DNA of 64,000 nucleotides from NCBI GenBank assembly GCA_021733925.1, contig JAIPJY010000005.1, forward strand, positions 1 to 64,000. The letters are read 5' to 3'. The first letter of the stretch is position 1. Each line of letters starts with the position of its first letter. The position numbers and the translations under genes are program-made. Source of the stretch: Prosthecobacter sp. (GTDB taxonomy: Bacteria; Verrucomicrobiota; Verrucomicrobiia; Verrucomicrobiales; Verrucomicrobiaceae). The notes below the pieces were generated by a model. That model was not told the DNA's origin and searched no databases. It saw nothing but the letters and a program-made list of their open reading frames with translations. Positions 1-64,000 of the stretch are shown in pieces.

Positions 1-2
1 GC

Positions 3-110
3 GTGATCCAGCAGATCAAGGCGGCCGCACGAGGCTTTCGCAGCTTCGCGAGCTACCGCCGTCGCATCCTGTTCTTCTGCGGCAAACTTGACCTCAAACC
101 CGTCCTCTAA
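3..110 (+). CDS. ISL3-like transposase, C-terminal end (partial)
   Basis: The window opens inside a reading frame that stops at TAA 108-110. The 35 visible residues include ARGFRSFASYRRRILFFCG and end KLDLKPVL. This basic, aromatic tail resembles the C-terminus of ISL3-family (IS204/IS1001/IS1165 group) DDE transposases. No catalytic residues fall in the window, so completeness cannot be judged, and I could not pick out a terminal inverted repeat downstream. Assignment rests on family memory of the tail only. Confidence 0.6.
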   Translation: MIQQIKAAARGFRSFASYRRRILFFCGKLDLKPVL

Positions 111-606
111 TCACACGACAATCCCCGAAGAACCATTTTATTCAACCCCTGAGTCATAAGCGCTCTCCAGAGCTTGTGATCGTCAGGCGCGCGGACCCTC
201 ACCGGTCCCGCGCCTCTTTCGTTTGTCCCCGGCCCGCCAAAGTCAACGCCTCTAACATACAAGGGGCAGCGTGAGCAGAGTGGGCACAGATCGAATTCAT
301 TCTCTGCTCCCTCTGCCCTGTCCTTCATAGCTTTAGCGAAGAATGGACTCTCCGCTCCTCTGCGGCAAAATCGGACGTCTCTCGCGACCTCCAACCGCCC
401 TGTCGCACCACTCTTCCACGCACGCTTTCCGTAACCCGCTCACCTCCCCCATTCCTTTGCCCTCCATTCCGTTGCCAAAAAACTACTCCCCCGCCTCCAC
501 CCATCGCCCCACAGCCACACCATTCGTCATTCGACATTATTTAGTCATTCGGTTTTACTCATTCGTCATTTGAATCGCCCCTGATTCAATTCGCCCTGCC
601 CTAACA
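111..606. other. Intergenic region without a supported gene
   Basis: No convincing coding frame is present on either strand; short open frames here are low-complexity and pyrimidine-rich. The region probably contains the right end of the transposase element, but no boundary repeat is evident. Its last 90 bases hold one arm of a dispersed ATTCGTCATTC-type repeat, listed separately. Confidence 0.5.
519..576. repeat. Dispersed ATGACGAAT-type repeat, single arm
   Basis: Contains CATTCGTCATTCG, then TAGTCATTCGGTTTTACTC, then ATTCGTCATT. The same block occurs as the right arm of palindromic elements at 17192-17365 and 26047-26231. No matching left arm (ATGACGAATGAGTAAATCC) is seen upstream, so this looks like a half element. 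Confidence 0.6.
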
Positions 607-2271
607 ATGCCCACTCCCCATCGCTGGAAATCCCTCGCCCTGCGCCTCTGGCGTATCGCGTTGCTGGCGCTGGCGGTCATGGCCATCCGGCGCTCGCACT
701 CGCCTGCGGCGGTGGAGCTGACGGTGGACCGGGTGCATGACTTTTTCCCTGCCGCTGTGGCCATGACCTCCCAAAACGGCATGCAGGTGGTGAAGGATGC
801 CTCGGGCATCACGCTCGGCCATGTCATGCAGACCTCCCCGGAGGCAGATGACATCATCGGCTACTCCGGGCCGACGAACACGCTCATCGCGCTCGACTCA
901 CGCGGCAAGGTTCTGGGGCTGCGCATCCTGAGCAGTGGCGACACGACGGATCATCTGGCGGAGGTGGTGCGGGAGCGTGCGTTCTTCAAGCAGTTCACGG
1001 ACAAGAAAGCCGCCGAGCTGGCGAACCTCCAGCCCGACGCCGTTTCTGGGGCGACGCTGACGAGCAGCGCGATCTCCGAAGGGGTGCTGCGCCGCATGGG
1101 CAAAAGCGCGACGACCTCGCTGCGGTTTCCTGACACGATCACGCTGGATGAAGTCAAAAAACTCGAACCCCGGGCAGCAAAGCTGCGCGAATCCAAAGCG
1201 CACCCCGGTTCCCAGGAAGTGCTGGATGAGACAGGAGCGGTGATTGCCTTGGCAGTGCGCACAGCGCCAGCATCCGATGGAACGGTCGGCTACAAAGGGC
1301 CGAGCGACACTTTCATGCTGATGGATGCCAGCGGCACGACTCTGCGCGGCATCGCCTTGCGGCGGAGTTATGACACGGAACAGTATGTGGGCTACGTCAC
1401 CGGCGATGCGGCGTTTTTGAAGACGTTTGACGGCATGACGACGGAGAAGATCGCGCACATCGACTTCAATACCGCCGGCGTCGAAGGCGTTTCCGGGGCG
1501 ACGCAGACGAGCTACGGCATCGCCGAAGGGATACGAGTGCGTGCTGAGTCACTGCTCCATGAAGTGGAGGCCCGACGCAGCTGGTGGCAGCAGATTCGCT
1601 GGCGCTGGCAGGACAGCGGCCATGTGGCGATCCTGCTGGCGGCTTTTGTGATGGCCTTCACGCCGCTGCGGGGCCGGGCATGGTGCCGCCACCTGCACCA
1701 TGTGCTGCTGGTGATTTATGGCGGGTTCATCGCCGGTGAAATGCTTTCGCAAGGACTGCTCGCGGGCTGGGCAACGCATGGCACTCCCTGGCGCAATGCG
1801 CACGGGCTGGTGCTGCTCGCGGCCGTGGCGCTGCTGGGGCCGGTGTTTACCAGCAAGCAGCTCTACTGCCACCACATCTGCCCGCACGGTGCCTTGCAGC
1901 AGCTTCTGGTACGGCGGCTGCCGTGGCAGTGGTCGCCCTCGAAAAGACTCGACAAGCTGCTGTCCAAGCTGCCCTTCGTGCTGCTCGCGCTGGTCCTGTT
2001 CAGTGTGGTCTGGGCGCTGCCGGTGAATCTGAACGCGCTGGAACCCTTTGATGCGTATCTGTTTCGCGTGGCTGGCTGGGCGAGCATCATCATCGCCATC
2101 GGCGGCCTGCTGTGGTCCCTGTTCACCCCGCTGGCGTACTGCCGCTATGGCTGCCCGACGGGGGCGTTGTTCAAACTGCTGCGCTTCACGGGAGATGGAG
2201 ATCGCTTTGGCGTACGCGATTGGCTAGCCGCGCTGTGTGTGACGTTCGTTCTTCTCTTGGCTCCGGGCTGA
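607..2271 (+). CDS. NosR/NirI-like FMN-binding polyferredoxin membrane protein
   Basis: A 554-residue inner-membrane electron-transfer protein. An N-terminal hydrophobic segment (about 15-27) is followed by two FMN-binding-type domains, each ending in the motif that takes covalent flavin in RnfG/NosR-like proteins: SGATLTS at 148-153 and SGATQTS at 297-302. The C-terminal half has several membrane segments and two CX3CP iron-sulfur motifs (C421/C425 and C512/C516) of the NapH/NosR type. NosR proteins pass electrons to periplasmic reductases. No nos, nap or nir gene lies beside it here, so the acceptor is unknown. The ATG at 607 gives a sensible signal anchor. Confidence 0.85.
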   Translation: MPTPHRWKSLALRLWRIALLALAVMAIRRSHSPAAVELTVDRVHDFFPAAVAMTSQNGMQVVKDASGITLGHVMQTSPEADDIIGYSGPTNTLIALDSRGKVLGLRILSSGDTTDHLAEVVRERAFFKQFTDKKAAELANLQPDAVSGATLTSSAISEGVLRRMGKSATTSLRFPDTITLDEVKKLEPRAAKLRESKAHPGSQEVLDETGAVIALAVRTAPASDGTVGYKGPSDTFMLMDASGTTLRGIALRRSYDTEQYVGYVTGDAAFLKTFDGMTTEKIAHIDFNTAGVEGVSGATQTSYGIAEGIRVRAESLLHEVEARRSWWQQIRWRWQDSGHVAILLAAFVMAFTPLRGRAWCRHLHHVLLVIYGGFIAGEMLSQGLLAGWATHGTPWRNAHGLVLLAAVALLGPVFTSKQLYCHHICPHGALQQLLVRRLPWQWSPSKRLDKLLSKLPFVLLALVLFSVVWALPVNLNALEPFDAYLFRVAGWASIIIAIGGLLWSLFTPLAYCRYGCPTGALFKLLRFTGDGDRFGVRDWLAALCVTFVLLLAPG

Positions 2272-2295
2272 AACCGGACTACCAACACAACTGAC

Positions 2296-3084
2296 ATGCC
2301 CCTCATTTCCAAATTAGAGTCCAAATACGGCCGTTTCGCCATTCCCGGCCTGATACAGATCATCGCCGGGTTTCAATTGCTGGTGCTCTTCATGGTCATG
2401 GTGATGCCGCCGGAGGGTAAGGCGGCGTATTTGCAGTTTCTTGAGCTGAATCCAACGCGGGTGCTGCACGGCGAGGTCTGGCGGCTGTTCACTCATATCT
2501 TCATCCCCGGGAATTTTTCGCTCATCTGGGCGCTGATTGGCGCGATGTTCATGATGTGGATTGGCCGCGGTTTGGAATCGGCCTGGGGTGCGTTTCGCGT
2601 CAATCTCTACGTCTTCGGCTGGATGTTTGCCGTCACCTTGGGAACGCTGGTTTTTCACTGGCCTGCCTCGGGGATGTTTCTCTTCCAAACCTTGCTGTTT
2701 GCCTTTGCGAGCCTGTTTCCGAATGAGGAAATCTACATCTCCCTCATTCTGCCGGTCAAAATGAAATGGGTGGCAGTCCTGACCGCGGGGATGACAGCCT
2801 TCATGGTCATGGGCAAACCCGCGCTGCTGTTTCCGGTGCTGCTGGCGCATCTGAATTTTTTCGTCGCGTTCGGCCCAGGGTTCCTCAGCGAACGGGCGCG
2901 CATGGCCCAGGTGGCCTCACGCCGTGGCAAGTTTGAGTCTGCCCAGCTCCCCCAGGGCACCTTTTTCCATCAATGCTCGGTCTGCAAAAAGACGGAGCTG
3001 GATGATGCGCAGCTGGAGTTCCGTGTGCTGGATTCCGGAGATGAAATCTGCAGCGTGTGCCGCGCGAAGCAGACCGGAGGGTAA
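2296..3084 (+). CDS. Rhomboid-like membrane protein with C-terminal zinc ribbon
   Basis: A 262-residue, six-helix membrane protein of rhomboid type. The family hallmark WR..TH.F is present at about 62-69, a candidate nucleophile Ser125 sits in PASG (usually GxSG) and His185 sits in AHLN at the position of the rhomboid catalytic histidine. The H/N residues of helix 2 that form the oxyanion hole in GlpG are replaced by hydrophobic residues, so proteolysis is uncertain. A cytoplasmic tail carries two CxxC pairs (227/230, 252/255), probably a zinc ribbon. It follows the NosR-like gene by 24 bases and its end overlaps the leader of the recombinase gene. Confidence 0.75.
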   Translation: MPLISKLESKYGRFAIPGLIQIIAGFQLLVLFMVMVMPPEGKAAYLQFLELNPTRVLHGEVWRLFTHIFIPGNFSLIWALIGAMFMMWIGRGLESAWGAFRVNLYVFGWMFAVTLGTLVFHWPASGMFLFQTLLFAFASLFPNEEIYISLILPVKMKWVAVLTAGMTAFMVMGKPALLFPVLLAHLNFFVAFGPGFLSERARMAQVASRRGKFESAQLPQGTFFHQCSVCKKTELDDAQLEFRVLDSGDEICSVCRAKQTGG

Positions 3085-3089
3085 ACGCC

Positions 3090-3977
3090 ATGGATGACAA
3101 GCTCGCCACCGAGTTTCTGGAATTCATGGAGGTGGAGCGCCGCTCCTCGGAACGCACCCTGGCAAACTACGAGCTGGCCCTGCGGCAGTTCCGCGAATGG
3201 CGCACACCGTTCAAGGGCTGGAGCGAACTCACCGCCGATGACTTCCGCGCGTTCCTCTTCGATCTGATGAAGCGTGAACGCGGTCGGGCGACGATCCGGC
3301 TGCAGTTCGCGGCGCTACGCAGTTTTTTCAAATGGCTCACGCGCCGGCGCGGCTGGAAAACCAATCCGCTGCTGGAAGTGCAACTGCCCAAGCGGGAAAA
3401 AAAGCTGCCCGTGGTGCTCACGGTGACGCAGGTGGAGGCCATGCTGGCGCTGCCGCTGAGCATGGAGAAATCCAAGCGCGATGCCGTGTGGGCACCCGAG
3501 CGTGACACGGCGATCCTGGAGCTGTTTTACAGCACCGGCATGCGTCTCAGCGAGCTGGTGAGCCTGAACGTGGCGGACATCGACACCTACACCGAAACCG
3601 TGCGCGTCTTCGGCAAAGGCAAAAAGGAAAGGCTATGCCCCGTCGGCTCCAAAGCACTGGAAGCGGTGCAGCGCTACCGTGCGAAGGCTGGCGTGCATGA
3701 CGGCGCACTGTTTCTCAGCAAGCTGCGCACACGCATCACGGGGCAGGCGGTGGACGATGTGATCACGAAATACTGGCGTGCCTCCGGCCTGCCGGTCCAC
3801 CTCACCCCGCACAAGCTGCGCCACAGCTTTGCCACGCATCTGCTGAACAATGGTGCGGACCTGCGCAGCGTGCAGGAGCTGCTGGGGCATGCGAGCCTTT
3901 CGACCACGCAGATCTACACGCACGTCTCGACGCAGCGCATGAAGGAAGTCTATGAGGCCGCGCACCCGCGGGCGTGA
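3090..3977 (+). CDS. xerC: Tyrosine recombinase, XerC/XerD type
   Basis: A 295-residue site-specific recombinase. It has an N-terminal SAM-like DNA-binding domain (about 1-90) and a C-terminal catalytic domain with the full R-H-R-H-Y set: Arg152, His241, Arg244, His267 and nucleophile Tyr276. Length and architecture match chromosomal XerC/XerD, which resolve chromosome dimers at dif, more than phage integrases. The ATG at 3090 is preferred because GGAGG at 3076-3080 lies nine bases upstream. XerC and XerD cannot be separated by eye. Confidence 0.88.
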   Translation: MDDKLATEFLEFMEVERRSSERTLANYELALRQFREWRTPFKGWSELTADDFRAFLFDLMKRERGRATIRLQFAALRSFFKWLTRRRGWKTNPLLEVQLPKREKKLPVVLTVTQVEAMLALPLSMEKSKRDAVWAPERDTAILELFYSTGMRLSELVSLNVADIDTYTETVRVFGKGKKERLCPVGSKALEAVQRYRAKAGVHDGALFLSKLRTRITGQAVDDVITKYWRASGLPVHLTPHKLRHSFATHLLNNGADLRSVQELLGHASLSTTQIYTHVSTQRMKEVYEAAHPRA

Positions 3978-4060
3978 GTTTCCAGGGCAGACTGTGGCGG
4001 CAAAAGCCTGAGTGAGGGATTGAAGCCAGCCAAGAGTCGGTTTAGCATGGCCTTGATCTC

Positions 4061-4312
4061 ATGACCTCATTGCTTGAAATCGAATTCCCAGTCACCTTGA
4101 CGTTGCACGCAAAGAGCCGTGCAGACGTGGAGCAGCGCAGCCGCTTCCTGCTGGCGGTGAAGTACTTCGAACTCGGAGAAGTCAGTTCAGGACAGGCGGC
4201 AAAAATGTGCGGCATGGGCCGGGTGGCCTTTCTCGCCGAATGCAGCCGCAGTGGCGTTCCAGTAAGCGAACTGGACGGTGATGATCTCGAACGGGAATTC
4301 GCCGATGGCTGA
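4061..4312 (+). CDS. UPF0175-family antitoxin
   Basis: An 83-residue protein matching UPF0175: a beta-rich start followed by a helix-turn-helix-like part with the family pattern KYFELGEVSSGQAAKMCG. UPF0175 proteins are antitoxins usually paired with DUF3368 PIN-domain toxins, and such a gene follows here with an 8-base overlap. It probably neutralises the toxin and represses the pair. Confidence 0.82.
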   Translation: MTSLLEIEFPVTLTLHAKSRADVEQRSRFLLAVKYFELGEVSSGQAAKMCGMGRVAFLAECSRSGVPVSELDGDDLEREFADG

Positions 4313-4769
4313 TTTCTTTGCCAACCCCGTCGTCTGCAACACGGGCCCGCTCATTGCCCTGAGCCGTGTCAACCTCGGGCATTTGCTGTCCAAGGTGTTT
4401 TCGCGAGTGCTGACTACGCAGGCAGTGGTCGCAGAGCTGACCGCCAAAGATGCGGGTGACTCCGAGGAGGTCCGGCAAACGCTCAAGCATGTTGAAATCG
4501 TGCAGACATCAGCACCCGACCCGCTGCTCGTCACCGAACTGGATGCCGGCGAAGCATCCGTCATTCAGGCGGCGCGCGATCTTGGCATCACGGGTGTCTT
4601 GATTGACGAACGCCGGGCACGACGTATCGCAGCAGAGGCCTATCATTTGGAAGTGCGGGGCACCTGCGCAGTACTCTTGAAGGCAAAGCGTGAGGGCATG
4701 CTCTCATACATCAGGCCGGTGCTGGAAAATCTTGTGTCCAATGCTATTTCATCGGCCCGCAACTCATGA
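4305..4769 (+). CDS. DUF3368-type PIN-domain toxin
   Basis: A 154-residue PIN-domain protein, probably an RNase. Acidic positions typical of PIN nucleases are seen: VCNTGPLIAL (family D replaced by N at the first site), LDAGEASVI and VLIDERRARRIA. The Asn in place of the first Asp of the D-TGP motif is common in DUF3368 and may tune activity. The start at 4305 (MADFFANP) overlaps the antitoxin end, as in other co-translated toxin-antitoxin pairs. Confidence 0.82.
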   Translation: MADFFANPVVCNTGPLIALSRVNLGHLLSKVFSRVLTTQAVVAELTAKDAGDSEEVRQTLKHVEIVQTSAPDPLLVTELDAGEASVIQAARDLGITGVLIDERRARRIAAEAYHLEVRGTCAVLLKAKREGMLSYIRPVLENLVSNAISSARNS

Positions 4770-4823
4770 GTGAATGCCTGCGCCAGGCAGGGGAGTAACG
4801 TCGGTTCAGCCTGCTGCTCGTCC

Positions 4824-7142
4824 TCACTTCTTCACCCAGGTCGCAATCGGCGTGGCCGTATGGGCAGCCGGTTCATCCATGGCAAAGGTGATGCAGAGGC
4901 TTTGCGGACCTTTGGCACCCTCGACCGTTGCCTTGAGCACATGAACTTTTTCCCGCAAAAGATCGCGGGCCTGCGGGTTGGCGGCTTCGGGCGGCTCGGC
5001 AGAGCTGAAGGTCGCCGAAGCGGGGGATACAATCGTGGCGACGAGGGTCTTGCCGCCCTGGGTGAGCTTGGCCGTGGTGCCGCTGGCGCTGATCTCCGCC
5101 TTGGTGTGCATGCTCCAGACGATGCTGCCGGTGTTTTTCATGACGAGGTCATCCTGCAGAACAATGTAGGGCTTCGCCCCACGCACAACCATGAGCCCCC
5201 GGTGGACATCCTTCGCAGGCTTGGAGTAAGCCTTGGTCATGTCCACCACGGCCAGGCCCAGCTCGGGTGTTGAGCCACCGAGCAGCACCGAAGCTTTGGC
5301 ATCCATATCCTGCTGGTTGCCGTCAATGACGAGCGAGTTCTGACCCAGCGTGTTTTCAAGGTAAAGAGCAAAGCGCTTGGTGCGGTCTGCGCCGGGTTTG
5401 ACTTCAAAGCCGGGAGTTCGGTCTGTTTCACCACCGAGCTCGATGCCCCAGCGCTGTCCGCCGGCCTCCAGCACAAAACTGCCAATGTCGAGCTGCGCCG
5501 TCGTGTCTTCATTGTCGCCGCCTTTGACCGCGATGAAGTAATCCGTCTTTTCCCAGCCGGAGCGTGAGGTGGCCACGAAACCACCGGGCTGCGCGTAGTC
5601 CAGGGTGTCCGCCGTGCCGTCTCCAGCGGCGTGCGGGTTGTAGTAGATGAAGTTGCCGACCTGGCCAAAGTAGGAAGCCGTCACCGGCTGCTTGCCTGTG
5701 GCTGCAACGGCAGGAAGGCCGGGATTGCCGGCGATGCCACTCAGCCAGGTGGCGACCCACGGACGGGCGGAGGCAGCACTCGTGGCATCCCCAAAATTGA
5801 AAGTCTGACCGCTGGGGCCCATCATGTGCATGCGGGCGGTATTGAACTGCGGAATGCCTTCCAGCAGGCTGATGTTGAGATCGCGTCCCGAAGCAGCCTT
5901 GAGGGATTCTGAGAGCATCGCCACGTAATCCATCACCGTTTCACCGGCCTGCAGCCCTTCGGGCCAGACACCTGCCGGGGCAAAACGGACGATGCCTTTG
6001 CCAAAGACCTTGGCGGCCGCATCCGCCGCTTTTTTGGCGATGGCCGGGTCCTCATCCGCAAGGCAGATGGCGGAGAGCAGCAGCGCAGAGGCGGCGGCCA
6101 TTTGCTTGCTGTCTGGCAGCAGTTTGCTCACATCCGGCTTCGCCTGGGGTTTCGCGGGTGCCTTCGCCGGCGCCTTCGTTCCAGTCTGGCCACCAGAGGT
6201 GCCTTTGGCACTCTCGGGGATTTCATCACCCTCGAGATGAGCGATCAGGGCCCCGATGCCTTTTTCCGCGAGATAGGTGCGGACGCCAGCAGCCTGCTCG
6301 GTGTTCAATCCGGCGCGGAACCAGTCATACCCCAGCGCAGTGGCCACGACCAAGTCGGTCACATTGTCCATGAGGTCGGGATGCCAGTCACGGAAGGAGA
6401 CTTTGTCGGTCAGGGCCAGAAGTTCCTTGGTGCCTTTGTCCTGCCATTTCAAATCGCCATCGCAGTAGTGCAAGGCTCCGAGCAGCCCCATGCGATAAAC
6501 GGCCTTGGGGCCCTCACCACCGGTGTCGCCGTTGATGCGGGCCAGCTCCGGATCCAGAAGCAGATCTTCCCCTGAAGCTTTCATGGCCTCCATGATTTTC
6601 GCCAGCACTGGATCCACCGCGATCTGCCCTTTCAGCGCCGCCCAGCCAGCCGCGTTGTGAATCAAGCGCGGCCGCACTTTGGCGATGCCGCTGAGGTAAT
6701 CGTTGGTCGAGGGCCCCTTGAATTTCGACACAGGAACCACCGCGATCGCGGGCCTTGGGGGCGCTGGCTTTTTCACGACGGCGGTTTTGGCCCCGCCTTT
6801 TGGAGCGGCGGGTGGCGCTGCTGGCGGAGTACCGGCTGGTGTCGCAGGCATGGCCACGGCGGGGGTGGCCGCAGGGGCGGCCTGCATCGCAGCATAGCGC
6901 CCCTTGGCGTATTCAAAGTCGGCCGGGCTCAGGGTGGCAATGGCCACGTCGAACTCGCGCCCATCCTTTGTCTTGATCTTAAGCATCTTGGCAACCGCAT
7001 CGACCGAAACGAGGGTCGCCTCCACCGTTTTGCCGGAAGTGTTCGTCCAGGTGTGGAATTCTTCCGCGAGCTGCGCACTGACGCTGGAAGCAGCGATCAG
7101 GCAGACGGAAGCAAGAGAAAGGAAACGCGAGGCGGTTTTCAT
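4824..7142 (-). CDS. Secreted SHD1-domain protein with heparinase II/III-like C-terminus
   Basis: A 772-residue secreted protein starting with a signal peptide (MKTASRFLSL ... VSAQ). Residues about 25-80 form an SHD1-type small domain (TWTNTSGKTVEATLVSV, then KDGREFDVAIATL) common in Verrucomicrobia and Planctomycetes. An Ala/Pro-rich linker follows, then an alpha-helical region and a beta-rich end resembling heparinase II/III and alginate-lyase folds, including PSGQTFNFGDATS and an FVATSRSGWEKTDYF stretch. Glycosaminoglycan- or uronate-lyase activity is plausible, but catalytic residues were not confirmed. The start at 7142 is chosen because the signal peptide begins there. Confidence 0.68.
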   Translation of the reverse strand: MKTASRFLSLASVCLIAASSVSAQLAEEFHTWTNTSGKTVEATLVSVDAVAKMLKIKTKDGREFDVAIATLSPADFEYAKGRYAAMQAAPAATPAVAMPATPAGTPPAAPPAAPKGGAKTAVVKKPAPPRPAIAVVPVSKFKGPSTNDYLSGIAKVRPRLIHNAAGWAALKGQIAVDPVLAKIMEAMKASGEDLLLDPELARINGDTGGEGPKAVYRMGLLGALHYCDGDLKWQDKGTKELLALTDKVSFRDWHPDLMDNVTDLVVATALGYDWFRAGLNTEQAAGVRTYLAEKGIGALIAHLEGDEIPESAKGTSGGQTGTKAPAKAPAKPQAKPDVSKLLPDSKQMAAASALLLSAICLADEDPAIAKKAADAAAKVFGKGIVRFAPAGVWPEGLQAGETVMDYVAMLSESLKAASGRDLNISLLEGIPQFNTARMHMMGPSGQTFNFGDATSAASARPWVATWLSGIAGNPGLPAVAATGKQPVTASYFGQVGNFIYYNPHAAGDGTADTLDYAQPGGFVATSRSGWEKTDYFIAVKGGDNEDTTAQLDIGSFVLEAGGQRWGIELGGETDRTPGFEVKPGADRTKRFALYLENTLGQNSLVIDGNQQDMDAKASVLLGGSTPELGLAVVDMTKAYSKPAKDVHRGLMVVRGAKPYIVLQDDLVMKNTGSIVWSMHTKAEISASGTTAKLTQGGKTLVATIVSPASATFSSAEPPEAANPQARDLLREKVHVLKATVEGAKGPQSLCITFAMDEPAAHTATPIATWVKK

Positions 7143-7247
7143 GACGAGTGGGTTGAGTGACGCTAAAGCAGCGGCTAGGAGCATCTAGGTCAAGCATAAA
7201 CGCAGCTCGCCTGCCCGAGTTTGGCGGAAAGACGCGTACCCAACCAA

Positions 7248-7880
7248 CTAATTTCTGGTCACCAACGCGAGACGAAAGCGCCCATCATACTGGCCGCCGG
7301 CGTGAAGGTTGCAGCATTTCAGGCAGGCCGTGGGGCGGCGGAATTTGCGCACACGCTGCACCGTGGTCTGGCAGGCGGGGCAGGCGTAGGTCAGCTTGCG
7401 CTCGACCTCCTTGCGCGGCAGCGGCAGGCGGTGCTGTGCTTTTTCACCGGGGATGCCGAGATCGGCACAGGCCTGCCGCCATTCGCGGCCATGCGGCTCG
7501 ATGCGGCGGCGGCCGCTGCGATGGTAGGCGATCAAATGCGCCAGCTCATGCTTCAAGGTGCGCTCGACCTGGCCTTCAAACTCACGCAGAAGGGGGTTCA
7601 GTTCAATGGCCCAGCCCGGATAGCGAGCATAGCCCGCCGTGCTGCGCAGCCGTGCATTCCATGCCACCGTGACGAGTTTGGCCCCGCCCGGCAGGTCCAG
7701 CGCCAGCAGCATGGCCCGCGTCTGCTCCTCCAGTGCCTCATCACGGCCATCGGGGATGGCTTCTTCCTCTGCAGCCGCCGGTGCTGGCGCGGGCGTCAGA
7801 TCCCGCACCGTGCGAAACGGCACCCAGTGCGGCAGCGCTGAGAAATCAAAATTCAGCTGGGAGAGATCGAGCATGCTCAC
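7248..7880 (-). CDS. SprT-like zinc metalloprotease
   Basis: A 210-residue SprT-family protein. The zinc site HELAH (His111, Glu112, His115) is followed by a likely third ligand His130 in EPHGREW, as in SprT/Spartan. A C-terminal zinc ribbon has CPAC and CLKCC. Function in bacteria is unclear; the fold is that of Spartan proteases, which degrade DNA-protein crosslinks. The GTG at 7880 overlaps the stop of the serine acetyltransferase gene (GTGA), suggesting coupled translation; ATG at 7874 is an alternative two codons in. Confidence 0.85.
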   Translation of the reverse strand: MSMLDLSQLNFDFSALPHWVPFRTVRDLTPAPAPAAAEEEAIPDGRDEALEEQTRAMLLALDLPGGAKLVTVAWNARLRSTAGYARYPGWAIELNPLLREFEGQVERTLKHELAHLIAYHRSGRRRIEPHGREWRQACADLGIPGEKAQHRLPLPRKEVERKLTYACPACQTTVQRVRKFRRPTACLKCCNLHAGGQYDGRFRLALVTRN

Positions 7881-8833
7881 TTCTTCTTTTTGACCTGCAC
7901 CTTGTGTTCCTGTTCACCGAGGGCGTAAAGCATGTCTGGGGCCACGGATTCAAGGATGAATACGTTTGCACCAATGGTGCTGCGCGCACCAATGACAGTG
8001 TCTCCGCCGACAATCGTCGCATTGGCATACACGGTGACGTGGTCTTCGAGTGTGGGGTGGCGCTTCTTGCCACGCAGCGCCTGCCCGGCGGCCAGGGAGC
8101 GTGCGACGAGGCCGACGCCCTGGTAAAGCTTCACGTGATTGCCCAATGTCGAGGTCTCGCCGATGACCACGCCGGTGCCGTGGTCGATGAAGAAATGGGT
8201 GCCGATCTCTGCGCCGGGATGCATGTCGATGCCCGTTCGGCTGTGCGCCCACTCCGTCATCATGCGCGGGATCACCGGCACGTTTTTCAGGTAGAGCACA
8301 TGCGCCGTGCGCTGAATCGCAATGGCTTCGAGTCCGGGATAGGCGAGGATGATTTCCTCAAAGCCACGCGCCGCCGGATCGCCGGCATAGGCTGCCTCGA
8401 CATCCATTTTCAGCAGCGCACGCACGTCAGCCAGTCTCATCAAGAAACTGCACACCACGTCGGCTGCTTCCGCGTCACGATTCTCATGGCTGCCATTCAG
8501 CCGCAGGCTGCGGCGCACTTCCACATTCAGGCGCTCACGAATGCTGGCAACGAGCTCGTTCGTCATCAGTTCCAGCTCCTGGGAAGACACTGCTTCATCC
8601 GAAAAGAAGCCGGGAAAGAGCAGGTGCAGCAGATCTTCGCAGAGCGTGGCGATGGCGCGCTTCGACGGCAGATTGCCGCAATCGACGTGGTTGATCCCGC
8701 CCACCTCGTGATACGAGGCCATCAGGCTGGAGACGATTTCATTTTGGCGGCAATCCATGGGTGCAGTCAGCGATACCGTGCTGAGAACTGGATTCAAGCG
8801 CGGGGGTGAGATGATTGCTGTGAATAACTTCAC
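7877..8833 (-). CDS. cysE: Serine O-acetyltransferase
   Basis: A 318-residue enzyme making O-acetylserine from serine and acetyl-CoA, the committed step of cysteine synthesis. The left-handed beta-helix spans about 200-300 and has the catalytic histidine in IDHGTG (His218) and MHPGAEIG at 204-211. The helical N-terminal part is longer than in E. coli CysE and resembles the long serine acetyltransferases of other phyla. A KKKK tail ends the protein. It is co-oriented with, and overlaps, the SprT-like gene. Confidence 0.9.
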   Translation of the reverse strand: MKLFTAIISPPRLNPVLSTVSLTAPMDCRQNEIVSSLMASYHEVGGINHVDCGNLPSKRAIATLCEDLLHLLFPGFFSDEAVSSQELELMTNELVASIRERLNVEVRRSLRLNGSHENRDAEAADVVCSFLMRLADVRALLKMDVEAAYAGDPAARGFEEIILAYPGLEAIAIQRTAHVLYLKNVPVIPRMMTEWAHSRTGIDMHPGAEIGTHFFIDHGTGVVIGETSTLGNHVKLYQGVGLVARSLAAGQALRGKKRHPTLEDHVTVYANATIVGGDTVIGARSTIGANVFILESVAPDMLYALGEQEHKVQVKKKK

Positions 8834-8865
8834 GGTTTGAAGCTTCGTCTGGCAATCGAGGCCGG

Positions 8866-9537
8866 ATGACCCAAATTATTTCTAACTCATGCTTCGTCAG
8901 CCGCTGCACATGCCCCAACCTGCTCATGATGACTTCAAAAGAACGCTTTGAAGCACTCTGGAGACGTCTGCATTTGCTGGGAGATGCCTCGGCCTGGCAT
9001 GCGCGATTGCTGGAGTGCTACTCCGAGCCGCAGCGTGCGTACCACACACTTCAGCATCTGGAAGAATGCCTGCTGATCTTGGACGATGCCAAAGCGACCC
9101 GTTTGATCGCGAAACCGGACCTCATCGAGATGGCCTTGTGGTTTCACGATGCGGTGTATGACCCTCAGGGCAGCGAAAACGAGGCGCTCAGTGCCCAGAT
9201 GGCGCTGGAGGCATTTGGCGATCATCCAGCGGCACAGGAGGTGGCGCGGCTCATCATGCTGACGAAATCACATCAGCCGGAAGAAGGCGCGGATGATGCG
9301 TGGATCATCGACATTGATCTCGCGATCTTTGCGCAGCCCATTGACCGCGTGCAGGAGTATGAGCGGCAGATTCGTCAGGAATATGGCTGGGTGCCGGAAG
9401 CCGTCTATGTGGAGAAGCGCGGGGAAATCCTGAGCGGCTTTCTTCAGCGCAAACAGATCTACCTCACGGCATGGGCACGCGAACGGTTTGAAGTGCGGGC
9501 GCGGGAGAATCTGAGTGCATTGATCGACTCGATTTAA
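8866..9537 (+). CDS. HD-superfamily metal-dependent phosphohydrolase
   Basis: Predicted HD-domain hydrolase with YHTLQH (His60, His64) and the HD doublet His94-Asp95 in WFHDAVY, typical of the COG4339 group of predicted metal-dependent hydrolases. Substrate is unknown. The 223-residue form starts at ATG 8866, just after a GAGG; a 203-residue form from ATG 8926 would match usual family length better. Confidence 0.8.
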   Translation: MTQIISNSCFVSRCTCPNLLMMTSKERFEALWRRLHLLGDASAWHARLLECYSEPQRAYHTLQHLEECLLILDDAKATRLIAKPDLIEMALWFHDAVYDPQGSENEALSAQMALEAFGDHPAAQEVARLIMLTKSHQPEEGADDAWIIDIDLAIFAQPIDRVQEYERQIRQEYGWVPEAVYVEKRGEILSGFLQRKQIYLTAWARERFEVRARENLSALIDSI

Positions 9538-9561
9538 ACGCGGAGTTTTCAACCGCCATCA

Positions 9562-12063
9562 TTGCGGGCAGGCCAGCGCCGATCTAAAGCAGGAGGCGTG
9601 CTCCCATCCCTCAATCAGCTCAAACTCCCCGATCCCTGGCAGCATCAGGCGGTGAATTTGCTGCGGTCGGGTTGTGACGTGGTCGTCAGTGCGCCGACGG
9701 GTGCGGGGAAGACGTACATTTTTGAGCTGCTGCATCAGGGGCGCCATTTGCAGGGGCAGGCGATCTACACGGTGCCGACACGCGCGCTGGCGAACGACAA
9801 GTACGCGGAGTGGAAGGAGGCGAAGTGGAATGTGGGCATCGCCACGGGTGACATCGCGGAGAATGTGGACGCGCCTGTCGTGGTGGCCACACTGGAGACG
9901 CAGATCGAGCGTCTCGTGCGCGGCGAAGGCCCGGCAATGCTGGTGATCGACGAGTATCAGATGATCTCGGACCATTCCCGGGGTGCGAACTACGAAGCCG
10001 CCATCGCTTTGGCACCCAATGATACGCGACTGCTGCTGCTGAGCGGTTCGGTGGCGAATCCTGAGGATGTGGCGGCATGGCTGGTGAGTCTGGGACGCAA
10101 AGCGGAAGTGGTGATGACGCGTGAACGGCCTGTGCCTCTGGAAGAGGTGCCGATGGAGACGCTGCCACAGCGACAGAAGCAGTTTCAGAACTACTGGCCG
10201 CGCTTTGCCGCGGCGGTGATGATCGCTGATCTCGCGCCGCTGCTGATCTTTGCACCACGCCGCAAGGAGGCGGAGTCGATTGCGCGCAGACTCGCCGCCG
10301 ATCTGCCGATGGGTGATCCGCTGGATCTCACGGCGGAACAGCGTGCCGTGTGTGGCAAGGACCTGGCGACGCTGCTGGAGAAGCGCGTCGCCTTTCATCA
10401 CAGCGGGCTGTCGTATGGAGCGCGCGCGGGTGTGATCGAGCCGCTGGCTAAAGCGGGGCAACTCCGCGTCATTGCGGCGACGATGGGACTCGCGGCGGGC
10501 ATCAATTTCTCCGTGCGCAGCGTGCATGTGGCCGGCACGACGTTTCACGATGGCAAGAGCGAGCACAAACTCGCGCCGGATGAACTGCTGCAGATGTATG
10601 GGCGCGCTGGAAGGCGTGGACTCGATGACAAGGGCCACGTCATCACCAGCCGCGACAGTCCTTCCATCTTTGATGCGCGGCCGGCGCGGCTGCACCGCAG
10701 CACCCTGCTGGCATGGCCGATCTTTCTGCGCGTGATGAAACATGCCGCGCTGCGAGAGGAGAATCCTTTCGAGGCCGCGACACGCTTTGCTGGCAGATTG
10801 TTTGCCAAGGTGCCGCCGCTGCTCGGGCTGGAGGAACTGGAGCCGAACGTGGTGCATCCGCAGCATGAGAATGCGAAGGCACTCTTCGGTCTCGAAGCCA
10901 CGGAGAAGCAGGTCTTGAACTCGTATGGCGAATGGGAGCGCAAGCACCGCCATGCGCTGCAACGCGTGCCTTTGAGCCGCGTGCATGCGGTGCTGACGGT
11001 TCCGGCTTTCGCCGCGAAGTTTGCCCATGGCATCGGCCGCGTGGGGAAAATCCGCCGCGAAAAAGAGGTGACCTACGGAGTCGAAATCAGTCTCGGCACG
11101 CCGGTGGGGGATGACGTGAAGCCGACGAAGTCGATTCGTCGTCTGCTCAAAGTGCCGCGCAATTTGGAGACGGTGCCGCTGGAGGAAATCACCGTGCTGC
11201 ATGCGGGTGAGCTCGCGAACGCGATCCTCGCGAATGGGGAAGACGTCATCAAAGATGTCGCCCCCGAATTCATTGGCACCGTGACGAAGGAGAACCTGGT
11301 CTTCGCGTGCTTCGATCTCGCGCCCATTGAGGTGATGGCTTACGAGGACGGTCACGGCAAGCTGCTCTTCGCGCCGCAGGGACGCAGCGTTGTGGTGAAG
11401 AACGAGACAGGAGTCCACATGGCCGAAACCGCCACGACCGACCGCGAGCCGCGTGGCGGATCGCCCATTCATGCGTGGCGTACGCTCGGCCTGATCGATG
11501 CGGAGGGCGTGCCGACACGGCGTGGTGAAATCTTCAGCTTCTTCCAGCACGGTGAGGGACTGGCGATCGTCGCGGCGCTGGAGGACGAAAGCTATCCTGC
11601 GGATGATCTGGTGCATCACATGGCGAATCTGCGCAGCGGCTCCAAGTTTGATCTGCCGCTGAATTGCGGTTCTGAACGCCTCGCGGCGGTGTGTCGCGGT
11701 ACGTATGGCTTTGTGAATCATCACGGCTATCTCGAAAACGGTCTGCCTGATGACTATGGCGAAGGCGCGGCGGAACTGCTCGATGCCATGCTGCATCCCG
11801 AGCAGCCTGGAGCGCAGGATTTGAAAGCAGGCATTGCGGAAGGGGACATCTCCCGTGCGTATGTGGAATGGCTCAGTCTGCTGCGCCATGTCTCCCACGC
11901 GCCAGATCATCCGTGGCGCCGCTGGAAGGAGCTGAAGGAGGCTGCGAAACAAACGCTCAAGCACCACACCAAGACGCTGAGGCATTTTTTCCACCTCGAC
12001 CTGCCGCCGCTGACGAACAAGCAGCGGCATGGCAAGACGCGGCATTATTTGATGGTGAAGTGA
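9562..12063 (+). CDS. Ski2-like DExH-box helicase
   Basis: An 833-residue superfamily 2 helicase. Motif I is APTGAGKT (44-51), motif II is DEYQ (130-133) and motif VI is QMYGRAGRRG (344-353), all of Ski2/Hel308-like type. The region after about 450 has no recognised accessory domain and is helical. DNA or RNA substrate cannot be told. The start is uncertain: the frame opens with TTG at 9562, and a GTG at 9598 lies one base after AGGAGG, too close for a normal ribosome-binding site. It follows the HD gene by 24 bases. Confidence 0.82.
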   Translation: MRAGQRRSKAGGVLPSLNQLKLPDPWQHQAVNLLRSGCDVVVSAPTGAGKTYIFELLHQGRHLQGQAIYTVPTRALANDKYAEWKEAKWNVGIATGDIAENVDAPVVVATLETQIERLVRGEGPAMLVIDEYQMISDHSRGANYEAAIALAPNDTRLLLLSGSVANPEDVAAWLVSLGRKAEVVMTRERPVPLEEVPMETLPQRQKQFQNYWPRFAAAVMIADLAPLLIFAPRRKEAESIARRLAADLPMGDPLDLTAEQRAVCGKDLATLLEKRVAFHHSGLSYGARAGVIEPLAKAGQLRVIAATMGLAAGINFSVRSVHVAGTTFHDGKSEHKLAPDELLQMYGRAGRRGLDDKGHVITSRDSPSIFDARPARLHRSTLLAWPIFLRVMKHAALREENPFEAATRFAGRLFAKVPPLLGLEELEPNVVHPQHENAKALFGLEATEKQVLNSYGEWERKHRHALQRVPLSRVHAVLTVPAFAAKFAHGIGRVGKIRREKEVTYGVEISLGTPVGDDVKPTKSIRRLLKVPRNLETVPLEEITVLHAGELANAILANGEDVIKDVAPEFIGTVTKENLVFACFDLAPIEVMAYEDGHGKLLFAPQGRSVVVKNETGVHMAETATTDREPRGGSPIHAWRTLGLIDAEGVPTRRGEIFSFFQHGEGLAIVAALEDESYPADDLVHHMANLRSGSKFDLPLNCGSERLAAVCRGTYGFVNHHGYLENGLPDDYGEGAAELLDAMLHPEQPGAQDLKAGIAEGDISRAYVEWLSLLRHVSHAPDHPWRRWKELKEAAKQTLKHHTKTLRHFFHLDLPPLTNKQRHGKTRHYLMVK

Positions 12064-12099
12064 GATGAGGGCTGGGAGTTTTTGGTGCCGCCGGGTTTG

Positions 12100-12216
12100 C
12101 GGACTGCATGCCTCCGGCATGCGACCTTGGGCAAAAGGGCGTGGTGGCGTGGTCCAGGGGTGGCGCTCGCTGCGCGAGCTTACCCCTGGCTACCTTCTTT
12201 GATCCCTCCGGGATCA
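12100..12216. repeat. Cluster of three palindromes
   Basis: Three separate hairpins lie in about 110 bases: GCATGCCTCCGGCATGC at 12106-12122, a 36-base stem bounded by CCAGGGGT and ACCCCTGG at 12154-12189 with an inner GCTCGC/GCGAGC stem, and GATCCCTCCGGGATC at 12201-12215. None has a U-tract. They resemble REP-type intergenic repeats. Confidence 0.55.
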
Positions 12217-12275
12217 GGAACCAGTCACCTTCTCTCACGCGTTGAATTGTACCTATTCCCGTTCATTCGTGACGA

Positions 12276-12455
12276 ATGAATGCAGAAGCCATGCTTCAAT
12301 TGAAGCAGCAACTCGTGAGAATGAGCGCAAAGCAGCGGCTGGAGGTGTCGGCTTTTCTTCACCGGCTCAAACAAGACTCTCCCGCATGGAAAAAGGAAAT
12401 GTCTCGGCGCATGGCAGAGATGGATGCCGGCAAAAAATTTCAGCTGCGCCGCTGA
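12276..12455 (+). CDS. Small antitoxin-like protein
   Basis: A 59-codon frame running ATG 12276 to TGA 12453-12455. The product has a helical start (MLQLKQQLVRMSAKQRLEV), then SPAWKKEMSRRMAEMDAGKKF, a pattern seen in small addiction-module antitoxins of PVC bacteria. Its stop overlaps the panE start (TGATG), and no toxin gene follows. It may be an orphan antitoxin or a leader coupled to panE. Recognition is by pattern only. Confidence 0.55.
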   Translation: MNAEAMLQLKQQLVRMSAKQRLEVSAFLHRLKQDSPAWKKEMSRRMAEMDAGKKFQLRR

Positions 12456-13393
12456 TGCCACCATTCATCGAAAATCCAAACCCACGCATTGCCATCGTCG
12501 GCTCAGGCGCGGTCGGCTGCTACTATGGCGGGCGGCTGGCGCAGCATGGGAATGACGTGCACTTTTTGATGCGCTCGGATTATGAGCAGGTGAAGGAGCA
12601 TGGGCTCAAGATCAGCAGCCCTCTCGGTGACTTCACTTTGCCGCAGGTGCACTGCCACCGCAGCACAGCGGAGATCGGGGAGTGCGATCTGGTGATCATT
12701 GCGATGAAGGCAACCGCGAATGAGGCGTTGCTCTCTTTGCTGCCGCCGCTGCTGCACAAAAAGTCGATGATCCTCACGCTGCAAAACGGCCTGGGCAGCG
12801 ATGATTTTCTGGCGCGGCACTTTGGCTCTGCGCATGTGCTGGGCGGGCTGTGCTTTGTGTGCATCAACCGCATGGCACCGGGCGTGATTCATCACATTGC
12901 TCAGGGGCAGATTGCGCTGGGTGAACACAGCGGGGCAGCGCAGGTGCGAACGGAGGCGCTGGCAGTCGAGTTTCGGCGGTGTGAGATCGAGTGCAAGGTG
13001 GAGCCCAGTTTGATTTCAGCGCGGTGGAAGAAACTCGTCTGGAACATTCCGTTCAACGGCTTGTCGATTGCAGCGAGTGGTAAAGACACGGCGGCGATTC
13101 TGGCGGATCCGGTGTTGGAGCAGCGAGTGCGTGATTTGATGCGTGAGATCATCGAAACGGCAGGGCGGATGGGGCATGCGATTCCGCTGTCGCTGATTGA
13201 TGACATGATCGAGCGCACGCGGAACATGTCTGCTTACAAGCCAAGCAGCCTCATTGATTTTCTTGCGGACAGCGAGGTGGAGCTTGAAGCGATCTGGGGT
13301 GAGCCGGTGAGGCGCGCGAAGGCGGCGGGGATTGCGATGCCGCAGGTGGAGAGGTTGTATGAGGAGTTGAAGGAGCGCATTGCCGCCAGATAG
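12455..13393 (+). CDS. panE: 2-dehydropantoate 2-reductase
   Basis: A 312-residue NADPH-dependent ketopantoate reductase of the pantothenate/CoA pathway. The Rossmann motif is IAIVGSGAVGCYYGGRL near the N-terminus, followed by TLQNGLGSDDFL (the NG motif) and the C-terminal helical domain with KLVWNIPFNGLS containing the catalytic lysine and KPSSLIDF. The start at 12455 overlaps the upstream small gene and fits the family's usual start. Confidence 0.9.
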   Translation: MPPFIENPNPRIAIVGSGAVGCYYGGRLAQHGNDVHFLMRSDYEQVKEHGLKISSPLGDFTLPQVHCHRSTAEIGECDLVIIAMKATANEALLSLLPPLLHKKSMILTLQNGLGSDDFLARHFGSAHVLGGLCFVCINRMAPGVIHHIAQGQIALGEHSGAAQVRTEALAVEFRRCEIECKVEPSLISARWKKLVWNIPFNGLSIAASGKDTAAILADPVLEQRVRDLMREIIETAGRMGHAIPLSLIDDMIERTRNMSAYKPSSLIDFLADSEVELEAIWGEPVRRAKAAGIAMPQVERLYEELKERIAAR

Positions 13394-13404
13394 TGGGGTG
13401 AACC

Positions 13405-14163
13405 ATGTCACTCATCGCCCTTCAAAACGCCCGTCCTGAAACTGCCATCGTGCTGGGTTCGGGGCTTGGGGCTGTGGCGGAGGCGTTTGGGATTGAAAGT
13501 GAAGTCGCGTATGGCGAGGTGCCGGGGCTGAGTGCTTCCACCGTGCCGGGACATGCAGGGCGCTTTGTGCTGGCGCAGCATCACGGCAAGCCCATCCTTC
13601 TGGCGCAAGGGCGGCGGCATTTGTATGAGGGGCTCACGGCGCATGAGGTCACGGCGAGCATCCGCTTCATGCATGAGATCGGCGTGAAGCGCGTCGTGCT
13701 CACGAATGCAGCGGGGGCGATCCATGAGAATTTTCATGTCGGTGGGCTGATGCTCATCACCGATCACATCAATCTCCAGGGCACCACGCCGCTGCTCGGC
13801 GGTCCGAACTTCCATGACATGAGCGAGGTTTACTCGCGGGCGTGGTGTGAAAAATTCCATGCGGCGAGTTTGGAGATCGGTTTGAAGCTGCACGCGGGTG
13901 TGTATGCCGCGCTGCTCGGCCCGCAGTATGAGACGCCGGCGGAAATCCGCATGCTGCGCACGCTGGGTGCGGATGCTGTGGGCATGTCCACGGTGCCCGA
14001 GGCCATTCAGGCGCGGGCGCTTGGGATGGAAGTAGCGGGTATCTCCATGCTCACCAACTGGGCCGCTGGTTTGCGGGCGCAGACGCTGCATCACGCGGAG
14101 GTGGTGGAGGTGGGGAAGACGGCGGGGATGTATCTGGCAAGGCTGTTGAAGGCGGCGGTGTGA
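13405..14163 (+). CDS. Purine nucleoside phosphorylase
   Basis: A 252-residue trimeric-type (PNP I/II) purine nucleoside phosphorylase that cleaves inosine or guanosine with phosphate in purine salvage. Seen are the phosphate-binding VLGSGLG at the start, TNAAGAIHENF, GPQYETPAEIRML and GADAVGMSTVPE, all family signatures. It lies 11 bases after panE. Somewhat short compared with the usual 270-280 residues, but without an evident missing motif. Confidence 0.92.
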   Translation: MSLIALQNARPETAIVLGSGLGAVAEAFGIESEVAYGEVPGLSASTVPGHAGRFVLAQHHGKPILLAQGRRHLYEGLTAHEVTASIRFMHEIGVKRVVLTNAAGAIHENFHVGGLMLITDHINLQGTTPLLGGPNFHDMSEVYSRAWCEKFHAASLEIGLKLHAGVYAALLGPQYETPAEIRMLRTLGADAVGMSTVPEAIQARALGMEVAGISMLTNWAAGLRAQTLHHAEVVEVGKTAGMYLARLLKAAV

Positions 14164-14193
14164 ACGAGAGTGGTTAGCCCGAAATGATGGCTT

Positions 14194-14469
14194 TCACTCG
14201 GAGACTCCTCGCGACGACCTCCACTGTAAAATCGCATAGATGACGAGGCTCCACTGCGCTGCGCACGCAAAGAACAGCGCAGGCAGCTCAGGTATCGTCA
14301 GTTTATGCAAAACCTCAGCCGCCCACGTGGCTGGATAATGAAGCCAAGAAAAGATCATTCCCAATGTGGAGCCGGGCGCACAGGGCCCCCAGCCGTTCAC
14401 GGAGATCAGAGCGAATAAAATACCCGTGATCGAGATCCCTGAGATGATCGACTTACCCCAGAGATTCAT
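14194..14469 (-). CDS. Small membrane protein, unknown
   Basis: A 91-residue protein with two or three hydrophobic segments (about 8-26, 36-50 and 62-82). No motif is recognised. It sits alone between the phosphorylase and bioB, ending 24 bases before the phosphorylase-side flank. Confidence 0.5.
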   Translation of the reverse strand: MNLWGKSIISGISITGILFALISVNGWGPCAPGSTLGMIFSWLHYPATWAAEVLHKLTIPELPALFFACAAQWSLVIYAILQWRSSRGVSE

Positions 14470-14494
14470 CGTGGTTAACCGTTTCAGGTTTTAG

Positions 14495-15532
14495 CTAGCA
14501 GCACCCGTTCGCCTTCTCCATCTCACAGGCGTGCTCTTCGGTGCAGCAGGGCATGAGGGGGCGGCCTTCGGTGGCTTCGGGGGCTTCCATTTCGGGATTC
14601 GGAGACTGGGGGGCGAGGCCGAGGTCGCGGAGGAGTTTCATGTCCTCGTTGGCGCGGGGGTTGGCGGCGGTGAGGAGTTTATCTCCGTAGAAGATGGAGT
14701 TGGCTCCGGCGAAGTAGGCGAGGGCCTGGGCTTCGCGGCTCAGATTGGTGCGGCCGGCGCTGAGGCGCACCTTGGCCTTCGGCACGGCGATGCGGGTGAC
14801 GGCGATCATGCGGACGAAGGCGAAGGAATCGACGACTTCGTTGTCTCCCATGGGGGTGCCTTTGATGGGCATGAGGGCGTTGATCGGGATGCTCTCGGGC
14901 TGGGGATTGAAGTTGGAGATGACCTCCAGCATTTTGAGGCGGTCGTCGATGGTCTCGCCGAGGCCGAGGATGCCGCCGCAGCAGACGGACATGCCGGCAT
15001 CCTGCGCGTGGCGGATGGTGCGCAGGCGATCGTCAAAGGTGTGGGTGCTGACGATGTTCGGGTAGTGCTCCGGGGAGGTGTCCACGTTGTGGTTGTAGGC
15101 GGTGACGCCGGCTTCCTTGAGTTCGGTGGCCTCGTCCGCGCCGAGCTCGCCGAGTGTGACGCAGACTTCCATGCCGAGCTTGGAAACGTCGCGCACGATG
15201 TCGAGCACCTGGTCGAATTTCTGGGTGCCTTTGCGCACGCCTTTCCAGGCGGCGCCCATGCAGAAGCGGGTGGAGCCGTTGGCACGGGCGGCGAGGGCGC
15301 GCTCCATGACCTGCTCCTTGGGCATGAGATTTTCCTTTTGCAGGCCGGTGCTGTAGCGGGCGCTCTGGGCGCAGTAGCCGCAGTCTTCGCTGCAACCGCC
15401 GGTCTTGATGCTGAGGAGGGTGCAGAGCTGCACTTCGTTGCCGGTCCAATGCTCGTCATGCACGGCGCGGGCCTGCTTGAGGAGATCGAAAAAGGGCTGG
15501 TGATAGATGCGGTGAAGTTCGGCGAAAGTCAT
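14495..15532 (-). CDS. bioB: Biotin synthase
   Basis: A 345-residue radical-SAM enzyme that inserts sulfur into dethiobiotin. The CX3CX2C cluster motif is GGCSEDCGYCAQS, and the family motifs YNHNVDT (binding dethiobiotin and the 2Fe-2S site) and CCGGILGLGE are present, with SAGRTNLS near the end. A Cys-rich tail (CCTEEHACEMEKANGCC) extends past the usual end. The start at 15532 (MTFAELHRIYH) matches family length. Other bio genes are absent from the window. Confidence 0.95.
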   Translation of the reverse strand: MTFAELHRIYHQPFFDLLKQARAVHDEHWTGNEVQLCTLLSIKTGGCSEDCGYCAQSARYSTGLQKENLMPKEQVMERALAARANGSTRFCMGAAWKGVRKGTQKFDQVLDIVRDVSKLGMEVCVTLGELGADEATELKEAGVTAYNHNVDTSPEHYPNIVSTHTFDDRLRTIRHAQDAGMSVCCGGILGLGETIDDRLKMLEVISNFNPQPESIPINALMPIKGTPMGDNEVVDSFAFVRMIAVTRIAVPKAKVRLSAGRTNLSREAQALAYFAGANSIFYGDKLLTAANPRANEDMKLLRDLGLAPQSPNPEMEAPEATEGRPLMPCCTEEHACEMEKANGCC

Positions 15533-15858
15533 GGCGGATGGTGGCAGCCCGGATAGTGGGCGAAAATGGGCTGGATGCACGGGGAAAGTACGGGGTCCCA
15601 TTCGTCCTCGTTCTCGTCCTCGGTGGATTGGCTGCGCTGGTGATTGTGGGCTGAAGGATCGAAGACGAGAACGATGCAGAGGTACGGGTCCGTGGGTTCC
15701 GGACCGCCTGAAGGCGGAACTACAATACAGCGCTGGGTCATGCGGTCATGATGAGTGGAGCGGTGATCCAGGATCGAGGACGAGTTCGAGGAGGAGGACG
15801 AGGACGATTGATTGGAGTGCAAGACAGACCGGTTCGAGGCCGATTTGGTCTGACCGAC
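15533..15858. repeat. Intergenic palindromic repeat region
   Basis: No gene is supported. The stretch holds CGTCCTCGTTCTCGTCCTCG at about 15603-15622 and a near-complementary GAGGACGAG-rich block at about 15774-15807, forming a large imperfect inverted repeat. Between them is the perfect hairpin CCGCCTGAAGGCGG at 15704-15717. This looks like a MITE- or REP-like unit inserted between divergent genes. Confidence 0.5.
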
Positions 15859-17133
15859 ATGAATCGACGCTCCTTTCTCCACCAAACGTCCGCCATCGGC
15901 ACTGCCGCGGCGGTTGCCTCGATCACGAAACTCCGGGCTGCGGATGAGGCAGGAAGGAAAGTCAAAGTGGCCGTGGTGGCGCTGGGGCGTGGCATGCAGC
16001 ATGTGCAGGCCTTGCTGAAGATCCCCGGCGTGGAGATCGCTTACCTGGCCGAGGTGGACCCGAAGCGCCTCGAATTGGGCCTCAAGGTCGTCAATGACAC
16101 GCAGAAGGTGTCCTGCGTGGGTGTGAAGGATTTCCGCACCATCTTGGATGACAAGACGCTGGATGCCGTCTTCATCGCCACGCCGAATTTCTGGCACACG
16201 CCCGCCGCGCTGCTGTGCATGCAGGCTGGCAAGCATGTCTATGTGGAAAAACCCGGCAGCCAGAACGCGCATGAGGCGGAGATGATCGTGGCGGCTTCGA
16301 AAAAATACGACCGTCTTGTGCAGATGGGCAATCAGCGCCGCACGTGGATGAAGGAGGCGATTGAAGCGCTGCATGGCGGTGCCATCGGCCCGGTGCGCTT
16401 TGGCCGCGGCTTCTACTACAACACACGCAAATCGGTGGCCACGAATGAGAAGCCGGCGTCACCGGACATCGACTACGACCTCTGGCAGGGGCCGGTGCCG
16501 GATGATGCGAAGCATGATTTCAAATCGATGGCGCACTATGACTGGCACTGGTTCTGGCATTGGGGCAACGGCGAACTGGGCAACAACGGCATTCACTCGC
16601 TGGACATCCTGCGCTGGGGCCTCAAAGGAGACTACCCGCTGCGCACCACCTACAACGGCGGGCGCTACTTTTACGACGACGCACAGGAAACGCCGGACAC
16701 CGGCACAGCGGTGTATGATTTCGGCCACGCCGGCTGCGAGTGGGTGCAGAGCAGCTGCCACGCGCGTGCGGCGGAGAAGCCGCTGGCGGAAGTGATCTTC
16801 TATGGCGACAACGGCACCATGGGCATCTCACGTGACTCCTGGATCAACTATGACCTGAAGGGCGTGGAGATGAGCAAGGGCAAAGGCGCGGGTGGCGGCG
16901 ATGTCGCGCACATGGGCAATTTCATCGAGGCCATCCGTGGCAATGCGAAGCTGAACAGCCCCATCGAGGAAGGCCAGAAGAGCACCATGATGTGCCACCT
17001 GGGCAACATGGCCTACCGCACGAATACGGTGGTGAAGTGTGATCCAAAGACGGGGAAAGTGCTGGATAACGCGGAGGCGCTGAAGCTCTGGGGAAGGGAA
17101 GGGTACCGGAAGGGGTGGGAGGTGAAGATTTGA
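15859..17133 (+). CDS. Tat-exported Gfo/Idh/MocA-family oxidoreductase
   Basis: A 424-residue NAD(P)-dependent sugar or inositol dehydrogenase-like protein. It begins with a twin-arginine signal (MNRRSFLHQTSAIG), usual for the exported Gfo/Idh/MocA proteins of PVC bacteria. The Rossmann part is KVKVAVVALGRG, with the conserved EKPG motif (VYVEKPGSQN) carrying the family catalytic lysine, and the C-terminal beta-domain has HWFWHWGNGELGNNGIH. Substrate is unknown. The start at 15859 puts RR at positions 3-4. Confidence 0.88.
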   Translation: MNRRSFLHQTSAIGTAAAVASITKLRAADEAGRKVKVAVVALGRGMQHVQALLKIPGVEIAYLAEVDPKRLELGLKVVNDTQKVSCVGVKDFRTILDDKTLDAVFIATPNFWHTPAALLCMQAGKHVYVEKPGSQNAHEAEMIVAASKKYDRLVQMGNQRRTWMKEAIEALHGGAIGPVRFGRGFYYNTRKSVATNEKPASPDIDYDLWQGPVPDDAKHDFKSMAHYDWHWFWHWGNGELGNNGIHSLDILRWGLKGDYPLRTTYNGGRYFYDDAQETPDTGTAVYDFGHAGCEWVQSSCHARAAEKPLAEVIFYGDNGTMGISRDSWINYDLKGVEMSKGKGAGGGDVAHMGNFIEAIRGNAKLNSPIEEGQKSTMMCHLGNMAYRTNTVVKCDPKTGKVLDNAEALKLWGREGYRKGWEVKI

Positions 17134-17191
17134 AGTGCGGAAGCGCTGATGAATCAGAGTCCATGTAATCAATGCGAGAAGGACATTCTCA

Positions 17192-17365
17192 AAATGACGA
17201 ATGAGTAAATCCGAATGACGAATTGCGCGGCTCGGAAGCTGCTGGCTGCACTTGCCGGAAAGTGGAGTCATTGACGCAGCACTCGGACACACTGTCCTTC
17301 GATCTTCGACATTCGCGATTATTTCGTCATTCGGGCTTACCTCATTCGTCATTCGGATCGCCCCT
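17192..17365. repeat. Palindromic ATGACGAAT element, full copy
   Basis: Left arm at 17192-17225 reads AAAATGACGAATGAGTAAAT then CCGAATGACGAATT. Right arm at about 17311-17360 reads ATTTCGTCATTCGGGCTTAC then CTCATTCGTCATTCGG, its inverse complement with small changes. A second full copy is at 26047-26231 and a half copy at 519-576. The whole gap 17134-17396 holds no gene. Confidence 0.75.
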
Positions 17366-17396
17366 CCACCGACGCGCATGAGTGCCCATCGTACTT

Positions 17397-19145
17397 TCAC
17401 CGGAACACCACGTCCACGCCCATGGCGCTTTCCTTGGCGAAGCCGGGAATCCAATGGGGCTTTCGCAGGGCGATGACGCGGTAGATCATGGACAGGACGT
17501 GGAGGATGAGGAGGCGGTCGATGAGGCGGTAGCCGCGGCGGCGGCGCATGAGCAGATTGATGGCCCAGCCGAGATAGCGGCGGTGCAGCCAGAAGGGCTG
17601 GAAGTCGGTCTTCACGCGATAGCGGGCGCGCAGGCCGCGCTTGGTGTATTTGGCTTTGTAGGCACGCTTGGCCTCGCGCAGGCGCGTCTCCATCTCCGGG
17701 GTAAACTCGGTGAAGTAGTACTCACGCGCCAGGGCCAGCAGGCGGAAGGTGTCGCGCATGTATTCGAGGTCGGCCACGGGCACTCCGGCACGCGGTGCCA
17801 GGGCGATCATCTGCTCCAGCCGGTCCATGCAGCGGGCGGCGCTGAGCAGGGCGGCCTGCGGCTCCTGCACAAAGTAGCGCAGCAGTTTTTTGATGCTGTG
17901 ATTGATGAAGATGTTGCCCCAATAGACCTGGATCAGCGGTGGGATACGCACGCGGCGGAAGAAGAGCTTTTGCTGCGCGAATTCTTCCACGTAAAGCAAC
18001 TCGCGGATGACTTCGTCCGAATAGCGGAGGAGTTCGATGAGGGCCTCGGCATCGCCCAGCGCACGCTCTTTGGCAAAGGCGCGCACGGCGTCTTCCACTT
18101 GCATGTTATCCTTGATGATGCGGATGGTGACGAAGGTGTTGAGGTCGATCCAGATGGCTTCGGGATCGATCAGCGCGATGCGGCGGAAGGGTACCCAGCC
18201 GCCGGTCTGGCACCAGACCATGCAGCCGATGACGTTCTTCGCGTGCTTGAGCTCATGCGCGTAGCGTTCGTATTCCCAGCCGGTGAAGCTGGGGTACTCG
18301 CCGCAGCCTTCGTACTCACGGCGCGTTTGCAGTTCGACGATCTTCGCCACGTCGGTGCGGAAGAAGTTCGAGTTCAGCGGCAGGTAGCGGAAGAAATCGG
18401 ACTCGCCGTATTTCATGGAGATGACGAGCGCCTGGCTGGTGAGGCCTTCAAACACGCTGGTGAAGGTGCGGCGGTGCCACATCAGATCGCCGATGCGATA
18501 GGCACCCACGGTCCAGGTGCGGAAGATGAGGCGGCGGGCGTGCTTCTCGCACACGGGCAGGAGATCGAGCAGGAGCTGGCGCGCTTGTGCGGGTTTTTGG
18601 ATGACGAGTTCGCTGCGGAATTCGTCGTGCACGCCTTTGCCATCGGATTCGCCGATGCGCAGGATGATGCCTGCTACCTGCGGGAAGCTGGTGAAAAAGC
18701 CGTCGAGCAGTTCAGCGAGGTAGTCGTTCACGCTGCGCTGCGCTTCCGTCATGCGCCGCCGCAGTTCCGGCGTGTAGGTCATCACATCCATCGTCAGATG
18801 CACCTGCAGGCCGCGTGTGGTGAAGATGTCGAAGCAGCGCGTGAATTCCTCGCGGTAGAGCGCGATGCGCGCGCGCAGCTCCGGCTCCAGCCAGGCGTGA
18901 TCCGCGAGATGCGTCACGTCATCGAGCGAGACGGCGTTGAAGCCCCAGGCGGCGGCTTGGTCTGCGAAGCGTGTGATGTCTTCGCGTACCTGCGCCCACC
19001 ACGCATCCGCAGCGGCATCGCGTGTCTTGGGCAGATGATGCCAGGGGATCTTGGACCAGTTGATCGTACGCACGTCATGCCCGCGAAAGAAGGGGCCAAT
19101 GGCGTCGATGAGGTGGAGTGGTTGCAAGCGCCGCGAATGAAGCAC
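17397..19145 (-). CDS. Large protein resembling TIM-barrel glycoside hydrolases
   Basis: A 582-residue cytosolic protein without a signal peptide. The N-terminal 400 residues look like a TIM barrel of the GH20/GH67 kind: GFNAVSLDDVTHL, GLQVHLTMDVM, AGIILRIGESDGKGVHDEF and MVWCQTGGWVPFRRI are spaced like barrel strands, with acidic residues after strands 4 and 7. The C-terminal part is helical and basic. Sugar specificity cannot be read. The start is GTG at 19145; no in-frame ATG precedes the barrel. Confidence 0.5.
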   Translation of the reverse strand: MLHSRRLQPLHLIDAIGPFFRGHDVRTINWSKIPWHHLPKTRDAAADAWWAQVREDITRFADQAAAWGFNAVSLDDVTHLADHAWLEPELRARIALYREEFTRCFDIFTTRGLQVHLTMDVMTYTPELRRRMTEAQRSVNDYLAELLDGFFTSFPQVAGIILRIGESDGKGVHDEFRSELVIQKPAQARQLLLDLLPVCEKHARRLIFRTWTVGAYRIGDLMWHRRTFTSVFEGLTSQALVISMKYGESDFFRYLPLNSNFFRTDVAKIVELQTRREYEGCGEYPSFTGWEYERYAHELKHAKNVIGCMVWCQTGGWVPFRRIALIDPEAIWIDLNTFVTIRIIKDNMQVEDAVRAFAKERALGDAEALIELLRYSDEVIRELLYVEEFAQQKLFFRRVRIPPLIQVYWGNIFINHSIKKLLRYFVQEPQAALLSAARCMDRLEQMIALAPRAGVPVADLEYMRDTFRLLALAREYYFTEFTPEMETRLREAKRAYKAKYTKRGLRARYRVKTDFQPFWLHRRYLGWAINLLMRRRRGYRLIDRLLILHVLSMIYRVIALRKPHWIPGFAKESAMGVDVVFR

Positions 19146-19223
19146 GCAGGGACGGGATGCAAGTGACGATGTACGACGTGGGGAAGGGGGAAGGCGGCTG
19201 ATGGAAAAAATGCGAACCTCTCT

Positions 19224-20243
19224 TCAAACCGCCGATGGAAACTGTAATGCCTTGGAAGGAGCCCGTAAAATCATCAGGCTCAGCAGGAGGCCAATGAGAG
19301 CACCCAGCAGGCCGCCACCACCGGCAGCCGCTGCGACGGGCACGCGCCAGTCTTCGATGTACTCGGTGGCGGGAATGGCGCGTTCCTGGATGGCTATCTG
19401 CGTCGGATCTATCGCGAAGAAAGCACCCCTGAATAATTCCAGCTGATCGAGCTGTTTTTGATGCTTCTCCTGCTCCACCGCATGATTTGCAGTGATCCTG
19501 CCTAACTCAGCAGCCTCGGCCAAATAGGATTGTATTCTGGCTTCAAGCTCCCGAACATTCTGGTCGAGAGTCGTTGTCATGGTTGTTTGATCTGGTGCCG
19601 CCTTCACGGCATTCTCGGACCGGGGCAGGCCCGGCAGGTCTTTCAGTGGGCGCTGGAGAGCTTCCAGATAAGGGCGCAACACTTCCTGGTCTGCTCCGCG
19701 GCTGGCAGCTTCCACCATGGATAGGAACCTTTCCAGGATGACCGCAGGTTGCTCCATCTGATGTGATTGAGAGGCCTTTTGCAGGTAGGCATGGAGGGCT
19801 CTGGCTGCCGCTTCATCCACCACGCTCATCCTCCAGGCAATGAACTCGTCCAACAAGGCGTCGAGAAAAATTTTTGTTCCCAAGGGCTCCGAACCCATGG
19901 CAAAAACAGTGAAAATCCGGCTTCCCCTGGTTCGGTTGGCATGAATTTTGATGTGCGTTTTTGTCAGATTGGGGTTTGAAACGGCCAACCGCTCCCAAGA
20001 ACGCCGTTTCATTTCCTCCGATTCAAGGCTTTCGATCATCCCCGCGTAAAACTCCTCAGGCAGATCCAGCCACTCAGTAGCACCACAATACATCAAAGAC
20101 CCATTCACCAGTTTTGCCTGCGAGCGAAATTCCCGAGGTTTTTGTCCAATACGATGCACCTGCAACGCAACAGCGATGCCAGCCGCCACCAAAGCGCATA
20201 GGACAATGTTGAAGGCGCGCAGCTTGATGGATGGAAAGGTCAT
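19224..20243 (-). CDS. Wzz-like chain-length protein, copy 1
   Basis: A 339-residue membrane protein with one N-terminal helix (about 11-27), a periplasmic alpha/beta part with a coiled coil, and a C-terminal helix (AAAAGGGGLLGALIGLLL). This two-helix layout is that of polysaccharide co-polymerases (Wzz), which set chain length of surface polysaccharides. It is the most divergent of three tandem paralogues and lacks most of the central coiled coil. No polymerase, flippase or glycosyltransferase gene flanks it. Confidence 0.7.
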   Translation of the reverse strand: MTFPSIKLRAFNIVLCALVAAGIAVALQVHRIGQKPREFRSQAKLVNGSLMYCGATEWLDLPEEFYAGMIESLESEEMKRRSWERLAVSNPNLTKTHIKIHANRTRGSRIFTVFAMGSEPLGTKIFLDALLDEFIAWRMSVVDEAAARALHAYLQKASQSHQMEQPAVILERFLSMVEAASRGADQEVLRPYLEALQRPLKDLPGLPRSENAVKAAPDQTTMTTTLDQNVRELEARIQSYLAEAAELGRITANHAVEQEKHQKQLDQLELFRGAFFAIDPTQIAIQERAIPATEYIEDWRVPVAAAAGGGGLLGALIGLLLSLMILRAPSKALQFPSAV

Positions 20244-20380
20244 AAGGAAACGCTTGTCGTCCGATTCCGCTCATGCAGTGACCGCAAAGCTGGACGAATC
20301 AGGAGCAGGCAGACAACTACTTTCGGTGGCTGTTCAAACAGACGTTGCCTGCATGAGTGAATTGGCCAAAACACTCCCGT

Positions 20381-21373
20381 TCAGACCGCCCTCGGCCTCT
20401 GCGTGGGCCTGAGAGAGCTCACGAGCAGCCGGCTCATCACCAGGCCGATGAGTGCACCGGCACCGCCAGCTATGCCGATGGGCAGGCGCCAGTCTTCGAC
20501 GATTTCGAAGGCGGGAGTGGCGCGCTCCATGACGGTGAGAGAATCAGGATCCGTGTCGATGGAGGTCTGGAGCTCTGCCGCCTTCTCCGACTTTTGCTCA
20601 TAGGCCTGTTTTAAAGCGTCTAATTTTTCGGTGAGCACCCGGAGTTCCGTAGCGGCGGCTTCGTGGCGCTGGACCTGGGCTTCCATGTCCTTGATTTCGA
20701 GCTCGATGGCAGACAGCCGGGTTTGCAGCAGGGCGCGTCCTTCATCGTTTTCGGCCATGGTGCTGATGATGAGGCGGCGTTCGTCACGCTGGTTTCGCTG
20801 CGTGGTGAGGCGGGCCTGGAGGCGTACTTGGTCTACGTTGGCGCTGACCGAGCCCGCACGCGCTTTCTCCAAAGCGGTTTCAGTTTCCTTCATCTCCTTT
20901 TGCAAAGCGGCCACTTCGTTGAGCACCTTCTGAAGCTCCGGGCCCTGCGCCTCCTCACGAGTGCTGTGCCTGAAGGCAAGGAACTCATCAACCAAGGCAT
21001 CGAGAAAGGTCCGCGTGTACCTGGGTTCCTGCCCGTTCGCACGGATGACAAGAATGCCGCTGCCCTTGGTCTGGGTGGCACGGATGGTCACATGACTCTC
21101 TGCGAGATCTGGGTTCAGTGCTTTCACACGCTCCAAAGCGCGCTGGCTCATTTCAGCAGTTTCCAGGAGCTCAGCCATGGTGCCGCCGCTCTGCGTTTTC
21201 TCCTCCAGCTCCTGATTGATGACCTGTAAGTTTACCGAAAGCTTTGCCTCCGAATGAAACGCCTGCGCTGTGCCTTCGATGCGGTAGGCTTCAAAAACTG
21301 TGCCGATGCCTGCGCCGATGAGAGCGCAGACCAGAATGATGACGAGGCGAAGAAAGAGGCGAAAGATACTCAT
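20381..21373 (-). CDS. Wzz-like chain-length protein, copy 2
   Basis: A 330-residue paralogue of its neighbours with helix 1 (about 6-24), the shared periplasmic block FLDALVDEFLAFRHSTREEA, a long coiled coil (about 140-265) and a C-terminal helix followed by a short Arg-rich tail. ATG 21373 is preferred over a TTG two codons upstream. The 137-base gap to copy 1 and 52-base gap to copy 3 fit one transcript. Confidence 0.75.
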   Translation of the reverse strand: MSIFRLFLRLVIILVCALIGAGIGTVFEAYRIEGTAQAFHSEAKLSVNLQVINQELEEKTQSGGTMAELLETAEMSQRALERVKALNPDLAESHVTIRATQTKGSGILVIRANGQEPRYTRTFLDALVDEFLAFRHSTREEAQGPELQKVLNEVAALQKEMKETETALEKARAGSVSANVDQVRLQARLTTQRNQRDERRLIISTMAENDEGRALLQTRLSAIELEIKDMEAQVQRHEAAATELRVLTEKLDALKQAYEQKSEKAAELQTSIDTDPDSLTVMERATPAFEIVEDWRLPIGIAGGAGALIGLVMSRLLVSSLRPTQRPRAV

Positions 21374-21425
21374 GGGCAAATTTAATTCTTCCCGATTCCG
21401 ATAGAGCGGCCGCTGGTGATGTGGG

Positions 21426-22457
21426 TCAGATCGCCGTTGGTATCTGCGGTGGCTTGGGAGCCTGTAGGATGAGGAAACTCAGAATCAGGCCGACAAGAGC
21501 GCCCAGCAAGCCGCCACCTCCGGCACCTACTGCGATGGACCGCTGCATATCCTCGACGTTTTCGAAGGCAGGAGTGGCACGTTCCTGAACGGCGACGTAG
21601 TCAGCGCTTGTATTGAATATGGACTGTATTCCCTCGACTTTTTCGAACAATTTATCATAAGCCCCTTTGTCTAACTCCGCTTTTTCTGTGGCAGTCCGCA
21701 GTTCGAAGAGGTCTTGCTCAAGACGCTGCATATCAGACTCGATGCCCTGGATTTCCGATTCGAGGGCTCGGAGCCTGGTCTGCAAAGGCGCACGAGCAGC
21801 ATCGTTTTCTTCCATGGTTTTGAGCTCGAGGCGGAGATCGTCGCGCTGGTTGCGCTGCGAGATGAGACGTGCCGCGAGCCGCTCCTGCTCTGATTTGGCG
21901 CTCACGGTGTCCGCCGTTTTCACCCTGGCACGCACCTTCACCAGCTTCTCCATGGAATCCTCCATGTCTTTTTGCTTGGCGACCACCGCTTGGAGAAACC
22001 GCTGAAGCACCTGTCCCTGCGCCTGTTCACGAATGCTCTGCCGGAAGGAAATGAACTCATCCAGCAAAGCATCGAGAAAGTGCTTGGTGTATTTGGGTTC
22101 AGATCCGGTCGCGATGATGTTGATGATGGCGCTGCCCTTGCTCTGGACGGCACGGATGCTCACATCGCTGACGTCGATGTCTGGATTCAATGCTTTCACA
22201 CGCTCCAAGGCGCGGCGGCTCATTTCAGCGGATTCGACGGTTTCGATGATCGTCCCATAGAAGTCCTGCTGCTGTTCGCGCCAGGTGATGCTGTCGTTAA
22301 ATTCCAGTTGTCCGCCTGCGACGAGCTTTGCGATCGAGCAGAATTCTGGCGCCGTTTTGGTGATGAGGAGTGCTTGCAGGGCTATGCCGATGATTGCGCC
22401 AATGACAGCGCAGCCCAGGATGATGATCAGGCGGGGAAGGATGCGTGAGGAACTCAT
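21426..22457 (-). CDS. Wzz-like chain-length protein, copy 3
   Basis: A 343-residue paralogue, first in the minus-strand run. Helix 1 (IIILGCAVIGAIIGIALQAL) is followed by a periplasmic domain with FLDALLDEFISFRQSIREQA, a coiled coil rich in Glu/Arg, and a C-terminal GGGGLLGALVGLILSFLIL helix. The repeated AERATPAFENVED-type segment just before the last helix is shared by all three copies. Function as a polysaccharide co-polymerase is inferred from architecture. Confidence 0.75.
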   Translation of the reverse strand: MSSSRILPRLIIILGCAVIGAIIGIALQALLITKTAPEFCSIAKLVAGGQLEFNDSITWREQQQDFYGTIIETVESAEMSRRALERVKALNPDIDVSDVSIRAVQSKGSAIINIIATGSEPKYTKHFLDALLDEFISFRQSIREQAQGQVLQRFLQAVVAKQKDMEDSMEKLVKVRARVKTADTVSAKSEQERLAARLISQRNQRDDLRLELKTMEENDAARAPLQTRLRALESEIQGIESDMQRLEQDLFELRTATEKAELDKGAYDKLFEKVEGIQSIFNTSADYVAVQERATPAFENVEDMQRSIAVGAGGGGLLGALVGLILSFLILQAPKPPQIPTAI

Positions 22458-22576
22458 GGTAAAATGAATGGAGGCCTGTTCTGCCAGAATGGCGGCCCGG
22501 TGGCTAGATAAAACCAGAACCTATGACGGAGAAAGATCGTTTCTAGGTTTGTTCAAAATTTCCCTCGGGGTTTGAA

Positions 22577-22606
22577 CGAAAAAGCCCCAGCCTTGCGGCT
22601 TGGGCT
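22577..22606 (-). terminator. Intrinsic terminator after msrA
   Basis: Read on the minus strand: AGCCCAAGCC, loop GCAA, GGCTGGGGCT, then TTTTTCG. The 10-bp stem has one mismatch and is followed by a U-tract, 66 bases past the msrA stop. Confidence 0.8.
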
Positions 22607-22671
22607 GATTCCGGAACCGCACACGGAGTGTGCGGACCACTTCGCGATGGGTATTTACTTCACGCCAGGAG

Positions 22672-23340
22672 TTACTTCGCCTCGGGCTTGATCTTGCCTT
22701 TCTCTTCGAGCTTGTGCTTGAACTTCTCGGTCTTGGGAGTGACGACGGAGCGGACGTAGCCCTGGTTGGGGTTGAGGGCCTTGAAATTCTGATGGTAGTC
22801 TTCGGCGGGGTAGAATTTCTTGAGCGGGGCGATCTCGGTGGCAATGGGGTCTTTCCATTTCTTCTGCACCTCGATCTTCGAGGCTTCGGCGATCTTGTGC
22901 TGCTCTTCGCTGGTATAGTAGATGGCGGAGCGGTACTGGGTGCCATAGTCGTTGCCCTGGTAGGCGGTGCCTTTGGGCATGAACTTGCCGTGGTGCTCGC
23001 CGTCTTCCTTGGTCACGCTGGTGGGGTCATGGGCGTCCCAGAAGAGGTCGATGATTTCTTTGTAGCTGACGATGGCGGGATCGAACTCGACTTTCACGAC
23101 TTCGGCGTGGCCGGTGTCGCCGGTGCAGACCTGCTCATAGGTGGGGTTTTCGGTTTGACCGCCGGCGTAGCCGCTGACGACATTTTTGACGCCTTTGACG
23201 AGGAGGTACTGCGCCTCGACGCACCAGAAGCAGCCGCCGCCGATGATGGCGGTTTCGGTTTTGGGAGCTTCAGCTGCAGAGGAGGTCGGGGCAAGGGAGG
23301 CCATGAGAAAGAGGGTGAGGAGGGTGAGCGCGGTTTTCAT
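22672..23340 (-). CDS. msrA: Peptide methionine sulfoxide reductase A, exported
   Basis: A 222-residue enzyme reducing methionine-S-sulfoxide in proteins. The active-site motif GCFWC is at 36-40 with catalytic Cys37, followed by VVSGYAGGQTENPTYEQVC and the GHAEVVKVEFDP block. A signal peptide (about 1-22) sends it to the periplasm. No MsrB domain is fused. The C-terminal KHKLEEKGKIKPEAK tail is a short basic extension. An intrinsic terminator follows. Confidence 0.93.
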   Translation of the reverse strand: MKTALTLLTLFLMASLAPTSSAAEAPKTETAIIGGGCFWCVEAQYLLVKGVKNVVSGYAGGQTENPTYEQVCTGDTGHAEVVKVEFDPAIVSYKEIIDLFWDAHDPTSVTKEDGEHHGKFMPKGTAYQGNDYGTQYRSAIYYTSEEQHKIAEASKIEVQKKWKDPIATEIAPLKKFYPAEDYHQNFKALNPNQGYVRSVVTPKTEKFKHKLEEKGKIKPEAK

Positions 23341-23524
23341 GGAATGGATACGAACGAGTTGGGGAGATGAGTCAATCATCCGTCCTATGTGAGGCGAAAC
23401 TTTCGGCGGAATTCCCGAAAAGGGGATGAATGCCGCAAAGAGACGCAAAAAAGGAGCAAAAAACCAGAGCACTGGAGTCCGATACTTTTTTGCGTTTCTT
23501 GGCACCCATCTCTATTCTGTCTCA

Positions 23525-23905
23525 ATGGATGAACTTTCAACTCTCTGCGCCCGTGTGGGCGAAACGAAACTGCGTGAGATGGTGACGGCGTTTTACCGGC
23601 GTGTGCGGGTGGATGATGTGATCGGCACGATGTATCCGCCGGATGACTGGGAAAATGCGGAGAAGCGGCTGGCGGATTTCATCGTGTATCGCTTCGGCGG
23701 GCCGCAGACCTACATCGAGGAGCGCGGGCATCCGCGACTGCGCGGCAGGCACATGCCCTTTTCCATTGGTGAGGCTGAGCGTGACCGCTGGATGAAACTG
23801 ATGGGCGAGGCGATGCGCGAGGTGGCGGTGCCAGACCCCGAGGCGCCTGTCATCGAGACGTTTTTTGCGCAGGTGGCGGACATGATGCGGAATCGTGAAG
23901 GGTGA
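23525..23905 (+). CDS. Group II truncated haemoglobin
   Basis: A 126-residue 2-over-2 globin (YjbI/trHbO-like) for oxygen or nitric oxide binding. The proximal histidine region HPRLRGRHMPFSIGEAERD matches group II globins, with the His in RGRH as proximal ligand, and the conserved DRWMKLM tryptophan follows. The ATG at 23525 gives the normal family length. Confidence 0.88.
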   Translation: MDELSTLCARVGETKLREMVTAFYRRVRVDDVIGTMYPPDDWENAEKRLADFIVYRFGGPQTYIEERGHPRLRGRHMPFSIGEAERDRWMKLMGEAMREVAVPDPEAPVIETFFAQVADMMRNREG

Positions 23906-23947
23906 ATCGCTGCTTGTCAGGCCGTGCTGCCACAGGAAGATGAACCT

Positions 23948-24373
23948 ATGAGCCGATATCTTTGCATTGCAGTGGCGCTGATCGCGACACTTTCCGCCTG
24001 CGTGATGGATCTGACGCGGCTGAAAAACGACCCCGTGGATTTTGTGCGACAGGTAAAGCCGATCCTGGAGGCGAGCTGCCTGGAGTGCCACCAGCATCAG
24101 TATGAGTTTGCCGGACTGAATCTGGAGACCCAGGCGCGGGCGATGAAGGGCGGGCGCAGCGGGCCGGTGATCGTGCCAGGTGCGCCGCACCAAAGCCTGC
24201 TCTACAAGGTTCTGCTGCTGGGGCATAACAACCCCGTGGCCATGCCGCCCACCCCTGAACGAATGGAACGCGAAAACGAGCAGACCCTTCACGACTGGAT
24301 TCAGCAGGGCGCGAAATGGCCGGAGGGCGTGCGCCTCACACCTCCGCAGGACTGGAAAAAATCACGTTCATAA
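23948..24373 (+). CDS. Planctomycete-type cytochrome c lipoprotein
   Basis: A 141-residue lipoprotein: signal segment with a lipobox-like LSAC, then one haem c motif CLECH. The surrounding pattern (VKPILEASCLECH, then LLYKVLLL and VAMPP) is that of PSCyt1-type cytochrome domains found in PVC bacteria. Unlike most members it stands alone, not fused to a PSD1/DUF1553 protein. Probably an envelope electron carrier. Confidence 0.78.
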   Translation: MSRYLCIAVALIATLSACVMDLTRLKNDPVDFVRQVKPILEASCLECHQHQYEFAGLNLETQARAMKGGRSGPVIVPGAPHQSLLYKVLLLGHNNPVAMPPTPERMERENEQTLHDWIQQGAKWPEGVRLTPPQDWKKSRS

Positions 24374-24379
24374 CATCCC

Positions 24380-25318
24380 ATGGCAAAGACCCCTGTTCTC
24401 ATTCTCGCTCCCTTGCCGGACTTCCTGATGCAGCCGCTGCTGGCGGCGTACGAGTGTCATGATTACTTTCATGCGGAGGACAAGGCGGCTCTGCTGGCCC
24501 AGGTGGGGGCGGAGATTCGCGGTATTGTGATGTCCGGGGGCAGTGTGTCGCCTGTTCCATTGCTCGAGCAGCTGCCGAAGCTGGAAATCATGAGCGTGTT
24601 TGGCGTGGGGTATGACGGGGTGCCGGTGGACTGGTGCCGGGCGAATGGCATCCGGGTGACGAACACGCCGGACGTGCTGACGGAAGACGTGGCGGACACG
24701 GCCAGCGCGCTGGTTTTGATGACGAGTCGGCGCTTGATCGCGGCCAACCGTTTCCTGCTTGCGGGTGCGTGGACGAAGGGGCCTTTCCCACTGGCTTATG
24801 CACTGCGCGGCAAGCTGGCGGGCATCGTGGGCCTGGGGCGGATTGGCAAGGCGATAGCGCACCGGCTGGAAGCCCATGGGATGCGCATCGCGTATCATGG
24901 CCGCACGCGGCAGGAGGTGAGCTGGGAGTATGTTGACTCACTGCTCGCACTGGCCCAGGCGGCGGATTTCATGATTGTGGCCACGCCGGGTGGTGCGGCG
25001 ACGAAGCACCTGATCAATGCGGACGTGCTGTCAGCACTGGGCACGAAGGGCACGCTGATCAACATCGCGCGTGGTTCGGTGGTGGATGAAGCAGCGCTGA
25101 TTGCGGCGCTGCAAAACGGCACGATTCGCGGGGCAGGGCTGGATGTGTTTGAAAACGAGCCACAGGTGCCGGAGGCGCTGATGCAGTGCGACAACGCGGT
25201 GCTGCTGCCACATCTGAGCAGCGGCACCCATGAGACGCGTGCTGAGATGGCGCGGCTGGTGGTGGAAAATCTGGCGGCGCATTTCAGCGGCAGGGCCTTG
25301 CTGACACCCGTGTGCTGA
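24380..25318 (+). CDS. D-isomer-specific 2-hydroxyacid dehydrogenase
   Basis: A 312-residue NAD(P)-dependent dehydrogenase of the glyoxylate/hydroxypyruvate reductase group. Motifs: GLGRIGKAIAHRL (NAD binding), LINIARGSVVDEAAL (catalytic Arg), LDVFENEP (Glu) and LLPHLSSGTHETR (His). It begins six bases after the cytochrome gene. The exact substrate is not readable. Confidence 0.9.
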   Translation: MAKTPVLILAPLPDFLMQPLLAAYECHDYFHAEDKAALLAQVGAEIRGIVMSGGSVSPVPLLEQLPKLEIMSVFGVGYDGVPVDWCRANGIRVTNTPDVLTEDVADTASALVLMTSRRLIAANRFLLAGAWTKGPFPLAYALRGKLAGIVGLGRIGKAIAHRLEAHGMRIAYHGRTRQEVSWEYVDSLLALAQAADFMIVATPGGAATKHLINADVLSALGTKGTLINIARGSVVDEAALIAALQNGTIRGAGLDVFENEPQVPEALMQCDNAVLLPHLSSGTHETRAEMARLVVENLAAHFSGRALLTPVC

Positions 25319-25387
25319 GGTGTTTCCCCCTGTCGGTTTTGGCAGATTGCCTGCTTGCCCTTCCAGCTTGTTCCACTATTAAGCCAC

Positions 25388-25978
25388 ATGGGTAAATTCA
25401 TCCTCGGAGCAGTTCTCACCGCCATGACCGTCTTCGTCTGGGAGGCGGTGTCGTGGACGGCCATTGGCTGGCATCAAAATGGATTTCGCGCCTTCCGTGA
25501 TGAATCCACCGTTTCAGAGGCCATCAAGGCCAACGTGACCTCCGGCCATGGCATCTACCTGCTGCCTGCCATGGGTGAGGCACCGAAAGTCGCCACCGCC
25601 GAGGAAAAGAAGGCCTTCGAAGCCCAGCAGAAGAGAGCGATGAAGGAAGGTCCCTACGTGTATGCCATCGTCCGTCCGGGCAGGGGAGATTACAGCATGG
25701 GGATGAACATGACCTTGAGTTTCATCCGCTGCCTGGTCTGCGCCTTTTTGATCGCCGGGCTGATGTCCCAGGCAACGTTGTCCTATCCAGCGCGCATCGC
25801 CTTCGCGGCGGCAGCAGGATTGTTTGCCGGCCTGACCTCCGACCTGCCGATGTGGATCTGGTTTGAAAATCCGGGCCGTGACGCGGTGGTGAACATCGCG
25901 GATCACCTGATCGCCTGGATCCTCGGCGGCGCGGTGCTGGGCATCTTTGTGGGCAAAGACCCGGTGGCGGAACGCTGA
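25388..25978 (+). CDS. Membrane protein, unknown
   Basis: A 196-residue inner-membrane protein with an N-terminal helix (about 4-22), a soluble stretch of about 80 residues with the pattern GIYLLPAMGEAP, and three further helices (about 108-195). PVC homologues of this layout exist as uncharacterised proteins in my recollection; no function is known. The start at 25388 is the ATG nearest the first helix. Confidence 0.65.
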   Translation: MGKFILGAVLTAMTVFVWEAVSWTAIGWHQNGFRAFRDESTVSEAIKANVTSGHGIYLLPAMGEAPKVATAEEKKAFEAQQKRAMKEGPYVYAIVRPGRGDYSMGMNMTLSFIRCLVCAFLIAGLMSQATLSYPARIAFAAAAGLFAGLTSDLPMWIWFENPGRDAVVNIADHLIAWILGGAVLGIFVGKDPVAER

Positions 25979-26046
25979 TACTGGTGCGGAAGTGCCATCT
26001 CGCTCTTCTTTCTTCGAGGATGTACTGGATTTACAGGCATTGATCG

Positions 26047-26231
26047 GAATGACGAATGAGTAAATCCGAAGGACTAAAAAATGACGAAGGACCAATGACG
26101 AAGTTTGCAGCCTGAGATGCGGCGACAACCTTCTTCGACCGCATGCAAAGTGTTGATGCACATGCTGCGAGTTCATACCAGCCCTTCGGATTTCGGCCTT
26201 ATTTCGTCATTCGGATTTACTCATTTGACAT
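26047..26231. repeat. Palindromic ATGACGAAT element, second full copy
   Basis: Left arm GAATGACGAATGAGTAAATC at 26047-26066, with ATGACGAAGGACCAATGACG further in; right arm TTATTTCGTCATTCGGATTT then ACTCATTTGACATTT at about 26199-26233. It lies between convergent genes and ends at the heptosyltransferase stop codon. The rest of 25979-26231 holds no gene. Confidence 0.7.
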
Positions 26232-28199
26232 TTATTTGCAGCCGCTGGTCTTCAGCACGGCCAGCGCTACTTCATCGGGTGTGACCAAGGTCATGCAATT
26301 GTAGTGGCCAAAGGGGCACTCACGCTCAAAGCAGGGACTGCAGGGCACCTTGTGCTGGATGACAGTGTGGCGTTCGCCGAGCGGGCCGGTTTCAATGGGG
26401 CAGGTGGAGCCGAAGATGCTCACCGTGGGAATGCCAAGCGCCGCTGCCAGATGCATGGTGCCGGTGTCATTGGTGAGCAGGAGCTGGCATTCGCGGAGTT
26501 TGGCGATGAGCTCAGAGAGCCGGGTTTTGCCCACGAGGTTTTCATGCGGGGCTTGCAGCATGGCGGAGAGCTTTTCGCCCATCTCCTTCTCCCCGGGGGC
26601 GCCAAACAACTGCCAGCGGAACTGCGCGTGCTGGGCTGAGATTTGGTTCACCACGGCGGCGAAGCGCTCCAGCGGCCAGCGCTTGGCGGGGCCGTATTCG
26701 GCACCGGCACAAACGCCGACACGGATGGTGCCATCCGTCGAAACCGGCGCGGTGCCGGAATCCCACAGGCCGGGCTGCTCGATGTCGGCACCGATGCCTG
26801 CGGCGATGCGCAGGTAGCGGTGCGCGTGGTGCTCCTTGTCGATTTTGACCTGCGGCTCCTTGATGATCTGATTGAGCAGTTTGGCACGGAAGGACCCTCT
26901 GACACCGACACGGCGGGGGATTTCGGCGAGCCAGATTTCCAGCGTGCTGCGGGTGGAATTGGTGCAGAGCACGGCGGCGTCAAACTCCACCCCCGTGGCC
27001 TTGATGCGCCTGGCCACGGCAAAGAGGCCTTCTTTGGCGGGTTTGGCGATGTAGCGCGAGACTTCGGGCATGGAGAGCCATAGCTCCTCAAGCTTGTCCG
27101 GACCGAGGATGGTGATCTTCATGTCCGGCCGGCCGCGTTTGATGGCCCGGACCATGGGGAAGGCCATGCAGGCATCACCGAGCCAGTTGGGGCTGCGGAT
27201 GAGCAGCTCAAACGGCTGCAGGCGGCTCATGTCGTAGTCCGGGGGAAAGGCGATGCCACGGCGATAGGTTGAGAGCAGGAATTTCGGCTTCGGCAGCTTC
27301 CAGCGGTTGTGCACCCAGAACCAGTTCGTGGGCTGTGCGCGGATCAATTGTTCGGCCGCCTGATTGATGGCCACGGTCAGGCCTTCGGCGGTGGGCTCCG
27401 CTTCTGCGGACTTCACTTCGGGCGCGCAGACGAGCCGCCAGCGGGCCGGGCCGTCGTCATAGACCATCATGGGCAGCACGGCAGCACGAGTGCGGATTGC
27501 CATGAGCGCCGCAATGGTGGTGGTGGAGGCCAGCCGGTCGAAGAACGGGCACCACAGACCATGGTCGCCGGCATGCTGATCCACCAGCACACCCACCTGA
27601 CCGGCATCCCGGATGAACTTCATGGGTGCGTTGAATCCTTCCTGACGGTTAAACAATGTATAACCGAGCTTTTCGCGCCGACTGCGAACATGGTCATTGA
27701 GCCAGGGATTGCGCAGGGGCTGGAAAATCGCTCCGGCTTTGTGCCCGCGCACATACAAGGACGGCACCTGGGTCAGGATCTCCCAGCAGCTGATGTGCAG
27801 CACCAGATTCACGATGGGGCGTTTGCCGTCGTCGTAGGCCGCCTGTGCATTCTCGATGCCCTCGGCCCGGACATGGCGACAGATTGCCGCCTCGGTCATG
27901 AGCGGCACTTTGAATCCGCACAGGATGTTCGCGTACATGCTCTTGGTGTGTTCACGTGCCAGGCTGCGAAGCTCGGCGTCACTTTTCTCATGGCCAAAGG
28001 CGATGCGCAGGTTGTGCAGCACCAGCTTGCGGTATTTGCGGCTGAGAGCATAGGCCACGGTGCCAAAGGCACGACCTGCATACCAGATCACGATGAGCGG
28101 GAGGAGCCACAGCACGCCTTCGATGCACCGGAACAGTGCGTAAATCAGCCACTGCACGGTGCGCTTATATAAACTGGCAGAATCTTTGGCGCGGCCCAT
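26232..28199 (-). CDS. Lipid A acyltransferase fused to LPS heptosyltransferase
   Basis: A 655-residue two-domain protein. Residues about 1-370 form an LpxL/HtrB-type acyltransferase: an N-terminal helix, the HX4E active-site motif in LHISCWEIL and the DQHAGDHG block. Residues about 385-655 form an ADP-heptose:LPS heptosyltransferase (WaaF, GT9): RSPNWLGDACMAFP at the start and LLTNDTGTMHLAAALGIPTVSIFG near the end. The first domain adds late acyl chains to lipid A, the second heptose to the core. The fusion would join both steps at the inner face of the membrane. The start at 28199 precedes the membrane helix. Confidence 0.85.
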   Translation of the reverse strand: MGRAKDSASLYKRTVQWLIYALFRCIEGVLWLLPLIVIWYAGRAFGTVAYALSRKYRKLVLHNLRIAFGHEKSDAELRSLAREHTKSMYANILCGFKVPLMTEAAICRHVRAEGIENAQAAYDDGKRPIVNLVLHISCWEILTQVPSLYVRGHKAGAIFQPLRNPWLNDHVRSRREKLGYTLFNRQEGFNAPMKFIRDAGQVGVLVDQHAGDHGLWCPFFDRLASTTTIAALMAIRTRAAVLPMMVYDDGPARWRLVCAPEVKSAEAEPTAEGLTVAINQAAEQLIRAQPTNWFWVHNRWKLPKPKFLLSTYRRGIAFPPDYDMSRLQPFELLIRSPNWLGDACMAFPMVRAIKRGRPDMKITILGPDKLEELWLSMPEVSRYIAKPAKEGLFAVARRIKATGVEFDAAVLCTNSTRSTLEIWLAEIPRRVGVRGSFRAKLLNQIIKEPQVKIDKEHHAHRYLRIAAGIGADIEQPGLWDSGTAPVSTDGTIRVGVCAGAEYGPAKRWPLERFAAVVNQISAQHAQFRWQLFGAPGEKEMGEKLSAMLQAPHENLVGKTRLSELIAKLRECQLLLTNDTGTMHLAAALGIPTVSIFGSTCPIETGPLGERHTVIQHKVPCSPCFERECPFGHYNCMTLVTPDEVALAVLKTSGCK

Positions 28200-28278
28200 G
28201 GGGCTCTTTATGCCGCAACGCCTCCGAGCACGCAACCGTTCATGCGAGATCAGCCGGAACTGCTTCGTTTGGCCTTGG

Positions 28279-29610
28279 ATGCACCGCCTTTTTCTCCTGC
28301 TCATGACTTGCTGCCCGCTGCTGCATGCCGCCGCCGCGAAGCCGAACATCGTTTTCATCATGGCGGACGATCTCGGCTGGGCGGACGTGGCTTTTCACGC
28401 CGGCAATGCGCCCACGCCGAACCTGGACAAGCTGGCCCGGGAAGGCCTGGAGCTGACACATCACTACGTGGCGCCGGTGTGCAGCCCCACGCGTACAGGC
28501 TTGATGACTGGCCGCTACTGGAGCCGCTTTGGCGTGACCACCCCGCAGAATGAACGGGCGCTGCCGTGGGACACGGTGACGCTGCCGCGCGCGCTGAAGT
28601 CGGTGGGCTATGAGACCTGCATCACCGGCAAGTGGCATCTCGGTTCGAAGTCCGAGTGGGGGCCGAATCACTTTGGCTTTGACCACAGCTACGGCTCGCT
28701 GGCGGGCGGGGTCGGCCCCTGGGACCACCATTACAAGAAGGGCGAATACACCGAGACGTGGCACCGCGATGAAAAACTCATCAAGGAGCCCGGGCATGTG
28801 ACGGACTTGATCACGAAGGAGGCTTGTGAGTGGCTCGCGGCACGGAAGGACGCCCCGTTTTTCCTCTATGTGCCGTTTACCGCCGTGCATCTGCCGGTGA
28901 AGGAGCCGGAGGAGTGGTTGTCCAAGGTGCCTGCGGGCATCACGGGCGCTGTGGCACGCCATTACGCGGCGTGCATCATGCACCAGGATGCGGCGGTGGG
29001 CCAGATCGTGGCCGCGTTGGAGAAGCATGGGCAGCGCAGCAATACGCTGCTGGTTTTCACCAGCGACAACGGCGGCAGCACCGCTGAAAACAACGGTCAG
29101 GCCTACCCGCCCGATGATTACCCGACGGGCCCTCTGCCCGGGAACAACCTGCCGCTGCGTGGCGAGAAAGGCAGCGTCTATGAAGGCGGCACCCGCGTGC
29201 CCTGCATTGTCAGCTGGCCCGGCAGGCTGCAACCCGGCAAAAGCGACGCCCCGGTGCAGATCATCGACTGGATGCCCACCTTCTGCGCACTGGCCGAATT
29301 CAAACCGGCCCAGGACCTGAAATGGGACGGCGTGAATCTCTGGCCGCAACTGGCCGAGGGAGCGCCGCCGCCGCCACGCACGCTGTACACCACAGGGCCC
29401 GGCTTCAAGTCACGCGCGCTGCGCTGTGACCCCTGGAAGCTGGTGGTGCATGGCTCCGCCGAGAAGGCGAAGTTTGAGCTCTATGACATCATCGCTGATC
29501 CCCATGAAACCCAGGATCTGGCCGCGCAAAAGCCTGATCAACTGGCTGCGATGAAGGAGCGGCTGGCCGATGCGGCCAAAGCGGATCGCGATGCCGAGGC
29601 GAAGGATTGA
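28279..29610 (+). CDS. Secreted formylglycine-dependent sulfatase
   Basis: A 443-residue arylsulfatase-family enzyme with a signal peptide (about 1-20). The CxPxR motif CSPTRTG at 68-74 supplies Cys68 for conversion to formylglycine; calcium ligands include Asp30 and Asp31 (MADDLGW) and the later FTSDNGG. GKWHLG is also present. Secreted sulfatases are numerous in PVC bacteria and desulfate polysaccharides. The ATG at 28279 gives the signal peptide. Confidence 0.92.
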   Translation: MHRLFLLLMTCCPLLHAAAAKPNIVFIMADDLGWADVAFHAGNAPTPNLDKLAREGLELTHHYVAPVCSPTRTGLMTGRYWSRFGVTTPQNERALPWDTVTLPRALKSVGYETCITGKWHLGSKSEWGPNHFGFDHSYGSLAGGVGPWDHHYKKGEYTETWHRDEKLIKEPGHVTDLITKEACEWLAARKDAPFFLYVPFTAVHLPVKEPEEWLSKVPAGITGAVARHYAACIMHQDAAVGQIVAALEKHGQRSNTLLVFTSDNGGSTAENNGQAYPPDDYPTGPLPGNNLPLRGEKGSVYEGGTRVPCIVSWPGRLQPGKSDAPVQIIDWMPTFCALAEFKPAQDLKWDGVNLWPQLAEGAPPPPRTLYTTGPGFKSRALRCDPWKLVVHGSAEKAKFELYDIIADPHETQDLAAQKPDQLAAMKERLADAAKADRDAEAKD

Positions 29611-29693
29611 AAAGTACTCCTGAGCTTTAGCTCGGCCTGGAGGTTTGGGAGAAGCGGCACTTTCCAGAGCGAGCTAAAGCTCACGAGTACTTT
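29611..29693. repeat. 83-bp palindromic element
   Basis: Inverted arms AAAGTACTCCTGAGCTTTAG (29611-29630) and GAGCTAAAGCTCACGAGTAC (29671-29690) enclose about 35 bases. The arms match except for one or two bases. It lies just past the sulfatase stop, between convergent genes, and resembles a MITE or REP unit rather than a terminator. Confidence 0.6.
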
Positions 29694-29696
29694 ACG

Positions 29697-29725
29697 AAAA
29701 ACGGGCGGTGCCTTCGCACCGCCCG
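29697..29725 (-). terminator. Intrinsic terminator of the response-regulator gene
   Basis: On the minus strand, CGGGCGGTGC, loop GAAG, GCACCGCCCG, then TTTTTCG. The stem is a perfect 10 bp and the U-tract follows directly, 28 bases past the gene end. Confidence 0.88.
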
Positions 29726-29752
29726 CTGGAAAGATCACTATTTGGTGAAATC

Positions 29753-30391
29753 CTATTTCTCCACCCAGCGCACGGCTTCCATGAGCAGTTCGCGAGCGGA
29801 AGCGAGGCCGAGCTTCTGACGGATGTTGGCCTTGTGGGCATCCACCGTCTTGGCGCTGAGGGCCAGCTTTTCTGCAATGCTGTGGGAGTCGAAACCGCGG
29901 CCCACCATCTCGAAGATTTCGAGCTGACGGTCGCTGAGCATGCGGGCAGGTTCGCCACGGGAGCCGCCGCGAGGGCCGCCACCGGAGACGATGCTGCCGA
30001 GCAGGGAAGCGCTGAAGAAGAAGGAACCAGCAGCCACCTGACGGAGGCCCTGAAGCACGCGAGTGCTGGGTTCGCCCTTCATCACATAGCCCATGGCACC
30101 AGCGCGCAGGCAGCGTTCCGCGTACACATTTTCATCGTGCATCGAGTACACGAGAATCTGCATGTTTGGATGGCTGGCACGCAGCTTTTTGATGAGGTCC
30201 ACACCACTGCGGTCCTTCAACGTAATGTCGAGCACGACTACGTCGGGCTTGAGTTTGGCGATTTGCTGCAGCGCTGTATTGGCGTCTTCAGCACTGCCGA
30301 TGACCTGCATGTCTTCCTGCTGGTCGATTAGTTTCTTAAGCCCTTCGATAACGATAGGGTGGTCGTCGAGTATATAGATTTTGCTTTTCAC
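29753..30391 (-). CDS. NarL/FixJ-type response regulator
   Basis: A 212-residue regulator with an N-terminal receiver domain (acidic pair Asp9-Asp10, phospho-acceptor Asp55 in VVLDITL) and a C-terminal LuxR-type helix-turn-helix (about 148-205: LSDRQLEIFEMVGRGFDSHS, then AKTVDAHKANIRQKLG). A Gly-rich linker (SGGGPRGGSRGEP) joins them. No histidine kinase gene is adjacent. It is divergent from the ExbD-like gene. Confidence 0.92.
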   Translation of the reverse strand: MKSKIYILDDHPIVIEGLKKLIDQQEDMQVIGSAEDANTALQQIAKLKPDVVVLDITLKDRSGVDLIKKLRASHPNMQILVYSMHDENVYAERCLRAGAMGYVMKGEPSTRVLQGLRQVAAGSFFFSASLLGSIVSGGGPRGGSRGEPARMLSDRQLEIFEMVGRGFDSHSIAEKLALSAKTVDAHKANIRQKLGLASARELLMEAVRWVEK

Positions 30392-30588
30392 GGTCGTATT
30401 AGAAGACTCATTTTCAAAAGAATGTCAAGCTTGCGTTCTTAAGAAAGTTTGAGCAAAGAATGCACTCCATTGCTTTTCAACGTTTGAGAGCATGGTCATT
30501 TGACCCAAAACCACCCCGCCGGGAGACCCTAAAAACGGATTTCAGGTGCCTAAATGCTCCCCCCCAAGGTTTTCCTGAATCAACCGTC

Positions 30589-31053
30589 ATGCACGCACAC
30601 GCCATGAAACACTCCATCCATACCGATACCCCCACGATTGGATTTCAGATTGCTCCCATGATCGATGTCGTCTTCGTCATCATGCTGTTTTTCATGGTGA
30701 TGGTGGGCAGCGTGAAAGTGGAGCGTGAACTGAAAACGAAACTCCCGGGCGAACGTGACGTCACGCAAACCGTCCAGTTCCCCGCTGAAGAAATCACCAT
30801 CGGCATTCTCGAAGACGGCACGGTCACGCTGAATGAGGAGGCTTTTGATTCACCGAAAGACAAAGCCCTGCCCATGCTGACCCGCACACTGCGGCGGGTG
30901 GAGGCTTCTTCCGCGCAGCAGAATCAGCTGGTACTCGTGACCATTCAGGCAGAGGAGCAGGCCAGCTACGAACGCGTCATCGATGTGCTCAACTCGCTGC
31001 ATCAGGCGCAGATTCAAAACGTGACCTTCACCGTCGGCAGCGAGCCGCTTTGA
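30589..31053 (+). CDS. ExbD/TolR-like protein
   Basis: A 154-residue inner-membrane protein with one N-terminal helix containing the family Asp (IAPMIDVVFVIMLFFMVMV) and a periplasmic domain. ExbD/TolR proteins work with ExbB/TolQ proton channels, but no ExbB gene is in the window. Two ATGs (30589, 30604) are possible; neither has a clear ribosome-binding site. Confidence 0.82.
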   Translation: MHAHAMKHSIHTDTPTIGFQIAPMIDVVFVIMLFFMVMVGSVKVERELKTKLPGERDVTQTVQFPAEEITIGILEDGTVTLNEEAFDSPKDKALPMLTRTLRRVEASSAQQNQLVLVTIQAEEQASYERVIDVLNSLHQAQIQNVTFTVGSEPL

Positions 31054-31095
31054 TCTCCGCCGACAGGCCCGGGCCTCAGCACGCGTTCTTTGCGC

Positions 31096-33996
31096 ATGTC
31101 ACGCTGCCTTCTCTTCCTGCTGCTGCTTTCAGCCAGTGCCTTCGCGCAGCTTGCCAACCGCCCGCCGGTACCGCAGTGGCTTTCGGCTCCTGAAGCTGGC
31201 GCGACGTTCACCCAGGCGGTGAAACACGAGGGCAAGCTGCTCAAAGCGGTGCTGCTCACCGCCAGCGATGCCACGGTGGAGATCGTGCTCGATGGCAAGA
31301 GCATCGCCACCGTCAAAGCCGCTGACGCTGCGACGGGCACGGACCTCACGCAGCAGCTTGGTGATGGCAAAGCTCATCAACTTGGGCTGCGTGTGCCGGG
31401 CAAAGCGAAGACCGCCGCGCGGCTGGAACTCAATGGCGACCTCGCCGCCGTGCGCTGGATTGTCACGGATGCCACGTGGCAGAACGCCGTGGTGAGCGGC
31501 CCCACCGATGCCGATCCGGCCACGAACCCCTTCGATTTGAAGAAGACCTTTGATGCCTACAACTCCTGGCAGCTTGCCAAACCCGGCGCGCAGAATCAGG
31601 CCACCGATCCCGCCACGCTAACAGTGCCACCGGGTTTCAAAGCGGAACTCATCCGCTCCGCGCAGCCCGGTGAAGACTCGTGGGTGTCGATGGCCTTCGA
31701 TCCCGAAGGGCGCATCACGCTGGGCAAAGAGAAGAAGGGCCTCATTCGCCTCACGCTCAGTGGCAGCGGCGATCAGAAGATGGAAGTCATCGACGACGAA
31801 CTGCTGGAGTGCCGGGGGCTGCTCTATGCGCACGGCTCGCTCTTCGCGAATGCCAACAACTCGAAAACGCTCTTCCGCCTGACCGATGCCGATGGCGACG
31901 GTGTTTTTGAAAAACGCCAGGCGCTTGTGCAAACCGGAGGCGGCGTGGGCCATGGCCGCAATCACATCAAACTCGGCCCGGATGGCGACATCTACGTGGC
32001 GCATGGCAACAACGTGCTGCTGCCCAAGAACCTCGATCCTGATTCGCCGCTGAAGAACTACGCGAATGACCAGCTCATCCCGAACCCATGGGATGGCAGT
32101 ATGTTCGATGGCAATGTGGAGCTTCCCGCCGGCCACATCCTGCGGGTGAAGCCGGATGGGAGCAAGGTCACGCTGCTCGCGGGTGGGCTGCGCAACCCGC
32201 TCGATATTGCCTTCAATCATGAAGGCGATCTCTTCACCTTTGATGCCGATATGGAGCGTGACGTCGGCACGCCGTGGTACATGCCCACGCGGGTGCTGCA
32301 GATTCTTCCCGGCGGTGATTACGGCTGGCGGCGTGGTACGGGGCGTTTCCCCGCATGGTATGCCGACACGCTGCCCAGCGTGATCGACATTGGGCTGTCG
32401 TCACCCACGGGGATCTTTTTTGGGTATGGGGCCAGGTTTCCAGCCAGGTATCAAAACGCGCTCTTTCTTCTCGATTGGAGTTACGGACGGATCATTGCGG
32501 TGCATTTCACCTGGAATGGTGCTTTGACGCCACCGAGGCAGGAAGACTTCATCAGCGGCAGGCCCTTGAATGTGACGGATGGGTGTGTCGGTCCAGACGG
32601 AGCCATGTGGTTCATCACCGGTGGCCGAGGAACCCAGAGCGGACTGTATCGTGTGGCATACACAGGTGACGACATTCAGAAAGCCGCACCCGTGAAGGGG
32701 AATCGACACTCGGAAGAAATCACCCAGTCCACGAAGAGGTTGAATGGATCCATGCGTGCGTCGAGTGAGCCGGAGCCAGACCTGGATTTCATTTTGCGGA
32801 TGCTCAGGGGTTGGTCAACTCCCGCCGAAACTCGGTTTGCAGCCCGCCTCGCACTCGAACGCATTCCCGCAGACCAATGGAGACAACGGGCGTTCAGTGA
32901 AAGTGAGAAAGACGCGTCGATGGCCGCCCTGCTGGCCCTGGCCCGGGTGGGAACAGCGGACGATTTGTCACCCCTCCTGCAACGGGTCGTGACGTTATTC
33001 CGAGACGAAGCTTTTTCGGTGCATGCGCTTCGCGTCATCAGCGTGGCCTGCTCGCGGCTCGGAAGACCGAGTGCTGAAGATCAACGCAGGCTGTTGAACC
33101 ACGCGGAACTCTCTTATCCGATCTTTGCACAAGGAGAGCTTGCTGCGGACCCGACACCGCAAAATCGCGAACTCTGCCGCCTTCTGGTCTATTTGAAATC
33201 CCCCACGGTCATCGCGAAGACGATGCCTCTCCTCCAAGCGGCCACGACTTCGGAGGACCTCTTGTTTTACCCGTTCATGCTGCGCTACCTCAAGGAGGGC
33301 TGGACGCTGGAGCAGCGGCGGGTGGTGTTTGAGGCGCTGAACAAGGCGGAGAAGATGAACGGGGCATCCACCTTCTTCAAAGCGATCAGCGACACGCGCA
33401 GCGAGCTGGCGGCGGCGCTGAAACCGGAGGAGGCGGCTCAACTTGCGGCGGTGATCTCACCGGCGAAGCCTGCGGCGCTCTCCCTGCATGCGCTGCCGGG
33501 GCATTCGTTCAAGAACTGGACGCTGGAAGATCTGGTCCCGCTGCTGGCGAAGATGGATGCGAAGACGCGCAGCCGCGACAGCGCAAAGGACGCTCTCATT
33601 CGTGCGCAGTGCGTGTTCTGCCACAAGGTGAGCAACGACCCCACGCTGCCAGCGGGTGTGTTTGGGCCGGACCTCGTGCAGGTGTCCGCGCGCTTCAACC
33701 GCCGTGACCTGCTGGATCACATCCTGAACCCTTCCAAGTTCATTGACGAAAAATTCCGCTACGTGACGGTGAAGACGAGCGATGGCAAAACGATCACCGG
33801 CAGCCTGGAGAGCGAGGACGATGAACGCGTGGTACTGAAGCCGAATCCGCTGGCACCTGAGAAAAGCGAAATCGCGAAGGCGATGATCCAGGAGCGGAGC
33901 GTGTCCGAGATTTCGCCGATGCCGCCCGGATTGCTCAATTCACTGAAGGCGGATCAGATTCTGGACCTGCTGGCGTGGTTTGAGACTATGCAGTGA
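31096..33996 (+). CDS. PVC-type haem-binding dehydrogenase
   Basis: A 966-residue exported protein (signal peptide about 1-17). After a beta-rich N-terminal domain comes a six-bladed propeller of the PVC membrane-bound dehydrogenase kind (about 175-530; blocks GRITLGKEKKGLIRL and GGLRNPLDIAFN), then a helical HEAT-like segment (about 560-800) and a C-terminal cytochrome c domain with CVFCH at 839-843, followed by the typical NPSKFIDEKFRYV and LLAWFETMQ end. It probably oxidises a sugar or alcohol in the envelope. Codon use seems to shift inside about 32400-33250. Confidence 0.85.
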   Translation: MSRCLLFLLLLSASAFAQLANRPPVPQWLSAPEAGATFTQAVKHEGKLLKAVLLTASDATVEIVLDGKSIATVKAADAATGTDLTQQLGDGKAHQLGLRVPGKAKTAARLELNGDLAAVRWIVTDATWQNAVVSGPTDADPATNPFDLKKTFDAYNSWQLAKPGAQNQATDPATLTVPPGFKAELIRSAQPGEDSWVSMAFDPEGRITLGKEKKGLIRLTLSGSGDQKMEVIDDELLECRGLLYAHGSLFANANNSKTLFRLTDADGDGVFEKRQALVQTGGGVGHGRNHIKLGPDGDIYVAHGNNVLLPKNLDPDSPLKNYANDQLIPNPWDGSMFDGNVELPAGHILRVKPDGSKVTLLAGGLRNPLDIAFNHEGDLFTFDADMERDVGTPWYMPTRVLQILPGGDYGWRRGTGRFPAWYADTLPSVIDIGLSSPTGIFFGYGARFPARYQNALFLLDWSYGRIIAVHFTWNGALTPPRQEDFISGRPLNVTDGCVGPDGAMWFITGGRGTQSGLYRVAYTGDDIQKAAPVKGNRHSEEITQSTKRLNGSMRASSEPEPDLDFILRMLRGWSTPAETRFAARLALERIPADQWRQRAFSESEKDASMAALLALARVGTADDLSPLLQRVVTLFRDEAFSVHALRVISVACSRLGRPSAEDQRRLLNHAELSYPIFAQGELAADPTPQNRELCRLLVYLKSPTVIAKTMPLLQAATTSEDLLFYPFMLRYLKEGWTLEQRRVVFEALNKAEKMNGASTFFKAISDTRSELAAALKPEEAAQLAAVISPAKPAALSLHALPGHSFKNWTLEDLVPLLAKMDAKTRSRDSAKDALIRAQCVFCHKVSNDPTLPAGVFGPDLVQVSARFNRRDLLDHILNPSKFIDEKFRYVTVKTSDGKTITGSLESEDDERVVLKPNPLAPEKSEIAKAMIQERSVSEISPMPPGLLNSLKADQILDLLAWFETMQ

Positions 33997-34247
33997 GCTT
34001 ATTCTGTTGGTTCCCAGACAAGGTCTTGGGACAGCAGTGTGCAATGAGCCATTTTATCGCGATCGATAGAAACATCGAAAAGTGCAGAACTCACCTTGGC
34101 CGTGTTTGACCATGTATTCGAATTAGAGTGCGGTCATTCGGAAACATCTTTTGACAACACACCAGCGGATGCACAAGTTATGACCGCCTACGTTTATGCG
34201 TCAGGTCCCTGCGAAGGTTAGGGGAAGAACTGCAGCTGCAGCAACCA

Positions 34248-34670
34248 ATGAAGAACCATCTTCGAAAAAGCTTTGTTATTTTTGGGACAATTGCTCTCGT
34301 TTTGATTGGGACAACAGCTTACTTTGAAAGTTCGCACAGAGGCAACATAGCGCCTAAAAGCATACAACCATGGTGGAAAGACTATTCTCTACCGCTTCCA
34401 AAGTCAGGTGCCGTCAAGGTTCCGAACGAGGTTTTGATCGAAGCAGGTATCTTGAATGATTTAACATGTGTTTTTGAGGGGAAAAGCTATTCAAAGAATG
34501 ACTTTTTCACCTACCTTCGTGAGAGAAAGAAGCACTTGGCCCAAGAAGGCAAAACTCTCTTCGTGATCGGTCACGCCGGCCCCGGATTGGACATGATGTC
34601 AGCCTCAACAGCCTTCAATCCCATCGTAGGATCGAAAAATTTTATGTTCAAAAGCAAAGCGGAAGATTGA
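34248..34670 (+). CDS. Small membrane-anchored protein, unknown
   Basis: A 140-residue protein with one N-terminal helix (about 9-25) and a soluble part containing the pattern LFVIGHAGPGLDMMSASTAFN. Base composition is clearly more AT-rich than the neighbours, suggesting recent transfer. No family recognised. Confidence 0.5.
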   Translation: MKNHLRKSFVIFGTIALVLIGTTAYFESSHRGNIAPKSIQPWWKDYSLPLPKSGAVKVPNEVLIEAGILNDLTCVFEGKSYSKNDFFTYLRERKKHLAQEGKTLFVIGHAGPGLDMMSASTAFNPIVGSKNFMFKSKAED

Positions 34671-35138
34671 CAAGTATCGATGTAATTTTGAACGAAAGCG
34701 ACTGCGTAACCCTGACCTTGGTCTGCATGAAAACCTGCCGGGAGGACCCTCCCTCTTGCTTATCGGTGAAATCCGCAGTTGAACATGCGCATGTCTCCTG
34801 ACGTACGCAGACCCTCCACGCTTCGCTTCGCGCAGCGCGTGATCGCGCTGCGGGAATGCTGGTTTCCTTTGCCAGCGAAGGGGCGGTGCTGAAGCCGAAT
34901 CCGCTCGCTCCGGAGAAAAGCGAAATCGCCAAGGCGATGATCCAGGAGCGCAGCGTGTCCGAGGTTTCGCCGATGCCCGCCGGATTGCTCAATTCTCTGA
35001 AGGCGGAGCAGATTCTGGATTTGCTGGCATGGTTTGAGACTATGAAGTGAAATGTTTAGTGAGCTTGCAAGGGTTACGCATTGACACTGCGATGAAGTTC
35101 GAGTTTGACTGGGCAAAATTTATTTAAACGCGAGATTT
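34671..35138. other. Gene-fragment region
   Basis: Apart from the chimeric remnant, no intact gene. At 35092-35124 a short frame reads MKFEFDWAKFI then stops; this looks like the first residues of a BrnT-type toxin, so a truncated toxin gene may lie here. A TTGACA at 35081-35086 has no good -10 partner. Confidence 0.4.
34812..35053 (+). pseudogene. Chimeric remnant of two neighbouring gene families
   Basis: About 34854-34888 matches the GMLVSFASEG-coding part of the small CxxC proteins at 41177 and 48142. From 34888 to the stop at 35048-35050 the DNA matches the last 160 bases of the haem-binding dehydrogenase, 33837-33996, at roughly nine bases in ten. The two parts are joined in frame, giving a 64-codon frame from ATG 34856. 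The upstream 40 bases (TTCGCGCAGCGCGTGATCGC) may be more of the small-protein gene. Unlikely to be functional. Confidence 0.7.
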
Positions 35139-35537
35139 ATGAGCGCCCAATGCTGTCAACATCCTGAAACCCCGGCCGTCGGACATTGCACCGGCTGTGC
35201 GGAAGCCTTCTGTGGAAACTGCCTGCTGGAACTGGGCGGCAGCCTTTACTGCGGCTCATGCAAGGTGCTGGCCCTGGGCGGACGGACCCCGATGCTGGAG
35301 AAGATGATGAGCCCCTGTGAGGAGGCCGGCAGTGCGATGTCCAGCGCGGTCATCGGCTTTTTCATCTTTGGTTTCATCCTGCAGCCGATGGCCATCATCA
35401 AAGCCTTTGGTGCGCGCAAACAAATCGCGGCCAATCCGCTGCTGACAGGCTGGGGCAAGGCGAACGCGGCGCTGACGCTGGCCTTGATCGGCCTGACCCT
35501 GACCATCCTGAACTTCGTCGGCAAAGTCTCGCAGTGA
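35139..35537 (+). CDS. B-box-like zinc-finger membrane protein, first of pair
   Basis: A 132-residue protein. The N-terminal 45 residues hold a B-box-like zinc site: C-C-x-H (CCQH), then CTGC, CGNC and CGSC. Two hydrophobic helices follow (about 65-83, 107-127) with a short loop, resembling small DUF4190-type membrane domains. First gene of the ubiquitin-like operon, 35 bases ahead of the next. B-box and RING-type fingers often bind ubiquitin-pathway partners; that role here is inferred from context. Confidence 0.7.
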   Translation: MSAQCCQHPETPAVGHCTGCAEAFCGNCLLELGGSLYCGSCKVLALGGRTPMLEKMMSPCEEAGSAMSSAVIGFFIFGFILQPMAIIKAFGARKQIAANPLLTGWGKANAALTLALIGLTLTILNFVGKVSQ

Positions 35538-35572
35538 GGAAGCAGTCTTTTTAACCCGAGTCCATACGCCCC

Positions 35573-36085
35573 ATGTCTCTGCCACCCCCCCGCCTGCCAC
35601 CGGTGTTTCGCCCCACCTTCAACGCGATACGGGAGGGCACGAACTGCAGCATCCATCCCACGGCCCAGGCGACGCTGAAGTGCATGTGCTGCAGCAACTT
35701 CATGTGCCCGACCTGTGACTTTGCGCTCAAAGGCGGCATCCATGTCTGCCCGAACTGCGCCATGTCCTCCGCAGTGCAGGGTCTCGGCCCCCGCCGTAAG
35801 CGCAATGTAGTCTGGGGCTATGTACTGGCGAGCATCGCCACCATCTGCCTGGCGGCCTTGATGAGCGGGCTGATGGCCGAGTACTTCATCGGAATGAATG
35901 AAACGGTGGCCGGGCTGGTGTTCAGCCTGTTCACCTTTGTGCCTGCCGCGATCGGTTTTGGGGCGTCGAGCAGCGCCTGTGAGCGGCACCTGCCCAACCC
36001 CATGTCCATCAAAGGGGCGATCATTTGGAACGGCCTGCTGCTCGCGGCCTTCATGGCGCTGACCATCATCGGCAATCTCTCGTAA
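35573..36085 (+). CDS. B-box-like zinc-finger membrane protein, second of pair
   Basis: A 170-residue protein with the same layout as its neighbour: a zinc site made of C25-x2-H28, C37-x2-C40, C45-x2-C48 and C59-x2-C62, then three hydrophobic helices (about 80-100, 108-130, 147-168). The two proteins share only the finger pattern, so they are distant paralogues. It ends 27 bases before the ubiquitin-like gene. Confidence 0.7.
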   Translation: MSLPPPRLPPVFRPTFNAIREGTNCSIHPTAQATLKCMCCSNFMCPTCDFALKGGIHVCPNCAMSSAVQGLGPRRKRNVVWGYVLASIATICLAALMSGLMAEYFIGMNETVAGLVFSLFTFVPAAIGFGASSSACERHLPNPMSIKGAIIWNGLLLAAFMALTIIGNLS

Positions 36086-36112
36086 ATCCTTCCCACTTTA
36101 AGCCACTGAGTC

Positions 36113-36385
36113 ATGCCCGACATACAGGTCCGTGTTCTTGATGTTTCTGGAAGCCGCAGCAATGACGTGCAGGCGCCGGATGATGTACCCGTAAACCGCA
36201 TTCTGGCAGTGCTGGTGGAGCGTCTCAACCTGCCGCTCAACAGCCCCGATGGGCAGCTGATGAGCTACAAGCTGCACCACCGGCGCAGCGGCACGCAGCT
36301 GCTGGATCATGTCACGCTGGCACAGGCGGGAGTCATGGGCGGGGACGAACTGCGGCTGCAACCCGAGATCACCGCCGGCTGCTGA
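36113..36385 (+). CDS. YukD/EsaB-like ubiquitin-fold protein
   Basis: A 90-residue single-domain protein with the beta-grasp pattern: IQVRVLDVSG, a helix VNRILAVLVERLNLP, YKLHHRRSG, and LAQAGVMGGDELRLQPE. The last pattern (LA..GV..GDEL.L) is typical of YukD-type ubiquitin-like proteins. The chain ends ITAGC, so a single Gly sits one residue before the end; there is no Gly-Gly. It is two bases upstream of the E1 gene, and E1, E2 and JAB genes follow, so it is the likely modifier. Confidence 0.83.
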   Translation: MPDIQVRVLDVSGSRSNDVQAPDDVPVNRILAVLVERLNLPLNSPDGQLMSYKLHHRRSGTQLLDHVTLAQAGVMGGDELRLQPEITAGC

Positions 36386-36387
36386 GC

Positions 36388-37575
36388 ATGAGCGATCCTC
36401 TCAACGTAGTTTCGCTGCGGGAGGGACGTTTTGCCCGATTTGAAGCGGTGTCCTGGTGGAGGCAGGAGCGCCTGCGGAACGCGCGTGTGCTGGTGATTGG
36501 CGCCGGGGCGCTGGGCAATGAGGTGCTGAAGAATCTGGCGCTGCTGGGCGTGGGTCACGTGGCCGTGGCGGACCTGGACCACGTGGAGCTGAGCAATCTA
36601 AGCCGCTCGGTGCTTTACCGTGAGACGGATGAAGGACGGCCCAAGGCCGAATGCGCCGCCAAGGCAATGAACGCGATTCACCCAGGAACGCAGGTCACGC
36701 CGCTGATCTGCAACGTGCTGGCGGATCTCGGACTGGGCTGGTTTCGCTGGGCAGATGTCGTGGTCGGTGCGCTGGACAACCGCGAGGCGCGGGTGTTCGT
36801 CAACAGCGCCTGCGCACGCACCGGCCGTGCCTGGGTGGATGGCGGAATCGAGGTGCTGCAGGGCATTGTGCGTGGCTTCTTCCCGCCCCAAACCGCCTGC
36901 TACGAATGTACGATGAGCCAGGTGGACTGGGATCTGATTCAAAAGCGGCGCTCATGCACCATGCTGGCCAAGCGCGCACTCGCGGAGCGTGGCACGCCCA
37001 CCACGCCCACGACCGCCTCGGTCATCGGTGGCATTCAGGCGCAGGAGGTCATCAAACTGCTGCATGGCATGGAGGCGCTGACCGGACGCGGCTTCTTCTT
37101 TGATGGTGCCCAGCACCAGTCCTACACGATGACCTACCCGGTGAATCCGGACTGCCCGTGGCATGAACCCGCCGCCGACATCATCCCTTTGGACACGGCC
37201 GGAGGAAACACGCCGCTGACACAGATCGCGGCGGAAGCCACGCAGCGCCTGGGTGGACTGGACGCCCTGGATCTGAGCCGTGAGCTGGTGGAGGCCATGG
37301 AATGCCCGGCCTGCGGAACTCAAACCGCTGTGTGGCGTGCCGTCGAGCATGTGAGCGAAGATCAGCTGCTGTGCCCCGGCTGTGGCGGCGCGTGTGCGCC
37401 GCGCCTGGTGCACAGCCTGCCAGCCGGAAGCCCGATGCTGGAGCGCACCGCACGTGAACTGGGCCTGCCCGCCTGGGATATTCTGTGGGCACGCCATGGC
37501 GAGCAGGCGCTGGGCTTTGAACTGGCCGCCGATTCTCCTTTTGCCAAAACCTCCCCTGCCAACCCAGCCCTGTGA
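36388..37575 (+). CDS. E1-like (ThiF-fold) ubiquitin-activating enzyme
   Basis: A 395-residue protein that would adenylate the C-terminus of the ubiquitin-like protein. The ATP-binding glycine loop is GAGALGNE (38-45), followed by Asp62/Asp64 and NLSR (70-73), the arginine of E1 enzymes. Cys190 in RRSCTML, followed by TPTTASVIGGIQAQEVIKLL, sits where E1 catalytic cysteines lie. Structural zinc ligands are likely C171/C174, C306/C309 and C329/C332. The C-terminal 90 residues are an extra zinc-ribbon-containing domain. It starts two bases after the ubiquitin-like gene and ends four bases before the JAB gene. Confidence 0.9.
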   Translation: MSDPLNVVSLREGRFARFEAVSWWRQERLRNARVLVIGAGALGNEVLKNLALLGVGHVAVADLDHVELSNLSRSVLYRETDEGRPKAECAAKAMNAIHPGTQVTPLICNVLADLGLGWFRWADVVVGALDNREARVFVNSACARTGRAWVDGGIEVLQGIVRGFFPPQTACYECTMSQVDWDLIQKRRSCTMLAKRALAERGTPTTPTTASVIGGIQAQEVIKLLHGMEALTGRGFFFDGAQHQSYTMTYPVNPDCPWHEPAADIIPLDTAGGNTPLTQIAAEATQRLGGLDALDLSRELVEAMECPACGTQTAVWRAVEHVSEDQLLCPGCGGACAPRLVHSLPAGSPMLERTARELGLPAWDILWARHGEQALGFELAADSPFAKTSPANPAL

Positions 37576-37579
37576 GACC

Positions 37580-38683
37580 ATGAAGAAATCTTCTTCTGCC
37601 AGCAACAAAGCCGCCGCCGCCGATGTGAATGTGACGCCTGCTGCAACGGTGAACAAGCCGGTGCGCAAATCCTTCCCGGGGCCTCGTGGTGCTCATGCGC
37701 CACTGCGGGTAGGCGTGGACCGTGAGGCGCAGGCGGAGATCGTCGCGCATGCGAAGGAGTCTCTGCGTGCAGAAGTCTGCGGGGTGATGGTGGGTGAGGT
37801 GGGGCAGGATGATGAAGGCCTCTTTGTGCATGTGCAGGCGGTCATTCGCGGCACGGCGGCCAGCGGTGGCAGCACGCATGTGACCTTCACGCAGGAAACG
37901 TGGACGCTCATCCACACAGCGCTGGAGCGCGACCACCCACGCAAGCAGATGGTCGGCTGGTATCACACGCATCCGGGTTTTGGTGTGGAGTTTTCGGAAA
38001 TGGATCTCTTCATCCAGCGCAATTTCTTCGCCGGACCTTCGCAGATCGCGCTGGTGACGGATCCCATCACCGGGGCGGTCGCCATCGCGGCGAACCACGA
38101 GTCCGGGGGCGTCACCTATCTGCCACGCTACTGGGTGGATGGTCGGGAGCAGACGGCCAGCGTCCCTGCCACGGCCTCCTCAGGCGGCGGGGGGGAACCG
38201 GGGAGCAGCGGCAGCACCGACGTGCGGGCGCTGGAAGACCGGCTCAATCAGATCACCGCAGCGGTGGAAGACCTGCGGACTTCCTTGTACCATTTTTTGC
38301 TCACGGTGGGAGCCGTTGTCTGTCTGGGCGTCGTCGCCATCGTGGGCTGGTACGTACGTGACCAGTTCCGCGCGCGTGTCACGCCGCCGGAAGTCAGCAG
38401 CTATGTGCCGGTGCCGGTGAAGATCGGTGACAAGACCGTCATGCTGGGCGTCGGCGTGGTGAAGTGGGACGTGCCGGATGAGCTCAATGCGCTCGTCGTC
38501 GAAATGGCCAGGCTCCAGATGGAGGAGGAAGCCAAACGCGAGAAGGAAGCGGAAGAAAAAGCCGCCAAAGAGGCCCCCAAAGAATCTTCCAAAGAGCCTG
38601 CCAAGCAACCTTCCAAAGAAGCTCCGAAAGACACTTCCAAGGAAGCCCCGAAAGAAGCCCTCAAGCCCGCCGCAGTACCATGA
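37580..38683 (+). CDS. Membrane-anchored JAB/JAMM isopeptidase
   Basis: A 367-residue protein with a complete JAMM zinc-protease site: Glu65, then HTHPGFGVEFSEMD supplying His129, His131, Ser139 and Asp142 (HxHx7Sx2D). JAMM proteases remove or trim ubiquitin-like proteins. A linker (about 195-235, Gly/Ser-rich then helical) leads to one membrane helix (239-259), a beta-like stretch, and a Lys/Glu-rich tail of KEAPK/SKEP repeats (from about 315). The start at 37580 (MKKSSSAS) is four bases past the E1 stop. Its end overlaps the next start by four bases. Confidence 0.9.
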   Translation: MKKSSSASNKAAAADVNVTPAATVNKPVRKSFPGPRGAHAPLRVGVDREAQAEIVAHAKESLRAEVCGVMVGEVGQDDEGLFVHVQAVIRGTAASGGSTHVTFTQETWTLIHTALERDHPRKQMVGWYHTHPGFGVEFSEMDLFIQRNFFAGPSQIALVTDPITGAVAIAANHESGGVTYLPRYWVDGREQTASVPATASSGGGGEPGSSGSTDVRALEDRLNQITAAVEDLRTSLYHFLLTVGAVVCLGVVAIVGWYVRDQFRARVTPPEVSSYVPVPVKIGDKTVMLGVGVVKWDVPDELNALVVEMARLQMEEEAKREKEAEEKAAKEAPKESSKEPAKQPSKEAPKDTSKEAPKEALKPAAVP

Positions 38684-40047
38684 GCAATCCCATCATCCGC
38701 ATCACCCACGAAGAGGCCGCCAGCAGCCATGTGGATGACCTGATCAAACGCCAGATGAGCCTGCGCGGTGATCCGGGCGTGACGCGCCATACGGCGCGCA
38801 GCTGGTATTACCAAAGCTGGTTTCTCTTCATGATCGTCGGGTTCATCGGAGCCATGTGCGCGTGGGGGCTGACGGAGCCGTGGTATAACGATTATGAATA
38901 CACTCAGGGCGCGGTCACGGACCTGGACTACTCCTTCACCCAGGACACCACCAACAAAGACGAGGTGCTGCCTTTCGTGATGGGTCACCTCAAGGTCAAT
39001 GGCGAGGACATCGTGCTGCTGCACACCACACGCGAACTGCTGCCAGACGGAACCACGCGCAAGCTGGGGCACGATCTGCTGAAAAATGGCGAAACGGCAG
39101 GGTTCTATGTGGAGTTCAAAGAGTCCCCCACCGAAGAAATTTCACTGTGCAGCTTCGTCGTGCGCTCACCACCACCCTTAGCGTCTGGAGACAAGCCCAT
39201 GACCCTGCGTGCCATGGCAAAACGCAGCAACACGATCGGCCTGCTGCTGTTCTCCATCGTGGCAGGATTCATCGGCTTTTTCATTGGTGCGGCGGACGGC
39301 ATCGTCTGCCGTCTGCCACGGCGTGCCATTCTCTCCGGCTTCGTCGGTTTGTTTGTCGGTCTAGTCGGGGGTCTGGTGTCAGGCGTGATCGCCAACATCG
39401 TGTACATGCCCCTCACGCAATGGGCTCTGAGCCAGGGTGGCGAGGCCGGCGGAATGAGCGCGACGGGCTTTGGCATCCAGATGCTGGGGAGAACACTGGC
39501 CTGGGGGCTGGCGGGCATGACCATGGGGCTGGGGCAGGGCATTGCCCTGCGTTCTCAGCGTCTCATCGCCTACGGCTTCATCGGCGGCATCGTGGGTGGT
39601 CTGCTGGGCGGACTGTTCTTCGATCCGGTGGACATCCTGCTTCTCGGCACGGACAAGCCGAGCGCACACATCAGCCGGCTGGTCGGGCTGGGCATCATCG
39701 GCCTCAGTGTGGGTGCCATGATCGGCGTGGTGGAGCTGCTGGCACGTGACGCCTGGCTGCAGATGACGCAGGGGCCGCTGAAGGGGAAGGAATTCCTGAT
39801 CTTCAAGGACGTGATGCATGCCGGCTCCTCGCCCCGCTCAGATCTCTACCTCTTCAATGACCCGCGCATTGCCGAACATCACATGGTGATCCGCGCGGTG
39901 GGTGAGGACTGTGAAGTCGAGACCAAGCAACCCGAGTCACATCCGGTTCTGATCAATGGCCGGGCGGTCAAACGCGCGCGGTTGAAGCATGGTGACACCG
40001 TGGCGCTCGGCGGCACCCAGTTTGTGTTCCAGAAGCGCAAATCCTGA
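38680..40047 (+). CDS. Multi-pass membrane protein with C-terminal FHA domain
   Basis: A 455-residue protein. One membrane helix at about 46-63 is followed by an outside domain of about 120 residues, then five or six Gly-rich helices between about 187 and 345. Residues about 360-455 form an FHA domain: GKEFLIF, SDLYLFNDPRIAEHHMVIR, PVLINGRAVKRARLKHGDTV, with the family S-x-x-H-like RIAEHH. FHA domains bind phosphothreonine, so the protein may link the conjugation pathway to a kinase; no kinase gene is in the window. ATGA overlap with the JAB gene. Confidence 0.83.
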   Translation: MSNPIIRITHEEAASSHVDDLIKRQMSLRGDPGVTRHTARSWYYQSWFLFMIVGFIGAMCAWGLTEPWYNDYEYTQGAVTDLDYSFTQDTTNKDEVLPFVMGHLKVNGEDIVLLHTTRELLPDGTTRKLGHDLLKNGETAGFYVEFKESPTEEISLCSFVVRSPPPLASGDKPMTLRAMAKRSNTIGLLLFSIVAGFIGFFIGAADGIVCRLPRRAILSGFVGLFVGLVGGLVSGVIANIVYMPLTQWALSQGGEAGGMSATGFGIQMLGRTLAWGLAGMTMGLGQGIALRSQRLIAYGFIGGIVGGLLGGLFFDPVDILLLGTDKPSAHISRLVGLGIIGLSVGAMIGVVELLARDAWLQMTQGPLKGKEFLIFKDVMHAGSSPRSDLYLFNDPRIAEHHMVIRAVGEDCEVETKQPESHPVLINGRAVKRARLKHGDTVALGGTQFVFQKRKS

Positions 40048-40062
40048 GCCCTGAACAAACCC

Positions 40063-40650
40063 ATGAGCGAATCGACCCTTTCCGAGGCCGGCACCTGCAC
40101 GATCTGCCTGACCGGCATCGACCAGGACGGAGAGCCCGTGGCCTGCCCTGCCTGCCAGGCACCCTATCACCTCGAGTGCTGGACGGAGAACCACGGCTGC
40201 GGGGTGTACGGCTGCCAGCATGCGCCGCAGGTGGAGCTGCGCACGCAGATGGAAATCCCGGTTTCTTTCTGGGGCCAGGAGAACAAGCCCTGCCCAAGCT
40301 GCCGCCAGAGCATCGCCGCAGCCGCCCTGCGCTGCCGTCATTGCGGCGTCATCTTTACCAGTGCCCAACCGCAGGACGCCGAGTCTTTTCGTGCGAAGGA
40401 AAACCTGACAGCGCGGCTGCCTGCCACGCAACGCAGCATCAAGATCCTGTTTGTGCTCTGCATTCTGCCCTTCACGGCGCCTCTGGGCGCGCTGGTCGCA
40501 GCCATCTGGTATGCGCTGCGGCGCAAGGAAGTCCGTGCGCTGCCTGCCTTCTACGGTGCCCTGTGCAAAATTGGCATCGGCATCGGCCTGCTGGAAACAG
40601 CCATCATCATCCTCATGAGCCTGCTCTACAACACCTCCCACGCAGCCTGA
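40063..40650 (+). CDS. Prokaryotic RING-finger membrane protein, E3 candidate
   Basis: A 195-residue protein. A C4HC3 RING-type site is seen: C12-x2-C15, C28-x2-C31, H36-x2-C39, C46-x4-C51, with the pattern CPACQAPYHLECW and HGCGVYGC of the Prok-RING families. A second zinc ribbon has C77/C80 and C91/C94. Two or three membrane helices follow (about 126-150, 165-190). RING fingers of eukaryotes recruit E2 enzymes; the E2 gene is next, 26 bases downstream. E3 activity is inferred, not shown. Confidence 0.83.
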   Translation: MSESTLSEAGTCTICLTGIDQDGEPVACPACQAPYHLECWTENHGCGVYGCQHAPQVELRTQMEIPVSFWGQENKPCPSCRQSIAAAALRCRHCGVIFTSAQPQDAESFRAKENLTARLPATQRSIKILFVLCILPFTAPLGALVAAIWYALRRKEVRALPAFYGALCKIGIGIGLLETAIIILMSLLYNTSHAA

Positions 40651-40676
40651 AACACTGAACTGAACAGCCCCACGCC

Positions 40677-41135
40677 ATGAACCCCCGACTCCGACGTCTT
40701 CAGGCCGATTACCAAAGTGTCTCAACCGCTCTCGCTGCGCACCCCACCATCCGCCTCGCAGGCGTGGAGGGCACTCCCCCCGAACGCTACTTCATCGACT
40801 TTTATGTGCGGGGGCTGCTGCCTGAGGGTGATGACTCCTTCAAGGTCGGCGAGTCTCACCGTGCGGAGGTCTATCTGCCGCTGGATTATCCGCGCCGCCC
40901 GCCTGTATGCCGCATGCTGACCCCCGTCTTCCACCCGAACATTGATCCGCAGAAAATCTGCATCGGGGATCACTGGAGCGCCGGTCAAACGCTGCCGCTG
41001 CTCATCTCCCGCATCGCAGAGATGATCACCTATCAAAGCTACAATGTGAAAAGCCCGCTGAATGCGAAGGCGGCCGCCTGGGCGGAGCAAAACCTGAGCG
41101 CCCTGCCTCTGGACAAGCGTGACCTGACTTGCTGA
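40677..41135 (+). CDS. E2-like ubiquitin-conjugating enzyme
   Basis: A 152-residue E2 of strikingly eukaryotic form: VYLPLDYPRRPPVCRMLTPV is the E2 beta-sheet, HPN sits at 86-88, and Cys95 in KICIG, seven residues on, is the likely catalytic cysteine, then DHWSAGQTLPLLISRI and NVKSPLNAKAA match the E2 helix region. It has no membrane segment. The last gene of the operon, ending 41 bases before the leaderless small gene. It would carry the ubiquitin-like protein from E1 to a target, perhaps via the RING protein. Confidence 0.9.
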   Translation: MNPRLRRLQADYQSVSTALAAHPTIRLAGVEGTPPERYFIDFYVRGLLPEGDDSFKVGESHRAEVYLPLDYPRRPPVCRMLTPVFHPNIDPQKICIGDHWSAGQTLPLLISRIAEMITYQSYNVKSPLNAKAAAWAEQNLSALPLDKRDLTC

Positions 41136-41142
41136 GGCAGAG

Positions 41143-41170
41143 TTGACACGGCGCGTGGTGACCGCATACT
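41143..41170 (+). promoter_or_regulatory. Promoter of the small CxxC gene, leaderless type
   Basis: TTGACA at 41143-41148 and CATACT at 41165-41170 are 16 bases apart. The ATG at 41177 is seven bases past the -10 box, so transcription would start at or next to the first codon. Confidence 0.6.
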
Positions 41171-41176
41171 TGCGTC

Positions 41177-41602
41177 ATGTCCTCCCGCCCCAAAGCATCG
41201 CTGCTGCCGCGAATGGCGCGGCTGGTGATCGTGGGGACGATCTGTCTGTCTCTGGGTCTGCACTGGGCGCTGCTGCAGGGAGTCGCGTGGGCTGGCATGC
41301 TGGTCTCCTTTGCCAGCGAAGGCACAGTGATGGAGGCGGTGCAGAAAACCTTCGATGGGCAGCATGGCTGCGCGCTTTGCAAAAAAGTGAAGGAAGGCAG
41401 CAGCTCTGACCGCAAGCAGCCGCAGCAGGTGGGACAGTCCATGCAGAAGATCAACGCCGTACTGGTGGAGATGACGACCCTGACCGCCCCTGCAGGAAAC
41501 ACTTTCTCATTCGTGCCGCTGCACGAAACGTTGGTGCAACGCACCGAACTGCCGGAGACGCCACCGCCACGACGCGGCAGCAGCCTCCGCTCTCTGAGCT
41601 GA
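41177..41602 (+). CDS. Small membrane-anchored CxxC protein, copy 1
   Basis: A 141-residue protein with one helix (about 14-38, ending WAGMLVSFA) and a soluble tail with FDGQHGCALCKKV, a CxxC pair that could bind metal or be redox active. The C-terminus ends in a Pro-rich ETPPPRRG stretch. A paralogue at 48142 shares helix, CxxC block and Pro-rich end. Both stand at the edges of the redox/copper gene cluster, which suggests metal handling; no function is known. Confidence 0.7.
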   Translation: MSSRPKASLLPRMARLVIVGTICLSLGLHWALLQGVAWAGMLVSFASEGTVMEAVQKTFDGQHGCALCKKVKEGSSSDRKQPQQVGQSMQKINAVLVEMTTLTAPAGNTFSFVPLHETLVQRTELPETPPPRRGSSLRSLS

Positions 41603-41751
41603 GCCCCATGCACGCACCCGCCGCCTGAACTCGCAGGCGTGTGACCTGCCGCGTGGCTGCAAACACCCCCATCCGCACCGCCATGCCCTGCAGGGACGCT
41701 CATGGCGTGTGAGGTCTTCAGTTCATGCGTCCCCACTCATTCATCTTTTTT

Positions 41752-42222
41752 ATGTCCCTTTTTTCAAAACACCTCCTCGCAGCCGCTTGTCTGCTGCCCT
41801 TCACTTCGCTCATTCACGCTCAGGATTCCCTCGCACGCGGCCAGACCGTTTACATGCAGGTCTGCTTCGCGTGCCATCAGCCCACGGGCCTGGGCCTGCC
41901 GGGCATGTTCCCTCCGCTGGCCAGCTCTGACTGGGTGGCGGCGAAAAAGCCGGACCGCATCATCCGCATGGTGCTGCATGGCTTCACCGGCCCCATCACG
42001 CTCAATGGCAAACCCTTCACCTCCCCCGCGCCGCTGATGCCGCCGCAGGGCGCGGCGCTCAGTGATAAACAAATCGCTGATGTCCTGAGCTATGTGCGCA
42101 GCAGCTTTGGCAACAAGGCGGGTGCCGTCACGCCTGAGCAAGTCGCCACCATCCGCGAAGCTGAGAAGGCCCGCAGCGCGATGTGGACCGAGGCTGAAAT
42201 CCTCAAAATCCCCACCGAATAA
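41752..42222 (+). CDS. Exported cytochrome c
   Basis: A 156-residue class I cytochrome c with a signal peptide (about 1-23) and haem motif CFACH, followed by GLGLPGMFPPLASSDW and a PLMPPQG methionine-ligand region. The fold is that of small c6/c-like cytochromes in oxidase operons. ATG 41725 would add nine residues. It is followed four bases later by the SCO-like gene, so copper and electron supply to an oxidase is the probable context. Confidence 0.85.
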   Translation: MSLFSKHLLAAACLLPFTSLIHAQDSLARGQTVYMQVCFACHQPTGLGLPGMFPPLASSDWVAAKKPDRIIRMVLHGFTGPITLNGKPFTSPAPLMPPQGAALSDKQIADVLSYVRSSFGNKAGAVTPEQVATIREAEKARSAMWTEAEILKIPTE

Positions 42223-42226
42223 AGCG

Positions 42227-42940
42227 ATGCCTGACTCACCTTATCCAAGTATTCGCTACACCTCCGCCGGGACTGACCTTCGCGTCAGCACCGGCTCCTG
42301 GGTGCGCATGGGGCTTGGCATTGGCATGGCCATCGCGGGCGTGCTGCTGCTGGGGCACTATGCCCGACAGGCTCTCCCGCAGGCACCGCTGCCAGTGGTC
42401 ACGCAAATCAAAGGCGACCTCGAAGCCACCGAGCGCAGCGGGCAGACGGTGAAACTTTCCGCCCTGCGCGGGAAGGTCACCGTCATGGCCTGCCTGTACA
42501 CCGTGTGTCCGCATGGATGCGCGGCGGTGGTGGCGCAGATGCAGAAACTCAACGCGGCCTATCGCACGCGACCGGATTTCCATCAGGTCTCGCTAGCGGT
42601 GGCACCTGAACGCGACACCTCAGACTTCCTCAAGGCCTATGCCGAAGGCGTGGGTGCGAGAACTGATGATCCTTGGTGGTTCGTCACCGGTGAGCAGCAG
42701 CGCATCTGGGACTACATGACGAACGACCTGCAACTGCAGGCTCCCGCCGCCATCCCGGAGGAGAAGCGCATCAATCCGCTCGACTTTTACGAGCACGATC
42801 TGCGCCTCGTCCTCATCGACCGCCAGGGCCGCGTGCGCGGCTACTACGCCGTCTTCCACCCTCAACCCGAGATCGCCACGATCATGATCGACAAGCTTGA
42901 TCGTGACGTGCAGCGCCTGCTCGACAACCCCGCCGAATAA
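42227..42940 (+). CDS. SCO1/SenC-like copper chaperone
   Basis: A 237-residue membrane-anchored thioredoxin-fold protein, helix at about 30-48, copper/redox motif CPHGC (C94, C98) and a downstream YEHDLRLVLID with the third-ligand-type histidine. SCO proteins deliver copper to cytochrome oxidase. It is preceded by a cytochrome c gene and followed 22 bases later by an HMA-domain gene, fitting a metal-and-oxidase module. Confidence 0.85.
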   Translation: MPDSPYPSIRYTSAGTDLRVSTGSWVRMGLGIGMAIAGVLLLGHYARQALPQAPLPVVTQIKGDLEATERSGQTVKLSALRGKVTVMACLYTVCPHGCAAVVAQMQKLNAAYRTRPDFHQVSLAVAPERDTSDFLKAYAEGVGARTDDPWWFVTGEQQRIWDYMTNDLQLQAPAAIPEEKRINPLDFYEHDLRLVLIDRQGRVRGYYAVFHPQPEIATIMIDKLDRDVQRLLDNPAE

Positions 42941-42962
42941 TCACCCACCCACCTCCAATTCC

Positions 42963-43280
42963 ATGAAACACCTTCTCACACTCGTTCTCAGTCTCATCAC
43001 CCTGGCCACCTGCACTGCCGGAGATCCGGTCAAATTCGTCTATCAGGGCGAAGTCGCCGGCATCATGTGCATCCACTGCACCAACAAGGTGGAAGCTGCG
43101 ATGAAGAAGCTCCCGGACGTGCAAAGCGTCAAAGTCACCCGCGACGAAAAAGGCGGACTGCCCAAGCTCGAAATCATCGCCACCAACGCGAAGATCACAC
43201 GCGAAGACGCCGTCAAAGCTCTGGGGGACGATGCCAAGATGTATGACATCCGCAGCTTGAACCTCGTTAAAGCGCATTGA
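42963..43280 (+). CDS. Exported heavy-metal-associated (HMA) domain protein
   Basis: A 105-residue protein with a signal peptide (about 1-19) and one HMA-type domain: GIMCIHCTNKVEAAMKKLP carries the CxxC metal site (Cys36, Cys39). A periplasmic copper-binding protein is likely, working with the SCO-like neighbour. The start at 42963 is chosen for the signal peptide. Confidence 0.83.
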   Translation: MKHLLTLVLSLITLATCTAGDPVKFVYQGEVAGIMCIHCTNKVEAAMKKLPDVQSVKVTRDEKGGLPKLEIIATNAKITREDAVKALGDDAKMYDIRSLNLVKAH

Positions 43281-43299
43281 TGACCTAGCGAAAGGCTTC

Positions 43300-43824
43300 T
43301 CAGGATGGCGGCTGCTTGCCGAGCTTGCGCTGCAGCGTACGGCGGTCGATGCCGAGCGCTGCGGCGGCATGAGAGATGTTGCCGCCGCAGTCATGCAGCA
43401 CGCGCTGGATATGCTCCCATTCGAGTCTGGCCAGACTGGGCAGATCAGCCGCTGCGGGACGTGCGGAGGAGCCGTCGAGGCCTTCCAAGGCGGCGAGCAC
43501 TTGATCTGCGCTGGCGGGTTTGAGCAGGTAGTCATCCGCGCCGAGGCGCACGGCCTCCAGAGCGCTTGGGATGCTGCCGTAACCCGTCAGAACAATCAGA
43601 CGCACTTGCGGCAAAAGTTGCCGCAGCTCGGGGATGAGCACCATGCCGTTGCTGCTGCCGAGACGCATGTCCAGCACGATGCCCTGAGGCTGGGCGGCTC
43701 GTGCTTCACTCATGGCTGCGGTGGCATTCGCGGCTTGATGCACCTCGCAGCCGCGTCTCTTCAGCGCCAGCGCCAGCGTGGTGCGGAAGCTCTCGTCATC
43801 TTCAATCAACAGCACTCGCATCAT
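43300..43824 (-). CDS. RegA/PrrA-type response regulator
   Basis: A 174-residue regulator: receiver domain with Asp10/Asp11-type acidic cluster, phospho-acceptor Asp52 (IVLDMRL) and KPA lysine, an Ala/Pro linker, then a Fis-type helix-turn-helix (NISHAAAALGIDRRTLQRKL). This is the layout of RegA/PrrA/ActR redox regulators. Start ATG 43824 overlaps the kinase stop (ATGA), so the two are co-translated. Confidence 0.87.
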   Translation of the reverse strand: MMRVLLIEDDESFRTTLALALKRRGCEVHQAANATAAMSEARAAQPQGIVLDMRLGSSNGMVLIPELRQLLPQVRLIVLTGYGSIPSALEAVRLGADDYLLKPASADQVLAALEGLDGSSARPAAADLPSLARLEWEHIQRVLHDCGGNISHAAAALGIDRRTLQRKLGKQPPS

Positions 43825-45125
43825 TTTAAAGAAGAGGTGGATGGTTGCAAAGGCAGCGTGAGGGTCACACTCGCGCCGCCCGCCATCAGGTTGCTCACCT
43901 CGACGCCGCCATGCTGCGCCGCCGCGAGACGCCGCACAAAGAACAAGCCCAGCCCCATGCCGGCACCTTGCTCGCGCGTGCTGCGGAAGGGCTCGCCCCA
44001 GTGACTCAGCATCTCCTTGCTGAAGCCCGGACCGTGATCCTGCACGATGAAGCGCACGCTGCCGCCCGCAGCCTCCACCCGCAACGACACGGACAGAGGA
44101 TCAGCGGAGGACAGCAGCGCATTGCGCAGCAGGACCAGCAGCGCCTCGCGCAGGCCTGCACAGGTGATGCGTGCATTGTGAGCTCCCTGCGTGAGTTTCA
44201 CGCGCTCGCGTTGATGCGCTGGCAGGTCGCTCAAAGCCAGCGCCACGACGTCCGTGACCTCACACACGTCAGCAGATTGTCCCACGGCCTCCTGGCCCAG
44301 CTCACGCAAACGCACCAGCACCTCCTGACAGCGGGCGGCTTCGCGGGCGATGATCTCCGCGACTTCCTGAGTGGGCAGCGCTTTCATTTCTTCCGCCGCC
44401 AGCGCGATGGTGCCGAGCGGTGTGGCGAGCTCATGCGCAAAGCCCGTCGCCAGAGCCGCGACGGAGAGAAAGCGATCACGGGACTCCAGTTCGGCACGCA
44501 GTCGCGCACGCTCCTTTTGCAGACGATGAGAGCGCCGCCGCAATGACAGCAGCAGCGCGAGAATGAACATGCCCACGAGCACGATCGCCACGCCACGGCC
44601 TTGTTGCAGCAGGGCTTCGGGCACGGCTGAGCCATCCAGCATCCGCAGGGGAAGTGCATATCGCCACAGCCAGCCGCACCCCAGCGCCATCAGCGCGCCG
44701 AGGCTGATCACCGCAGATGAGCGCAGCGCCACCGCAGCGACGGTGAGCTGCACGAGATAGAACAGCGCGAACGGATTTTCCAGTCCGCCAGTCCAGTGCA
44801 GCAGGAAGGTCAGTGTGAGGGCATCCCACAGCAGCACGTGGAAAAAGCCGCCGCTCAGGTGGCCGCCGAGCACCCGCGTCCACCAAGCCAGCACCGCATT
44901 CGAAACCAGCGTGATGCCCACCGCGATCCCACAGGGCCACCACGGCACGGCCACCCCCAGCTGCTCCACCATCAGCAGCGTCACACTCTGCCCGATGGCC
45001 GCCAGCCAGCGCAGCAGCACGAGCAAACGGGATGAAAGCTCCACGCCCACCCAGACCTCGCTCAAACCAAGCCAGCGCCGCCAGCCTGGGATGGAGGGTT
45101 TGGGATGAGTGGCACTGGCTGGCAT
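43821..45125 (-). CDS. RegB/PrrB-type redox-sensing histidine kinase
   Basis: A 434-residue kinase with six membrane helices (about 30-195), the heptapeptide GGLENPF at 113-119 (GGxxNPF, the quinone-site motif in RegB), the H-box FAHELATPLGTI with phospho-His231, Cys266 in AARCQEVL at the position of RegB's redox-active cysteine, and the ATP-binding DHGPGF and GAGMGLGLFFVRRL boxes. It likely reports quinone or redox state and controls the oxidase genes nearby. Confidence 0.9.
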   Translation of the reverse strand: MPASATHPKPSIPGWRRWLGLSEVWVGVELSSRLLVLLRWLAAIGQSVTLLMVEQLGVAVPWWPCGIAVGITLVSNAVLAWWTRVLGGHLSGGFFHVLLWDALTLTFLLHWTGGLENPFALFYLVQLTVAAVALRSSAVISLGALMALGCGWLWRYALPLRMLDGSAVPEALLQQGRGVAIVLVGMFILALLLSLRRRSHRLQKERARLRAELESRDRFLSVAALATGFAHELATPLGTIALAAEEMKALPTQEVAEIIAREAARCQEVLVRLRELGQEAVGQSADVCEVTDVVALALSDLPAHQRERVKLTQGAHNARITCAGLREALLVLLRNALLSSADPLSVSLRVEAAGGSVRFIVQDHGPGFSKEMLSHWGEPFRSTREQGAGMGLGLFFVRRLAAAQHGGVEVSNLMAGGASVTLTLPLQPSTSSLK

Positions 45126-45196
45126 GGGCCTTCAAGGTGAACGCCACGAAGGCTTATGTCCACCTGCTGCGGCGATTTGCCACACCTGTCCCGGTT

Positions 45197-46522
45197 TCAC
45201 TGCGCCGCCTTGCCTTTCTCCAGCATCAGCTCGGCGATCTTGCGCAGATTCGCTTCGCCCAGATGAATCATGGGCGGCATCTGCGGGAGTTCAGGGCGTT
45301 TTTTGCCGGGCGCCTTGGCCCAGGCGACGATGCCGTCAGGATTGCCCGCGTAGATTTGCGCGATCTCCGTCAGCGGTGGACCGACGAGCTTCACATTCGG
45401 CGCGTGGCAGGCGGCGCAGTTCATGAAGAGCTGCTCCGGCGTTTGCTCCACAGGCGGTGCGGCGGCGCGCTGCTTGTTGAACGCGGCCAGCGCAGCGGCG
45501 TAATGCACCGTGCGCTCTTTGATCTCCGCCTGATGCGGAGCGAGCGCGGCCTGACGATACACATGCCGCCCGCTGCCCATGCCGAGCACCACGAAACTGA
45601 ACAGCACACAGATCTGCACGTAGCTGCGGCCAATCCGATCATCGCCGGACTTCAGCTCGCGAAACAGCAGCCACAACGTGAGTAAACCGACCAGCGCACC
45701 GGAAACAATGATGATGTAGAGCTGCGTGGTGATGCCCGCCGCCGGCAGCGTGAAGAGCAGCAGCGGCCCGAACACGAACTGCGCAAGGGTGACGTAGGCC
45801 GCCACTTTGTAAAAGATGCGGCGCAGCTCAGGCCGCGTGAAGCCGGGGGTGTTCTCGATCTCATGCCCCTCACGGCCAAACCAGCCCGCGAGGAAGAGCC
45901 CCGTCATGGCCAGGCTCGCGGCGATGAAGTGCAGGTAGCGTGGCAGCACATTGCCAATGCTCAGGCTGGAGAAGAAGCCGCGCACCTTCTCCCACTCCCC
46001 GGGAAACAGCATGAGGTTCACATTGGCCAGGAAGATCAGCGGGACGAACAGCAGCAGCAGCGTCGCGGCCAGGCCCACGAGCTGATGCAGCCACTTCCAG
46101 CCGCCCTGCGACCACGACTCCCACTTGTATTTGTGCAGGTAGGTCAGCAGGAAGGCCAAGATGACCAGCGGCACGATCATGAGCCACGCATGCCCCGTGA
46201 GCGTGTTCGCTGAATACCACTGCATGGTATAGACCAGGTTGATGCACAGCAGCGGCCCGATGCCCATGACCACCGCGAGGCTTTTGTTCACCGTGATCGT
46301 CCGGCCGATCGCCGCCGCCAGCCGGTCCCAGCGCGCGTCTTTGCGCCCCAGCCATTCAAAGAATGTGACGAGCACCGAGCCTCCGACCATGAGGTTCACA
46401 AACAGGATGTGAACCAGGAAGAAGATGACAAGCAGGACGGTCAGCACGCCTTCGGGCAACGGCAGCGGCAGTGGGAGATCGCGGGGGATGGGGGTGTTGG
46501 CGAGAAGAGGAATCATGGTCAT
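45197..46522 (-). CDS. Multi-pass membrane protein with C-terminal cytochrome c, oxidase-like subunit
   Basis: A 441-residue protein with about eight membrane helices and a C-terminal cytochrome c domain: CAACH at 369-373. Its N-terminal half carries conserved histidines in helices (FFLVHILFVNL and MIVPLVILAFLLTYLHKYKW) and resembles quinol-oxidase-like proteins. It starts four bases past the stop of the partner gene and probably forms one complex with it. I know such pairs only as uncharacterised, cytochrome-bd-like proteins. The start (ATG 46522) has no clear ribosome-binding site. Confidence 0.7.
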   Translation of the reverse strand: MTMIPLLANTPIPRDLPLPLPLPEGVLTVLLVIFFLVHILFVNLMVGGSVLVTFFEWLGRKDARWDRLAAAIGRTITVNKSLAVVMGIGPLLCINLVYTMQWYSANTLTGHAWLMIVPLVILAFLLTYLHKYKWESWSQGGWKWLHQLVGLAATLLLLFVPLIFLANVNLMLFPGEWEKVRGFFSSLSIGNVLPRYLHFIAASLAMTGLFLAGWFGREGHEIENTPGFTRPELRRIFYKVAAYVTLAQFVFGPLLLFTLPAAGITTQLYIIIVSGALVGLLTLWLLFRELKSGDDRIGRSYVQICVLFSFVVLGMGSGRHVYRQAALAPHQAEIKERTVHYAAALAAFNKQRAAAPPVEQTPEQLFMNCAACHAPNVKLVGPPLTEIAQIYAGNPDGIVAWAKAPGKKRPELPQMPPMIHLGEANLRKIAELMLEKGKAAQ

Positions 46523-46526
46523 GCAA

Positions 46527-47981
46527 TCAGGGTTGGGAGGATGCGGTCATGGCCGGCGGTGCGGTTGGCGGTGCGACCACGACGCCCGTGCTCTGCGCAC
46601 CGGGCAGGGATTCACGGGTGGCGCGGACTTGCTGGATGAAGGCCACCAGCGCCTCAGCCTCCTTGTCGTTTCCAGGGAAGGGCGGCATGAAGGTGCGGGT
46701 CTGGTGCATGCCTTGGATGAAGAGGGCCATGCCGCTGCTGTCCCAGTCCTTGTCCGCGCCATACATGGTGGTGAATTTTTCGATCACTCCATTGAGGCCC
46801 GTGGTGCTGTGGCAGCGCGAGCAGGCGAGCATGAAGACATCCTTGCCGCACTCGACCTTGTTCGCTTCGGTGACCTCGCGGTGCTTCGCATACGTCGCGT
46901 GTTTCAGGAGGCCTTCGCTTTGCAGAAAGGCCAGCTCGTCTTTGTGCACGCCGTTGGAATACATGTATTCACCGATGACCCAGGGCTTGCGCATGAACTC
47001 GCGGGCGCGTTCAAAATGCCCCAGCAGCCAGATGCCCATGAGGCTGGGAATCAGGAGCGCCCAGCGCGGGATCAGGAAGCTGCTGCCCAGACCGCCGAGG
47101 CCGATGGCGGCAAAGACCAGGATCGTCCAGCCGAGCAGGCTTTGAAACTGCCCGTGCCAGCTCATGAACTCCTGCGTCAGCAGCGCCACCGAGCTGTTCG
47201 CCTTCATCGTCTCCGGGATGGCGCTCCAATACCAGGTGCCGAAAAGGTACGTACCCAGCAGGCTCACCAGCACCACATGGGACATGCGGTACACCACCCA
47301 GTTCCGCAATTGTCGTGGCCCCGTGCCCTGCTCATAGCCGCGCTTTTTCTTCGTGAAAAAGAACGTGGCAAACCACACAAACACCGCCCCCATCATCAGC
47401 GCGATGAAGGTGCGGAAGCCGAGCTGCGGTGCGTAGAGCGGATTGGTCATCGCATCCCAGAAGGCGCGTGTTTGATTCCACTCGCCGGGTTTCATCATGA
47501 AGCCCAGCACGGCCACGATCAGCGCCATCGTCAGCCAGGACATGATGCTCAGCGCCACGCCGATCTTGATGTGCTTGCGCTTCTTTTCCGGCGTGTTCGC
47601 CTTCTTCCACGTCAAAAACCACCACAGGATCAGCCCCACCTCCGAGATGAACACCAGCCACTCCGCGAACCAGCCCCAGAAGAACACCCGCAGCAGCGAC
47701 CCAATGGCAAAAGGTGCAAAGAGCGAGGTGGAAAGCCAGATGCCCACACCCGTCATGGCCCCGACCGTGGTGGTGACGATGAAAACAATGAACGTGATTT
47801 TGTACGCGAGCTGATCGATGTCAGGCCGGTTGTTCTTGTGCGCCCACCACTCCATCCACGTCAGCAGCGGGTACGCACCCACCGCCAGCGGATGATTGAT
47901 GAGCACATGCAGGCTGGCGATGAGGCCGATGATGAGCCGGCCACCCGCGAGGTGGTCCATATAGAAGGAAGGAAAGTCCAT
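46527..47981 (-). CDS. CydA-related membrane oxidase subunit with cytochrome c tail
   Basis: A 484-residue protein. Helices near the start (GRLIIGLIASLHVLINH and GVGIWLSTSLFAPF) and a FEWLVF-like FFWGWFAEWLVFISEV stretch resemble CydA, subunit I of cytochrome bd, though the Q-loop is not recognisable. A C-terminal cytochrome c domain has CSRCH at 387-391. It likely oxidises quinol and passes electrons to its own haem c or a soluble carrier. ATG 47981 is preferred to GTG 47987 on spacing from GGAG. Confidence 0.72.
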   Translation of the reverse strand: MDFPSFYMDHLAGGRLIIGLIASLHVLINHPLAVGAYPLLTWMEWWAHKNNRPDIDQLAYKITFIVFIVTTTVGAMTGVGIWLSTSLFAPFAIGSLLRVFFWGWFAEWLVFISEVGLILWWFLTWKKANTPEKKRKHIKIGVALSIMSWLTMALIVAVLGFMMKPGEWNQTRAFWDAMTNPLYAPQLGFRTFIALMMGAVFVWFATFFFTKKKRGYEQGTGPRQLRNWVVYRMSHVVLVSLLGTYLFGTWYWSAIPETMKANSSVALLTQEFMSWHGQFQSLLGWTILVFAAIGLGGLGSSFLIPRWALLIPSLMGIWLLGHFERAREFMRKPWVIGEYMYSNGVHKDELAFLQSEGLLKHATYAKHREVTEANKVECGKDVFMLACSRCHSTTGLNGVIEKFTTMYGADKDWDSSGMALFIQGMHQTRTFMPPFPGNDKEAEALVAFIQQVRATRESLPGAQSTGVVVAPPTAPPAMTASSQP

Positions 47982-48105
47982 GCCCACCCATCTCCGCCAT
48001 GGGCCCGCTGAAAATGTGGCGAAATGCCGCAGTCAGCCGCGCCTCTCTGGGACTGCGGCAATTTGCCGCAGTGGCAGGCGCAGGGAAAGAAGGCCCGTGC
48101 TTGTC

Positions 48106-48133
48106 TTGACACGGATACTCCCGCTTCCATAAT
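48106..48133 (+). promoter_or_regulatory. Promoter of the second small CxxC gene, leaderless type
   Basis: TTGACA (48106-48111) and CATAAT (48128-48133) are 16 bases apart. The ATG at 48142 begins eight bases further on, so the transcript would have almost no leader. The same architecture precedes the paralogue at 41177. Confidence 0.6.
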
Positions 48134-48141
48134 CGCCACCC

Positions 48142-48564
48142 ATGTTTGCCCCTGCACCCGCACCTCCACGCCCCTGGCTGCGCCACGCGCAGCGCGGGAC
48201 GGTGCTGATGCTGTGCCTGGCGCTGGGTCTGCAATGGGCGCTGCTGCAAGGCATCGCGTGGACGGGAATGTTGATCAGCTTCGCGCGTGAAGGATCGGTG
48301 ATCGAGGCGGTGGAGAAGACTTTTGACGGGCAGCATGCCTGCGAGCTGTGCAAGAAGGTGAAGGAGGGGACGCAGGACTCCAACAACCGCGAACATGGCA
48401 CGCAGGAAGAGGATGCCGGGAAGGGGCTGGCTGCGGTGCTCACGAGCACCGTGGGGCTGATTCCTCCCGCAGGAGATACGATTTCATTCGCGATGATTCG
48501 CGAAAGGATGGTGAAACGAAACGAGATGCCGGAGACGCCACCGCCACGACGCGGGCTGGTTTGA
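48142..48564 (+). CDS. Small membrane-anchored CxxC protein, copy 2
   Basis: A 140-residue paralogue of the 41177 product: helix about 20-45 ending WTGMLISFA, then REGSVIEAVEKTFDGQHACELCKKV with the CxxC pair, and the Pro-rich ETPPPRRG near the end. It is divergent from the oxidase-like genes and lies upstream of the TonB receptor. No function known; context suggests metal or redox. Confidence 0.7.
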   Translation: MFAPAPAPPRPWLRHAQRGTVLMLCLALGLQWALLQGIAWTGMLISFAREGSVIEAVEKTFDGQHACELCKKVKEGTQDSNNREHGTQEEDAGKGLAAVLTSTVGLIPPAGDTISFAMIRERMVKRNEMPETPPPRRGLV

Positions 48565-48572
48565 CCTTGTAG

Positions 48573-48626
48573 AGCGGTTTTCCACAACCGCTTCTCTCCT
48601 CCATACGCCGGACTTCGAAGTCCGGC
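48573..48626. repeat. Two hairpins after the small CxxC gene
   Basis: AGCGGTTTTCCACAACCGCT at 48573-48592 and GCCGGACTTCGAAGTCCGGC at 48607-48626 are near-perfect palindromes. Neither has a U-tract. They may terminate the upstream transcript or be REP units. Confidence 0.45.
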
Positions 48627-48681
48627 CCACCCCCATGCGCATGCCGCCTTCTCTGCGGCTGCCTTTCTCCCTCATCCATTC

Positions 48682-50808
48682 ATGAAACCATTCTCTTTTC
48701 TCTTTTTATTCTCTCTGACCAGCGCGGCGCTCGCACAGACCGCCACCCCCAAGAAAACCCCGACGACTGACCTCAACGAAGTCGTCATCACGGCGAAGAA
48801 AGATTCGCCTTCACTCACGGTTCCAAGCCTGGAACTCCGCAAGGAACAGATCGCTGCATCCACGCCCGGCGGCGCCGGTCTGGTGGACGCGGAGTTTTAC
48901 AAACGCGGCCGCGCCTCCACGCTGAAGGACGCGCTGGACTTCGCGCCCGGCGTGCTGATTCAATCGCGCTTCGGCGCGGAGGAGTCGCGCCTTTCCATCC
49001 GTGGTTCCGGCCTGCAGCGCACCTTCCATGGTCGCGGCCTCTGGTTGATGCAGGACGGCATGCCGCTGAACCTGGCGGACGGTGGCTTTGACATGCAGGC
49101 CATCGAGCCGCTGACGGCAAACTACATCGAGGTCTTCCGTGGGGCCAATGCGCTGCAGTACGGCTCGGCCACACTCGGGGGTGCGATCAACTTCATCTCC
49201 AACACGGGCTACACCGCACCTGCCTACCAGGCACGCGTGGAGATCGGCAGCTTCAACACGCAGCGTGCGCAGATTTCCTCCGGCTTTGTGAGCGGCAAGA
49301 CGGATATGTATGTGAGCATCACCGCCTCCCACTCGGATGGCTTCCGCGACTGGAGCAAGCAGGAGAGCTTCCGTGTGTTTGCGAACATCGGCACCAAGAT
49401 CAGCCCGAACCTGGAGAATCGCCTCTACATCACCTATGTGGACAGCAACTCGCAACTGCCCGGAAACCTGACCAAGGCGCAGATGCAGAACAACCCGCAG
49501 CAGGCGGCACCGGGATCCTTCCTCCCCACCGTGGCCGGAGGCGCAGGCTACCAGCAACGCAACTACCGGCTCTTCCGTCTGGCGGACAAGCTGACCTACA
49601 GCGACGGAGACAACACCCTGACGCTGTCCACCTTCTGGTCATGGAAGGATCTGAATCATCCGATTTTCCAGGTCATTGACCAGCTCAGCAACGACCTCGG
49701 CTTTGACCTGCGCTACGAGCACAAGGGCCGCCTGCTGGGGCATGAAAACACCCTCACCGTGGGCACGGGCTTCATGTATGGCGGGACGAATGACAACCGC
49801 TTCTTCAACATCAACGGCGCACGCGGTGCGCAGGTGGGCGCCTACCGGCAGCAGTCCACGAACTTCAATTTCTACTTCCAGGACAAGCTGCAGCTCACGG
49901 ACAAGCTCTCAGCGTTTGCCGGTGCGCAGGTGGCCTACGCCTCGCGTGAACTCGATGAACTGCAGACCTTCGCGGGCGTCAATCCGCCGGGCCAGTTCAC
50001 CGGCCTGCCCAACCTCGTGAACAACAGCGACCGCATCGAAGCCTGGGGCTTCAGCCCCAAGCTGGGCCTGCTGTATGAGGTGGACCCCAAGACGCAGATC
50101 TACTTCAATGCGAGCCGCAGCTTTGAACCGCCCACGCTTGGCGAAGCCACCCCCGCAGGCAATGGCCTGCTGGCGCTGAAGCCACAGACCGCCACCACGC
50201 TGGAGATCGGCACACGCGGCCAGCGCGGGCGCGTGAACTGGGACTTCAGCTATTACTACGCCTGGGTGGAGCGCGAGCTCCTTGCGCTGGGCTCGCCCGT
50301 TCTCACTCCGACGACCACCGTGAACGCCGGCAGCACGATTCATCAGGGCGTCGAGTTCGCGCTGAATGTGGACGTGCTGCGCAATCTCGCGGTCTCTTCG
50401 GATCGGCTGGTGCTGAACCAGAACCTTCTCTGGAACCACTTCAGCTTCAACAAAGACGCCGCCTATGGCAGCCGCCTGCTGCCGGGCTACTCGCCCGTGT
50501 ATTACCGCGCACAGCTTCTCTATGAGCATCCCTGTGGCTTCTACGCCGGCCCCACCCTGGAGTGGTCTCCCTTCAGGTATGCCGCCGATTTGGCGCGCAC
50601 GACCTTTGCAGATCCCTATGCGCTCCTGGGCCTGAAGTTCGGTTACCGCACGAAGAAGGGCCTGTCCTTCTACGTTGAGGCACGCAACCTCACCGATGAA
50701 ACCTACAGCCCCACGGTCAACGTGGTGACCAATGCCACCACCTCCCCCGCAGTCTTCCTGCCCGGTGATGGCCGCAGCGTCTATGGCGGCATCGAATGGA
50801 AGTGGTAA
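48682..50808 (+). CDS. TonB-dependent outer-membrane receptor
   Basis: A 708-residue receptor: signal peptide (about 1-19), TonB-box-like TDLNEVVITA, a plug domain (about 45-155; DALDFAPGVLIQSRFG and RGANALQYGSATLGGAINF) and a beta-barrel ending in an aromatic GGIEWKW. Such receptors import metal chelates, siderophores or sugars. A PepSY gene follows, and copper/redox genes lie upstream, so a metal complex is a reasonable guess. Confidence 0.9.
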   Translation: MKPFSFLFLFSLTSAALAQTATPKKTPTTDLNEVVITAKKDSPSLTVPSLELRKEQIAASTPGGAGLVDAEFYKRGRASTLKDALDFAPGVLIQSRFGAEESRLSIRGSGLQRTFHGRGLWLMQDGMPLNLADGGFDMQAIEPLTANYIEVFRGANALQYGSATLGGAINFISNTGYTAPAYQARVEIGSFNTQRAQISSGFVSGKTDMYVSITASHSDGFRDWSKQESFRVFANIGTKISPNLENRLYITYVDSNSQLPGNLTKAQMQNNPQQAAPGSFLPTVAGGAGYQQRNYRLFRLADKLTYSDGDNTLTLSTFWSWKDLNHPIFQVIDQLSNDLGFDLRYEHKGRLLGHENTLTVGTGFMYGGTNDNRFFNINGARGAQVGAYRQQSTNFNFYFQDKLQLTDKLSAFAGAQVAYASRELDELQTFAGVNPPGQFTGLPNLVNNSDRIEAWGFSPKLGLLYEVDPKTQIYFNASRSFEPPTLGEATPAGNGLLALKPQTATTLEIGTRGQRGRVNWDFSYYYAWVERELLALGSPVLTPTTTVNAGSTIHQGVEFALNVDVLRNLAVSSDRLVLNQNLLWNHFSFNKDAAYGSRLLPGYSPVYYRAQLLYEHPCGFYAGPTLEWSPFRYAADLARTTFADPYALLGLKFGYRTKKGLSFYVEARNLTDETYSPTVNVVTNATTSPAVFLPGDGRSVYGGIEWKW

Positions 50809-50914
50809 CCTCACGACTCCCCGGGGCGCAGTGGGGTGACGAGCCACCCTGCGCCCCTTTTCAATCTTCAGCTTTTGGCTTGCTCCTACATCAAGCGTGG
50901 CAAACACGGGCCAA

Positions 50915-51072
50915 GGAGCGCGGAATTTATTCCGCAGCACTCCGCAACAGACCGAACTCCGCCTTTCACCTGCGTCCCCTCCAAGCCCAAGAATCACCGT
51001 GTTTGCGATGTTTATGGCACAGCTTCACCCGCAGCATGTTTGCGACCTGCTGCGGAATAAATTCCGCGCTCC
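50915..51072. mobile_element. 158-bp MITE-like element with perfect 25-bp terminal inverted repeats
   Basis: GGAGCGCGGAATTTATTCCG then CAGCA (50915-50939) is matched exactly by its inverse complement at 51048-51072. No coding frame is inside. The core GCGGAATTTATTCCGC is itself a palindrome. The whole gap 50809-51147 otherwise holds no gene. Confidence 0.7.
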
Positions 51073-51147
51073 AAAAACACCCTCGCCCTCTGCGCACGCG
51101 AAATCCGTTTTCAACACCACCCCATCACCCCACCTCTCCGTTCCCCC

Positions 51148-51852
51148 ATGAACTCACGTCTCATCCGCAAACTCCACCGCTGGCTCGGCCTGCTCTTCAG
51201 TCTCTCCGTCCTCATCGCCTCCGGCAGCGGCGTCCTGCACAATGTCATGACGCGCACCCAGGCGCCACCACCACAGGCGAAGCCATCAGGGGGCGGCATG
51301 GATGTGACGGCGATCAAGATCAGCGTCGCAGAAGCCGTGGCCAGGCTGACCGAAGACAAACCCGAGGTGCTCGCGGTGAACCTGCGCGGCATCGGCGGCC
51401 AGCCCTGGTACCAGATTTATACGAAAACCTCCCGCGCACCGCAGTACGTCAGCGCCGTGGATGGCAAACTTGATCCCGCCATGGATGAAGCCTACGCCGC
51501 CGAGATCGCGACCAAATTCCTCGCGGGAGCCGAAGTGAAAAAGACGGACTTCCTCACCGCCTTCAACACGGAGTACATCAACATCTTCCGCATCCTGCCG
51601 GTGTATCGCTTTGATGCTGGCGATGCGCTGGACACCCGCGTCTATGTCTCCACCACCACCGGCAGCGTGACGCGCCACACCGACAAGCAGCGCCAGTTTG
51701 AAGCCACCGTCTTCACGAACTTCCACAAGCTCGGCTTCATCCCGGACAAGGACACCCGCGACCTCGTGCTCACGGTGGTGACCTTTGGCGTTTTCCTCGT
51801 CGCCAGCCTCGGCATCGCGCTGTTCTTTGCCACGCAGCCAAAGAAAAGATGA
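51148..51852 (+). CDS. PepSY-type membrane protein
   Basis: A 234-residue inner-membrane protein of the PepSY-associated TM type: N-terminal RKLHRWLGLLFSLSVLIASG, one periplasmic domain (about 40-200) and a C-terminal helix (about 207-228). PepSY TM proteins accompany TonB receptors and are thought to reduce ferric siderophores. It is short for the family, holding only two helices. Confidence 0.75.
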   Translation: MNSRLIRKLHRWLGLLFSLSVLIASGSGVLHNVMTRTQAPPPQAKPSGGGMDVTAIKISVAEAVARLTEDKPEVLAVNLRGIGGQPWYQIYTKTSRAPQYVSAVDGKLDPAMDEAYAAEIATKFLAGAEVKKTDFLTAFNTEYINIFRILPVYRFDAGDALDTRVYVSTTTGSVTRHTDKQRQFEATVFTNFHKLGFIPDKDTRDLVLTVVTFGVFLVASLGIALFFATQPKKR

Positions 51853-51913
51853 ATTACAAATGAGGCGTGTTTTTGGCCTTCCTGTTTCCGAATGCATCGG
51901 TTAAACAACCCTC

Positions 51914-52402
51914 ATGCTTATGAAAAAAATCCTAATCCTCGCCACCTTCGCCCTCTGTCTCAGCAATGCGCATGCTGACTTGACCGCCTCCCACCAGTCA
52001 GCCATCGAAAAACTGGTGGTCGCCCTGCAGGTGCAGAAACAATTCGAGAGCAACCTCATCCTGGGGTTTGAAGCCGGCATGGGCGTCACCTCGGATCAGA
52101 TCAAAGCCATGCCCCAGGAGATGCAGCAGAAGTTCGCCACCGGCATGGAAAAGGTCAAGACCGCCATCCTTGAGCAGATGGGCTGGGAAAAGCTCAAGCC
52201 AGAGGTCGTCGCGATCTATGGCAAAAATTTCACCGAACAGGAGGCGAAAGAGGTCACTGCGCTGATGGAATCGCCCGCCGGCCAGCTGCTTCTTGGCAAG
52301 CAGGTCAAGGTGACTGCCGACTTGATGAAGGTGACCCAGGATAAGATGAAAATTTTGCAGCCGCAGATCATGCAGATCATGCAGGCAGAGATGACCAAGT
52401 AA
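51914..52402 (+). CDS. Exported DUF2059-like protein
   Basis: A 162-residue protein with a signal peptide (about 1-21), then a helical domain with YGKNFTEQEAKEVTALMESP, which is the DUF2059 pattern. Function is unknown. ATG 51914 and 51920 are both possible. Confidence 0.72.
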   Translation: MLMKKILILATFALCLSNAHADLTASHQSAIEKLVVALQVQKQFESNLILGFEAGMGVTSDQIKAMPQEMQQKFATGMEKVKTAILEQMGWEKLKPEVVAIYGKNFTEQEAKEVTALMESPAGQLLLGKQVKVTADLMKVTQDKMKILQPQIMQIMQAEMTK

Positions 52403-52436
52403 TAAGACGAACCCGGCTGCGTACGTTTATTTCACC

Positions 52437-53453
52437 ATGATCTCACGCCTGATTTTCTTTCCTGCTGCCACCCTTCTGGCCCTTGCCAGCGCCAGCCTGC
52501 TGCACGCGCAGGCCCCCACGGCGGAGCTCGTTTCCGTGGAAAAGATCTGGGACAAGGGCGCACACAACGGCGCCACAGATCTCACCCGCTTTCAGAACCT
52601 CTTCTACTGCTGCTTCCGTGAGTCCGACTCCGCCACCAAGGGCGAGGGCGTCGTCCACATGCTGATCTCCGCCAATGGCAAGACCTGGGTGGACCACGTC
52701 ACCGTCAGCGAACCCGGGGTCGATCTCCGCGATCCCAAGCTCATCGTCACGCCCGATGAAAAGCGGCTCTACCTCCTCTGCGGCGGCGAGTCCGCCACCA
52801 TGGGCCGCCAGACCCGCTACGCCACCTCCATGGACGGCAAGGTCTGGACGCCGATGCAGAAGCTCCTGTCCAAAGGCGACTGGCTCTGGCGCGTCTCCAT
52901 CAATCCGGCGGACAAACGCTTCTACGGCGCCTGCTTCAACATCCATCCCAACTCCGGCGGCCCTGCCCCTGAGAAGGAGTGGTCCTTGAAAACCTACGCC
53001 AGCGCGGACGGCTCCGTCTGGCAGCTCTCCTCCCTCATGCAGGTGCCCGGCCAGCCCGGTGAAACCACCCTGCGCTTCCTCAAAGACGGCACCGCCCTCG
53101 CCCTCATCGCCCGTCAGGGCGGCGACCGCAAAGGCGTGATCGGCATGGCCAAAGCACCCTATCGCGAGTGGACCTACGCCGCCACCGGCCTGCCCCTCGG
53201 CGGCCCGAACTTCATCGAACTGCCCGATGGCAAACTCATCGCCGCCTCACGCGGCTTTGGCGCCACCCCCGGCCCCCACATGGTCCTATTCGCCATGACC
53301 CCGACCAGCCTCACCCCCATCCTCGAACTCCCCAGCGGTGGCGACTGCAGCTACCCCGGATTGTACTGGGAAGATGACCTCCTGCATGTGACTTATTATT
53401 CGAGTCACGAGGGGAAAGCGGCGATCTATTATGCGCGGGTGAAGATCAAGTAG
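52437..53453 (+). CDS. Exported sialidase-fold (six-bladed propeller) protein
   Basis: A 338-residue protein with a signal peptide (about 1-24) and repeats like SANGKTWVDH, SMDGKVWTPM and SADGSVWQLS, which are Asp-box-type motifs (S-x-D/N-G-x-x-W) of sialidase-like propellers. Catalytic residues for sialic acid were not checked. It starts 34 bases after the DUF2059 gene. Confidence 0.72.
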   Translation: MISRLIFFPAATLLALASASLLHAQAPTAELVSVEKIWDKGAHNGATDLTRFQNLFYCCFRESDSATKGEGVVHMLISANGKTWVDHVTVSEPGVDLRDPKLIVTPDEKRLYLLCGGESATMGRQTRYATSMDGKVWTPMQKLLSKGDWLWRVSINPADKRFYGACFNIHPNSGGPAPEKEWSLKTYASADGSVWQLSSLMQVPGQPGETTLRFLKDGTALALIARQGGDRKGVIGMAKAPYREWTYAATGLPLGGPNFIELPDGKLIAASRGFGATPGPHMVLFAMTPTSLTPILELPSGGDCSYPGLYWEDDLLHVTYYSSHEGKAAIYYARVKIK

Positions 53454-53537
53454 AGGGTCTTCTGGCCAAGACGATGGTGCAAACAAAGTAGCTACGGCCT
53501 GCCGCCGTTGGTTGCCGCGCATGGTTTGCCCCCAGGG

Positions 53538-53931
53538 TCATACCTCGACTTTGTAGTTCAGCTGGTGCTCGTCGCCTGGCAAACCGCGAAACCCCCAGTT
53601 GTGTTTCGGGGTCTCCACAATCGTCATCTCCAAATCCTGGGGAGCAATGCCACAGGTGCTGTGCACGCACTCAAACAACAGCCGGATGAGCTGCTTCTTG
53701 GCCTCTATGCTGCGCCCCTCAAACATGCTGAACTCGATGATGGTGTACCGGTCCGTGCGTCCCGCCGGGTAGAAGAAATCCGAGCGATCCAGCGGGAAAA
53801 AACGATGCGCACGTTTGTCGGCTGGATAGTGCAGCGCCTCCATCACGCACGAATGAATGAATGACATCCGAAAGCTGCCGCTTGATGGGATCAAGCTGCT
53901 CTCGCAAACCGTAAATTTTAACTTGTGCCAT
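53538..53931 (-). pseudogene. Tautomerase-family gene with a 4-bp frameshift
   Basis: The N-terminal part (MAQVKIYGLREQLDPIKRQL) runs from 53931 in one frame; the rest (CVMEALHYPADKRAHRFFPL, continuing to GFRGLPGDEHQLNYKVEV at 53538) is in another. The break is at 53851-53862, where GAAT occurs three times in a row; with two copies the frames join as DVIHSCVME. The intact protein would be about 130 residues, of the tautomerase family. Residue 2 is Ala, not the Pro that acts as base in active tautomerases, so activity was doubtful even before the shift. Confidence 0.8.
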
Positions 53932-53972
53932 ATGCTGAGTGAGAAGGTGCCCGAACGCTTCAGCCAATTGCG

Positions 53973-54515
53973 TCAATACGCCTCAGGATCATCCTGTGTG
54001 GTGATCGTGGGGCTGGTATAAACGCAGTCGAGACGAAAGGGCTGCGAGCGAATCCGATAGGTCTTCCGGTAGTGATAGCCGCCGCCCCGGGCCTTGCCGC
54101 CATGGGGGCCGGAGTCTTCGACGACGAAGGTTCGTTTGCTCACCCAGCGGATGGGAACGGTCCAGCCGTCGATCACGTGTGAAAGGTCGATGAGCTTCCG
54201 GTCGGTGAAAGAATAAAGGGCGGTGCTGTCATGCTTGCCATCGTGATAGCGGAGTAAAACGAACTGGCTGTCGGCGCTCCACAGGATGTCATTCGCATGG
54301 GTGGGTGTCCACTTTTCCCATTGTTTGTCATGCGTCGTCAGCAGCACCTCTCCCGCCTTGGTTCTAATTTCGAAGTGGTGCTCCCCCTTCGCCGTGTCTC
54401 CGATGTTGTGGATGGCATGGCGCCCATCGGGTGAGACATGGGGTGCCTCATCTGTGACTGCGAGGACGCAGACGCTGCTGGCTAGCAAGAGCAGGGCGGC
54501 AATGGAGCTTCGCAT
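53973..54515 (-). CDS. Exported protein, unknown
   Basis: A 180-residue protein with a signal peptide (about 1-19). Its body has an SPDGRHAIHNIGD start and repeating patterns like WSADSQFVLLRYHDG, resembling a partial beta-propeller. It is the last gene of a three-gene minus-strand run, two bases after its neighbour. No family recognised. Confidence 0.6.
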   Translation of the reverse strand: MRSSIAALLLLASSVCVLAVTDEAPHVSPDGRHAIHNIGDTAKGEHHFEIRTKAGEVLLTTHDKQWEKWTPTHANDILWSADSQFVLLRYHDGKHDSTALYSFTDRKLIDLSHVIDGWTVPIRWVSKRTFVVEDSGPHGGKARGGGYHYRKTYRIRSQPFRLDCVYTSPTITTQDDPEAY

Positions 54516-54517
54516 CG

Positions 54518-55057
54518 TCAGGGCTTGGGTTTCGCGTCATCGACGATCTTTTGGAACTCGCTCAGGAATTTCTGGATGGCGTCGTTCTTGGGATTTGAGG
54601 TGGTGATACGGGCCTTGATCGCGTAGTCACCTTTGATCGTGGCATAAATAAACGAGATGACGAGGGCTTGCTGGGCACGTGCGGTGTAGGCCGCCTTGGA
54701 CCATCCTGTTGTTTCACTTTTGTCGGCGGACTTGAACACCTTCACATTGGAGTAGGTGCCTGCAGCCTCCATCTGCTTCACCATCGCCAGGCTTTCCTCC
54801 ACGATCATGGCCGGTGAAGTCATCCTCTTCGGGCCGATCTGCCGGATGAAAATAGTCACCTCCACCTCCTCACCATGATACGGAATCGCCACCCCCGCTT
54901 CACCGGGCGCCGTTTCGTAGGGCGTCACATCGCCGCGTGTCAGTCCGGCGAGTGTGTCTGGCAATGAGATGCCAGTCTTCATGTGGTCATACGGTGGAGC
55001 CGCAGAGGCAAAGGTGGCGAGAATGCCAACCGTAAATATTAGAAGGGCGTGGTTCAT
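54518..55057 (-). CDS. Exported protein, unknown
   Basis: A 179-residue protein with a signal peptide (about 1-19) and one compact alpha/beta domain. Pattern LAGLTRGDVTPYETAPGEAG is notable but unrecognised. Its start overlaps the upstream YcxB-like gene stop by four bases (ATGA), so the genes are probably co-translated. Confidence 0.6.
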   Translation of the reverse strand: MNHALLIFTVGILATFASAAPPYDHMKTGISLPDTLAGLTRGDVTPYETAPGEAGVAIPYHGEEVEVTIFIRQIGPKRMTSPAMIVEESLAMVKQMEAAGTYSNVKVFKSADKSETTGWSKAAYTARAQQALVISFIYATIKGDYAIKARITTSNPKNDAIQKFLSEFQKIVDDAKPKP

Positions 55058-55611
55058 TGGGGCTTGGGTTCCATGTGCTGATTCACCAAAGCGAGCGCCT
55101 GCTCAGCCACGTCCCTGCCAATATCGGCGATCCGAATGGGATAGCCGAGCGGCCCGGAAAGAAAGATGTACAAGTAGTCAGCGGTCAGAGTGGCGCGGCT
55201 CACGGCATCCCACTTGAACGTGCTCGTTCCTATTGCCGAGATCGAATGCAGGCCTTCATCACTGAGGGTGAGCGTGCAAGGGCCGAGTGTCTTGCTGTAA
55301 CCCGGTTCTGCCGAAGCCTTCTCGGCGTACTTCTGAGCCCTGCTATCAAAACGCTTGGGGTAGAACACAAACCACGCGATCGACACCGCCGTGTAGCACA
55401 CGGCGCGAGACATCTGGAAACCCGATTCCAAGGACTGAATCACGCCGATCACAACCAGGAGCAGAGGCAGTGCCCACCGAGTGCGTGACCGGGCTTTCAG
55501 ATAGGTGGGAGACTCGGCATTGTACGCCTGGGTGAAGGCGAGAATGTCCTCCCGGCGAAATTCGAATTGGAGGGTCATGGAGGATGACTTGTTGGGATCT
55601 GATAAACTCAT
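55054..55611 (-). CDS. YcxB-like membrane protein
   Basis: A 185-residue protein with a short N-terminal soluble segment, two membrane helices (about 45-85) and a C-terminal beta-domain with LSDEGLHSISAIGTSTFKWD, the pattern of YcxB-like proteins. Function unknown. ATG 55611 and ATG 55578 are possible starts. First gene of the three-gene run. Confidence 0.65.
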   Translation of the reverse strand: MSLSDPNKSSSMTLQFEFRREDILAFTQAYNAESPTYLKARSRTRWALPLLLVVIGVIQSLESGFQMSRAVCYTAVSIAWFVFYPKRFDSRAQKYAEKASAEPGYSKTLGPCTLTLSDEGLHSISAIGTSTFKWDAVSRATLTADYLYIFLSGPLGYPIRIADIGRDVAEQALALVNQHMEPKPQ

Positions 55612-55828
55612 GATGGACGATCTCTGAGGCAAGGGGCTGCACGGCGGGAATAGTCAGCCGCATTAGGGGACGAAAAAGGGGTCCGATCACGATTCCTTGA
55701 ATTCTTGCCGCCGTTCTACCCTTCCATGCCGTGTTGGAGCAATACAAATGTGAAGGGTCAGCCAGCCATGATGGTTACCTTCCTGTGCCCTGTGAGGGCA
55801 ACAAAAGATGAATGCGGTCAAACGGCTC

Positions 55829-56332
55829 TCACGGCAACTGGGCGACGCTGCTCCACGTGGGCTCCTGCCCTTTGTAATCCGGGTTGATGCGCAGACGCAG
55901 CCAATCGAAGAACTCGTCCAAGCGGCTATGCGAGCGTGAGGCAAGATCCGCGGCCGTGCCGCGCTCAAAATGAATCCCCACGGCAAATGGAGCAGCAGGG
56001 GAATCATAAGGGACAGGCACCTGGATCTCGGTCACGGAGTGCGGAGCGAGCGTGTGCGATCCCGCCCCTGTGCCGCACCACCCAAGCTGGTGCTTCTTCC
56101 AGCCGGCTGGCGTCGAAACACGGTAGCTGTAAAAAGGCGAGTCCGCGCCATAGCCAAAGGTGACAAAGGGAGAACCGCTTTCGTTGACGATCTGGAACAA
56201 AGCCATGCGGCGATTCGTCCCCTCTTGAAACCCTGCGAAGCGTATCTCGGGCGTCGGCCTGCAAATGAGCCAGGCCACCACTCCGCATGCGGCCAGTGCA
56301 ACGAACCCGAGAAGGATGAGCTTGAGTTTCAC
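55829..56332 (-). CDS. Membrane-anchored protein, unknown
   Basis: A 167-residue protein with an N-terminal anchor (VKLKLILLGFVALAACGVVA) and a beta-rich domain containing FQIVNESGSPFVTFGYG and LAPHSVTEIQVPVPY, like small immunoglobulin-type folds. The GTG at 56332 starts at the anchor; an upstream TTG at 56383 is less likely. Confidence 0.5.
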   Translation of the reverse strand: MKLKLILLGFVALAACGVVAWLICRPTPEIRFAGFQEGTNRRMALFQIVNESGSPFVTFGYGADSPFYSYRVSTPAGWKKHQLGWCGTGAGSHTLAPHSVTEIQVPVPYDSPAAPFAVGIHFERGTAADLASRSHSRLDEFFDWLRLRINPDYKGQEPTWSSVAQLP

Positions 56333-56416
56333 GCAGGCACAACGTCCGCTGCGATGAATTCTTGGGGTTCGGATGAATCGCAAGCCAGGCGCTCGTTTCA
56401 GTCCCTGCCGATGGGG

Positions 56417-56644
56417 TCAAACCTCAGCCTTGGTCTTTTCTGAAGGTTGCAGCGCCCACACCAGCGCACGTCCTGTGCCTTTGCGCCGCACCAGCCCGAT
56501 CTCCTCTTCCAGCCTGCGCGTCCACTCCGGACAAGCACGCTCATAGGGCAGGGCGAGCGTCTCCCGCAGCTCACCCCACGTCGCGCCCTGGCGTTTCCGT
56601 TTCAGGTGCTGCTCGATGGCGGCTTTGAATTCGACGTATTGCAT
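56417..56644 (-). CDS. Small winged-helix-like protein
   Basis: A 75-residue, basic protein. The pattern QGATWGELRETLALPYERACP and a GLVRRKGTGRALVW wing suggest a winged-helix DNA-binding fold. Unknown function. The 285 bases to pyrE hold no gene. Confidence 0.5.
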   Translation of the reverse strand: MQYVEFKAAIEQHLKRKRQGATWGELRETLALPYERACPEWTRRLEEEIGLVRRKGTGRALVWALQPSEKTKAEV

Positions 56645-56929
56645 AAGTCAGAAAAAGCTAAGCCACCTGCACGCGTCCGATGATGTAGGCTGCCATGGTT
56701 TCAGTGGGAGGGATTGTGGAAAGTGTGCGCAGAAGCGGCACCCAGCGAAGCTAGGCGGCAGAGCGATGGGCCTGCAAGACCTTTGTCTGAAGCGGGACCA
56801 TCGAAAGGATCAGGCCTGCAAAGTTGGCCGGAGTACCTGCCAAGGCGTCAACAGCAGCACACCCTGGGATGTTTTAAACATGGTCTGGGACGCTCGCTTT
56901 GCAGGCAGGACTGCCTGCATCACTTCCCA

Positions 56930-57499
56930 TCACACCAAATCTGCACGCGTGAACGCCGCAACGACCGGATAGCCTTTGCTCTCAATCGCCTCACGACCGC
57001 CTTCGGAGCGGTCCACGAGGATCAAGGCGAAGGCGACTTTGCCGCCTTCTTCCTCGATGGCTTCGATGGCCTTCAAGGTTGAGCCGCCGGTGGTGATGAC
57101 GTCATCGACGACGACGATGGGCTGGGTGGGGATGAAGTTGCCTTCGATGCGTTTGCCACGGCCATGGCCTTTGGGCTCCTTGCGCACGACAAAGGCCTGC
57201 ACGGGCGGCGTGTCTCGCGCGATGCTGGAACTCATGGAGACAGCGAGTGTGATGGGGTCTGCACCCATGGTGAGGCCGCCGAGGGAGCCGATGCTGATGC
57301 CGAGCTGCTCTTCTTTTTCACGCAGCAGCGCATGCAGCACACGGCCCACGAGCACCGCGCCACGCGAGTCGAGGGTGGTCACGCGGCAGTCCACGTAGAG
57401 ATCGCTCTCCTTGCCGGAGGCGAGGGTGAATTTGCCGGTTTTGACGGACTTGGCTTGAAGGAGCAGGCGGAGTTCTTCGCGGTCTAGCTGGATGGACAT
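56930..57499 (-). CDS. pyrE: Orotate phosphoribosyltransferase
   Basis: A 189-residue enzyme joining orotate to PRPP in UMP synthesis. The PRPP loop is IVVVDDVITTGGSTLKAI, with FVVRKEPKGHGRGKRIEG as the flexible loop and FTLASGKESDLYVDCR at the start. The ATG at 57499 gives the usual length. No other pyr gene is adjacent. Confidence 0.93.
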   Translation of the reverse strand: MSIQLDREELRLLLQAKSVKTGKFTLASGKESDLYVDCRVTTLDSRGAVLVGRVLHALLREKEEQLGISIGSLGGLTMGADPITLAVSMSSSIARDTPPVQAFVVRKEPKGHGRGKRIEGNFIPTQPIVVVDDVITTGGSTLKAIEAIEEEGGKVAFALILVDRSEGGREAIESKGYPVVAAFTRADLV

Positions 57500-57622
57500 G
57501 CGACGACTTAGAATTGAGGATCGAGAATGACAAGAGGCGACTGATCGCAAAACCACCTTTTTCTGCATGATCAGCCTAATGAAGGTTGACGGTTTCCAAG
57601 TTATTTCCTTAGCTGGGTGCTT

Positions 57623-59824
57623 ATGAAGCAAAAACATATCCTTTATATTCTCCTAGTGGGTTTGTTCTCCGCCCTAGGCTGCGCCCATGCGGTGGAGCCC
57701 GGCTGGTACAGCAAGGCATCCAGAGCGGACTTCATGCTTCGGGAGAATCTCCCGCTGCCTATGGGCCGCTATACCGGCAATGGCATCAATTTGAAGTTCA
57801 GTCCCTTTTTGCTGGATCCAAAACAGAGGAGTATGCTGATTTCCATTCCTCCAGGAACAGTCTTGGAAGATGTGACGCTGGATTTCTCCGGCAAGACGGT
57901 TTTCAATCTGCAAAAATGCACCCTGCGAAGGGTGGCGATCAAGGTGTCAGCCTCGAGTGTCGTCAATCTGGAAGGCTGCGCGCTGGAGGACTGCTACGTG
58001 ACTTTTAACACTAACGGTTATCAAAGGGCGAACGGGAATAACTACACCCTGGAGGAGGTGTATGCAGAGATCGGCAGGCCGCAGTTGAACCTGACAGACT
58101 GCGTGGTGGCTGGGAGCACCCTGGACTCTCCTTACAGGACCGGCCTCACTGCCACACGCTGTTCGTTCACTACGTGCTCCCTTGAGGCCGGGCAGGAGGA
58201 TGGTAAGCAGAAAACCTCGCGCTATGTGCAATGCGTTTTCATCGGGTCCAAGCTGGCCAACACCGATGTGCTGCTGACCACCAGCCTGTGCCGATTCAAC
58301 GAATGTGAGTGTCCGGATGTTCTCGCACCCGATGCCGGGAGCCATGTGGTCAGTCCTGTACAACTGCAACTGGCATGGGAAAATGGCAAGCCAGCCCTGC
58401 CACCCAACACCGCCAACGGCAAGGTGAGTTTTGGGCTGCTCACCCCAGCGCCCGCAGCAGGCTCCTCCCTAGCCCATCAATGGGATGGCAGCCACTTGAC
58501 GGTCACGGATTTGCCGGTTGCCAATGATGGCGTGATCCAGCCGCTGCAGCAGGCCTGGAAATTGATGGACATAAACACCTACGTGAATTTGGCAAAGAAC
58601 GGCTCCGCCAATGTGCCTGCCACTCAGCCCGCCGCAGGGGCGAAGCCAATTGCAACGTCGGCCAATGCCGTGATCACCGGCACCGCTGCCGCTGCCGGGG
58701 TGGCCTTCCAATCCCGCATCAATCAGGTGAACGGCCTGCTGATTTCCCAGCTCTCTTCCGGTGGCGAGGCCGGGCAGGTCACGCGCATGAGTCTCACCGC
58801 CCTGCCTTCGCTGGGGGAGTCGCCTTCCACGCTCAAGTTCAATCAAGATGTGGGAGAAAGCATGGGCAAGGCGCTGAACGAAGTCAGCAAGTTTTCGCAG
58901 CTGCGCCACGGCGGCTGGCCGGTGGGCCACTCGCTGGAGATTGGCTTTGAAGACAAGTACATCGGCAAAGACGGGCCCTCCGCTGCGGTGGCCTGCGCCC
59001 TGCTGCTGGAAGCCGCGATCACCGGCAAGAAATGGGACCCCGCTTTTGCCGTGACCGGCGACATGAATGCTGATGGCAGCGTGCAGCCAATCGGCGGAGT
59101 GCAGGCGAAGATTCGCGGTGCGACCAAAGGCTCCTGCAAGCTCATCGGGGTGCCGGTGAAGAATGAAAAGTCGGTGCAGGATCTTTTGGTTCTGGAAGGT
59201 CCGGCGCCGCTGGTGGGCATCACCGTCTTTGGCATCAAGACCTTTGATGATGCGCTGCTGCTCGCCGGCACCGAACGGCCGCAGGCGCTGCAGACTGCAC
59301 TCACCAACTTTGACGCCATGCGCGCGGTGATGCTGCGGGATCCGCGCCAGATCGTCCCGCTGCTGCCCACACCCCATGCCGCGCAGCGCCTGCAGGCACT
59401 CCTGACCGCCGCGCCAAACTGCTACTCCGCCAAGTACCTGCTGCTGTATCTGCAGGGCCGTGGGCCGCGCACGCTTTCCATCGGAGGCTCGATCGAAGCA
59501 GCGCAAAGCAGCGCCGACTCCATCGTGTCCTCCATTGATCATGACGTGGACACCAACATGTCCAGCCTCAAAGGCGATGAGCTGGGGACGAGCCTGTACC
59601 GGCTGCGCAACCTGCGCCCACGGCTTGATCAGCGCGTCTGGCCGTATGTGGACAATCTCGTGGCCTACGGCGAAGTGATTCGTGGCGCACTGCTCAATCC
59701 GGTGCGTTCGGGAGCTCGTTACGTGGATCTGGTCAGCAAGGCCAACAAGGCTGCGGGAGGCGCCAAGGCCGCCTATGACAAACTGATCAACGACGTCGAT
59801 GTGCGCGAGGAACTGGGACTGTAG
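57623..59824 (+). CDS. Exported Lon-type serine peptidase without ATPase
   Basis: A 733-residue protein with a signal peptide (about 1-23; a cysteine at 20 could be lipidated). Residues about 60-290 are a beta-rich, helix-poor domain; about 355-555 carry the Lon proteolytic fold: GPSAAVACALLLEAAITG with Ser453 and Lys496 in QAKIRGATKG, spaced 43 residues apart as in Lon (679/722 in E. coli). GDMNADGSVQPIGGVQ precedes the lysine. No ATPase domain is present. The C-terminal 170 residues are helical. Likely an ATP-independent envelope peptidase of unknown substrate. Confidence 0.82.
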   Translation: MKQKHILYILLVGLFSALGCAHAVEPGWYSKASRADFMLRENLPLPMGRYTGNGINLKFSPFLLDPKQRSMLISIPPGTVLEDVTLDFSGKTVFNLQKCTLRRVAIKVSASSVVNLEGCALEDCYVTFNTNGYQRANGNNYTLEEVYAEIGRPQLNLTDCVVAGSTLDSPYRTGLTATRCSFTTCSLEAGQEDGKQKTSRYVQCVFIGSKLANTDVLLTTSLCRFNECECPDVLAPDAGSHVVSPVQLQLAWENGKPALPPNTANGKVSFGLLTPAPAAGSSLAHQWDGSHLTVTDLPVANDGVIQPLQQAWKLMDINTYVNLAKNGSANVPATQPAAGAKPIATSANAVITGTAAAAGVAFQSRINQVNGLLISQLSSGGEAGQVTRMSLTALPSLGESPSTLKFNQDVGESMGKALNEVSKFSQLRHGGWPVGHSLEIGFEDKYIGKDGPSAAVACALLLEAAITGKKWDPAFAVTGDMNADGSVQPIGGVQAKIRGATKGSCKLIGVPVKNEKSVQDLLVLEGPAPLVGITVFGIKTFDDALLLAGTERPQALQTALTNFDAMRAVMLRDPRQIVPLLPTPHAAQRLQALLTAAPNCYSAKYLLLYLQGRGPRTLSIGGSIEAAQSSADSIVSSIDHDVDTNMSSLKGDELGTSLYRLRNLRPRLDQRVWPYVDNLVAYGEVIRGALLNPVRSGARYVDLVSKANKAAGGAKAAYDKLINDVDVREELGL

Positions 59825-59831
59825 CACCCGC

Positions 59832-60620
59832 TCATCCCACCTCGGCTTCGTCTTCAGGCTCGGCACCAGGCTCTGAATCTGCCGCAGGTTCTTCGGGCTC
59901 GGACTCCATCTCAATCTCGGTTTCCACCTCGACGGCAGGCTCGGCCTCAGATTCTGTCTCTGCCTCAAGCTCGGTTTCTGACATGGGTTCGGCGTCAGCA
60001 GCTTCGGCGGAAGCTGCGTCTTCTTCAGTCCCTTTCGGAGCCTCGGCATCCGGCGTGGGGACGACGCCATCCACGGTGAGCGTCACGCCCACGGCTTTGG
60101 CGGCATCGGCGGCAGGACCACCGAAGGCGAGGAGCGTGGCGACTTCGTCCTGCATGTCGGCCATTTCGCTGAGCTTCAGTTCGGGATCGCGCACGATGAA
60201 GATTTCGCCGGTCTTCCTGTTTTCGTAGAAGAGCATCTTGGCGCCATCGATTTCCTTCTCGGCGGTCTGGTGGAGCTGGCGTTTCCGCTCCAGCATGAGG
60301 GCGAGGATGTAGCGTGCGTTCTCCGTGCGCGGATCTCCTTCTTCGATGAAGCGCTGCAGCAGGGCCTGCGCACCTTCCTTGGCGGTGATCTCGGGCTTCG
60401 CCTCGGCGAGGACTCTGCTATAGACAGTCTTCCACGCGGCGACGGGCTTGCGCTGCTCCACCTCCTGCGCCCACGCTTCGGCGCAGACGTCACGACGCAC
60501 GTAGCCGTTTTCGTCCGGATCGAAATAGATGGTGGTGTGGAAGCTCTCGCCGTCCTCGAACGGGCGGTTGGTGAGGGCACATGCGTGCGCGCGGCTGCGG
60601 ATGGACCAGTTTTGCTGCAT
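59832..60620 (-). CDS. Protein with acidic repetitive tail, unknown
   Basis: A 262-residue protein. The first 190 residues form a conserved-looking domain: a Cys/His start (SRAHACALTNRPFEDGESFH), DPDENGYVRRDVC and an ILALMLERKRQLHQT helix. The last 70 residues are almost only Glu, Ala, Ser and Pro (ETELEAETESEAEP and so on), as in disordered or low-complexity tails. Function unknown. Convergent with the Lon-type gene, eight bases apart. Confidence 0.6.
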   Translation of the reverse strand: MQQNWSIRSRAHACALTNRPFEDGESFHTTIYFDPDENGYVRRDVCAEAWAQEVEQRKPVAAWKTVYSRVLAEAKPEITAKEGAQALLQRFIEEGDPRTENARYILALMLERKRQLHQTAEKEIDGAKMLFYENRKTGEIFIVRDPELKLSEMADMQDEVATLLAFGGPAADAAKAVGVTLTVDGVVPTPDAEAPKGTEEDAASAEAADAEPMSETELEAETESEAEPAVEVETEIEMESEPEEPAADSEPGAEPEDEAEVG

Positions 60621-60651
60621 CGACGATGTTTAAAGTTTCAGGTTCAAAGTT

Positions 60652-62382
60652 TCAAGTGCCTGAGGCGTCGGGCAAGTGAGCACTGCGATTGCGCGGGCGG
60701 GCGATCCGGGGCTTGAGCTTGGAAAGGCGGAATTTGAAACTTGGCAGGTCACGGTTCTGTGAGCGGTAGTGGAACAGGGCGAATCCGAGCGTGCCAAACA
60801 GCAAGTGCGGCAGCCACACGGTGAGCCAGGTCGGCAAATGCCCGCCTTTGCCAAGATTGAGGCAGAGATTGTTCATGAACATGTAGATGAAGAAGATGAA
60901 CACGCTGCCCGCAATGCCTCCGACTGAGCCACGACGCGAGTAGGTCACGCCGAGCGGCGCGGCGACGAGCACCAGCGCCAGGGCCTGCCACGGCAGTGCG
61001 AAGCGCTGCCAGAAGTGCGTGCGAAAGGGCGCGAGCTTGTCATCCGCCGCCTTCGGGTGGGCGCGCAGGTAGGAGACGAGCTCCGGAACGCTCATGAAAT
61101 CGGGACGCAGCGCATAGCTCACGAGGCTCCAGGGCGTTTCCTCGATTCCGCTCACTTTCAGGACGCTCTGACCGTCCGCACCCACGGGGAAGGGTCGAGT
61201 GGATGCGAGGATGCCGTCTTGGTAGATCATCTCCTTGCCTTGATCCTTGCCGTTATAAAAGCGCCAGCCGGTGCGGGGTGACCAGCCTGCGTCAGGTGCG
61301 ATGATGGTGCGCGAGGGGCGGCCTTGGGCATCTTCCTCACGGATTTGCACGCCATGCATGCGCTCGTGCCCGCTGCGCAGGGAAAAGGGAAAGGTGGCCA
61401 CGTACCAGGTGCGACGGGTCAGTGGGTTATGGTACATGATGCCGAAGGCCATGATGGAATCCGCCGCATGCACGCTCATGCCGCGGACCACGAAATCGCG
61501 GTGGTTCTCCGCACGGGGGGCCCAGTAGTAGCTGGCCGCCATGTTCAGCATGCAGGCGTACACGCTGCAGACAAAGATCGGGCGCAGCACCCGGAACAGG
61601 CTCTGCCCCGTGCCCAGCATGGAGACGAGCTCGTTGGCTTTCGACATGCGGGTGAGGGAATACAACACCGCCAGCAGCAGGGCCACCGGCAGGATCTGCG
61701 TGTACACAAAGGGGATCATCCCCAGGTAAAAGGTGATCACCCGTACCACCCCGGAATTGGATTCCTGAAAGTCCTTCAGATTGTCCAGCAGATCCATGAT
61801 GATCCACAGGGTGAAGAAGGAGACAAAGCAGAACACCAGCGGATGCAGGAAGGTGCGCAGGGTGTAGCGCTCCAGGATGCCAATGCGCCGGTAGTATTGC
61901 AGGGCGAAGGGCACCGACAGAAACACCAGCGCGATGAACACGAGCTTGAAGACAAAGGCCGTCGGCGCGGGTGGTTCGCCAATTTCCGTCATGTGCAAAT
62001 GCGCGATGTAATCGACCAGATCACTCGCGATGGACCACAAGGCCATGGAGACAGCGGCGACGCTGACCGGAAACATGAGGCGGCGCAGATCACCCCAGCG
62101 GCGCCAGATCACGATCAGCAGCACCGGGACACCCAGCCTGACCCACAAGTTGAGGTAGGGCAGCACGCTGGAAAGCACCAGGATGCCCTGCGGCACATCC
62201 ACCTGCGCCACCTGCGCCTGCTGCAGCGCGACACCCACCGCGTCATCCGGGTGCGTGCGGTGCCAGCCCATCAGCATGGAGATGATCAACAGGGTGATGG
62301 CCACGGCAAATGACCCCCGTCCCAAATAGGGGAGTTCACGCGCCTTTTGCCAGGCCTGGTTCACACGGTTCAGCCACTTCAT
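60652..62382 (-). CDS. LptF/LptG-like permease with N-terminal extension
   Basis: A 576-residue protein. The region from about residue 170 to the end is the LptF/LptG (YjgP/YjgQ) fold: LERYTLRTFLHPLVF, FYLGMIPFVYTQILPVALLL and RMSKANELVSMLGTGQS before a periplasmic jellyroll, and closing helices. This permease pair moves LPS across the envelope. The first 170 residues, with three or four extra helices (about 25-45, 65-120), are not part of usual LptF/G. The start at 62382 fits the first helix. A partner lptF/G gene and lptB are not in the window. Confidence 0.82.
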   Translation of the reverse strand: MKWLNRVNQAWQKARELPYLGRGSFAVAITLLIISMLMGWHRTHPDDAVGVALQQAQVAQVDVPQGILVLSSVLPYLNLWVRLGVPVLLIVIWRRWGDLRRLMFPVSVAAVSMALWSIASDLVDYIAHLHMTEIGEPPAPTAFVFKLVFIALVFLSVPFALQYYRRIGILERYTLRTFLHPLVFCFVSFFTLWIIMDLLDNLKDFQESNSGVVRVITFYLGMIPFVYTQILPVALLLAVLYSLTRMSKANELVSMLGTGQSLFRVLRPIFVCSVYACMLNMAASYYWAPRAENHRDFVVRGMSVHAADSIMAFGIMYHNPLTRRTWYVATFPFSLRSGHERMHGVQIREEDAQGRPSRTIIAPDAGWSPRTGWRFYNGKDQGKEMIYQDGILASTRPFPVGADGQSVLKVSGIEETPWSLVSYALRPDFMSVPELVSYLRAHPKAADDKLAPFRTHFWQRFALPWQALALVLVAAPLGVTYSRRGSVGGIAGSVFIFFIYMFMNNLCLNLGKGGHLPTWLTVWLPHLLFGTLGFALFHYRSQNRDLPSFKFRLSKLKPRIARPRNRSAHLPDASGT

Positions 62383-62446
62383 GCCAGAGAGAGAGCCCTG
62401 AGAGTCGGTTAGAGCTCCCGATGCGTCAAGGGTGCACGGACCCCGA

Positions 62447-62482
62447 ACAAAAAGAAGCCCGGAGATATGAGCTCCGGGCTTC
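62447..62482 (-). terminator. Intrinsic terminator of the PQQ-type gene
   Basis: On the minus strand GAAGCCCGGAG, short loop, CTCCGGGCTTC, then TTTTTG. The stem is a perfect 11 bp and the U-tract follows; it lies 28 bases beyond the gene end. Confidence 0.9.
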
Positions 62483-62510
62483 GAATGATTAGACTGGGTG
62501 CCGGGTCGAA

Positions 62511-63773
62511 TCAGTTCACATCCAGGCACACGCCTTCGGTCGTGCTGCGGGCGAAGATTTTGCCATTGGCCAGGATCGGATAGCTCCAGACCTTGCCATC
62601 AAGCACGTCTTTGCGGGCCACTTCCTTGTATTTGTCCGGGCTCGCTTCGACGACGACGATTTCGCCCTTGTCGCTGGTGGCAATGATCTTGTCGCCAGCG
62701 AGGATGACCTGACCGGGGCCGAAGCCTTTTTCAGCCCATTTGTCTTCGCCTGTGCGGATGTCCACGCAGGCCAGGGGGCCGGCGCCGTATTCCTTGAAGC
62801 TGAACATGCCGTAAAGGAAGCCGTCTTTGACAACGGGCGTGCTCCAGTGGTTGAAGCACTGGTTTTCACGACGCCAGATCTGGGTGGCTTCGAGCTTGCT
62901 GCCTTTCTTGCTGATCTTGAAAGCACCGGCACCCACGCCGTACCCGGCGGAACAGTACACGATGTCTTCATACACCACCGGGGAGGCGGCGGTGCTGACT
63001 TTGTAAGGGAAGGGGGCACGCCAGATGACGCTGCCCGTTTGGGGATCCACAGCGACGAGGCCGGTCTGCGTGAAGAAGATGGCCTGATGCACGCCGAGGA
63101 TGTCTGCCAGCACCGGAGTGGCGTGGGTCATCTTGTCGTCTTCAACCTTCCACCCGACTGAACCGGTGTTCTTGTTCATACCGAGGAGCGCCTGTCCTTT
63201 GCCACCGCCGGCGAGCAGAAGAACATTGCCGTCGATCACCGGAGAAGCGGCGTTTTCCCATTTGATCTGCACACCGTCGTTGTCCTTCATCACGTCGTGC
63301 TTCCAGAGTTCCTTGCCCGTGGCGGCGTCGAAGCAGAAGACGCCCAGCATGGAGTCAATGGCGTACACTTTGCCAGCATTGACGACCGGTGTGGAGCGGG
63401 AGCCGTCGCCGCCTTTGTTGTCAGGTGTGCCGGAGTCACCGCCGCCATCGTATTTGGGGATGACGCTAAGAGGCTTGCTCCACAGTTCTTTGCCGTTCTT
63501 TTCATCGAGGCAGACGAGCATCTCACCGCTGTTGCCGTCGCTTTCGCCCGTGACGAGCGTGTACACTTTGCCACCCGCCACCGCAAAGGAGCTGAAGCCG
63601 AGGTTCGTGGGCGATTTCCAGACCTGCTTGAGGCTCCATTTGGCATTCGCCATGGCGGGGACGATGCCATTGCCGGAAGGACCACGGAAGGTACCCCAGT
63701 CGGTGGAATCAGCGGTGAAGGCGGTCGTGGCCAGTGCCAGACCGAGTACGGTGGTGAGATGAGTGCGTGTCAT
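62511..63773 (-). CDS. Exported PQQ-type beta-propeller protein
   Basis: A 420-residue protein with a signal peptide (about 1-20) and seven or eight propeller repeats: CLDEKNGKELWSKPL, CFDAATGKELWKHDV, AVDPQTGSVIWRAPF, CVDIRTGEDKWAEKG. These are PQQ-like repeat patterns, as in BamB and quinoprotein dehydrogenases, but PQQ ligands and active-site residues were not identified. Many PVC bacteria encode such proteins without known substrate. Confidence 0.82.
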   Translation of the reverse strand: MTRTHLTTVLGLALATTAFTADSTDWGTFRGPSGNGIVPAMANAKWSLKQVWKSPTNLGFSSFAVAGGKVYTLVTGESDGNSGEMLVCLDEKNGKELWSKPLSVIPKYDGGGDSGTPDNKGGDGSRSTPVVNAGKVYAIDSMLGVFCFDAATGKELWKHDVMKDNDGVQIKWENAASPVIDGNVLLLAGGGKGQALLGMNKNTGSVGWKVEDDKMTHATPVLADILGVHQAIFFTQTGLVAVDPQTGSVIWRAPFPYKVSTAASPVVYEDIVYCSAGYGVGAGAFKISKKGSKLEATQIWRRENQCFNHWSTPVVKDGFLYGMFSFKEYGAGPLACVDIRTGEDKWAEKGFGPGQVILAGDKIIATSDKGEIVVVEASPDKYKEVARKDVLDGKVWSYPILANGKIFARSTTEGVCLDVN

Positions 63774-63857
63774 GAGAAGGAAGTGAAAACGGCTGACGCC
63801 GGAGGGCTCTTTCGGTTCAACGGGGTCCGCACAAAGTCGGCAGGTGCGATTCCCGCG

Positions 63858-64000
63858 CTATTCCGTGGGCCTGCGGGAGCGCGGCTCGCGCGTCACGGTG
63901 TCGCCGGTGCCTGCACTGGTGACGAAGGGGCCGTCCGCCATCGGCGCGGTCTTGGTGAAGCCGACGTCGGGCATGTCGCTGGGCTTGCCTTCAAGAGGGA
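63858..64000 (-). CDS. Protein C-terminus, partial
   Basis: A minus-strand reading frame ends at TAG (63858-63860) and runs off the window. The visible 47 residues include PLEGKPSDMPDVGFTKTAPM and DTVTREPRSRRPTE. Hydrophilic and Pro/Arg-rich. It is not recognisable from this stretch. Confidence 0.5.
   Translation of the reverse strand, partial: PLEGKPSDMPDVGFTKTAPMADGPFVTSAGTGDTVTREPRSRRPTE

Follow-up and report, generated by a model that had tools for sequence, protein, structure and literature searches.

Prokaryotic operons with RING, E1, E2, JAB, and ubiquitin-like (Ubl) genes were reportedly predicted by Burroughs, Iyer and Aravind in 2011, who are also said to have proposed that YukD-like Ubls are conjugated; the RING family of that work, Prok-RING_1, is PF14446, and its bacterial members are said in the abstract and the Pfam text to have a TM helix. 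In CBASS, Cap2 is a fusion of E1 and E2, and Bil, Bub, and CBASS Cap2/Cap3 are not known to include membrane proteins of the RING, B-box, or FHA kind. The BilABCD description likewise names no such protein in the available part of PMC11354881. Related Ub/E1/E2/RING/JAMM operons have been reported computationally in Planctomycetes, Acidobacteria, and Actinobacteria (as cited in the accessible part of PMC4197634). For Caldiarchaeum, the available part of PMC5654768 describes how an Rpn11-type JAMM removes a nine-residue tail past the ubiquitin Gly motif, and ubiquitin left untrimmed is not activated. Here, we report an eight-gene operon of Prosthecobacter sp. whose products, judged from its sequence, probably form a complete membrane-tethered cycle that attaches a ubiquitin-like tag and takes it off again.

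The operon lies on the plus strand at 35139-41135 of the window, i.e., the whole 64,000-nucleotide stretch analyzed, which is the source of the locus. All eight ORFs are present where the original prediction had placed them, and the intergenic gaps recalculated from the coordinates are the same (35, 27, 2, 4, -4, 15, and 26 bases). Its count of five membrane-borne products also agrees with a simple hydropathy scan, in which B1 has two segments, B2 three, JAMM one, the FHA protein five, and the RING protein two, with none found in Ubl, E1, and E2. Curated Pfam cut-offs were used to decide which family matches count as above or below threshold. YukD (E-value 7e-10), ThiF (4e-54), JAB (4e-12), FHA (2.5e-6), Yop-YscD_cpl (2.9e-9), Prok-RING_1 (2.3e-9), a UPF0547 zinc ribbon (1.5e-7), and UQ_con (8e-12) are all above them, bearing out the predicted E1-E2-RING-JAMM-Ubl set. 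The GC content is 0.625 for the operon and 0.604 for the window, and the tetranucleotide distance is inside the range of the other 6-kb bins; given values so like the surroundings, a recent foreign insertion of the operon is unsupported. The only AT-rich stretch is the 0.7 kb preceding the operon.

The Ubl gene (36113..36385, +) encodes a 90-amino acid YukD-type ubiquitin-fold modifier precursor with the end ...LRLQPEITAG|C, i.e., the tail beyond the Gly is one Cys. The QPEITAG end is common to all 17 Ubls; eight of them end exactly at its Gly and nine extend by a variable tail of 1-9 residues, which is the pattern expected of a precursor trimmed by JAMM. The motif closes with a single Gly (AG), not GG. 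The best 50 Foldseek matches of the Ubl AF2 model (pLDDT 87.9) all belong to the SUMO, ubiquitin, NEDD8, or Caldiarchaeum ubiquitin types and include 6fno and 6fnn, complexes of the Caldiarchaeum Rpn11-type JAMM with ubiquitin. Searched by sequence against solved structures, the Ubl profile found no significant relative (best E 0.045).

E1 (36388..37575, +) is a ThiF/UBA-type adenylating enzyme with a predicted catalytic Cys190 and a C-terminal extension that gives a sub-threshold zinc-ribbon match. The JAMM isopeptidase (37580..38683, +) has E65 and HxHx7SxxD intact, one TM segment (239-257), and a charged C-terminal tail; its best start is the ATG at 37580, the mechanical ORF opening at 37382, within E1. 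The best solved relative of JAMM by sequence is 6fjv, the Caldiarchaeum Rpn11 homologue (E 6e-11). E2 (40677..41135, +) is a ubiquitin-conjugating enzyme with HPN at 86-88 and Cys95. We checked relatives for loss of the catalytic residues named in the original prediction and found them kept in every covering row, i.e., the E1 Cys in all 17 rows covering the position (18 aligned), the JAMM motif in 14/14, and the E2 Cys in 23/23; HPN is present in 21/23 E2 rows, and among close relatives HPN and Cys are both invariant (15/15, window included). The E1 adenylation motifs and Cys, the E2 HPN and Cys, an active-site JAMM inside the operon, and a processable or exposed C-terminal Gly on the Ubl (17/17) are all features of the E1-E2-RING-JAMM-Ubl operon class. 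A search for Prok-E2_B (PF14461) in the own genome found none; its control also matched nowhere, so the search says little.

The operon opens with two membrane proteins. B1 (35139..35537, +; 132 amino acids) joins a zinc finger (C5 H8 C17 C20 C25 C28 C38 C41) to a two-TM DUF4190-like hairpin, and B2 (35573..36085, +; 170 amino acids) joins one (C25 H28 C37 C40 C45 C48 C59 C62) to about three TM segments. Their description as B-box-like stands in part: the B-box matches (E 0.002 in B1, 0.025 in B2), like DUF4190 in B1 (3e-6), are below the Pfam cut-off, but the eight metal ligands of each protein are invariant in 9/9 sequences, window included. The two fingers match each other in profile-profile comparison (probability 95). 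The membrane hairpins of B1 and the RING protein align over the ribbon and the first TM segment (hhalign probability 82), which is suggestive only of homology between them. A literature search for DUF2752/DUF4190 found no paper. Several Planctomycetota versions of B2 have longer N-termini with additional Cys-rich modules.

The FHA membrane protein (38680..40047, +) has five predicted TM segments and a degenerate C-terminal FHA domain. Phosphothreonine-binding FHA domains have a pThr site with conserved Arg, Ser, and His. The family match supports the FHA assignment, but in the eight-gene type the site retains Arg in 0/11, Ser in 0/11, and His in 11/11 rows, which sets the protein outside the phosphothreonine-binding FHA proteins and makes FHA-type phospho-signalling by it appear doubtful. 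Another Arg, three residues further (SPRSD/E), is kept in 10/11 rows. In some relatives of the six-gene type, E2 or RING bears additional FHA domains, in part with the Arg and Ser, as seen by eye.

The gene order Ubl-E1-JAMM-FHA-RING-E2 is the same in 17/17 loci having all six genes, distantly related bacteria among them. The checks for scattered genes and lost catalytic residues thus did not refute the original prediction, apart from the odd loci L043 and L044, 2 of the 15 named loci, in which E2 or RING is truncated next to unrelated DNA. All eight genes occur in nine loci, the window and eight others. A complete planctomycete genome, CP087563.1, also has the operon. The operon had been called complete, which fits its full enzyme set but not the many relatives that hold one or two extra genes beyond the eight. 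The five proteins aligned (E2, Ubl, RING, B1, and B2) are 28-76% identical between the window and its relatives, and in the closest pair of loci dN/dS is 0.05-0.13 for seven genes, with dS at 1.1-3.2, near saturation, and B2 not computable. The operon genes are under purifying selection, and the identity to relatives, the constant order, and the low dN/dS together argue that the operon is not a chance arrangement.

E2 was found in 9/286 genomes of the class (own included) and in 0/4 same-genus relatives. The Ubl profile matched six of the 286, all six with E2; the three E2 genomes left without a Ubl-profile match are G005, where the contig is cut, and G116 and G181, which are of the compact type. 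Such a patchy distribution indicates that the operon serves no core function. A tree of five concatenated proteins from 18 loci splits the eight-gene type from the six-gene type with a support of 100. Within the eight-gene type, Verrucomicrobia groupings reach 60-70 and most Planctomycetota groupings 14-63, the pairs L047/L049 and L048/L051 being the only ones there to reach 100; with groupings this weak, the tree neither proves nor excludes horizontal transfer. On plasmids we found one E2, 28% identical (Crinalium), sitting in a different compact gene set. No proteasome-family gene was found in 6/11 host genomes, including that of the window; the system can therefore do without proteasomal degradation.

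E3 activity is the weakest of the enzymatic claims, given the ligand order and structural matches of the RING-type protein (40063..40650, +). It has two TM segments, a C4HC3 treble-clef zinc module (C12 C15 C28 C31 H36 C39 C46 C51), and a second zinc ribbon (C77 C80 C91 C94). The RING-type label is backed by the Prok-RING_1 match and by the eight ligands, invariant in 13/13 sequences and kept in the 17 covering rows of a larger set (18 aligned), but a PHD-like adaptor would also fit the mixed Foldseek results. These matches of the AF2 model (pLDDT 82.6) are weak, none with E < 0.1, with a PHD finger on top and the RNF38 and RNF126 RINGs at ranks 2-3. It is thus conceivable, though we lean away from it, that the protein is a mere membrane scaffold or adaptor and that E2 modifies substrates directly, without an E3. 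Not every prokaryotic RING is Ub-related, as stated in the accessible part of PMC4029887, and at L037 a Prok-RING_1 gene over the cut-off occurs without the other operon genes; however, the RING gene of the operon adjoins E2, and prokaryotic RINGs with C4HC3 order and a longer last insertion are described in the part of PMC11354881 available. Such an adaptor is compatible with the remainder of the explanation we favor. Among relatives, the RING anchors are exchanged, i.e., CD225 (L030), RDD (L069), TM2 (L031), and DUF4190 (L033), with sub-threshold DUF805 in L032 and L068.

It is rather unlikely, in our judgment, that the operon is an anti-phage or conflict system akin to CBASS, Bil, or those FtsH ternary systems that bear a Ubl, in which the Ubl would be placed on an invader or effector protein. 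A review considers bacterial Ubl systems to act mainly in phage defense, apparently (available part of PMC12687455), in predicted conflict systems JAB, E1, and RING occur as a full set together with a Ubl-E2 protein (available part of PMC7159879), the operon is patchily distributed, and one relative has the CD225 anchor, which Pfam names interferon-induced transmembrane protein. E1 matches the anti-phage 6A-MBL cap2_3 model (46 bits, cut-off 320) and the PADLOC E1-E2 models (best 1e-17; PADLOC models come without score cut-offs) below threshold, and BilD weakly (8.5e-6), but these matches fall on the shared ThiF part, and Ubl, E2, B1, B2, and the FHA protein have no PADLOC match up to E 1. Just 2/64 neighboring ORFs scanned have PADLOC matches at 1e-10, and no Pfam family recurs in >3 of the 64; the neighboring genes do not suggest a phage-defense role. 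Moreover, E2s across phyla are 56-68% identical to that of the window, neither the 50,697 phage records searched nor IMG/VR gave a match, and Bub operons are likewise not proven to protect against phage in the accessible part of PMC13373217. A sulfur-carrier or cofactor pathway in the style of ThiS-ThiF or MoaD-MoeB would account for a ThiF-type E1, yet it is very improbable: E2, RING, and JAMM are present with active residues kept, the other seven products have no above-cut-off match to cofactor-synthesis or rhodanese families, the Ubl precursors have tails, and the Ubl model is nearest to SUMO/ubiquitin types among its best 50 Foldseek matches. We give as little credence to the idea that the YukD-type protein signals a type VII secretion role instead of conjugation. 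YukD is encoded alongside type VII genes and reportedly unconjugated in Bacillus (available part of PMC1779556), where YukE secretion requires it (available part of PMC3701619), and there is one WXG100 match elsewhere in the window genome; against this, WXG100 is above cut-off in merely 2/11 host genomes, none of the eight products matches an FtsK-like ATPase or WXG100, and the Ubl has a conserved Gly end with tails.

The favored reading, a membrane-tethered conjugation cycle, would run as follows. The membrane-anchored JAMM would cut the Ubl precursor behind the invariant Gly, with one Cys lost in the window; E1 would adenylate the new ...ITAG end and then hold the Ubl as a thioester on Cys190, from which it would pass to Cys95 of E2. 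The hairpin-anchored RING protein may deliver E2~Ubl to inner-membrane substrates, with B1, B2, and the multi-TM pseudo-FHA protein as putative scaffold or substrate adaptors, and JAMM would also take the tag off. Because five of the eight parts are membrane-borne and the RING zinc module is kept while its anchor is exchanged, the targets are likely membrane or envelope proteins, and the mark is likely a reversible regulatory or quality-control one; a tryptic LQPEITAG remnant on membrane-protein lysines (a calculated +809.43 Da) is what this conjugation reading predicts. Only tentatively do we extend it to an inner-membrane Ubl pathway of several phyla with a logic like that of the membrane-anchored RING ligases of eukaryotes. 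There, RING and B-box proteins of the bacterial pathway, on interchangeable hairpin anchors (DUF4190, CD225, TM2, RDD), would put a single-Gly YukD-type modifier reversibly on envelope proteins and need no proteasome, and YukD would have been taken up later by type VII secretion, or the other way round. If the conjugation reading is right, a full three-enzyme ubiquitin-like cascade, not evidently for defense, would be built into the bacterial membrane and offer a tractable model of RING-based tagging outside eukaryotes.

With kindred operons already reported computationally in three phyla, the operon is less novel than had been implied; its RING belongs to the same Prok-RING_1 family as the operons predicted in 2011. 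Bil, Bub, and CBASS Cap2/Cap3 are likewise bacterial systems that conjugate a Ubl by means of E1 and E2 and have a protease dedicated to it. The E1-E2 fusion of type II CBASS is replaced by separate E1 and E2 genes in the window and its relatives; Bil and CBASS are tied to defense, for which Bub is unproven in the available part of PMC13373217. The FtsH ternary systems share JAB, E1, and a prokaryotic RING as separate genes, but there the Ubl is joined with E2 and EAD1, and vWA, AAA+, and a caspase-like effector are added (both from the available part of PMC7159879); no match to the vWA, AAA+, EAD1, or caspase-like families was found in the eight products. YukD/EsaB of type VII secretion has the Pfam family PF08817 in common with the window Ubl and differs in its gene setting and in being reportedly unconjugated in Bacillus. 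The operon of Caldiarchaeum subterraneum (Ub, E1, E2, and a small RING) and its neighboring JAMM fill the same five roles with separate genes and are also alike in the precursor tail past the C-terminal Gly and the Rpn11-like JAMM. There, however, the JAMM gene lies beside the operon on the opposite strand, the ubiquitin is archaeal and ends GG, and the available part of PMC5654768 describes reconstitution in vitro and mentions neither membrane anchors nor proteins of the B-box or FHA kind, whereas the window operon, known from sequence alone, has these membrane parts, a JAMM within the operon, and a bacterial Ubl ending AG.

The eight plus-strand genes of the operon (35139-41135), i.e., those for two zinc-finger membrane proteins (B1 and B2), a ubiquitin-fold modifier (Ubl), E1, JAMM protease, FHA protein, RING protein and E2, have the positions, strand and spacings given to them in the original prediction, with the JAMM gene starting at ATG 37580, and membrane segments are predicted in five of the eight products, as it had stated. 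Its domain identities held for six products, all with Pfam matches above cut-off: YukD for the Ubl, ThiF for the E1, JAB for the protease, UQ_con for the E2, Prok-RING_1 plus a second zinc ribbon for the RING protein, and an FHA domain for the FHA protein. The B-box matches, like those to DUF4190, stay below cut-off in the operon products. None of the eight products reaches any NCBIfam cut-off among the matches listed; PADLOC gave general E1 and JAB matches, a weak BilD match and two matches with E >0.2, nothing else.

The E2 was used as the query in a scan of the GTDB 220 set, each species represented by a single genome. This returned 15 loci (L029 and L045 are one contig, counted once): nine have titles naming Planctomycetota or one of its subgroups (L052 included), two Verrucomicrobia, and one each Acidobacteria, Deltaproteobacteria, Fibrobacter and a bacterium without phylum label; because 14 of the 15 are metagenome bins, the phylum given for a short contig is uncertain. 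Eight loci have the full set of eight genes, arranged and oriented as in the window; another four (L039, L041, L046, L048) run into a contig end, their remaining genes agreeing with this order; two have a truncated E2 or RING gene starting in mid-domain (L043 8995-9423; L044 1884-2294) with unrelated DNA adjoining, either by rearrangement or misassembly; and L052 is a distant compact form. The window's class includes the genome carrying L045 (titled Verrucomicrobia, G018), which makes the window probably verrucomicrobial. Of 286 genomes in this class, nine have the E2, counting the window's own (six of them close, three compact-type); a phylum-wide draw gave 4 of 387, again counting the own genome, and four same-genus genomes gave none. 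Seven further loci (L030, L032, L033, L068, L069, L071, L072) are of a six-gene type in which B1 and B2 went undetected throughout; the tree gives full support to the split between eight-gene and six-gene types, and two planctomycete genomes hold both. The order Ubl-E1-JAMM-FHA-RING-E2 is kept in all 17 loci with all six core genes, i.e., ten of the eight-gene type (including L048, cut before B2) and seven of the six-gene type. Prok-RING_1 scores above cut-off in seven class genomes, six with the E2 on the same contig; the one without E2 has its Prok-RING_1 gene (L037 13972-14430) with no other operon gene in 15.6 kb.

A compact third type (L034, L035, L036, L052, L073) consists of E1, Ubl, E2 and JAMM, and its Ubls, some of them tailed, have a VAG or QAG end. 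A mobilizable cyanobacterial plasmid, from Crinalium (L079 4248-7725), has ThiF, two small ORFs, E2 and Mov34/MPN genes, with a conjugation gene adjoining. In five of the eight complete relatives (L038, L040, L047, L049, L051), B2 and Ubl are separated by a small ORF (about 100 aa); the two such ORFs compared with Pfam gave no match. A DUF2752-like membrane protein gene is located 3' of E2 in L038, L041, L043, L046 and L048 and, divergently, ahead of B1 in L047 and L049 (confirmed by Pfam in L038 and L047). Neither was found when the window neighbourhood was clustered with the relatives' extra genes. One six-gene locus has a trypsin-like peptidase ORF directly 5' of Ubl (L030 6920-8023).

In the window, the final 174 bases (33823-33996) of the gene at 31090-33996 recur at 90% 1.05 kb downstream (34877-35050), directly ahead of the operon; between the copies is an AT-rich stretch (GC 0.45) with a 140-aa ORF (34248-34670), an arrangement suggestive of an old insertion at that gene's 3' end. 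A 48-base repeat (81%) on either side of the operon (34850-34897 and 41291-41338), with no other copies in its own genome at E up to 0.001, is either chance or an insertion trace. One frame at 26232-28361 holds a lipid A acyltransferase domain and a family 9 glycosyltransferase domain.

The residues predicted to be catalytic are conserved: E2 Cys95 in 23/23 rows (HPN in 21/23), E1 Cys190 in every covering row (17 of 18 rows cover it), and JAMM Glu65 with HxHx7SxxD in 14/14. The RING C4HC3 ligands are invariant in 13/13 full-length eight-gene rows and kept in four aligned six-gene rows; L044 is without the RING zinc part. A review gives prokaryotic RINGs a C4HC3 ligand order, with the last insertion longer (PMC11354881). 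The AF2 model of the RING protein (pLDDT 82.6) matches PHD and RING domains weakly, so a ligase role for it stays putative. RING proteins of the six-gene type retain the RING module (weak in L071: 0.007, below cut-off) but differ in the remainder of the protein: CD225 and GYF_2 in L030, RDD in L069, TM2 in L031, DUF4190 in L033, GYF_2 with sub-threshold DUF805 in L032, sub-threshold DUF805 in L068, and an added N-terminal FHA domain in L071. CD225, RDD, TM2, DUF4190 and DUF805 are small membrane domains; the anchor is exchanged while the module stays, which suggests that selection may keep the RING's membrane placement rather than a particular anchor. The E2 has gained C-terminal FHA domains in L030 and L032. 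In the eight-gene-type FHA domain, at the pThr site as located by its usual motif, Arg and Ser occur in 0/11 rows and His in 11/11, with another Arg three residues further on in 10/11; a YscD-type domain outscores FHA in bits on the window's FHA protein (Pfam). With neither this Arg nor this Ser in place at the pThr site, we read the FHA protein as a probable scaffold, like the YscD-type domain.

As for the role of the operon, 64 flanking ORFs were scanned: 13 chosen from the window and 51 of the 62 picked from eight-gene loci; those from six-gene loci (46) and 11 further ones, most of them small, were left out. PADLOC at 1e-10 matches two of the 64, and no Pfam family occurs in more than three at 1e-8; by eye, the genes around the window operon resemble those of ordinary metabolism, and downstream there are SCO1- and cytochrome-like genes. 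Proteasome-family genes were not found in six of 11 host genomes, including the window's own (93% complete, a figure for that genome alone), WXG100 is above cut-off in two of the 11, and the closest pair of loci is under strong purifying selection. Taken together, the flank scan, proteasome absence, WXG100 rarity and purifying selection make it likelier that the operon would set a mark at the membrane, reversible and independent of the proteasome, than that it serves defence, cofactor synthesis or secretion. A 2014 review (PMC4197634), citing a 2011 survey, places related operons in Actinobacteria, Planctomycetes and Acidobacteria and describes them as uncharacterised; no experimental study of the operon was found among the literature matches listed, with most subscription papers and preprints outside the search.

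The mark itself would be the Ubl, whose AF2 model (pLDDT 87.9) matches SUMO, ubiquitin, NEDD8 and Caldiarchaeum ubiquitin at E about 1e-5 (within the best 50 of 450 matches, E up to 0.001); its sequence profile found no relative among solved structures (best E 0.045). A Lys at the window K53 position is present in 17/17 Ubls, and K53, the sole lysine of the window's modifier, could serve as a site for chain formation. The QPEITAG end is common to all 17 Ubls of either type, followed by the stop in eight and by 1-9 more residues, without visible common motif, in nine; a constant end with a freely varying tail would be expected of a precursor that is trimmed. Caldiarchaeum ubiquitin is a tested parallel (PMC5654768) for a tail after the modifier end and for precursor trimming, which for the window Ubl is predicted from sequence.
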